Shown here: positions 1 through 32,591 of the stretch, piece by piece
Numbering within the stretch: the first letter of the stretch is position 1
How the letters are laid out: each line of letters starts with the position of its first letter
From: Deltaproteobacteria bacterium
GTDB taxonomy: Bacteria > Myxococcota > UBA796 > SXON01
Reading direction: 5' to 3'
DNA: 32,591 bases
Assembly: GCA_947483545.1 (NCBI GenBank)
Contig: CANKNP010000010.1
Coordinates: 1-32,591, forward strand
The notes under the pieces: model-generated
Databases searched by the model: none
Seen by the model: the letters and a program-made list of their open reading frames with translations, nothing else
What the model was told of the DNA's origin: nothing
Translations under genes and position numbers: made by a program

Positions 1-2032
1 CCCCAACGCCCCAGCCGCTGGCCTCCCCCCCCCCGCTCGCACATAGGCAGCCCGTGCCCTTGTCCTTGACGCCATTCCCGCCCCCCGCCTCGCACGCCGC
101 GATCAGCTGGGCGCGGTGCTGAAGCCCCCACACATACGCCCCCGCGCCAAACCCCAACATCGGCGCGGGACCGGCATAGTTCGCGTCGTCCGGATCCAGC
201 AGCTCGGGGATGGTGTTGTGGTTGAGCACCGCCAGATCGGTGATCCAGGCCTCCAGCTCGCTCGCACGGTCCTCGTCGCAGGACCGCCGCAGGGCTTCGA
301 CGAGCCGCAGGTCGATCACGGCCCACTCGTGCAGATCGTAGGTGCTGCCGTCGTCGTTGCGGGCGTAGCCGTTGCCGCTCGCGACCTTGAGCCCCGCGTC
401 CCAGGCGGCCAGGCTGGCCTGGAACTCGGGGCCGGCGGGGTCGAGCACCCCGTGATTGAAGGCCTCGACCGCGGCGAGATCCAGGTAGTCGGACCCCTCG
501 TCGAGCTGATCCTTGCTGGCCGCGATCACCCCGCCGGCGTCTACCATGTGGGTGGCGAGCCCTGCCTTGAGCTGCGCGACCGCCGCCCGGTAGGTCCCTG
601 AGCGCGCGTCGCCCAGCGCGTCCGCGATGTCCGCCGCAGCGCCAAGACCGGCCACCGCCTGGATCGACGAGTACGCGAATTGCTCCTGGTTGCCGTTCCA
701 GTGGCGCTCCCAGATCGACGAGTCCGGCTGGAGGAGCCCGGTGTTCGGATCGATGAGCCCGATGAGCACGTCCGCGACGCCGTCGAGCGCGGCCGGCCCC
801 AACTCCTGCACGACGTCGTCACGACCCGCTGTCTGCAGCACGCCGAGAGCCCAGAGATAAAGCCCGAAGTTGTCGAACTCGACGTTCGGGCCGTCGTCGT
901 CCACGTCGGACCACTCGGTGCCGTCGCCATAGACGCGGCAGACGCTCAAAAGGTAGTCGGCATCGCCCACGTAGGAGCGGTACTCGCCGGTCTTGCCCTG
1001 GGCCATGAAGCGGAGCGAGGCGGCGGCCTCGTCGGTCCGGCCAGCGACCGCGAGCGCGGCCGCCGCGTACGAGCCGTCCCGCACCCACGTGATGTTCCAG
1101 ATGTGCTCGAAGTCGCCGACCGGCGAGCTGACCGGGAGGGAGGCGGGGATCTGCCCGAACCCATCGTTCGGCTCCAACACCTGGCCCATCCGGAGAAAGG
1201 CCAACTGCTGCTGGTAGACCCCCAGCTCGGCGTCGGTCGCGCCCTCCGGTGCTGGGTTCTCGCCCTGCCAAAGCGCCCAGTCCGACAGCTCCGCGAGGTA
1301 CCAGTCCTGCGCGCCCCGCCCGTCGATCCACGCATCTCCGAGCGAGGTGTCGGTCGAGATCACGCCGATCCACGCCTCTTCGCCAGGGGAGAGATCGGGC
1401 AGGTCCCACCCGAACGCGGGCACCACATCGTCGCCGCTCTGCCCGCATCCGCCGCCGATCGGCTGGCCCGCGAGCACGGCATCGTACACCCCTGCGCACG
1501 AGACATCGGTCGCCCCGCTGGCCAGGAACGACAACGAGGCGTCCGACCCCACCTCGGTGATGTGCGTCGCATCGACCGATCCCGCCGTCTCCGTCCCCCC
1601 GACGTGCCAGTTGTGCAGCGACACGACCTGCGCCCCCGTGAGCGTCGCCGTGCCGGTGTTCCGCACCTTCAAGACCTGCGCGAGGGCCATCCCCCCGAAC
1701 CCCATCGGCGCGAAGCTGTACTCGGTCAACTCCAGCCCCTCAGGCGCGGCCCGCGTGACCGCGATGATCCCCGTGCCAGGCTCATAGTCTACGCTCTGCG
1801 CGTCGGTCAGCCACGCGCCCGAACCGTTGTAGACGATGCCAAAATAGGTGTCGTACAGCAGGTCGGGGGTGACCTCGCCCGGGGTGAACTCCTGGTAGAG
1901 GTGCGGATAGGCGGCGCCGAGCCGATCGCTCTCGAACACCGCGGCGCCGTAGCCGTTCGCCGTGACGAGATCGGGGAGGCTGTAGTGCGGCGCGCTTCCG
2001 GCGTAGGCGAGGAGGACGAGGGGGAGGATCAC
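1..2032 (-). CDS. Secreted GH15-like glucoamylase (C-terminus cut by window edge)
   Basis: The frame is open from a GTG at 2032 to the left edge, about 677 codons. It begins with a signal-like segment (MILPLVLLAYAGSAP). Residues ~20-260 look like the beta-sandwich N domain of bacterial glucoamylases. An alpha/alpha-barrel-like region follows, with WNITWVRDGSY near 312-322 (GH15 substrate-binding W-x-RD), SSIWERHWNG near 438-446 (Glu441 as candidate general acid, like the WEE motif of fungal glucoamylase) and TIPELLDPDDANY near 606-618 (candidate general base). It probably releases glucose from alpha-glucans outside the cell. The visible tail, KGTGCLCASGGG followed by small and hydrophobic residues, resembles the start of a MYXO-CTERM anchor. 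A run of ten G (minus strand, 25-34) sits in that tail. GTG 2032 is the only start before the divergent hydrolase at 2061. The GH15 fold is well supported by motifs; the exact substrate is not. Confidence 0.82.
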   Translation of the reverse strand, partial: MILPLVLLAYAGSAPHYSLPDLVTANGYGAAVFESDRLGAAYPHLYQEFTPGEVTPDLLYDTYFGIVYNGSGAWLTDAQSVDYEPGTGIIAVTRAAPEGLELTEYSFAPMGFGGMALAQVLKVRNTGTATLTGAQVVSLHNWHVGGTETAGSVDATHITEVGSDASLSFLASGATDVSCAGVYDAVLAGQPIGGGCGQSGDDVVPAFGWDLPDLSPGEEAWIGVISTDTSLGDAWIDGRGAQDWYLAELSDWALWQGENPAPEGATDAELGVYQQQLAFLRMGQVLEPNDGFGQIPASLPVSSPVGDFEHIWNITWVRDGSYAAAALAVAGRTDEAAASLRFMAQGKTGEYRSYVGDADYLLSVCRVYGDGTEWSDVDDDGPNVEFDNFGLYLWALGVLQTAGRDDVVQELGPAALDGVADVLIGLIDPNTGLLQPDSSIWERHWNGNQEQFAYSSIQAVAGLGAAADIADALGDARSGTYRAAVAQLKAGLATHMVDAGGVIAASKDQLDEGSDYLDLAAVEAFNHGVLDPAGPEFQASLAAWDAGLKVASGNGYARNDDGSTYDLHEWAVIDLRLVEALRRSCDEDRASELEAWITDLAVLNHNTIPELLDPDDANYAGPAPMLGFGAGAYVWGLQHRAQLIAACEAGGGNGVKDKGTGCLCASGGGEASGWGVG

Positions 2033-2060
2033 GGGGGAGGTGTAACGGATAGGCGCGGGG

Positions 2061-2714
2061 ATGCGCTGGCTGCTGATCCATGGTCTGCCCACCGCGGGTC
2101 GGTATTGGTGGAGGCTCACCCTACCGGGAGAGGTCAACGCGCCGGATCTGCCGGGGTTTGGAGCCGCGAAAGAGGCGACGCTCCCGAGCTCAGTCTCGGG
2201 CTTCTTGCCGAGCCTACGAGCCTTCGCCGGGCCGGACACCACGGTGGTCGGGGTCGATTTCGGTGGTGTGCTGGCCGCGGCCCTGGCGGCCGAGGGCAAC
2301 GCAGGCCGGCTCGTCTTGATGTCCACCGCGCTGGGCGCCGCCTGGCTCCCAAGCCGCTGGGCCGCGCATCGCCCGCTCGCGGTGCCGTTCTACCGGTGGT
2401 CGGCCGGACAACGGTTTTTGCGATCCGCCGATCCCAGCGGGGATCTCGCGGCCGCGTTTCCGGCGGACGAGGGCCTCGCGGACCGGATGATCGCTGTGGC
2501 CCGGAGCCTTCGCGTGCGGGAACAATGGGCCTACAAGGCCGACATCCGCGTTCCGACGCTTTGCCTTTGGGGCGATTCGGACCCCTTCCTTCCGCCAGCG
2601 TTGGGGAGACGCCTCGCCGCCCAACTTGGCGCGCGATGGCAGACGTTGCCCGGGCGCCACGGCCTGGCGTGGACCGCGCCGAGCGAGGTCTCGAGCGTGC
2701 TGACGCGGTGGTGA
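2061..2714 (+). CDS. Alpha/beta hydrolase with Asp nucleophile
   Basis: This is a 217-residue alpha/beta-hydrolase. It opens directly on the first strand (MRWLLIHGLP, with the oxyanion HG at 7-8), so no secretion signal is expected. The nucleophile elbow reads VGVDFGG (63-69), placing Asp66 where most esterases have Ser. LWGDSDPFLP (169-178) gives acid Asp172 or Asp174, and the catalytic His is His200 in LPGRHGL. An Asp nucleophile is typical of haloalkane dehalogenases and epoxide hydrolases. However, the Trp that follows it in dehalogenases (DWGG) is Phe here, so halide binding is uncertain. The gene diverges from the glucoamylase with 28 bases between starts, and its stop lies one base from the stop of the convergent lipoprotein. 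The fold is secure; the substrate is unknown. Confidence 0.85.
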   Translation: MRWLLIHGLPTAGRYWWRLTLPGEVNAPDLPGFGAAKEATLPSSVSGFLPSLRAFAGPDTTVVGVDFGGVLAAALAAEGNAGRLVLMSTALGAAWLPSRWAAHRPLAVPFYRWSAGQRFLRSADPSGDLAAAFPADEGLADRMIAVARSLRVREQWAYKADIRVPTLCLWGDSDPFLPPALGRRLAAQLGARWQTLPGRHGLAWTAPSEVSSVLTRW

Positions 2715-2715
2715 C

Positions 2716-3171
2716 TTACCGGTTCTGCAGCGAGTACACACCCTTCTCAATGTGCACGTTCACCCGCATCATGTTCTGGCTCTGGCGGCCGGGGCAGGTG
2801 GTGTCCTCCAGCTTCCACGACATGTCCGCAGTGTGCTCGTCGGTCGCGACGTCCATGGTCCAGGTGCCGCGCTCGATGCAGGCGACGCTGTCCTCGCCTT
2901 CGCCCAGGATCGCGTCCGCCGACCAGGAGTTGTCGTTGCGAAAGGTGAGCGTCTTGTAGACGAACTTCATCCCGTAGCCATCCGCCGGGGAGTAGCCGGT
3001 GACCTGGTTCGCCAGGATTTTGCCGGCGAAAGCCTTGGAGTTCGCGTCATCGGGCACGTCTACCTTGCCGAGCGCGTCGTTGGAGGCCCCGGCGGAGGGT
3101 GCCGTCTCGGTGTCCTTCTTGCCGCAGCCGAAGGAGAACACGAGGAGGAGGGGGAGGAGGAGAGCGCGCAA
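2716..3171 (-). CDS. Small lipoprotein of unknown function
   Basis: A 151-residue protein with a type II signal peptide: MRALLLPLLLVFSFGC, lipobox Cys16, followed by a charged GKKDTET linker, so it is probably lipid-anchored. The rest (~35-151) has alternating strands and two Cys residues (SVACIERG and EDTTCPGR) that could form a disulfide. I recognise no family. The start is TTG at 3171, with no ATG or GTG upstream in frame. An internal GTG at residue 11 would destroy the signal peptide. It lies 83 bases downstream of the Rpn-like gene on the same strand and is convergent with the hydrolase. Confidence 0.75.
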   Translation of the reverse strand: MRALLLPLLLVFSFGCGKKDTETAPSAGASNDALGKVDVPDDANSKAFAGKILANQVTGYSPADGYGMKFVYKTLTFRNDNSWSADAILGEGEDSVACIERGTWTMDVATDEHTADMSWKLEDTTCPGRQSQNMMRVNVHIEKGVYSLQNR

Positions 3172-3254
3172 GAGGCCTCGGGGAAGGGACGCGGCCTAAC
3201 GCAGCGGCCGGATGCGTCGAGGGAGATCCTGGCCGGTGGGGCGGGCCTCAGACC

Positions 3255-4142
3255 TTACGCGCGGGCCCAGATCCGAGCGTCGAGCGCGGCCTGAAGCGCC
3301 GGCCAGTCTTGGTTGGTCAAGACCGCGGCGGCCAGCCACTGCAGATCCTCCGGCGAGCACCTGGCCAGCGCCGCGGACGTGGACCCCTGCTGGCCTGGGA
3401 ACCGTGCGTTCAGCAGGACGGCCAGCAGCTCCTGCCGCCCTTCCTGCCGCCCTTCCTGCCGCCCTTCCTGCCGCCCTTCTTGCCAGATTTCCTGCATCGA
3501 ATACGCCATACGAACCTCTTCATCGTGAATGATACGTCCGACAGCCTCGCCCGGCAACCCTCGGGCCCTGGCGAGCAGCCCGAGGATGCCCAGCCGGTCG
3601 GCCTCTCCCGCAGGCCCAGCCCGGCGAATGCTCGCCGCCGCGATGCGCACCTGGTCCAGATCGCCCGAGCTACCCAGGGGCGTGAGCTGCGCGAGCAAGG
3701 GGTCGGCTGCGAGCGTTTCGGCAGCCAGCTCGTAGAGGCGCACGGTCTGGAACCGGAACCGGTGTAGGAGCTCGGAGCCGTATCTGATCTCCACCTCGGT
3801 TTTCAGCGTGGCCCGCGGCGGGTTCACCAGGAAGAGCACCGAGCGCACGACCGGACGGCCCTGGACGCCGCGGGTGAGCAGCATGTTGTTGTCGAGCAAT
3901 TGCAGCAGCGTGCCGGCGTCGGGGTGGCTCGAGAACTCGGCGTGGACCACGTGCGCACCGTGCGGACCGTTCACCCAGCGGGCACCGTCGGCCGCGCGCC
4001 GCACTGTCTCCACCATCTCCGCCTGGACTGGCGCACCCAAGTCCACGGACCCCATGCCCTGCGCCAGCCTCAGGAGCGCGGAGGGCTCGTGCTGCCAGAG
4101 CAGCCGCAGCGAGTGATCAAAGACGTCGTGAGGCGGCTTCAT
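3255..4142 (-). CDS. Rpn/PD-(D/E)XK transposase-like protein with EGRQ repeats
   Basis: A 295-residue protein resembling the Rpn (recombination-promoting nuclease) and DUF4351-type PD-(D/E)XK families. The N-terminal part carries HVVHAEFSSHPD near 65-76, matching the hydrophobic-E-F-Q core strand of those families, and PVVRSVLFLVNP near 97-108 as the next strand. A degenerate linker, QEGRQEGRQEGRQEGRQE (~217-234), is a hallmark of this group and is encoded by 12-base tandem repeats. It precedes a helical C-terminus. The usual Gln/Lys after the core Glu is Ser, and a clear upstream catalytic Asp is not visible, so the nuclease may be inactive or divergent. No transposon ends were seen. Family membership rests on overall pattern and linker. 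Confidence 0.68.
   Translation of the reverse strand: MKPPHDVFDHSLRLLWQHEPSALLRLAQGMGSVDLGAPVQAEMVETVRRAADGARWVNGPHGAHVVHAEFSSHPDAGTLLQLLDNNMLLTRGVQGRPVVRSVLFLVNPPRATLKTEVEIRYGSELLHRFRFQTVRLYELAAETLAADPLLAQLTPLGSSGDLDQVRIAAASIRRAGPAGEADRLGILGLLARARGLPGEAVGRIIHDEEVRMAYSMQEIWQEGRQEGRQEGRQEGRQELLAVLLNARFPGQQGSTSAALARCSPEDLQWLAAAVLTNQDWPALQAALDARIWARA
3431..3478. repeat. 12-base tandem repeat, four perfect copies
   Basis: The unit CCTGCCGCCCTT occurs four times perfectly, then once degenerately (3479-3490). It lies inside the Rpn-like gene and encodes EGRQ on the minus strand. The unit is a multiple of three, so copy-number change by slippage would alter linker length without breaking the frame. 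Confidence 0.95.
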
Positions 4143-4205
4143 CTGTTCAGTCTATGGAGCGCGCGAGCAGCAGGCAAGGGGGGCACGTCGGTTCTCCCCC
4201 GCACC

Positions 4206-4214
4206 TGTGGATAA
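4206..4214 (-). promoter_or_regulatory. Perfect DnaA box
   Basis: TGTGGATAA on the plus strand is TTATCCACA on the minus strand, a perfect match to the DnaA 9-mer. It lies in the 257-base gap between the Rpn-like gene and the SelD fusion. Confidence 0.6.
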
Positions 4215-4358
4215 CTGGCCCCGAACCCTGTGGGGAGATGCGAAAAAGCGGCGAGGCTCCGAAGGGGGAGACCGTATGCTCATGTTTTGAGCACTACCTT
4301 TGCGTTGTGGTATCAGTCGGTTGTCGTCTTTTTGGTTTCCCACGTCCCCGAAGGGCAC

Positions 4359-4378
4359 TTATCCACAGTTGTGGAAAA
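4359..4378 (+). promoter_or_regulatory. Inverted DnaA-box pair
   Basis: A perfect TTATCCACA (4359-4367) is followed two bases later by TGTGGAAAA (4370-4378), whose complement TTTTCCACA differs from the consensus at one position. The two form an inverted repeat matching at 8 of 9 positions, just downstream of the SelD fusion stop. Confidence 0.55.
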
Positions 4379-4399
4379 CTTTGGCCTGGAGCGCGCCTG

Positions 4400-6496
4400 T
4401 CAAACGAGGTAGACGCGTGACGGGCCCTCGGTGAACCGCCCGATGCGGCTCGCCGGCTCGCCCGCTTCTGCCAGGGCCGCGAGCAGCTCTTGGAGCCGCC
4501 CGGCGGGGACGGCTATCAGCAACGGCCCCGCGGTCTGTGGGTCGAACCCGATCTCGGCGAGCGGATGCGCCAGACCGGGGCCGGCGACGGGCGTCCCGCG
4601 CACATTCTGGGCGTGAAACGTACTGCGGACCCCCTGAACGAAGAGCGGGCCGACGCCCCGGTGCAGCGGGAGCGCCGTGACCTCGATCTCGGCACCCACC
4701 CCCTCCGTTCGACGCAAAAGGGTCGCGAGGTGCCCATACAGGCCGAACCCCGTCACGTCGGTGGCGACGAAGATGCCACGATCATGCAGTACAGTGGCGG
4801 CGTCTCGATGGGACCGGCACATCCACCGCTGCGCATCCCGGACCCAGCGCCCGCGTGTCCGGCCCATCGCGTTCGCCCGCATGAGGACCCCGGTGCCGAG
4901 CCCGCGGGTAAGCACCAGCGCGTCCCCGGGTTGGGGGACACCGTTCAGATCCGCGCGCCCGGCCAACCCGGTGATGGAGAGGCCCACGGAGAGCTGATCT
5001 GAGCGCAGCGAGTGACCGCCGACGAGGGAGATGCCCAGCTCGTCCAGCCCCCGCCGCATCCCGGCCATGACCTCGTCCAACAGGCCCGGCTCGTCCGGGA
5101 CGCCCACGACGGCCAACGCCCAGCGGGGGGTGATGCCTTTCACGAAGAGGTCGTTGGCCGCGTTGACGGCAGCGACCCGGCCCACTGTGTAGGGGTCGTC
5201 GCAGAAGGCGGTGAAGGCGTCGATGGTCAAGCCCAGGCGGTCGCCGCCCGGGAGCCGAACGACCGCAGCGTCGTCCGCCGCGGCCAGGCCCAGCTCCACG
5301 CTGGGGTCGGCCGGCGCGGGCGGTAAACCCGCGATCGCCGCGTGCAGTTCGCGAGGTCCCACCTTCGCCGCACACCCACCGCACGCCATGTCGTCGTCCA
5401 GGGGCATCGCCATGCCCGAGGGCCGGTCGTGCTTGTCGAGGACCTGAAACATCGCCATGAATCGACGATCGATGTGATCTTTCAGCTCCCACACCCAACG
5501 GCCCTCGAACGTCAGCCCGAACCGATGGCCCCGCGCCGTCCCGTCGCCGAAGTTGAGCAGCGCGAGGAAGTCCTTTTGGGGCCTGTACGCCGAGAGCTGC
5601 GTGCTGGTGAGCACCGCGTCCAGGTTCGTGCAGAGCACCGGCCCCTCCCGGACGGCGTACACCCCGGCCTTGGGGAGCGGCACCCCCCGCCGATCCAGGA
5701 GATGTGCACAATCTCCCACGGCAAAAATGTGCCCCAGCCCCTCGACCTGAAGCGTCGGCCCGACCCGGAGGTAGCCCGCCTCGTGGGGGAGCCCGCTTGC
5801 CTCGGCCAGCGGCAGCGCCGCGGCTCCGGTCGCCCAGACGGTCAGCGCGGCCGCGACGTGGTCCCCCGTGTCCAGGATCGGTCCCTCTGCGGTCACCTCC
5901 ACCACGCGCCCTTGGATGAACGCGACGCCCGGCCGGCAGGCGGCGAGGGGCGCCAACGAAACAAGCACGACGTCTCGTTTGGTCCGGGCGCGCAGGCAAT
6001 GGGCCAGCTCGAACCCCGCCGCCCCCGCGCCAACGACCGCGATCGGTCCCGGGCCTGTGGCGGACAGGCGCGCGTCCACCGCGTGCACGAACCCCGCGAT
6101 GGGTCGGGTGGAGAGCGCGTGGGCTCGAACGCCGGGGAGATCGAGCCCCGCGACCGTGGAGCCGATGTCGATGCTCAGCAGATCGAAGGACACGGAGGCC
6201 CGGTCGGCGAACGTGACTTGGGAGGCGTCAACGTCCACGCGCAGCGCGGCGGCGTCGATCACGCGGACGGCAGCGGTGCGGGCGAGCGCCCACACGTCGA
6301 TGGTCAGATCGGCGGCGCTATACTGACCAGCCACAAAGCCGGGAACCATGCCGGAGTAGACCGACTCGGGGTGGTCCAGCGCGATGGACAGCCGCGCCGC
6401 GAAGGGCCGCTCGCGGTGGCGGCGCAGCACCTGCACATGGGCATGCCCGCCGCCGACGAGGAGGAGATGGGGGGTGGGGGGGTCAGCGGGTCGCAA
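4400..6496 (-). CDS. selD: Selenide, water dikinase fused to N-terminal NAD(P)/FAD oxidoreductase
   Basis: A 698-residue two-domain protein. Residues ~8-345 are a pyridine nucleotide-disulfide oxidoreductase related to NDH-2, with FAD site VGGGHAH (14-20), NAD site VGAGAAG (155-161) and FAVGDCAHL (258-266). Residues ~365-698 are SelD, which makes selenophosphate from selenide and ATP. The active site reads CGGCAAKVG (372-380): Cys375 and Lys378 align with Cys17 and Lys20 of E. coli SelD, so this is a Cys form, not Sec. AADDAAV (~399-405) gives metal/ATP Asp residues. The fusion is a known architecture; the N-terminal domain may supply reduced selenium, but that is not proven. The start is TTG 6496, the first possible start after an in-frame upstream TGA. 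No selA, selB or ybbB lies in the window. Confidence 0.93.
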   Translation of the reverse strand: MRPADPPTPHLLLVGGGHAHVQVLRRHRERPFAARLSIALDHPESVYSGMVPGFVAGQYSAADLTIDVWALARTAAVRVIDAAALRVDVDASQVTFADRASVSFDLLSIDIGSTVAGLDLPGVRAHALSTRPIAGFVHAVDARLSATGPGPIAVVGAGAAGFELAHCLRARTKRDVVLVSLAPLAACRPGVAFIQGRVVEVTAEGPILDTGDHVAAALTVWATGAAALPLAEASGLPHEAGYLRVGPTLQVEGLGHIFAVGDCAHLLDRRGVPLPKAGVYAVREGPVLCTNLDAVLTSTQLSAYRPQKDFLALLNFGDGTARGHRFGLTFEGRWVWELKDHIDRRFMAMFQVLDKHDRPSGMAMPLDDDMACGGCAAKVGPRELHAAIAGLPPAPADPSVELGLAAADDAAVVRLPGGDRLGLTIDAFTAFCDDPYTVGRVAAVNAANDLFVKGITPRWALAVVGVPDEPGLLDEVMAGMRRGLDELGISLVGGHSLRSDQLSVGLSITGLAGRADLNGVPQPGDALVLTRGLGTGVLMRANAMGRTRGRWVRDAQRWMCRSHRDAATVLHDRGIFVATDVTGFGLYGHLATLLRRTEGVGAEIEVTALPLHRGVGPLFVQGVRSTFHAQNVRGTPVAGPGLAHPLAEIGFDPQTAGPLLIAVPAGRLQELLAALAEAGEPASRIGRFTEGPSRVYLV

Positions 6497-6691
6497 GGGC
6501 GCATCCAGTCATCGGCGCGTCCACGGGGGAGCGATCGGGGTTTCCTTCACGGGGTCCTCATTTCCAGGAACGCACCCGGGTAACGGCGGGAATCGGCGCG
6601 TGCGTCCGCGCGGCGGAGAGGTTGCAGGCTATCGCGAGCGCGGCGCGGGTGTCGTCAACGCCCCCACGCCCCACCACGCTAAACCTCCCCC

Positions 6692-8218
6692 ATGCTCCTC
6701 CTCCTCCCCCCCGCCCTCGCCACGGAGCACCCCGAGGTCGGGATCTACGACCGCTACCGCGTCGAGATCCCCGACCTGCCCGACGCCGAGGCCACGAGCA
6801 CCACCGCCAGCGTTCTCCTCTCCCCCCCCGCCGATCTGCCCTGGACGATCGAAGAGGCCCCGAGCCTGGACACCTCCCTCCCCGGCGACGACCCCGGTGG
6901 CTACGACGCGATCGAGGCCATTGACGCGCTCGGCGCCGCCCCCTGGCGCGAGGCCGGCATCGACGGCAGCGGCATTCGCATCGCCGTTTTCGACTCGCAG
7001 TTCTATCAGGCCGATCTATGGGCGGACGAGCTTGGAGATTTCCAAACCCACGACTGTCAGGCCCACACGAGCTGCGACATCCCCATCGACACGCTCACGA
7101 CCACCTACGCCTTCGAAGAGGGCAGTCATGGCGTCGCGTGCGCCCAGGTCATCCACGACATCGCCCCCGGCGCTGAGCTCCACCTCGTGCGCGTGAACGG
7201 CTCCACGACCTTGGAGAACGCCGCGGCGTGGGCGCAGCGCGAGCAGATCGACGTGGTGAGCATGTCGATGAGCTTTTTCAACAACAGCTTCCACGACGGC
7301 ACCGGGATCGCGAGCACGATCGCCGAGCAGATGGCGGCGGACGGCGTGCTTTTGGTGAATTCGGCCGGCAACTACGCGGAGGAGCACTGGGACGGCGACT
7401 TCGACGATCCCGATGATGACGGCGACTTCGACTTCCCCTGGGGGTCGAGCTACCTGCCGGTCTACTACGGGTCGGGGGAGCGCACGGTGGTGGTCTCCTG
7501 GGATCAGTTCTGGACCTGCGGCGACACCGACTTCGATGCGTACGTCTACGATGATGACGGCGAGATCGTCGGTCGCAGCGAGGGGAATCAGCCCAACGGG
7601 GACAACTGCGCGCCGGTCGAGCGGGTGACCTTTGAGGCCGAGCGAGAGGACTGGTACTACCTGAAGATCGTGCGACGGGCGGGCGATCCGCTCACGCGCG
7701 TCGCGGTGTTCGCCCGCGAGGGGTACGCCTACAACTTCACCCCTGGGAGCATCGCGGACCCTGGATCGAGCCCGTCCAGCTTCACGGTCGGGGCCGTTCG
7801 CGCCGAGGGGTATCTTCAGAACGGCGCCGAGGGCTTCAGCTCCGAGGGCCCCACCCACGCGGGGCTCGCGAAGCCCGACATCGCCGGTCCGGACGGCCTG
7901 ACGACCGCTGTATACGGCTCCTACGGGTTCTTCGGCACCAGCGCCTCCACCCCCGCGGTGGCCGCGACGATCGCGCTCGTGATGCAGCAGGACGGCATCG
8001 ACGCCCGCACCGCGGCCGCGAGGCTGTCCGCAAACGCCCAGTCCGACCGCCGTGTCTACACCGCCTGGGATGGCGAATTGGGCGCCGGACGGGCGCGGCT
8101 GTGGTCGCTCGACGGGGGTCGCCTGGGGTGCGCCAGCGTGGACGCTTCTGCCCCTCCCCCTTGGGCGTTCCTCGCCGCCTTGCTATGGTGCGTTCCGGTA
8201 TGTCGGAGAAGACGGTGA
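6692..8218 (+). CDS. Secreted subtilisin-like (S8) serine protease with MYXO-CTERM tail
   Basis: A 508-residue subtilase. A very short signal-like start (MLLLLPPALA) is followed by a propeptide-like segment. The catalytic triad is Asp101 (IAVFDSQF), His146 (EGSHGVAC) and Ser417 (FFGTSASTP), with oxyanion Asn227 (LVNSAGNY). A beta-rich, acidic insert at ~232-345 (DDPDDDGDFDF, CGDTDFDAYVYDDDG) separates His from Ser and may bind calcium. The C-terminus is GC (479-480), a linker, hydrophobic 491-504, then RRRR: a MYXO-CTERM sorting signal, known from Myxococcota, which is expected to be processed for surface display. The stop overlaps the start of the next lipoprotein by four bases. Confidence 0.94.
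   Translation: MLLLLPPALATEHPEVGIYDRYRVEIPDLPDAEATSTTASVLLSPPADLPWTIEEAPSLDTSLPGDDPGGYDAIEAIDALGAAPWREAGIDGSGIRIAVFDSQFYQADLWADELGDFQTHDCQAHTSCDIPIDTLTTTYAFEEGSHGVACAQVIHDIAPGAELHLVRVNGSTTLENAAAWAQREQIDVVSMSMSFFNNSFHDGTGIASTIAEQMAADGVLLVNSAGNYAEEHWDGDFDDPDDDGDFDFPWGSSYLPVYYGSGERTVVVSWDQFWTCGDTDFDAYVYDDDGEIVGRSEGNQPNGDNCAPVERVTFEAEREDWYYLKIVRRAGDPLTRVAVFAREGYAYNFTPGSIADPGSSPSSFTVGAVRAEGYLQNGAEGFSSEGPTHAGLAKPDIAGPDGLTTAVYGSYGFFGTSASTPAVAATIALVMQQDGIDARTAAARLSANAQSDRRVYTAWDGELGAGRARLWSLDGGRLGCASVDASAPPPWAFLAALLWCVPVCRRRR
8205..8208 (+). promoter_or_regulatory. Ribosome binding site deciding the 8215 start
   Basis: GGAG ends six bases before GTG 8215, which overlaps the protease stop as GTGA. 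In-frame ATGs at 8185 and 8200 have no comparable site upstream. Confidence 0.75.
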
Positions 8219-9261
8219 ACACGCTGCGGAACCCTGCCCTCTTTCGCGCCTCGGGTGCGCCCGCCCTGCTCTGGCTGCTCGCGCTGCTGTGCGCGCCCAT
8301 GGGCGCTTGCCACGTGTTCAGCTCGCTCGACATCGACTGCACGCAAGGGATGCCGTGCGCGACCGGGCCCGACACCGCGGACGCCGACACCGACACCGAC
8401 AGCGACACCGACACGGACAGCGACGCGGACGGCGACACCGACACCGATACGGACACCGATTCGGACACCGATTCGGACACCGAGCCCGATCCGCCGACCC
8501 AAGGCTACGCGATCTCCTACACGACAGGCGGCTTTGGGGCGACGTTGGTCTACACGGCGGCTGGCACGCAAGCGCGGAACTGGCGGGGCTATCAGGAGCT
8601 CGCGGGTCCGGTCGCCTACGATGCGTCTCTCGGCAACGCCTACGTCTTTCAGGCGGACAACCTCACCTTCCTCTATGCCGACGGCACCTGGGAGGACGGC
8701 GATGTCGGCTACAGCCAGACCTTCGACGCGGATGCCCACGGTGGGCTCGTCTGGGTGAATTTCGGCACCGATCTCTTCATCTACGACGTCGTCAACGAGA
8801 TCCAGCTCACGCCCTTCTCGAACACCCTGGTGGACTCCCGCGGCGTGGCCGTCAAGGGCGACGATGCCTACCTCGTGGACAACAACGAGAACGGGCCCGA
8901 CCTGTACGGCTGCACCTCTGCCGGGGACTGCTCGCTCATCTACCAGGACTTCGACACCACGCCAGCACGTGGCCGCAACGTGTTCTTCGGGCCAGACGAC
9001 GAGCCCTACGGCTGCACCGGGGCCGGCGCGGTCTACGCGCTCGCAAACCTCGCCGCCGGCAGCACGACGCCCACGGCGTTCTACGACGGCGCCGATCTCA
9101 CCGATGTCTCCGACTGTGGCTGGGACGCTGGCTCGCGGGAGTACCTGCTCTTCTCCCCGACGAACGGCATGATCCGGATGCTCGAGGACAGCTCCGGAAG
9201 CGTGGTCACGGCGATCCCCACCAACTATGTCGGCGCGCGGGCACACTTTTACAGCGAATAG
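8215..9261 (+). CDS. Lipoprotein with Asp/Thr-rich linker and propeller-like domain
   Basis: About 348 residues. The type II signal peptide ends at lipobox PMGAC (Cys32). Residues 53-92 are a low-complexity Asp/Thr/Ser linker, a style common in Myxococcota surface lipoproteins. The remainder (~95-348) has repeated short strands (VAYDASLGNAYVFQ, VDSRGVAVKGDDAYLVD, DCGWDAGSREYLLF) resembling beta-propeller blades. No catalytic motif was seen. GTG 8215 is preferred over upstream ATGs because of its well-placed GGAG and the four-base overlap with the protease, which suggests translational coupling. It is followed after 12 bases by the FG-GAP lipoprotein. Surface anchoring is likely; function unknown. 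Confidence 0.8.
   Translation: MNTLRNPALFRASGAPALLWLLALLCAPMGACHVFSSLDIDCTQGMPCATGPDTADADTDTDSDTDTDSDADGDTDTDTDTDSDTDSDTEPDPPTQGYAISYTTGGFGATLVYTAAGTQARNWRGYQELAGPVAYDASLGNAYVFQADNLTFLYADGTWEDGDVGYSQTFDADAHGGLVWVNFGTDLFIYDVVNEIQLTPFSNTLVDSRGVAVKGDDAYLVDNNENGPDLYGCTSAGDCSLIYQDFDTTPARGRNVFFGPDDEPYGCTGAGAVYALANLAAGSTTPTAFYDGADLTDVSDCGWDAGSREYLLFSPTNGMIRMLEDSSGSVVTAIPTNYVGARAHFYSE
8371..8490 (+). repeat. Imperfect GACACC-type low-complexity repeat
   Basis: Irregular alternation of GAC/GAT with ACC, ACG, AGC, GCG and TCG codons encodes a ~40-residue Asp-x linker. Varied codons indicate selection on the protein rather than recent slippage. Confidence 0.9.
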
Positions 9262-9264
9262 ACC

Positions 9265-9268
9265 GGAG
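9265..9268 (+). promoter_or_regulatory. Ribosome binding site of the FG-GAP lipoprotein
   Basis: GGAG lies five bases before ATG 9274, in the 12-base gap after the preceding stop. Confidence 0.7.
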
Positions 9269-9273
9269 AGCCC

Positions 9274-11589
9274 ATGGCCGCCAGTACCGCCCGCCTCGCC
9301 GCGCTCCTCCTGCTGGCCGGGTGCAAGAGCTGCAAGGACGGCGACGCCGACCCGAGCGATCTCACCGAGGTCTCCCTCGCGGTCACCGGCGTGTACGTGG
9401 GCGAAGGCGTGGGCGTCGGAAGCGCGACCGTGCCCCTGTACGGGACGAACGCGCTGGGTGCGGTGGTGCCGGCCTCGGATCTGGTCAGCGACGGCGGAAC
9501 CGTGGCGCAGGACGTAGCGGGGTGGGGCGTGCTGACGCTGGAGGCCAGCGCGACCGTCAGCGCGACGGCCGGCGGCGATGCGGCGACGGGAGCGGCTTGG
9601 GTGGTCGCGGCCGAGGCGCCGACGTTCGAACTGGCCGGGTTCGCCCTGCACAGCGCTGAAGAGCCGGCGGACCACCTCGCGATCGCGGGCGAGGGCGCTG
9701 TCTGGGTCTCAGGCACGACGGTGTGGTGGGGCAGCCAGACGCAGCCCGCGCTCGTGGTCGCGGAGCTGCCCGACAGCGCAGCAAACCTACAGACTGTGCA
9801 GCTGGAGGGCGACGGTGTCACCGACCTGATGATCTGGACGGCTGGCTCGGTGATCCTGCTCCGGGGCCGAGACGGCGGGGGTCTCACCTTCGCCGCCGGA
9901 TGGACCAGCACCACGGAGGTGGTGGGCTGCGACGTTCAAGACCTCGATGGCGACGGCCTCGTGGACGTCCAGATCGCGACCTCCGACGGGTCTACGAGCA
10001 CCGTCGTGTGGATGATCTCCGACGGCACCTCCTGGGCGATGACCGACTGGATGGTGCTCGACTACGGCGTGATCGCCTTGGCCGGCGAGGACTACACCAG
10101 CGACGGCGAGGTCGAGATCAGCGTGCTCAGCGAGGACGGCATCTTGCAGCGGTACGCCCGCTACGACGAAGGCTGGCAGCTTGGATCCGGCAGCGGCATG
10201 GAGGTGGCCATCGGTCCCGGCGCGCGGATGTACCCCTCGACCGACCTGAACGGCGACGGCATCGACGAGATCCTCGTCGCCGGGCCGCTCGTGGACGGCA
10301 CGGGCTGGCAGGTGAAGGCGATCACCGCCGGGGCGGCGAGCACGTACATCTTCAGCTTCTACAGCGCGGATGTCGGCCTCCCCACGTCGGTCGCCGTAGC
10401 GATGGGGGATCTCTCGGGCGACGGCATCACCGACCTCGGGATGACCAGCGAGCTCGGGCTCCTCCGTCTGGCATGGAACGAGGGCTATGTGAGCAGCGAG
10501 GGCGTTCCAACCCCCGCATTTCAAAGCACCGGCACCGACGACTACCCGAGCGATCGGGGCGTGGGGGTCGGGCAGCTCCTTGGGGACGACGTGCAGGACG
10601 TGCTGCTCGCGGGGGAGACCTACGTGCTGGCCGTCGAAGGCGCGCGGCAAGAGGACGATCCGGAGACCGAGAGCAGCGAGCTCGGCTGGAAGGCGAAGGC
10701 CTCCGCGGTCGCCAGCTACAGCTTGCACATCGAAGGCGAGCCCCTCGTCGGGGACTTCGACGGGGACGGCGGTGCCGACTTCATCTCCTTCGTGCTGGGC
10801 GACGACGGGCTCTCGCTCCAGACGTGGCAGTCCTACCCGGACAATGGGGACATCGAGGCCGGCTGGACCGAGGCCACGAGCCTGCTGATCTCGCCGGACA
10901 GCGCGCCGGTGGCCCTCACGATGTGCGAGGGCGAGCCCTGGGCGCTGTTCATCGAGGGCGGGGTGAGCGTGCTGGCGTCCTACGCGATGTCGGCGGGCGT
11001 GCCGGCGGGCGCGGCCGTCACCACCGAGGCGATCGGGGATCACGTCCTGTGCGGCCCGTTTGCAGACGGGTCTCTGGTCGCCGTCGTGGACCACGCGAGC
11101 AGCACGTTGAGCTGGGTCGCTCCCGACGGCACCGTGACCTCCGAGACCCTGCCGGCGATCACCGTCGGCGCCGCCGACACCGACGGCGACGGTGTGCGCG
11201 AGCTCGTCACCCAGGATTCGGAGGGCGAGATCGCGGCGTGGGACTTTGACGGGGATGGCATCGAAGAGGTCGTTCAACGCACGGCAGGGGAGATCGCCAT
11301 CGCGGAGGCGCGCCCGGCCTTCGGCGGCAGGCTGAGCATCGCAGACGCCGATGGCGACGGCCTCGCCGAGGTGATCCTGCAGGACGACGGGACCGTGTGG
11401 GTCTACCGGGTGGTCAACGGCGCGTTGGTGCCCCCCAGCGTGTTCCATACCACCCGGCTGGTGACCGGCCCGGCCTGGTTCGGAGACATGAGCGGGGACG
11501 GGCTCCCCGACCTGCTGCTCACGGGCCGGGACGACGATCCGAACGATACGGCCGAGTGGGCGGGGACCTGGTTGAACGTGCGGAGGTGA
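9274..11589 (+). CDS. FG-GAP/VCBS-repeat lipoprotein (integrin-like propeller)
   Basis: A 771-residue protein. The signal peptide ends at LLLLAGC (Cys17). The body carries at least eight calcium-binding-type loops of the D-x-[DNS]-G-D-G form, near residues 224 (DLDGDGLVD), 324 (DLNGDGIDE), 379 (DLSGDGITD), 494 (DFDGDGGAD), 636 (DTDGDGVRE), 658 (DFDGDGIEE), 691 (DADGDGLAE) and 739 (DMSGDGLPD). This is the pattern of FG-GAP/VCBS repeats that fold as beta-propellers, as in integrin alpha chains. Such proteins usually act in adhesion or surface scaffolding; the specific partner here is unknown. It is the third gene in a tight plus-strand run of secreted proteins. A 107-base gap with a 13-base direct repeat follows it. 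Confidence 0.9.
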   Translation: MAASTARLAALLLLAGCKSCKDGDADPSDLTEVSLAVTGVYVGEGVGVGSATVPLYGTNALGAVVPASDLVSDGGTVAQDVAGWGVLTLEASATVSATAGGDAATGAAWVVAAEAPTFELAGFALHSAEEPADHLAIAGEGAVWVSGTTVWWGSQTQPALVVAELPDSAANLQTVQLEGDGVTDLMIWTAGSVILLRGRDGGGLTFAAGWTSTTEVVGCDVQDLDGDGLVDVQIATSDGSTSTVVWMISDGTSWAMTDWMVLDYGVIALAGEDYTSDGEVEISVLSEDGILQRYARYDEGWQLGSGSGMEVAIGPGARMYPSTDLNGDGIDEILVAGPLVDGTGWQVKAITAGAASTYIFSFYSADVGLPTSVAVAMGDLSGDGITDLGMTSELGLLRLAWNEGYVSSEGVPTPAFQSTGTDDYPSDRGVGVGQLLGDDVQDVLLAGETYVLAVEGARQEDDPETESSELGWKAKASAVASYSLHIEGEPLVGDFDGDGGADFISFVLGDDGLSLQTWQSYPDNGDIEAGWTEATSLLISPDSAPVALTMCEGEPWALFIEGGVSVLASYAMSAGVPAGAAVTTEAIGDHVLCGPFADGSLVAVVDHASSTLSWVAPDGTVTSETLPAITVGAADTDGDGVRELVTQDSEGEIAAWDFDGDGIEEVVQRTAGEIAIAEARPAFGGRLSIADADGDGLAEVILQDDGTVWVYRVVNGALVPPSVFHTTRLVTGPAWFGDMSGDGLPDLLLTGRDDDPNDTAEWAGTWLNVRR

Positions 11590-11594
11590 CCGCC

Positions 11595-11620
11595 CACTGA
11601 CAACCGTCACTGACAACCGT
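11595..11620. repeat. Two tandem 13-base repeats containing TGAC-N4-GTCA
   Basis: CACTGACAACCGT occurs twice back to back (11595-11607, 11608-11620) and is followed by another CAC. Each unit forms the small palindrome TGAC-aacc-GTCA with the next bases. It lies just after the FG-GAP gene and ~80 bases before the next start, so it could be an operator; this is not established. Confidence 0.8.
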
Positions 11621-11697
11621 CACCCCCTGACACCCCAGAACTATCCAGGTTCATCCATCGGCACGGGGTTTGCTTTCTGGCTGGACACTCCCCGAGT

Positions 11698-12912
11698 GTG
11701 CCCATGTCCGCCTTGTCCTCCCGCTTCCCTACGCCCCTCCCCCTCGATCCATGGTGGGATGTTTTCCTCCCGGCCCGGATGGGAGAAGGGGTCTTCGTCG
11801 ATCACGCCGTGGACGACATCCTCGCGGTCGATCCGACCGGCGACACCTTGGCCATCTGCGCACGCGCGCTCTTCGCGCGGTTCGACGGCCCCCGTGCCGA
11901 GCGGCTGGCCGCCGCCTCCCTGGAGCTTGGGGGGTTCGAGGCCGACCGCTTGGCCATCAGCCTCGCTCCAGACGGTCTGGATCGCGCCCCGTTGTTGGCC
12001 GCCGCGACGCGCGGGTTGGGGCTCCGCGCCGAGATCTGGTGTGACGTCGCCGCGCGAAGCCTGCTGGAGGGAGACCTCCCGGGCGCCCGGGATGCCGTCG
12101 ATCGCGCCCGCGCGGCGCTCCATGAGCATGCCGAGACCCAGCGGTGGATGCGCTTTCTTCGGGAGGCGGCCGACCCGCGCGCCTGCTTCGAGCAGGCGAC
12201 CCGCGTTCGCACCGCCCAGCCCGAGGCTGCGCCGATGCGCGACGCCATGGCGCTCGTTGCCCATCGAAAGAACGGGTTTGTCTGCGCTGAGCGTTGGCAG
12301 CGTCGCTCCCCGACAGACCCGCCCACCCCGACCGGCTCGGCCCTGGCTCGGCTCCGCGCGGCAGGGATCCCTCGTGCCCGGCTGTTCCCGGAGCGCGCCC
12401 TGGCCCGCCGAGACCGGCTGGATCCGGCCACGGACCTGGAGCTGATGCTCGACGGCGCACAGAGCCTGGTACTGGAGGGTCGCCCTGCCCGCGAGCGCAT
12501 GCGCGCGGTGCTGGCCGAAGCGCGTCGGTTCACCCCAGCGGTGCAGGCCCAAGCCACGCGGCTCGCCTGCTCGCTCTCGCTGCGGGATCCCGCGCTCGGC
12601 GCCAGCGCCCTCGACGCCGCGGAGCGCCTGCTCGCCCACGATCCCGGCGTCTGGACCCCATGGGTGGCGCTGCTTGGCCGGCAGATCAACCCCTCGCGGT
12701 CGATCCGCTACGCCCGCACCCTTCTCGCAGATCCATCCACGGAGGCTGGGGCCTTCCTCATGGCGCACGACACCCTCCGCCTCTGCGGCGAGGCCGAGCA
12801 GGCCAACGCCCTCGCGCTGCGCGCCCTCGCCTGGCCGGGGTTGCGAAGCGCGGCGCAGGTGGCGCTCCAAGCCAAGCCCGGGGACCCTCCCCATCGCGTC
12901 AGCGGCGGGTGA
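11698..12912 (+). CDS. Hypothetical Ala/Arg-rich helical-repeat-like protein
   Basis: A 404-residue protein without signal peptide or membrane segments. It is rich in Ala, Arg and Leu, with helix-pair-like stretches spaced as in tetratricopeptide-type repeats (GDTLAICARALFARFDG, EIWCDVAARSLLEGDLPGARD, GASALDAAERLLAHDP, DTLRLCGEAEQANALAL). No catalytic motif was seen and I do not recognise the family. GTG 11698 or ATG 11704 may be the start; neither has a strong ribosome binding site. The stop is 24 bases before the AgmX/PglI-domain lipoprotein, so the two are probably co-transcribed and this protein may be its cytoplasmic partner (inference). Codon use matches the neighbours. Confidence 0.7.
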   Translation: MPMSALSSRFPTPLPLDPWWDVFLPARMGEGVFVDHAVDDILAVDPTGDTLAICARALFARFDGPRAERLAAASLELGGFEADRLAISLAPDGLDRAPLLAAATRGLGLRAEIWCDVAARSLLEGDLPGARDAVDRARAALHEHAETQRWMRFLREAADPRACFEQATRVRTAQPEAAPMRDAMALVAHRKNGFVCAERWQRRSPTDPPTPTGSALARLRAAGIPRARLFPERALARRDRLDPATDLELMLDGAQSLVLEGRPARERMRAVLAEARRFTPAVQAQATRLACSLSLRDPALGASALDAAERLLAHDPGVWTPWVALLGRQINPSRSIRYARTLLADPSTEAGAFLMAHDTLRLCGEAEQANALALRALAWPGLRSAAQVALQAKPGDPPHRVSGG

Positions 12913-12936
12913 CGAGCAGCGCGATAGGCCTCGGCG

Positions 12937-13398
12937 ATGTCCCTGCTGATCGCAGCCCTGCTCGCCTGCTCGACGCCGGCGCCTGTGCCCTCGCCCCCGC
13001 TGGCTCCCCTGGACGAACCTGCGCCCCTGCCCATCGTCGCCCCCGAGCCGCCGCCTCCGTCGGGCCCGAGCATTGGCGGGGAGCCCATCCTCCCGAAGCC
13101 CGTCGTGCTCGGTGCGATCTCGACCGCTGACGTGGTCGCGGGCATCACGAAGCAGGAGGCCGGCATCCAGGCCTGTTACGCCTCGCGCCGGGCGGTGGTC
13201 CCGGATCTTGCCGGGAAAGTCCTCGTCAAATTCAAAATCCAGCGCGACGGGAGCGTGGCCGAACCGAGCACGGCGTCGACCAGCCTGCGGGATCCAGACA
13301 CCGAGGCGTGCGTAAACGCCGAGGTCGCGAAGGCCACCTTCCCGGCGCTGAAAGACGGCGCCGTCGCGATCGTGCGGTACCCGTTCGTGTTCCCCTGA
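12937..13398 (+). CDS. Lipoprotein with AgmX/PglI-type C-terminal domain
   Basis: A 153-residue protein. MSLLIAALLAC gives a short type II signal (Cys11). A Pro-rich linker (12-55) leads to a C-terminal domain (~58-153) with IQACYASRR, GKVLVKFKIQRDGSV, TEACVNAEV and VRYPFVF. This is the pattern of the AgmX/PglI C-terminal domain known from myxobacterial gliding proteins, a TonB-C-like fold with paired Cys (here Cys80 and Cys125). Its role is probably as an envelope adaptor. The stop directly abuts the stop of a convergent gene with a similar domain. Confidence 0.8.
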   Translation: MSLLIAALLACSTPAPVPSPPLAPLDEPAPLPIVAPEPPPPSGPSIGGEPILPKPVVLGAISTADVVAGITKQEAGIQACYASRRAVVPDLAGKVLVKFKIQRDGSVAEPSTASTSLRDPDTEACVNAEVAKATFPALKDGAVAIVRYPFVFP

Positions 13399-13845
13399 TC
13401 ACCAGTTGACGTTCACCGGGTAGGTCACCGGAAAGCCGTCGGCCATGTCGTGACCTGGAAAGTCTGCTTTCTTGATCACGGCGGCGACGCAGGCCACGTA
13501 GGTGTCGGGCGCGCCGTCGTCGTCGGTCGCCTCGATGGTCGAGACCACGCCGTTGCAGCCCACGACGAGCTCAAAGGTGAGGTGGATCTCGGTGAAGCCG
13601 GTGGGCTGGCCGCACTTCAGTGCGTGCTGGATCACCCCGTTCAGCGCGGCGCGGACCTGCTCGTAGCCAATCCCATTGGGCGTCGCCATCTCCCCCTCCG
13701 CGGGGTCGGCCTCGAACGGGATGCACTTCTCGGCCTTCGGCGTAGGGATCGCATCGGCAGGCGCTGCGCCAAGCAACGCCAAAGACGCGACCGAAGCCAG
13801 GAGCGGGAGCCGGCGTTGAAGGCGCCACGAAGTGCGCGCCTTCAT
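13399..13845 (-). CDS. Secreted protein with AgmX/PglI-like domain
   Basis: A 148-residue protein. The start is ATG 13845, because it gives a clean signal peptide (MKARTSWRLQRRLPLLASVA, cleavage near ADA at 30-32) and has GGGAG just upstream; longer versions add unlikely Arg-rich sequence. The mature part contains LNGVIQHALKCGQP, FTEIHLTFELVVGCNGVV, TYVACVAAV and FPVTYPVNVNW. This parallels the CY...GKVLVKFKI...AC...YPFVF pattern of the neighbouring lipoprotein, with Cys78 and Cys119 matching its Cys80 and Cys125. It appears to be a diverged relative facing it tail to tail. Function unknown; periplasmic location likely. Confidence 0.75.
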   Translation of the reverse strand: MKARTSWRLQRRLPLLASVASLALLGAAPADAIPTPKAEKCIPFEADPAEGEMATPNGIGYEQVRAALNGVIQHALKCGQPTGFTEIHLTFELVVGCNGVVSTIEATDDDGAPDTYVACVAAVIKKADFPGHDMADGFPVTYPVNVNW

Positions 13846-14200
13846 TGCTGGCTCCCGTGTTGGCGTCCCGGACGGGGACGGCGCGGTAGCGCCGGACCCG
13901 ACCGAGAGGACGCGAACACAAGCCCGCGGATGCGGGCGTTCTTCGCCAACACTGGCCGATAATCCCGGGCGCGCCCTCGCGCGGCGGGAGAATCGGCGAG
14001 GATCAGACGTCGCGACACCTTCGGCAGCTATCACGAGAGCGCCCAACGCTTCCGCGTACCCGCGGAAGCGGCACCGCCTCTTGGTTCGTACCCGAACCGA
14101 GAGCGCCGGCCAGATCCGAACCCGGGACCCGAGCGGCAGCGAGCGTGGGGGTCTTGGGGGGCCGGCCATCCGGCCGGCCCCCCAGGATACACCGCGCGCC
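13846..14200. other. 355-base divergent intergenic region with several GC-rich hairpins
   Basis: No coding sequence with a credible start was found here. It separates divergent genes and must hold both promoters. Perfect inverted repeats with four-base loops occur at 13879-13894 (6 bp stem, loop GGTA), 13922-13937 (6 bp, GGAT), 14047-14070 (10 bp, TACC), 14083-14098 (6 bp, TACC) and 14155-14184 (13 bp, ATCC). A GGGCGCGCCC palindrome lies at 13967-13976. Confidence 0.75.
14155..14184 (+). promoter_or_regulatory. 13-bp perfect hairpin in the leader of the SpmA-SpmB gene
   Basis: TGGGGGGCCGGCC, loop ATCC, then its exact complement. It ends 16 bases before ATG 14201; the only SD-like AGGA (14184-14187) begins at its last base. 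No U-run follows on either strand, so it is not a standard terminator. Confidence 0.7.
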
Positions 14201-15604
14201 ATGAACGCGATCTTCTATCTCCTCGTGCTGATCCCGTGTCTGGTGGGGGGATGGAACGGGGTCCCGACGCACGAGGGGGTCATGCGCGAGGACGTGGTCA
14301 ACGTACCTGCGGCTGGCCTCACGGTCGGCCTGACGGTGAACGTCACCGCCGGTCAACGCACCTACGAGGGCAAGGTCGAGACGGTGGAGAAGGGTTGGGC
14401 CCGGGTGCGGGCGGATGTGCCGGACGGGGAGGTCGTGATCCAGGCGCCCACCGAAGAGGCGATGGCTGCGATTGGACTTGGCGCCTTGGACGGTGCGAAA
14501 GCTGCGGTGGATCTCGCGATCTCGCTGGTCGGGACCATGACGCTGTTTCTCGGGCTCGTCAAGGTCGTGGAGGTCGCGGGCGGCATGCAAGCCCTGGCCC
14601 GCTGGATCCGCCCGGTCATGGTCAAGCTCTTTCCAGACGTGCCGGCCGATCACCCCGCGATGAGCGCGATGATCATGAACCTCGCGGCGAACGTCCTGGG
14701 GTTGGGCAACGCTGCGACCCCGTTCGGCGTAAAGGCGATGCAGGAGCTGGAGAGCCTGAACCCGAAGCCGGGGACCGCCACCAACGCGATGGTGTTGTTC
14801 CTCGCGGTGAACACCGCCGGCGTAGCGGTGCTGCCAACAGGGGTCATCGCCATCCGCGCGGGGCTCAAGTCCGTCGATCCCGCCTCGATCTTCCTGCCCA
14901 CGCTGGTGTGCAGCGTGTTCACGACCATGGGTGCTATCCTCGTCACCAAGGCGCTTCAAAACGTGTTCCCGGTCGAGCGCCACAAGGTCGAGGCTTCGCC
15001 GATTCGGCTGGTTGAATTTGTGCCGTTGCTGCTCGCCCTGGGCGCGTTCATCGGGTTTGTCGTTGCGGCACAGGTCTACGGAACCGCCATCACCAGTTGG
15101 ATCATGCCCGGCCTCATCGTCGGCATGCTCACCATCGGCGTGGCCTGCCGCGTGAAGGTCTACGAGGTGTTCATCGACGGCGCGAAGGACGGCTTCAACA
15201 CGGCGATGCGCATTGTGCCCTTCGTCGTCGCCATCCTGGCGGCTGTCGGCATGTTCCAGGCCTCCGGCGCGATGGGCCGGCTGGTGATGTTCGCGAGCCC
15301 GCTCTGTCGCTTCATCGGGATGCCCCCGGAGGTGCTGCCCCTCGCGATCCTTCGCCCGTTGTCAGGCTCCGGATCGATGGCGCTGACCGCAGAGCTCACC
15401 CGCATTCACGGCCCCGACACCTTCATCGGGGTCGTGGCCGGCACGCTGAACGGCTCGACGGAGACGACGTTCTACGTGCTGGCGCTCTACTTTGGCGCGG
15501 TCGGCATCAACAAGTACCGGCACGCCGTGTTGGTCGGCCTCGCGACGGACGTGATCGGGGCGTTGTGCTCCGTTTGGGCGGTGAAGTTGCTGTTGGATTG
15601 GTGA
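14201..15604 (+). CDS. SpmA-SpmB fusion membrane protein (nucleoside recognition/Gate domains)
   Basis: A 467-residue integral membrane protein fusing the relatives of spore maturation proteins A and B. The N-terminal half (~96-265) holds DGAKAAVDLAISLVGTM, LAANVLGLGNAATPFG and FLAVNTAGVAVLPTG (SpmA). The C-terminal half (~275-467) holds the SpmB signature ILRPLSGSGSM, GVVAGTLNGSTETTFYVLAL and VGINKYRHA. About ten membrane segments are expected. Between the first segment (4-17) and the SpmA core, residues ~25-85 form a hydrophilic beta-rich insertion (QRTYEGKVETVEKGWARV) not seen in ordinary SpmA. The transport substrate is unproven for the family. ATG 14201 is chosen because the upstream extension is Arg-rich intergenic sequence. 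Confidence 0.9.
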   Translation: MNAIFYLLVLIPCLVGGWNGVPTHEGVMREDVVNVPAAGLTVGLTVNVTAGQRTYEGKVETVEKGWARVRADVPDGEVVIQAPTEEAMAAIGLGALDGAKAAVDLAISLVGTMTLFLGLVKVVEVAGGMQALARWIRPVMVKLFPDVPADHPAMSAMIMNLAANVLGLGNAATPFGVKAMQELESLNPKPGTATNAMVLFLAVNTAGVAVLPTGVIAIRAGLKSVDPASIFLPTLVCSVFTTMGAILVTKALQNVFPVERHKVEASPIRLVEFVPLLLALGAFIGFVVAAQVYGTAITSWIMPGLIVGMLTIGVACRVKVYEVFIDGAKDGFNTAMRIVPFVVAILAAVGMFQASGAMGRLVMFASPLCRFIGMPPEVLPLAILRPLSGSGSMALTAELTRIHGPDTFIGVVAGTLNGSTETTFYVLALYFGAVGINKYRHAVLVGLATDVIGALCSVWAVKLLLDW

Positions 15605-15642
15605 GGGCCCGATGACCCGTCACCTCGACGTCCACGGCGCGC

Positions 15643-17364
15643 TCACCCCTGCTCGACCTTCACCCGTACCCGCTTCCCATCGAAGACCACTGCCCAGAGC
15701 CACACCGGGTCTGCCCCAGCGGCCCGCAGCATGACCGCATATTCCCGGTCCTTGATCTGCTTCATCGCGGCAGCCAACGCCGTATCCGAGGTCTCCGGCG
15801 GCTCGCAGGAATCGTCGATGGACTTCAATTCCATCACGACCCCGGCCCGCGATCCACGGTAGTCAACCCGGGGGGAGATGCACACATCGTAGCGCCCAAA
15901 CCCACTCTCCCCATTTGTATCCACGGTATGGGTCATGTTGAGCTGCACGAGCAGCCCAACCAGGAACGATTGGTAGACGGCCTCTGCCGTTCGCTTGCCG
16001 GTGTCAAAGAACGACAGAGATTGGAGAACAAGACGTTGCAGGCCTGCGCCAAATGTTTGGGCGTCGCCCGAGAGCACGGCGCGGCACAATCGATTCACGT
16101 CTTCGGAGCCGCCGATCGCGGAGCGCATCCAATCCCGGAAGATCCCGGTGTAGCTCGCAAGCACTTCCCGGTTGGGGACGGAGAGCGTTGCGACCGTCTC
16201 GCCCCCCAGTTGGGTCACATCCCGGGCCTTCAGATACCCCGAAAACAGCAAAAAGCTCCAGAGAGCGCCGGCGTTGCCGCGCAGATCGCGAAGCTGGATG
16301 TCCTCGGAGACCGGGCGGACGATCTCGCCACCCCGGATCAGCTCGGCTACCTCCGCGTGAACGCCGAGACCACTGCGAATCACCAGATCGCGGATGAGGT
16401 CATCCGAGCCGGTGTTGACCCAGTAGGGTCGGAACACTTTGTCCATGGAGTCGAGGTATCGCAGCACCGACCAGGGGTTGTATACGACCCCGCCGCCCAT
16501 GAGGTAGCCGTTGTACCACTCTCGGATCCCATCCATGTTGGCGGAAGGGCCCGCCAGCGCGCACATCGCCTCGACCTCCGCCGTCGTGAACCCAAATCGG
16601 GTCGCGTATTCGGGCGCGAGGAGCGAGTAGACCGCCAGGTTGTTCAGCCCCGAGAACATCGATTCTTTCGCCACGCGGAGGATCCCCGTGAGCACCCCGC
16701 GGTAGAGCGAGCTGTTGTCCTTGAACGCGCCAGACAGCAGGTTGCGGAACAGCTCGATCACGTCGTCGTAGTACCCATGCTCCCAGCCCTGGTGAATGGG
16801 GGTGTCGTATTCGTCGATCAGCAGCACACACTCTTCGCCCGTTGCGGCGTGAAGGGCCTGGCTCAGCACCCGCAGCGACACCCCCAGGTCGGTGGCGGAC
16901 CCACGCCCCTCGGCCAGAGCCTCCAAGGCCTGGCGCTGGAAGTCACTCAGGTTGGGGTGCGTCCAGGCGTGGCGATGCCGCAGCACCTCCTCTCGGATCA
17001 GGGAGCGGACGTCCTCCTGGCAGGACTCCCACTTTCTGTGCTTCACATCCTTGAACGTGAGGAAAATCACGGGATGGCGCTGAAAGTGCGCCTCCACGTC
17101 TTCCCCTGCGGTCGCGACCTCGAGGCCGGCAAAATACCCCCGAACCTCCTCGGGAGTCCGCGTGCCATCCCCCGAGCACTCAAACCAATACCGGAGCATC
17201 GAGAGGTTCACCGTCTTCCCGAACCGGCGGGGGCGCGGGAGCAGCACCACGGCCGCGGAGCCCCGGACCACGTCTGCGATCATCGCGGTCTTGTCGACGT
17301 AATAGTTGCCGTCACGCCGGATTTTGGCGAAGTCGGAGGTGCCGATGGGAAGCCGGAGGGGCAT
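15643..17364 (-). CDS. AAA-ATPase-like protein with C-terminal PD-(D/E)XK nuclease domain
   Basis: A 573-residue protein of the family pairing an AAA-ATPase-like N-terminal domain with a PD-(D/E)XK domain. The N-terminus has LPIGTSDFAKIR and NYYVDKT, both family hallmarks. The P-loop is the family's atypical RPRRFGKT (44-51) and Walker B is LLIDEYD (181-187). The nuclease core reads GRYDVCI ... GVVMELK, with Asp493, Glu512 and Lys514. The family is common in many copies in bacteria with selfish or defence-like distribution; its function is not established. It lies 39 bases downstream of MoxR on the same strand. All core residues are intact. Confidence 0.9.
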   Translation of the reverse strand: MPLRLPIGTSDFAKIRRDGNYYVDKTAMIADVVRGSAAVVLLPRPRRFGKTVNLSMLRYWFECSGDGTRTPEEVRGYFAGLEVATAGEDVEAHFQRHPVIFLTFKDVKHRKWESCQEDVRSLIREEVLRHRHAWTHPNLSDFQRQALEALAEGRGSATDLGVSLRVLSQALHAATGEECVLLIDEYDTPIHQGWEHGYYDDVIELFRNLLSGAFKDNSSLYRGVLTGILRVAKESMFSGLNNLAVYSLLAPEYATRFGFTTAEVEAMCALAGPSANMDGIREWYNGYLMGGGVVYNPWSVLRYLDSMDKVFRPYWVNTGSDDLIRDLVIRSGLGVHAEVAELIRGGEIVRPVSEDIQLRDLRGNAGALWSFLLFSGYLKARDVTQLGGETVATLSVPNREVLASYTGIFRDWMRSAIGGSEDVNRLCRAVLSGDAQTFGAGLQRLVLQSLSFFDTGKRTAEAVYQSFLVGLLVQLNMTHTVDTNGESGFGRYDVCISPRVDYRGSRAGVVMELKSIDDSCEPPETSDTALAAAMKQIKDREYAVMLRAAGADPVWLWAVVFDGKRVRVKVEQG

Positions 17365-17403
17365 TCGCTGGCACTAACCTGTGAGGCGGGAGGTCCGGCC
17401 GCC

Positions 17404-18414
17404 CTATGGCGTCTTCACCTTCGCCAGGATCTCCTTGATCACCGCATCCGACGTCACCCCCTCGGCCTCCGCCTCATACGCGAGCGTGATCCGGTGCCTG
17501 AGCACATCCAGGGCGATGTCTTTGACATCGTCGGGGGTCGCGAAGTCCCGCCCATCGAGCATGGCCCAGGCGCGGGCACAGCACGACAGCGCGAGGGTGG
17601 CCCGGGGCGAAGCGCCGTACTGCACGTAGCGGGCGAGCTGCGGCGAGACGCTGCCCGGCTGCCTCGTCGTCTGGACGAGCGAGACGATGTAGTCTGCGAG
17701 CACCGGCTTGAGCGTGATCTGGTTGCAGAGGCGCTGCATCCGGGCGAGCGCGTCGGGGGTCAACACGGCCTGGGGCTGCTCCTGCGGGCGGGTCGCCCGG
17801 AAGAGGATCTCGCGCTCCTCCTCTTTCGTCGGGTAGCCGACGACGAGCTTCATCAAGAACCGGTCCACCTGCGCTTCGGGCAGCGGGTACGTGCCCTCCT
17901 GCTCGATGGGGTTCTGCGTCGCGAGCACAAGGAACGGCGCCGGAAGCGGGAAGGTCTCGTCCGCCAGCGTGACCTGCCGCTCCTGCATGGCTTCGAGCAA
18001 GGCGGACTGCACCTTTGCGGGGGCGCGGTTGATCTCGTCGGCGAGCAGCAGGTTCGCGAACACCGGGCCCTTCCGAATGGTGAACGTGCCCTCGCGCGGG
18101 TTGTAGATCTGGCCGCCGAGAACGTCCGCCGGGAGCAGATCGGGCGTGAACTGTACGCGGGAGAAGCGCGCTTGCATCGCGCTGGCCAGGGCCTTGACCG
18201 CCGTCGTCTTCGCCAGGCCCGGCACCCCCTCCAACAGCACATGACCGTCCGCCAGGAGGGCTGTGAGCAGCCGCTCGACCATGTACTTCTGGCCGACGAT
18301 GACCTTCGCGACTTCGGTTCGAACCGCGCGGAGCTGCTCGGCCGCGTGGGACAGCTCCCCCTCCAGGGACGTGGCTTTGGTCAAATCGGGCACGTTCGGG
18401 ACCTCGCCGGGCAC
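17404..18414 (-). CDS. MoxR-family AAA+ ATPase
   Basis: A 336-residue MoxR ATPase: Walker A EGVPGLAKT (62-70), Walker B LLLADEINR (122-130), sensor 1 region ATQNPIEQEGTYPLPEAQ and the arginine-containing VDRF. MoxR proteins act as chaperones for insertion of metal cofactors or complex assembly, often with a VWA partner. None is adjacent here. Instead the upstream gene on the same strand is a molybdenum hydroxylase large subunit, 56 bases away. In CO dehydrogenase clusters the MoxR relative CoxD matures the Mo-Cu site, so a maturation role is plausible but inferred. The start is GTG 18414. Confidence 0.93.
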   Translation of the reverse strand: MPGEVPNVPDLTKATSLEGELSHAAEQLRAVRTEVAKVIVGQKYMVERLLTALLADGHVLLEGVPGLAKTTAVKALASAMQARFSRVQFTPDLLPADVLGGQIYNPREGTFTIRKGPVFANLLLADEINRAPAKVQSALLEAMQERQVTLADETFPLPAPFLVLATQNPIEQEGTYPLPEAQVDRFLMKLVVGYPTKEEEREILFRATRPQEQPQAVLTPDALARMQRLCNQITLKPVLADYIVSLVQTTRQPGSVSPQLARYVQYGASPRATLALSCCARAWAMLDGRDFATPDDVKDIALDVLRHRITLAYEAEAEGVTSDAVIKEILAKVKTP

Positions 18415-18470
18415 GGTATTGCGGCGAGGAGGGGCGGGCAGCGGGGGTGAAGAATCGTGACGGGGCTTTG

Positions 18471-20633
18471 TCAGGCTCCGCCCACCACCCGCTCCGGCGT
18501 CATCGGCAAGCCGTTCAACACCCGCCCCGTCGCCCGTTCGATAGCCTGGGCTACGGCTGCCGCCGGCGCGTCCATCGGGATCTCGCCGATGCCCTTCGCC
18601 CCGAAGGGTCCGCCTGCGTACGGGATCTCAATCAGCCGGGTGATCATCTCCGGGGCGTCCACTGCCGTCGGGATGATGTAGTTGGTCAGCCGATCATTGC
18701 GCATACATCCTTGGGAATCGAGCACGACCTCCTCCGCGGTGGCCCACCCCAGGGCTTGAAGCGCACCGCCTTCAATCTGGCCGCTCGCAAGGACAGGGTT
18801 CAGCGCCTTTCCCACGTCGGTGGCGGTGACCAGCCGGTGGTAGCGCACCTCGCCGGTGTCGAGGTCCACGTCCAGATCGACGATGGCACACATCCATCCG
18901 TAGGTTGGATAGGCGTCGCCCTGGTAGGTCTCGATGTTCCAGGGGTGCGTGCCGTCGTCCTCGTACTGGTGCGACACGCGCAGGGGCTCGACCAGCCCGT
19001 CGAGCAAGGCCACGAGGGCCTCCCCGCGGGCGCCCAGCGCCTCTCCGAGCTTGCGCGCCGCGATCTGGGTCACACCCCCAACGACCATCGCGGTGCGCGA
19101 GGCGACCGTCGGCCCGCTGTCAGGAACCTTCGCGGTGTCGTGCGGCGCGACCGTGACCCGGGCCAGCGGGATCCCAAGCTCCTCGGCGACGATCTGCGGG
19201 AAGATCGTGTCGGTGCCCTGACCGATGTCGGTGCTGCCCGTCAGCACCGTGATGCGCCCGGCGTGCGCCTCCACCGTGACGACCCCGCGGATGCCGGCCT
19301 CGCCGTTGCCCGTGAACCCGCAACCGTGAAAGACAAGCGCGAGGCCTTGCCCGCTCGCGGTGCGGGATCCCCGGGCGCCGGGAGCGGAGCCGGCGCGGAT
19401 CAGCGGTGCGGCGGCGGCGTTGATGGCGGCGTCGAGCACGGCGGCGGCGCCTGTGTCCACGAGCGTCTGACCGGTAGCGGTGACATCGCCGTCGCGGAAC
19501 ATGTTCTTGCGACGCAGCAACAGGGGGTCGATGCCCAGCTCCCTCGCGATCAGATCCATGTGGCGCTCGACCGCGAACTGAGCCTGCGGGGCGCCAAAGC
19601 CACGGAAGGCACCGTTGGGAGGGGTGTGCGTCGCGACGACCTGGCCGGTCATGTAGACCCGGTCGGCCCGGTACGGCCCGGTCAGGTGAAGGATGCCGCG
19701 GGAGAGAACCACCGGCGAAAGCGTATTGTAGGCGCCACCGTCGAACAGGAGGTCGGCCTTCCAGTCCATCAGGAAGCCCTCGGCATCACACGTGGACTTG
19801 ATGCGGATCCGGGCTGGATGGCGCTTGGTGGTCGCCCGCAGATCTTCGTCGCGCCGGTAGATGAGCTTCACCGGATGACCAGCCTTCAACGCCAATAGTG
19901 CGGCGTGCGCGGCCACCATGCTGGGATACTCCTCCTTGCCGCCGAACCCGCCACCGGTCGCGGCCTGGACGACGTGGTAGTCATGGTGACCCAGCACGCG
20001 CTTGAGCGCCTTGTCGATGTAGTAGGGGCACTGCATCGACCCGACGATGGCCAACTGTGCGCCATCCACCCCGGGGATCGCCAGGATGCCCTGAGGCTCG
20101 ATGTAGAGCTGCTCCTGAAGGCCGAGGGTGTACACCCCTTCGTGGACATGCCGCACAGGGGTGTCTCGGACCGGGCCGTCCCGGGAGATCGTGATGCGCT
20201 TGAAGACGTTGTCCTTGCCGAAGATGACCTGGTCGTGGCCCTCCGCCAGCTCAGGATCCAGGTTGAACGGCAGGTCCTCATAGGTGATCTTCACGGCTTT
20301 CGCGGCGGCGAGCGCACGATCCCGGGTGGGTGCAGCCACCAGCGCTATCGGCTCGGTCACGTGGCGGGTCAACCCGTCGCACAGGACGGGCTGATCGTCG
20401 GTCATCAACGCCAGGATGTTCTCCCCGGGGATGTCCGCGGCGGTCACCAACACGACATCCGTCCAGTCGAAGGCGGGGTCCCGGGAGATGCCGAGGATGC
20501 GCGCGTGCGCCCGCTCGGAGCGGACCGTCGCCCCGTACCAGGTGCCGTCGGGCCGGATGTCGTCGGCGTACAGGGCGGCGCCGGTGACCTTTGCAGGGCC
20601 GTCGGCGCGGGGGATCGAGAGTCCGATGGGCAT
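18471..20633 (-). CDS. Xanthine dehydrogenase-family molybdenum-binding subunit
   Basis: A 720-residue molybdopterin-binding large subunit. It begins MPIGLSIPRADGPAKVTG, the usual first motif. Mo-site motifs are in order: TGGGFGGKEEYP, GAFRGFGAPQ (the Arg equivalent to substrate-binding Arg880 of bovine XDH), GSTDIGQGTDT and AGGPFGAKGIGE with catalytic Glu684. GLQEQLYIEP matches the GGQEHFYLE site. The FRGFGAPQ loop is XDH-type, not the Cys-bearing CoxL type, so oxidation of a purine or N-heterocycle/aldehyde is likelier than CO oxidation. No FAD or 2Fe-2S subunit lies beside it, which is unusual. ATG 20633 is chosen over an 82-residue Arg/Trp-rich extension that lacks family similarity. It is followed by MoxR. 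Confidence 0.92.
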   Translation of the reverse strand: MPIGLSIPRADGPAKVTGAALYADDIRPDGTWYGATVRSERAHARILGISRDPAFDWTDVVLVTAADIPGENILALMTDDQPVLCDGLTRHVTEPIALVAAPTRDRALAAAKAVKITYEDLPFNLDPELAEGHDQVIFGKDNVFKRITISRDGPVRDTPVRHVHEGVYTLGLQEQLYIEPQGILAIPGVDGAQLAIVGSMQCPYYIDKALKRVLGHHDYHVVQAATGGGFGGKEEYPSMVAAHAALLALKAGHPVKLIYRRDEDLRATTKRHPARIRIKSTCDAEGFLMDWKADLLFDGGAYNTLSPVVLSRGILHLTGPYRADRVYMTGQVVATHTPPNGAFRGFGAPQAQFAVERHMDLIARELGIDPLLLRRKNMFRDGDVTATGQTLVDTGAAAVLDAAINAAAAPLIRAGSAPGARGSRTASGQGLALVFHGCGFTGNGEAGIRGVVTVEAHAGRITVLTGSTDIGQGTDTIFPQIVAEELGIPLARVTVAPHDTAKVPDSGPTVASRTAMVVGGVTQIAARKLGEALGARGEALVALLDGLVEPLRVSHQYEDDGTHPWNIETYQGDAYPTYGWMCAIVDLDVDLDTGEVRYHRLVTATDVGKALNPVLASGQIEGGALQALGWATAEEVVLDSQGCMRNDRLTNYIIPTAVDAPEMITRLIEIPYAGGPFGAKGIGEIPMDAPAAAVAQAIERATGRVLNGLPMTPERVVGGA

Positions 20634-20771
20634 CCGGCGGTTTATCCAGACGGTCCTGCCCCCGCCGATCCGTTCACAAGAATAGCGGGGCGATGCCCTC
20701 GGGCGTTCCACGGCGGTGGGTGCGCCCGCCGGGCCCCGGTACCAAGCCCGCCACCCTCCCCCGTATTCATT

Positions 20772-20775
20772 GGAG
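20772..20775 (+). promoter_or_regulatory. Ribosome binding site deciding the pirin start
   Basis: GGAG ends six bases before TTG 20782, supporting TTG over the upstream in-frame ATG at 20716. Confidence 0.75.
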
Positions 20776-20781
20776 TCCTCC

Positions 20782-21483
20782 TTGAACCTACATCGTTCCG
20801 CCTCGCGGGGGCAAGCCGACCACGGCTGGCTACGGTCCTTCCACACGTTCTCCTTCGCCGGGTACCGCAACCCGAACATGATGGGCTACCGCAGCCTGCG
20901 GGTGATCAACGAGGATCGCGTCGCGCCCGGCAAGGGGTTCGGCACGCACGGGCACCGGGACATGGAGATCGTGTCCTACGTGCTGGAAGGGGCGTTGCAG
21001 CACAAGGATTCGATGGGCAACGGATCCGTCATGCGCCCCGGGGACGTACAACGGATGACCGCCGGAACGGGCGTGACCCACTCGGAGTTCAACGGATCGC
21101 AGGTAGAAGGCGTACATTTCCTGCAGATCTGGGTGCTCCCGGACCGGGCGGGCCACGCCCCCGGCTACGAGCAGATCCACTTCGCCCCGGCGGAGAAGCG
21201 CGGCAAGCTGCGGCTCATCGCCTCGCCCGACGGTGCTGCAGGCAGCGTGGCGGTGCACCAAGACGCGCGGATCTACGCGGCCCTGCTGGACGGGGACGAG
21301 GCCGTGGAGCACACGATCGGGCCAGGACGCGGCGCCTGGATCCAGGTGGTGAAGGGCGACGTGCAGGTGAACGGCGAGTGGCTTCACGCCGGCGACGCCG
21401 CGACGATGGATCCGGTCGTGGCCACGGTGGTTCGGATCGACCACGGCACGGGCGCGGAGCTGCTGCTCTTCGACCTGGGATAG
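20782..21483 (+). CDS. Pirin-family cupin protein (YhhW-like)
   Basis: A 233-residue bicupin. The N-terminus from TTG 20782, MNLHRSASRGQADHGWLRSF, aligns with the start of YhhW-type pirins and gives the family's usual length; the longer reading adds 22 unrelated residues. Metal ligands are His56 and His58 (GTHGHRDME), His100 and Glu102 (GVTHSEFN), the 3-His/1-Glu set. Pirins of this type can show quercetin 2,3-dioxygenase activity; physiological roles vary. The gene is divergent from the molybdenum hydroxylase across a 148-base gap. Confidence 0.93.
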   Translation: MNLHRSASRGQADHGWLRSFHTFSFAGYRNPNMMGYRSLRVINEDRVAPGKGFGTHGHRDMEIVSYVLEGALQHKDSMGNGSVMRPGDVQRMTAGTGVTHSEFNGSQVEGVHFLQIWVLPDRAGHAPGYEQIHFAPAEKRGKLRLIASPDGAAGSVAVHQDARIYAALLDGDEAVEHTIGPGRGAWIQVVKGDVQVNGEWLHAGDAATMDPVVATVVRIDHGTGAELLLFDLG

Positions 21484-21493
21484 GGCCCCCAAC

Positions 21494-21829
21494 GTGCTCC
21501 CGCTCCTTCTCCTCGGCTGCATCCACCGCGTGGAGGTCACCACCTTTCCCGAGGGCGCGACCCTGTACCGGAAGGGGCGTCAGCTTGGAGAGGCGCCCTT
21601 GATGGTGCGGATCCCGATGTTCGCGACGACGCAGGTCGAGGCGAAGATGCCGGGGTATCGGGCGGTGGACACGAAGCTGCGCGGGGTGGGGACCGCGAGC
21701 TTTGTGGCGGATGTCCTGTTCCTGCACTGGTTGAAGGCGGTCGGGCTGCGGACGAAGGCGGAGGTCGAGCTGCGGCTCATGCCCGAGCATGGGCCGGTGG
21801 GGACGTGGGCGCCGGAGGATGTGCCGTAG
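21494..21829 (+). CDS. Small PEGA-like lipoprotein
   Basis: A 111-residue protein from GTG 21494, ten bases after the pirin stop. MLPLLLLGC gives a minimal lipobox (Cys9). Residues 13-41 (VEVTTFPEGATLYRKGRQL then APLMVRIP) match the PEGA surface-domain pattern. A hydrophobic stretch at ~69-84 follows. It is probably an envelope lipoprotein. The start codon lacks a strong ribosome binding site, and the short signal h-region leaves some doubt. The stop is three bases from the convergent gcdH stop. Confidence 0.7.
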   Translation: MLPLLLLGCIHRVEVTTFPEGATLYRKGRQLGEAPLMVRIPMFATTQVEAKMPGYRAVDTKLRGVGTASFVADVLFLHWLKAVGLRTKAEVELRLMPEHGPVGTWAPEDVP

Positions 21830-21832
21830 CCC

Positions 21833-22999
21833 CTACTCGAACGCCTGAATCCCCGTAATCCACCGCCCGATGATCAGGTTGTGGATGTCGTGCGTGCCCT
21901 CGTAGGTCTTGACCGACTCAAGGTTCGCCATGTGCCGCATCACCGGGTACTCGTCGAGGATGCCATTTGCGCCGTGAATATCGCGGGCTTCACGGGCGAT
22001 GGCGAGGGCCATGTCCACGTTGTTCATCTTGGCGAGGGAGACCTGCTCGGGGATCATCGTGCCCGCGTCTTTCAACCTGCCAAGTTGGAGCGCCAGGAGC
22101 TGCGCCTTGGTGATCTCGCGCACCATGTACGCGAGCTTGTTCTGCACCAACTGAAAGCTCGCGATGGGCTTTCCAAATTGGATGCGCGAGAGCGAATACT
22201 CTTTGGCCGAGTGAAAACACGCCATCGCCGCGCCGATAGCTCCCCAGGAGATACCGTAGCGCGCGTTGTTCAGACAGGAGAACGGACCTTTCAAGCCCGA
22301 GACGTGCGGCAGGATGCGATCTTTCGGGATGCGACAATCGAGGAACACCAGCTCGGAGGTGACAGACGCCCGCAGCGAGTGCTTGCCGTGCATCTCTGGT
22401 GCTTCAAAGCCCGGGTCGCCCTTCTCGACGATGAAGCCCCGGATCACGCCGTCCAACTTGGCCCACACCACCGCGACGTGCGCGAGGCTGCCGTTGGTGA
22501 TCCACATCTTCGCGCCGTTGAGCACGTAGCTGTCGCCATCGTCCACAGCCTTGGTGACCATGCCGCCGGGGTTGGAGCCGAAGTCCGGCTCCGTGAGCCC
22601 GAAGCAGCCGATGAACTCGCCAGAGGCGAGCTTCGGCAGGTACTTCAGCTTCTGCTCCTCGCTGCCGTGCTTCCAGATCGGGAACATGACGAGGCTGCCC
22701 TGTACGCTTGCAAAGCTGCGAATCCCAGAGTCGCCACGCTCCAACTCCTGACAGACGAGGCCGTACGCCACGTTCGACATCCCAGCACAGCCGTAGCCGT
22801 GAAGGTTGACGCCGAGCATGCCCATCTCGCCAAGCTGCCCGACGAGGTGCATCGGAAAGGTCCCCGAGCGGCAGTGGCCCTCGATGATCGGGATGACGTT
22901 CTCTTCAGTCCAATCGCGGACGACCTGGCGGACGGCCTTCTCCTCATCGGAGAGCAGGGAGTCAAGATTGTAGAGGTCAACGCCGTCAAACTTGCGCAT
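21833..22999 (-). CDS. gcdH: Glutaryl-CoA dehydrogenase
   Basis: A 388-residue acyl-CoA dehydrogenase of the glutaryl-CoA type, oxidising and decarboxylating glutaryl-CoA to crotonyl-CoA. Specific signatures are CAGMSNVAYGL, FGLTEPDFGSNPGGM and the C-terminal TYEGTHDIHNLIIGR, with catalytic Glu367 (Glu370 in the human enzyme) and then ITGIQAF. The length is normal. GGAG (complement of 23005-23008) stands five bases before ATG 22999. It lies 18 bases after the aminotransferase on the same strand, forming a likely operon for lysine or 5-aminovalerate breakdown. Confidence 0.96.
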   Translation of the reverse strand: MRKFDGVDLYNLDSLLSDEEKAVRQVVRDWTEENVIPIIEGHCRSGTFPMHLVGQLGEMGMLGVNLHGYGCAGMSNVAYGLVCQELERGDSGIRSFASVQGSLVMFPIWKHGSEEQKLKYLPKLASGEFIGCFGLTEPDFGSNPGGMVTKAVDDGDSYVLNGAKMWITNGSLAHVAVVWAKLDGVIRGFIVEKGDPGFEAPEMHGKHSLRASVTSELVFLDCRIPKDRILPHVSGLKGPFSCLNNARYGISWGAIGAAMACFHSAKEYSLSRIQFGKPIASFQLVQNKLAYMVREITKAQLLALQLGRLKDAGTMIPEQVSLAKMNNVDMALAIAREARDIHGANGILDEYPVMRHMANLESVKTYEGTHDIHNLIIGRWITGIQAFE

Positions 23000-23004
23000 G
23001 GAAA

Positions 23005-23008
23005 CTCC
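23005..23008 (-). promoter_or_regulatory. Ribosome binding site of gcdH
   Basis: GGAG on the minus strand, five bases before ATG 22999, inside the 18-base gap after the aminotransferase stop. Confidence 0.7.
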
Positions 23009-23017
23009 AGAGTTGGG

Positions 23018-24337
23018 TCAAGACCGGGGACGAAGCTCGTCGAGGGAGGTGGCGAGGATCTCGACGCAGACCTGCGCCTCCTCCTCGGTGCAGACAAGGC
23101 CAGGGCAGAGGCGGATCGTGTTCTGGCCGCAGCCAAGCAGGATGAGCCCGTGCTTGTGGAAGACGTGCATCACCAGCTCGTTGCGGAGTCCGACGGCGCG
23201 GGCCTTCGATGCCCTGTCCGTGACCAGCTCGATGCCGATCATCAAGCCCTGCCCGCGGATGTCGCCGACGTTGGGATGTTCGCCGATGCGCTCGCGCAGG
23301 AGCCCGGTCAGATACCGGCCGATCGTAGCACTCTGCTCGACGAGCCCGCCTTCAAGCAGATCGAGTGTGGCGTGCGCGGCGGCACAGGCGATCGGGTTGC
23401 CGCCGAACGTGCTGGCGTGCGCGCCGGGCTTCCACTTCATCAGGTCTTCAGACGCGAGCGTGGCTGAGAGCGGTAGGCCCGAGGCGATGCCCTTGGCGAG
23501 CGTGACGATGTCGGGCTTCACGCCGGAGTGCTCGAAAGCGAACATCTTGCCGGTGCGGCCCATGCCGGACTGGACCTCGTCGAACACCAGCAGGATGCCG
23601 TGCTCGTCGCACAAGGCGCGGAGGCGGGGCAAGAAATCCGCGGGGGGCACGATGTAGCCGCCCTCGCCCTGGACCGGCTCCACGAAGATGGCGGCGACCT
23701 CCTTGGGGTTCACGATCGTGCGGAAGAGCGTCGCGAGATGCTCCATCGTGACGTCGGTGGCGTTCGGCCCCATGCGGTAGGGGTCCGGGTAGATGCTGTG
23801 CGTCACGGGCAAGAAGGGGCCGAAGCCCTCGCGCTGACGCACCTTGGAGGCGGTCAACGAGAGCGCGCCCATCGTGCGGCCGTGAAAACTGTCGAGGAAC
23901 GCGATGAACTGGCTGCGGCCCGTGGCCCACCGCGCCAGCTTGAGCGCGGCCTCATTGGCCTCAGCACCGGAGTTACCGAAGTAGACACGGCACTTGTCCC
24001 CGCGGACGGGCTGCATCGCGACGAGGCGATGCGCGAGCCGCCCCTGCACCGGGTAGTAAAAGTCGGTGCCGCTCATGTGGATGAGCTTGTTGGCCTGCTC
24101 GGTGATCGCGGCGACCACATTCGGGTGGCAATGGCCGGTGGACGTGACCGCGATGCCCGCGGAGAAGTCCAAGAATTCGTTGCCATCGGGATCGGTGATC
24201 CAGAGCCCGCGCGCCGACTCGGCGACCAGGGGGAGATCGCGCGTGTAGGACGGCGAGACCGACGCATCGCTGCGGCGGATCATTTCACGTGCGATCGGAC
24301 CCGGAAGGGCGGTTCGAAGCAGTGGGCGGCGGGACAC
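23018..24337 (-). CDS. Class III PLP-dependent aminotransferase (GABA/5-aminovalerate-like)
   Basis: A 439-residue class III (omega) aminotransferase. The PLP lysine is Lys282 (IVTLAKGIASGLPLS), the pyridine-N Asp is Asp253 (LVFDEVQSGMGRTG), and the phosphate-binding GNSGAEANEAALKLAR lies at 121-136. It resembles the 4-aminobutyrate / acetylornithine aminotransferase-family group. Because glutaryl-CoA dehydrogenase follows directly, conversion of 5-aminovalerate to glutarate semialdehyde, or lysine 6-transamination, is the likeliest role (inference from context). The start is GTG 24337 with GGAGG (complement of 24342-24346) four bases upstream. Confidence 0.92.
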   Translation of the reverse strand: MSRRPLLRTALPGPIAREMIRRSDASVSPSYTRDLPLVAESARGLWITDPDGNEFLDFSAGIAVTSTGHCHPNVVAAITEQANKLIHMSGTDFYYPVQGRLAHRLVAMQPVRGDKCRVYFGNSGAEANEAALKLARWATGRSQFIAFLDSFHGRTMGALSLTASKVRQREGFGPFLPVTHSIYPDPYRMGPNATDVTMEHLATLFRTIVNPKEVAAIFVEPVQGEGGYIVPPADFLPRLRALCDEHGILLVFDEVQSGMGRTGKMFAFEHSGVKPDIVTLAKGIASGLPLSATLASEDLMKWKPGAHASTFGGNPIACAAAHATLDLLEGGLVEQSATIGRYLTGLLRERIGEHPNVGDIRGQGLMIGIELVTDRASKARAVGLRNELVMHVFHKHGLILLGCGQNTIRLCPGLVCTEEEAQVCVEILATSLDELRPRS

Positions 24338-24463
24338 GGGGCCTCCAGGGGCGGGGAGCGGAAAGATAATCTGAAACGGGGCGGTTGGCCGGGGGCGTCG
24401 GGGGATCGGGTTGACCCTGTCCCCTTTGCTTTCCCGTCACCAAGGGGGCATGATGGCGCGCCT

Positions 24464-24467
24464 GGAG
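24464..24467 (+). promoter_or_regulatory. Ribosome binding site deciding the ceramidase start
   Basis: GGAG ends six bases before ATG 24474. In-frame ATGs at 24450 and 24453 would add residues ahead of the signal peptide. Confidence 0.75.
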
Positions 24468-24473
24468 ATCGTG

Positions 24474-27077
24474 ATGCGCTACCCGTCGAAGTCCCTGTTG
24501 GCCTGCACCGTGCCGGTGGGCCTCCTCCTGGCGTCATGCGACAAGGACAAAGACGCGCCGGGGGACAGCGTGCCCGCGGTCTGCGATCCGGCGGTCGAGA
24601 ACGCCGGGCAGCCGAGCATCGTCACCGGGGCCCCGATGGCCGGCGTGGCCGAGGCCTGGCTGGAGCTCCCGATTGGAACACCGCTCTCCGGATACACCTC
24701 CCGCTGCGGCTGCTTCGGCGGCGACGGCAAGGTGGACCATCGGGACAGCAATTACGCCTCGGAGTTCAAGCCCTCCGCGGGCGTGCAGTCCCCGATCCCG
24801 CTGAAGGTCTTCTGGCTCTCGAACGGCGACCAGGACATGGTGATCGTGAAGATGGACCTCATCTACTCGTTCGACGGGCTGGTGCAGGACATCGAGCAGC
24901 GACTCTCGGCCTCGACCGGCCGGGATCTGGTCGGCAAGGTCGTGGTGACCACCAACCACTCCCACCACGCATACGGGGACTTCACCGACCAAATCACGTA
25001 CTACCTGGGCAGCGACCGATTCAACAAGGAGGTGTTCGACCGCATGGCCAGCCAGGCGGAGACGGTCGGCCTCGCCGCGTTCGATTCACTCGCTCCCGCC
25101 AAACTCGGCGTTGGCTATGCCAAGGACTGGGATCCAGACGATCAGGTCTACCACGACCGGCGCGGCGACAACGACGACCTGCAGTTCTTCGATGACATCC
25201 CGGCGGGCTCGTACAAGGACCCGTACCTGACCCTGCTGCGCATCGACAACATGGACGACGAGCCGCTCGCCGTGCTGTTCAACTTCGGGATGCACGGCAC
25301 GACGTTGGACGGCGACAACGCCATGGTCTCGGGCGACGCGCCGGGCCAGGTGGAGACGCGGTTTGAGGAACAGTTCGACCACCCCGTGGTCGTCGCCCAT
25401 TTGCAGGGGGGCGGGGGCGATGCCTCTCCGTCCGGGAGCGACGACTTTTACGCGCACTTGGAGACGACCGGTGAGAACGCCAAGGACGCGATCTACGCGC
25501 TCTGGGAGGCCACGCCGACCTCGGCGGATCCGATCCGCTTGGAGACCGTCTCTCGGGCCGTGCCGGAGACGCACGACGACATTCATGTGACCCGCGGCGG
25601 GACGACCGACATGCACTACACCCCGTTCGTCGAGGATTTGGTTCCGGACGACCAGATCTATGACAGCACGGGCGCCATCATCCCCGAGATTGACGAATTC
25701 AACGTCGCGGCCGGCGCCGCCTTTTGCGGCGAGGATCCCGCCTATCTTCCCGGCTATGCGCCCGCGACGGTGTTTCCGTACGTCAATTGCGTCAACGTCG
25801 ACATGATGGTTGGGTTGATCGCAGGGTGGTTTGCGCTGACGGACGAGGAACGCGCGCTCCCGATCACGGAATCGACGCGGGCGCATGTGACCGCCACCCG
25901 GATGGGACCGCTCCCGATTTTGACGGCGGACGGCGAGATTGTCACCGACGACTTTTTCATGGGTTTTCTGCCAGGCGAACCGACCGCTTACTACACCGAA
26001 CAATTCCGCCGACGCGCCGAGACCGAGCTGGGCTTCGAGCACAGCATGGCCGTGGGCTACTCCCAGGATCACGAGGGGTATCTGCTGATCCCCGAGGACT
26101 GGCTGCAGGGCGGCTACGAGATTGACATCAACGTTTGGGGCCCGCTGCAAGGTGAGCACATCATGGAGCAGCTGCTGGTGATGGCGGGCGAGGAGTTGAC
26201 CACCGACACGGTCGAGAAGCACGATCCCTGCGGGCTCTACGCATCGAACAGCTACGGAACGCCGACGGAGCTGCCGGTGCTCGCGCCGGACGAGGCGCCG
26301 GAGGCCGGCACCCGCTACGACACGCCCCCCGTCGAGCTTTTCACGCCGCTCTACACACAGGAGGAGCGGGACGGCGGGATGCTCCCAACGCTGACCGTCG
26401 AGGGCGAATCCATCCCGCGCGTGCAGGGTATCGTGCAGATGGCGTGGATTGGTGGAGATCCGGGGGTCGATTACCCGGTGGTCACGCTGGAGCGCGAGGA
26501 GACCGATGGGAGCTGGTCCGAAGTGCTGACACACGCAGGCCGGCCCATATCGCTTGGGCCCGACATCCTGCTCACGACGACACCCAACCCCCAAGCGCCG
26601 GTGACGATCTACAACGAGCACCATTGGTATGCCGCTTGGCAGGCGGTCGGGCACGCGCTCGACCGCACCGGCGTGGAAGAGGGAACGTACCGCCTGCACG
26701 TCGTTGGCCAGACCTACGTGGGTGGGAGCACGACGTGGCCCTGGGCGACCGGGGACTACGAGGTTTCGAGCCCGACATTTGTCGTCACGCCCGCCGTGAT
26801 CTCGGTGCAGCGGTCCGGCACGAACGACGTCCAGGCCTGGTTTTTAGGACCCGAGCGGGGCTACCGGCTGATCGGGATGGACGGGGGCTATCGCTCGGCC
26901 AATCCCATGCCCGACGACACGGCGATGGTGACGTGTGTCGCGGAAGATGGGACGAGCACGACGACGGCGGTCACCGGCTCGCACACCGGAGGGGTGACGA
27001 CCTTCGTGGGAGCCGATCCGGGCGGCTGCATCGAGTTGATGGTCACGGACAGCTACGGCAACGAAGGCGCGATCTGA
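24474..27077 (+). CDS. Neutral/alkaline ceramidase-like lipoprotein
   Basis: An 867-residue protein. The type II signal MRYPSKSLLACTVPVGLLLASC ends at Cys22. The body resembles neutral ceramidases, which hydrolyse ceramide to sphingosine and fatty acid: TTNHSHHAYGD (159-169) and FNFGMHGTT (269-277) carry the zinc-type His residues, GGGGDASPSG (312-321) carries the candidate nucleophile Ser318, and FLPGEPTAYY matches the PGEFT motif. The C-terminal ~200 residues look like the beta-sandwich domain. The motifs are divergent, so activity on ceramide itself is not certain. It may act on the cell's own sphingolipids or on those of other organisms. The kinase start follows four bases after the stop. 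Confidence 0.82.
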   Translation: MRYPSKSLLACTVPVGLLLASCDKDKDAPGDSVPAVCDPAVENAGQPSIVTGAPMAGVAEAWLELPIGTPLSGYTSRCGCFGGDGKVDHRDSNYASEFKPSAGVQSPIPLKVFWLSNGDQDMVIVKMDLIYSFDGLVQDIEQRLSASTGRDLVGKVVVTTNHSHHAYGDFTDQITYYLGSDRFNKEVFDRMASQAETVGLAAFDSLAPAKLGVGYAKDWDPDDQVYHDRRGDNDDLQFFDDIPAGSYKDPYLTLLRIDNMDDEPLAVLFNFGMHGTTLDGDNAMVSGDAPGQVETRFEEQFDHPVVVAHLQGGGGDASPSGSDDFYAHLETTGENAKDAIYALWEATPTSADPIRLETVSRAVPETHDDIHVTRGGTTDMHYTPFVEDLVPDDQIYDSTGAIIPEIDEFNVAAGAAFCGEDPAYLPGYAPATVFPYVNCVNVDMMVGLIAGWFALTDEERALPITESTRAHVTATRMGPLPILTADGEIVTDDFFMGFLPGEPTAYYTEQFRRRAETELGFEHSMAVGYSQDHEGYLLIPEDWLQGGYEIDINVWGPLQGEHIMEQLLVMAGEELTTDTVEKHDPCGLYASNSYGTPTELPVLAPDEAPEAGTRYDTPPVELFTPLYTQEERDGGMLPTLTVEGESIPRVQGIVQMAWIGGDPGVDYPVVTLEREETDGSWSEVLTHAGRPISLGPDILLTTTPNPQAPVTIYNEHHWYAAWQAVGHALDRTGVEEGTYRLHVVGQTYVGGSTTWPWATGDYEVSSPTFVVTPAVISVQRSGTNDVQAWFLGPERGYRLIGMDGGYRSANPMPDDTAMVTCVAEDGTSTTTAVTGSHTGGVTTFVGADPGGCIELMVTDSYGNEGAI

Positions 27078-27081
27078 GCCC

Positions 27082-27705
27082 GTGAAGCGGTTCATCGCCG
27101 TCGCGGGGAACATGGGCGTGGGGAAGACCTCGCTCGTGGAATTCCTGTCCCAGGAGTATGGCTTCGAGCCGATCTACGAGCCGTTCGCCGACAACCCGTA
27201 CCTGACGGACTTTTACGCGGACATGCCGCGGTGGGCGTTCGGGTCCCAAGTCTGGTTCCTATCGAACAAGTTTCGGCTTCACTTGGAGTTGGACAACCGG
27301 CGGCTGGATCCAGAGCGGGGACGGTTCGTGCAGGATCGGACCATCTACGAAGATGCGGAGATCTTCGCGGCGAACCTGGCACGCACGGGGGCGATCACGC
27401 CCAGAGATTGGAAAAACTACCTGGATTTGTACCACGGCATGCGTCAAGCTCTGCGGCCGCCGGACCTGATGATCTACTTGCGCTGTTCGGTCAAGGCGAT
27501 TCGAAGGCGCATTCAACGCCGCGGCCGGGCGAGCGAGCAGGCGATCCCAACGCCGTATCTGAAGGGGCTCAACGTGCTCTACGAGGATTGGATGGGGAGG
27601 TACGATCAATCCCCCAAGTTCGTGTGGGACAGCGAGCGGGCGGATTACCTGACGGATCTGGTGGAGCGAATTGAGTTTCGGCGAGCGTTGGAGCGGGTGC
27701 TGTAG
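27082..27705 (+). CDS. Deoxynucleoside kinase
   Basis: A 207-residue kinase of the dCK/dGK/dNK family, phosphorylating deoxynucleosides to monophosphates for salvage. P-loop GNMGVGKT (9-16), EPF (33-35, catalytic Glu33), QDRTIYED (84-91, the DRS-type motif) and the Arg-rich lid CSVKAIRRRIQRRGR (135-149). The length is normal for bacterial members, and base specificity cannot be told from sequence by eye. GTG 27082 starts four bases after the ceramidase stop, so the two are probably co-transcribed, with no obvious metabolic link. Confidence 0.93.
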   Translation: MKRFIAVAGNMGVGKTSLVEFLSQEYGFEPIYEPFADNPYLTDFYADMPRWAFGSQVWFLSNKFRLHLELDNRRLDPERGRFVQDRTIYEDAEIFAANLARTGAITPRDWKNYLDLYHGMRQALRPPDLMIYLRCSVKAIRRRIQRRGRASEQAIPTPYLKGLNVLYEDWMGRYDQSPKFVWDSERADYLTDLVERIEFRRALERVL

Positions 27706-27714
27706 ACAGGGTTG

Positions 27715-28118
27715 CTACGGCAGCCAAACCCCGCTCGCACGCTCCACCCCGTCTGCGCGCAGCCCCCCGAGCGCCGCCAAGCACGCGCGAACCTCGGTCG
27801 CTGTGTCCAGCAGCGCGTCCACGCTCCGGACCCTGCCCGCGTCCAGCGGTTGACTCTGGGGTTGCGGCGTCCCATGTCCCTGCGCCGCATGGGAGCGCTG
27901 CGGTCAACGTTCCGTCGACGGTGTAGGCGCCGCCAGGTCCAAAGAGCTCAAACGACCCCGCCCACCCACGCGAGCAGGGGGGTGTCGAAGGTCGAGCGCA
28001 GCAGGGCCGGGTCCACCTCCGGGTCGGTGAACCGCTCGAGGGCGGGCCGGGTGCTGGCCCAGGCGAAGCTGAGCGCGCCGTACGCCGCGATCAGCGCGCC
28101 AGCGCACCGACACCACAC
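27715..28118 (-). pseudogene. Degraded, internally deleted paralogue of the adjacent WD40-like gene
   Basis: Three minus-strand frames together spell both ends of the neighbouring 1432-residue protein. Frame A, from GTG 28118 to TGA 27950-27948: an N-terminal hydrophobic segment then RPALERFTDPEVDP and TFDTPLLAW, matching RPQFERSTEPEVVP and DFTIPFFSW. Frame B, from ~27949: ELFGPGGAYTVDG and PCGAGTWDAATPEST, matching GFLGPGGLYDDDG and NCGKRVIDGASPTTV. Frame C, to TAG 27717-27715: LDAGRVRSVDALLD, VRACLAAL and DGVERASGVW, matching VDAGKVQGLSLLD, VAACVSGA and EGVERASGVW. So about 1290 residues of the middle are missing, with frame changes near 27950 and ~27850. GTG 28118 follows the neighbour's stop after one base. 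Sequencing errors could explain the frameshifts but not the deletion. Confidence 0.8.
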
Positions 28119-28119
28119 G

Positions 28120-31100
28120 TCAAAAATTCGTCACCCACACCCCGCTCGCCCGTTCGACCCCTTCGACGCGGGTCCCCACGGTCGCTCCGCTCACGCACGC
28201 CGCGACGGTCGCCGGCACCGTGCTGCCATCGAGCAGCGAGAGGCCCTGGACCTTGCCGGCGTCTACGACCCAGGCCAGCACCGCCTCACCGTGGACCCGC
28301 TTGTCGATGCAGCCCTTCGGGAGCCTGGCGAGGCTCCCCGTCAACACCGTCTCCACGGCGCTGAGCGTCGGGGACACGTCCTGGTCGGACAGCCGCAGCG
28401 CCCGAACGGCGCCGCCCGCGACGACCCACTCGCGCTTCATCTCGGCGGCGTCCACCTCCAAATCAAAGCGGAGGCCCTGGATCACGTCCACGAGGCACCC
28501 GACCAGCCCGTCGTTCTGCGTCGTGTCGGAGGTGACGGCGATCCGGCGCACCGTGCCCGCGGAGATCACCCACTTGAGCCCGATCGCGCTGCCTGCCAGG
28601 GTCGTGGGCGCCCCCGCGAGGCACTCCTGCACGGCGGGCGTCTGTTCTTCGATCGCGAGCTTCACGAAGGCGTCCACCACCTCCCGCGTGTTCGGCTCCA
28701 TCTGCCCGCCGTACCCGTACAGGAGCAGCGAGGTCCCGTCCCGTAGCGATTCGCCGGCGAGCTGGACACCGTCGATGCGGTCGGAGATCCAGCTCCCGTC
28801 GCTCAGGAGGGTGAGGCGCGCGTAGGGCAATTCACTGGCTTCGTCCCAGAGCACGATGCGTCCGAGATCGTCGGTGGAGGCGAGACGGCCCGGCTTGAGC
28901 TTCACCCAATGCACGGGGTTTCCCATGAAGCTCGGCGCTTTCTGGAGCTCGGTCGGCTCCCCGCCAGAGGGCTCGTCTGCGTCCAGGGGCAACCGCCAAT
29001 CCAAGCCGCCAAGCAGGAGCGACAGCCTCCCGAGACCGGGCATCCAACGGAGGGTGAGGACCCCCGCGACGGGCCGCACCGTCCAGTGCACGACGGGCTT
29101 GCCGCTCTGCAAGTCCCAGACCCGCAGCGTCCCGGCATCGCTCATCGACGCGAGCTTGGTGCCGCCGTCCTCTTCGCCGAGCGCCAGGGCCACGGTGGTC
29201 TCCCCGAACGTCAGGAACCAGCGACTGTCCACCTTGGTGGCGGCGTCGTACATCCGCACAGTGCCGTCGGCGCTGCCGACGATGACGGTCTTGCCGTCCT
29301 TGGTCGGGGCGATGGCGTGGATCGGCCCGACGGGCCCCATGAACGCCGTGCGCTGGACCGCCTTCTCGATGTCCCACGCCCGGATGAGGGTGTCCTCTTG
29401 CCCCGAGTAGAGCGTGCGGCCGTCTGGCGAGGCGGCGAGGGCGTGGATCCACGGCACGGCCGCGATCGGGCCCGGCGCACGGGCCACGAGGGAGGAGCCC
29501 CCGCCTGCGACCCACAGCCAACTTCGGAGGGTTCCCGAGGCGTCCCGGGAGACGAGCGCTTGCTCGCGAGCGAAGTGGCCGAGCGACTGCCCTCCAAACC
29601 ACAGGCGCTCGATGAGCGGGTCCGTGGGCGTCGCGGAGGGGGGCGTGCCCGGATCGAGCACCCGAACCTCGCGAAACGGCAGGGTGATCACGACGACGCG
29701 GTTGTGGTCGTCGGCGAAAGCGAGCGCCTTACCGTCCGGCGTCATCGCGGCGGCGACAGGGCGGCCGCCGGGGAGCGCGCTCGCTTCCGCGGGGCCACCG
29801 AGCGGTCCGACGCGCAGTTGTCCGGCCTCCACCCAGGCAAAGCGATCCTTATGGGCCGCGAGGGGCTGGGTCTCCGGTGCCCAGACCCGGCGGGAGACGG
29901 ACCCGGCTCGCATGTCGAGGTAGCCAAGCACCTGTCCTCCGGCGCCCTTGAGCGTGGCGAAGCGGCCGGAGCGGCCGTCGAGGTCCCGAACGCCGATCGG
30001 GAGCTCGACGCTCTCCACCACCGCGCCGACGGCCAGCTCGATCTGGTCCACGTGCCGGGCATCGCGCCGGACCCAAACGGCGCCTGGTCCGTTCTCGTCG
30101 AACGTCAACTGTCCGTGTTGAACGAACTCTTTCGCACGGTCTGCCGCGGTGCCCTGCAACGGCCGAGCGGCGACAGAGTCCTCCTCGCGCACCACAGGAG
30201 CGAACGCGAACCAGGGGTGCTCGGCGTCCTGGTCGCTGACGCCGGCAAGCGCTGTCGTCCGGTCCACCGACCACACGTCAAAGCGCCCATCGGCTTGCAG
30301 CACGGCAACCTTCGTAGCGTCCTCGTCGAACGCACACGCGAGGATCTGGCCGCCCGTCTGCGGCAGCGTCTCGCCCTGCCGACCCTGGTGACCATTCCAC
30401 AGCACGAGCACGTCGGCATCCAGCGTGGCCACCCCCCGACGGTTCTGGCTCTCGCACAACGGCCGCCCCCGCGGGCGCTCCTGTTGACGGCTCTCGCTGA
30501 TCGCGGTCTTCCGCTCCCGCCCGGTGGGGTCAATCCAGCGCACCGTGCGGGCGGGCCCGAGGACCGCGTCCCGGGCGACGTAGGGCAGCGTCAGGAGGCG
30601 CCCTCCCCGGCGCAGATCGAGGACCACGACCTCGAGGTCTGTCCGGACCAGGGCGAGGTCCTCTGCGAGGCTCACCGTGGCGGTGCGCCCGTCCACGACC
30701 CAGGTGAACGCCTGGGACCCGCCGATGGCGTCCGACTGGATCGTGCCGCGGCTGGCGGGATCCCGGAGCAGCAGGCTGACGCCCAGCGTGGGGATCGGAT
30801 CCGTCGTGCCGGCGTCGCGAAAGCGAGGGCCGACGGTGACGGCGTGCTTGCCGTCGGCGGAGCTGGCGAGGGCCACCACGGGGCCGGCGTGGACCGCGTA
30901 CACGCGGGGCTCCTCGCCGGGCGCGGTGAACGTGACGTCCCCGGATCGGGAGCCCCAGACCACGCCCGGGCTCGCGCCGGTCGCGATCGCCGAGACGCCC
31001 GCCATGTCCTTCTGCACCGCCAGGGCCGTGCCGGCCCGTGCTGCTCCTCGCACGCTCCCGTCCTCTGCGATCACCAGCAGCCGATCCCCGGCCACGCTCG

Positions 31101-32418
31101 CGGAGAAGGCGGGCTTTGACAGGGCGTGGCGGGCCCGAACCGAGCCGTCGGGGTTGTGGATCTTCAAATCCAGCCGCGTCGCCACGTCCACCCAGACGGA
31201 GTTGCCCTCGGCGTCGGTGGCCAGCCGCTCCCGCAGCGGGGGCGCAGGCCACCGGCCGGCGGGGCTGAGCGTGTCCCCAAGGTCGTCAGAGACGGTGCTG
31301 TAGCTCACGGGGGAGGTGACCCCGCGCACGCGCCGATGATGCGGGATCTCGCGGAGCGGCGGACCCGAGGGCATGTTGAAGCGGCTCGGTCGTTGCCAGA
31401 CCCGGGTGAACCCTGCCCCATCGGATCCGACGAGGGTGATTCCCCAGGGCGCGACGCGGAGCCTCGGGCGGGTCAACGCGCCATGCGGTGCGGGCACCGA
31501 CTCCCGGAACGCGGGCAGGTCGTCCACCAGGTCCCACACCTCAAACTCGATGCGCGCGCCGCTCGCCTCGGAGATGCGCGAGACCGCGGTGATCTGCTCC
31601 TCGTCGCGCGACCAGGCGACGTCCACGACGTCCCCTTCCCCCAGGTCCAGCGTACGCTCGATCCGTCCGGTCGCGAGCGTCCACACGCTCACCCTGCCGC
31701 CCCCCTGCCCGGTCAACAGGCGCTTTCCCTCTCGATCCAGCGCCACCGCGTAGACCGGGTCCTCCGCGGCTCCGCGTCGTGCCGTGGACACCGCCCGAAC
31801 GAGCCGACCGCTCGTGCCGTGGAGCACCGCCGCCCCCCGCTCCCCTCCGACGGCGTAGACCGCCCCCGCTGCGCTCGCCGCCGAAGCATGCAGCGCTCCA
31901 AGGTCTGGATCCCGCGTCCAAAGCGACTTTCCCGACCGCGCGTTGACCGCGAACGCAGCACCCCCGCGCGTGCCGACGATCATCGGGATCGTGGAGATCG
32001 CCCCGCCGGCATCCTTCACATCCGCCAGGCCGAACGCGAGGGACGTCGCCTTGGCCCGCACCTCCGTCACCGCGGCGGCGTTCGTGCCCTCGAACACGCA
32101 GATCCGGCCATCCTCCCCGAGCAAGGCGTACAGTTCGCCCTCGTCCACCGTCGTGGGGCTGGCCCCGTCGATGACGCGCTTTCCACAGTTGCGGCCCATC
32201 TTCGGGGCGCCGTCGTCGTCGTAGAGGCCCCCGGGCCCGAGGAAGCCGACCTCGTCGTTCGGCGCCCACGAGAAGAACGGGATGGTGAAGTCCCGAATCG
32301 GCGTAGATGGCACCACCTCGGGCTCCGTGGACCGCTCGAACTGTGGGCGTACATCCGCGGTCGCGAGGCCGATGACCGCGAGGCCGGCGAGGCCGAGGGC
32401 GGCGAACTTTCGCGGCAC
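28120..32418 (-). CDS. Giant WD40-like beta-propeller protein with two C-terminal Cys-pair domains
   Basis: A 1432-residue protein with an N-terminal hydrophobic segment (FAALGLAGLAVIGLATA), so secreted or anchored. WD40/PQQ-like blades run from ~90 to ~1200, recognisable in VSVWTLATG, FDVWSVDRT, IRAWDIEKA, VRMYDAATK, LRVWDLQSG and IVLWDEA; more than one propeller is expected. The last ~190 residues hold two tandem modules like the AgmX/PglI C-terminal domain: one at ~1246-1330 (Cys1266, Cys1308; LKWVISAGTVRRI) and one at ~1355-1432 (Cys1370, Cys1408; LAWVVDAGKVQGL). No enzyme motif was seen. GTG 32418 overlaps the peroxiredoxin stop by one base (TAGTG), indicating translational coupling. Function unknown; an envelope scaffold is plausible. 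Confidence 0.88.
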   Translation of the reverse strand: MPRKFAALGLAGLAVIGLATADVRPQFERSTEPEVVPSTPIRDFTIPFFSWAPNDEVGFLGPGGLYDDDGAPKMGRNCGKRVIDGASPTTVDEGELYALLGEDGRICVFEGTNAAAVTEVRAKATSLAFGLADVKDAGGAISTIPMIVGTRGGAAFAVNARSGKSLWTRDPDLGALHASAASAAGAVYAVGGERGAAVLHGTSGRLVRAVSTARRGAAEDPVYAVALDREGKRLLTGQGGGRVSVWTLATGRIERTLDLGEGDVVDVAWSRDEEQITAVSRISEASGARIEFEVWDLVDDLPAFRESVPAPHGALTRPRLRVAPWGITLVGSDGAGFTRVWQRPSRFNMPSGPPLREIPHHRRVRGVTSPVSYSTVSDDLGDTLSPAGRWPAPPLRERLATDAEGNSVWVDVATRLDLKIHNPDGSVRARHALSKPAFSASVAGDRLLVIAEDGSVRGAARAGTALAVQKDMAGVSAIATGASPGVVWGSRSGDVTFTAPGEEPRVYAVHAGPVVALASSADGKHAVTVGPRFRDAGTTDPIPTLGVSLLLRDPASRGTIQSDAIGGSQAFTWVVDGRTATVSLAEDLALVRTDLEVVVLDLRRGGRLLTLPYVARDAVLGPARTVRWIDPTGRERKTAISESRQQERPRGRPLCESQNRRGVATLDADVLVLWNGHQGRQGETLPQTGGQILACAFDEDATKVAVLQADGRFDVWSVDRTTALAGVSDQDAEHPWFAFAPVVREEDSVAARPLQGTAADRAKEFVQHGQLTFDENGPGAVWVRRDARHVDQIELAVGAVVESVELPIGVRDLDGRSGRFATLKGAGGQVLGYLDMRAGSVSRRVWAPETQPLAAHKDRFAWVEAGQLRVGPLGGPAEASALPGGRPVAAAMTPDGKALAFADDHNRVVVITLPFREVRVLDPGTPPSATPTDPLIERLWFGGQSLGHFAREQALVSRDASGTLRSWLWVAGGGSSLVARAPGPIAAVPWIHALAASPDGRTLYSGQEDTLIRAWDIEKAVQRTAFMGPVGPIHAIAPTKDGKTVIVGSADGTVRMYDAATKVDSRWFLTFGETTVALALGEEDGGTKLASMSDAGTLRVWDLQSGKPVVHWTVRPVAGVLTLRWMPGLGRLSLLLGGLDWRLPLDADEPSGGEPTELQKAPSFMGNPVHWVKLKPGRLASTDDLGRIVLWDEASELPYARLTLLSDGSWISDRIDGVQLAGESLRDGTSLLLYGYGGQMEPNTREVVDAFVKLAIEEQTPAVQECLAGAPTTLAGSAIGLKWVISAGTVRRIAVTSDTTQNDGLVGCLVDVIQGLRFDLEVDAAEMKREWVVAGGAVRALRLSDQDVSPTLSAVETVLTGSLARLPKGCIDKRVHGEAVLAWVVDAGKVQGLSLLDGSTVPATVAACVSGATVGTRVEGVERASGVWVTNF

Positions 32419-32591
32419 TAGAGCGCCCGGATCGCCGCGGAGACCTCTCCCGCGTGGCCGCCGACGCTCACGGGGTCCCAGACGTTCCGGACCACTCCGG
32501 CGCCATCCACCAGGAACGTGACCCGGCGCGACACGCGACCGTCTTCGACGCCCCAGCGTTTGGCCAACGCGCCATCCTCGTCCACCAGCAA
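32418..32591 (-). CDS. Peroxiredoxin (AhpC/TSA, BCP-like), C-terminal 57 residues
   Basis: The frame is open from the right edge to TAG 32420-32418. The visible 57 residues include LLVDEDGALAKRWGVEDG and RRVTFLVDGAGVVRNVW, then a closing HAGEVSAAIRAL. This is the standard end of thiol peroxidases of the Bcp/AhpC-TSA group (late strands and the R-x-T-F-L-V-D motif). The peroxidatic Cys lies beyond the window. It is first in a minus-strand run with the WD40-like gene, overlapping it by one base. Confidence 0.85.
   Translation of the reverse strand: MLVDEDGALAKRWGVEDGRVSRRVTFLVDGAGVVRNVWDPVSVGGHAGEVSAAIRAL

Follow-up and report, generated by a model that had tools for sequence, protein, structure and literature searches.

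The stretch of DNA analysed here (the window, 32,591 nt), from an environmental and probably myxobacteria-related bacterium, carries on its reverse strand an intact gene for a WD40-type propeller protein and, directly behind it, a relic that preserves both ends of a further gene of the same family (Table 1). The intact neighbour matched the WD40 family (PF00400) at 59.2 bits, above the curated cut-off of 27, and its residues 1252-1320 matched the AgmX/PglI C-terminal domain (NF033768, myxo_SS_tail) at 25.2 bits, under the curated cut-off of 40. It is thus like the WD40-repeat propeller proteins and weakly like the AgmX/PglI proteins at its tail, whereas the relic lacks any propeller and retains only the family-specific ends; a search of two relic ORFs against NCBIfam, including the 35-residue C-terminal ORF (27715-27822), returned 0 families. 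The AhpC/TSA-like piece on the other side of the intact gene (57 residues) matched its Pfam family at 20.1 bits, under the curated 26.

Table 1. Features of the propeller locus, in window coordinates.
Feature	Position	Strand	Evidence or remark
Ceramidase-like gene, then deoxynucleoside kinase	24411-27705	+	
Deoxynucleoside kinase (dNK), convergent	27082..27705	+	PF01712, E 6.1e-46
Relic, whole	27715..28118	-	GTG at 28118 to stop TAG 27717-27715
C-terminal piece (DAGRVRSV...GVERASGVWLP), frame 2, then stop	27718..27843	-	Profile hC, 38.1 bits, E 3.1e-11
Junction of ~3.9-kb deletion, out of frame	27844..27847	-	Match to residue ~92 stops at 27848; match from residue ~1385 starts at 27843
Second N-terminal (middle) piece (GPGGAYTVDG...CG...DAATPEST), frame 1	27848..27946	-	Profile hM, 23.3 bits, E 1.6e-6
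Small-frameshift stretch	27947..27965	-	Frame 0 match up to 27966, frame 1 match from 27946
N-terminal piece (RPALERFTDPEV...TPLLAW), frame 0	27966..28100	-	Profile hN, 32.6 bits, E 1.7e-9
Intact 1432-residue WD40-type propeller protein, weak AgmX/PglI-like tail	28120..32418	-	WD40 and NF033768 matches
AhpC/TSA-like gene, 3′ end	32416..32591	-	Stop overlaps propeller start; order kept in 4 of 4 relatives

The relic is about a tenth as long as a full gene, yet both termini are kept. Its GTG lies 1 bp past the stop of the intact propeller gene, and its stop is separated by 9 bp from that of the kinase, the place at which the propeller gene of two relatives (L002 and L004) ends. Three pieces on the same strand, free of internal stop codons, follow one another in the family order and in three different frames, with ~1290 codons between them absent; the reading frame is thereby destroyed. 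Frame 0 of the N-terminal piece, which includes what reads as a putative signal-peptide-like stretch, is open from the GTG to a TGA at 27950-27948. The first-pass annotation had described counterparts of the first ~95 and last ~50 residues of the neighbour in three frames. Three profiles bear out the counterparts, but the N-terminal match is broken between 27966 and 27946, and the matched extents become residues ~8-51 and ~59-92 together with the last ~45. The closing motif GVERASGVW, which the annotation had called the same in both, is identical in relic and neighbour.

The same annotation had named frameshift decay and an internal deletion, and both kinds of event stand. Their number can be reduced, because the change from frame 1 to frame 2 falls within the same 4 bp as the lost middle, so that one out-of-frame deletion accounts for both. 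Since the deletion covers the second frame change, an extra small indel is needed only between 27966 and 27946, leaving one frameshift and one deletion junction. Programmed frameshifting was discarded as a way of reading the locus: two shifts would be needed and the middle would still be missing.

To score the relic independently of its neighbour, end profiles (HMMs) were constructed from nine of the ten family proteins (P0002-P0010), with the window's own protein (P0001) excluded. The family comprises at least these ten proteins (P0001 to P0010), identified from ~5.8 billion proteins by scoring the 7992 candidates with the most shared words; a further 42 (P0011-P0052) were set aside as general WD40 proteins, none of which covered more than 22% of the query. 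When the window was searched in six frames (652 segments) at a threshold of E 1e-3, each profile found the intact gene and the relic and nothing else, with the next best segments at E 0.34 (N-terminal), 0.44 (middle) and 0.027 (C-terminal). None of 1000 dinucleotide-preserving shuffles of the relic matched any of the three profile scores. Homology to an intact gene is thus significant in all three profiles, and alignment no better than for shuffled sequence, an outcome that would have spoken against a remnant, was not seen. Direct alignment to the neighbour agreed for the N-terminal piece (score 74) and the C-terminal piece (score 88), neither of which was reached by any of 500 shuffles, while the middle piece, aligned as an 84-residue segment, scored 59, a value reached by 7 of 500.

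The tail profile also matched other proteins of the relatives, more weakly (at most 26.3 bits, compared with 38.1 for the relic), and the C-terminal piece alone is therefore less specific than the N-terminal piece. The profile of the last 60 residues matched a stretch within the C-terminal region of the neighbour as well (28462-28581, reverse strand; 13.2 bits), a region in which the tail motif appears to be repeated. A comparison of viral contigs with the family alignment gave 20 stretches that fit the pattern, none of them a relative. We conclude that the two-ended relic is real: a gene remnant with both ends, a ~3.9-kb internal deletion, a frameshift and a head-to-tail tandem position, as had been proposed.

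The full-length gene was found on contigs of four relatives, one Myxococcales bacterium (Lake Baikal) and three entries named 'uncultured proteobacterium'. Each of these four draft genomes holds one full-length copy, further matches being partial (tail or WD40 stretches), and a relative with two full-length copies was not found among them. Within the order, 4 of 63 searched genomes had a full-length family member, once each, and 2 more had a distant partial match; a search of the class at E 1e-60 returned the family in 4 of 71 genomes, the same four. An AhpC/TSA-like counterpart stands directly before the propeller gene in all four relatives (67-74% identity; an abutting or overlapping pair), and the intact copy therefore occupies the shared upstream position.

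The order propeller, kinase, ceramidase is common to the window, L002 and L004. The distance from propeller stop to kinase stop is 0 bp in L002 and 6 bp in L004, as against 414 bp in the window, where the relic fills it. In the other two relatives (G001, G003) the kinase-ceramidase pair lies away from the propeller gene, ~100 kb off within one contig or on a separate one. The annotation had suggested looking in related genomes for a second full-length copy at this site, and none was found: the site is empty in two of the four relatives, and the propeller gene is apart from the kinase in the other two. Nor was an unrelated intact small gene seen at the site in the relatives, the other outcome that would have told against a remnant. 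No piece of a propeller gene was seen past the kinase of the two relatives with the propeller gene elsewhere (L034, L035; 1.5 kb each), or in the more distant genomes L049, L051, L052 and L053 (0.2-0.9 kb each). A fusion of two copies in the empty-site relatives was considered and rejected, as the C-terminal end of the relic is no closer to theirs (0.42-0.43) than to the window's own gene (0.56). Ceramidase-like relatives were found in 52 of the 60 genomes of the order searched for them, and in nine genomes examined (G001-G004, G035, G036, G041, G043 and G046) the kinase follows the ceramidase-like gene, an unexpected pairing.

The tight packing of the relic, 1 bp after the previous stop and 9 bp from the kinase stop, is operon-like and would suit a short functional gene of ~135 residues, consisting of the N-terminal end and C-terminal tail without a propeller and broken by sequence or assembly errors. 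The codon composition retained in the N- and C-terminal pieces points the same way, as does the fact that a single sequence from a single contig is all that represents the neighbour. However, no short relative with the pieces joined was found among ~5.8 billion proteins (390 candidates, none at E ≤ 10), a search with the 56-residue frame gave 1 candidate and no relative, and short homologues elsewhere were thus not seen; both searches require shared 5-residue words, so that distant relatives could be missed. In each of the four relatives the joined pieces matched best at the two ends of its full-length gene. Weaker matches at three other places (L031-L033, E 0.025-0.81, one with a stop) had no match to an end profile at E ≤ 0.1 and were rejected. 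A short gene would also need two errors within 400 bp, next to long open genes, and we consider it quite improbable. That the locus is known from one contig only would suit a chimeric metagenome assembly, in which propeller pieces of another strain were joined here. Relic and neighbour share no repeat better than one of 57 bp at 74%, which leaves little for an assembler to join on, and the spacing between relic and kinase suits a natural gene end, making such a chimera extremely improbable. A scan of 27600-28300 for promoters and terminators gave 0 of each, and the one Rfam match in this interval, to a miRNA (20.2 bits, where the gathering score is 78), was taken as chance.

The first-pass annotation had read the relic as the decayed product of a duplication of the present neighbour, and for a recent copy this was not supported. 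Over the relic's columns, its identity was 40% to the neighbour and lay within 36-47% for each of 11 rows, which comprised the neighbour, nine other proteins of the family and the protein from L002. At codon pairs for the same residue, 22 of 48 were identical between relic and neighbour, with 22.2 expected at saturation from codon usage; the neighbour and the L002 gene were saturated likewise (33 of 70 identical, 33.4 expected). Neither residue identity nor synonymous sites marked the neighbour as the closest relative, and the relic looks like an old copy. Identity at codon positions 1, 2 and 3 was 0.62, 0.62 and 0.48, compared with 0.33, 0.26 and 0.40 by chance, and the contrast of positions 1-2 over position 3 was 0.33 (bootstrap 0.17-0.50). 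About 43% of bases had changed, with one frameshifting indel and all other gaps in frame.

Composition differed along the relic. GC3 was 0.96 in the N-terminal piece and 0.88 in the C-terminal piece, compared with 0.88 in the gene, whereas the middle piece had a flat codon-position composition and a GC3 of 0.68 (P 0.002 under the gene's 0.883). Coding composition was thus retained in the two outer pieces but not in the middle piece, which either decayed for longer or was never typical. When copies were simulated neutrally to the same identity, the observed contrast was reached by 0 of 300 without realignment and by 8 of 300 with realignment, so that the codon-position contrast alone is moderate evidence. 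Not one of the 300 neutral copies attained all three alignment scores at once (singly they were attained by 13, 3 and 0), the simulated piece lengths being approximate. Together, the contrast, the joint scores and the single frameshifting indel favour divergence as a functional protein first and disruption afterwards; the flat composition of the middle piece agrees less well with this order of events.

One rival, the annotated reading in its plainest form, is that the neighbour was recently duplicated in tandem and that the copy decayed quickly under neutral change. The tandem position, the 8 of 300 realigned copies and the flat middle piece would all suit it, and so would the tree, in which the relic has a long branch (1.1-1.3, compared with 0.38 for the neighbour) and its grouping with the neighbour is 0.66 log units worse and is not rejected (p-AU 0.414). 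Against this, synonymous sites are at chance distance from the neighbour, no neutral copy attained all three scores, and one frameshifting indel accompanies ~43% base change. In addition, the bacterial deletion bias stated in a pseudogene review (PMC3899985) would presumably have removed a neutral stretch long before, and we therefore regard this explanation as unlikely.

The best tree placed the relic beside P0008-P0010 with support of 55/32, and P0008 and P0010 are the only two of the ten family proteins with the ending GVWLP. Taken with the similar distance to all rows and the empty site in the two relatives with the same gene order, this would be compatible with a xenologue, that is, a foreign family member that was acquired horizontally, landed behind the resident gene and was then deleted. 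However, support of 55/32 is negligible, the relic fits exactly head-to-tail between the stops of the intact gene and the kinase, and the flanking propeller, kinase and ceramidase-like genes are none of them of a mobile kind. Such an acquisition is rather unlikely. Other trees placed the window's genes no more firmly: in a tree of the full-length family with two distant partial relatives as its root, constrained groups for the window's gene were not rejected (p-AU 0.144 and 0.229), and a ceramidase plus kinase tree, from which G033, with its partial ceramidase, was omitted along with 50 others of the 60 searched genomes, likewise did not fix the place of the window's gene. The position of the relic is best fitted by tandem duplication in situ as its probable origin.

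On balance, we think it probable that the relic is a real remnant of a second, once full-length paralogue of the propeller family, lying head-to-tail with the intact gene and now without function. A tandem paralogue would have arisen long ago, and selection would still have acted on the protein of the second copy as it diverged. One out-of-frame deletion of ~3.9 kb, with limits inside the borders of the flanking genes, would then have gutted it, and one small frameshift would have occurred either before or after. It is likely that nothing in the relic still works. The 56-codon N-terminal frame might, judging from its placement in the sequence, still be translated by coupling; no sign of its use was seen, and the search with this frame had found no relative.

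Gene loss by deletion is an ordinary kind of event in bacterial genomes. Like bacterial pseudogenes as described in PMC3899985 and, for Rickettsia, in PMC2374718, the relic has a disrupted frame and is homologous to an intact gene. In Rickettsia, fragments of a single broken gene are entered as individual short ORFs, and recent acquisitions are the source of most variable genes and pseudogenes (PMC2374718). What differs here is that the relic consists of both termini of a very long gene and lies next to an intact family member. Rickettsia is also intracellular, whereas the relatives point to a lake-dwelling lineage, to which the window would by extension belong. The relic is a clean case of a remnant that ORF listing splits into short spurious frames.

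The relic suggests that a family with a single member in each relative examined was for long represented by two copies in the window's lineage, which bears on how the gene tree is read. An extension of this idea, decidedly unlikely in our estimation, is that the family was once an old tandem pair, A and B, of which other genera kept one; the single-copy 'orthologues' would then be a mixture of A and B (hidden paralogy), and the relic would be a trace of the pair. A bolder variant of this unlikely idea is that the two-ended short form was for long a working mini-protein, made of the N-terminal end and the tail without the propeller.

Two observations concern other parts of the window. A 573-residue protein encoded on the reverse strand (15643-17364) combines AAA-ATPase_like and PDDEXK_9 matches, as an ATPase-nuclease. 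On the forward strand, a long ORF (9274-11589) matches FG-GAP repeats and overlaps a long reverse-strand ORF (9787-11616) that is without a Pfam match and is probably a shadow ORF.
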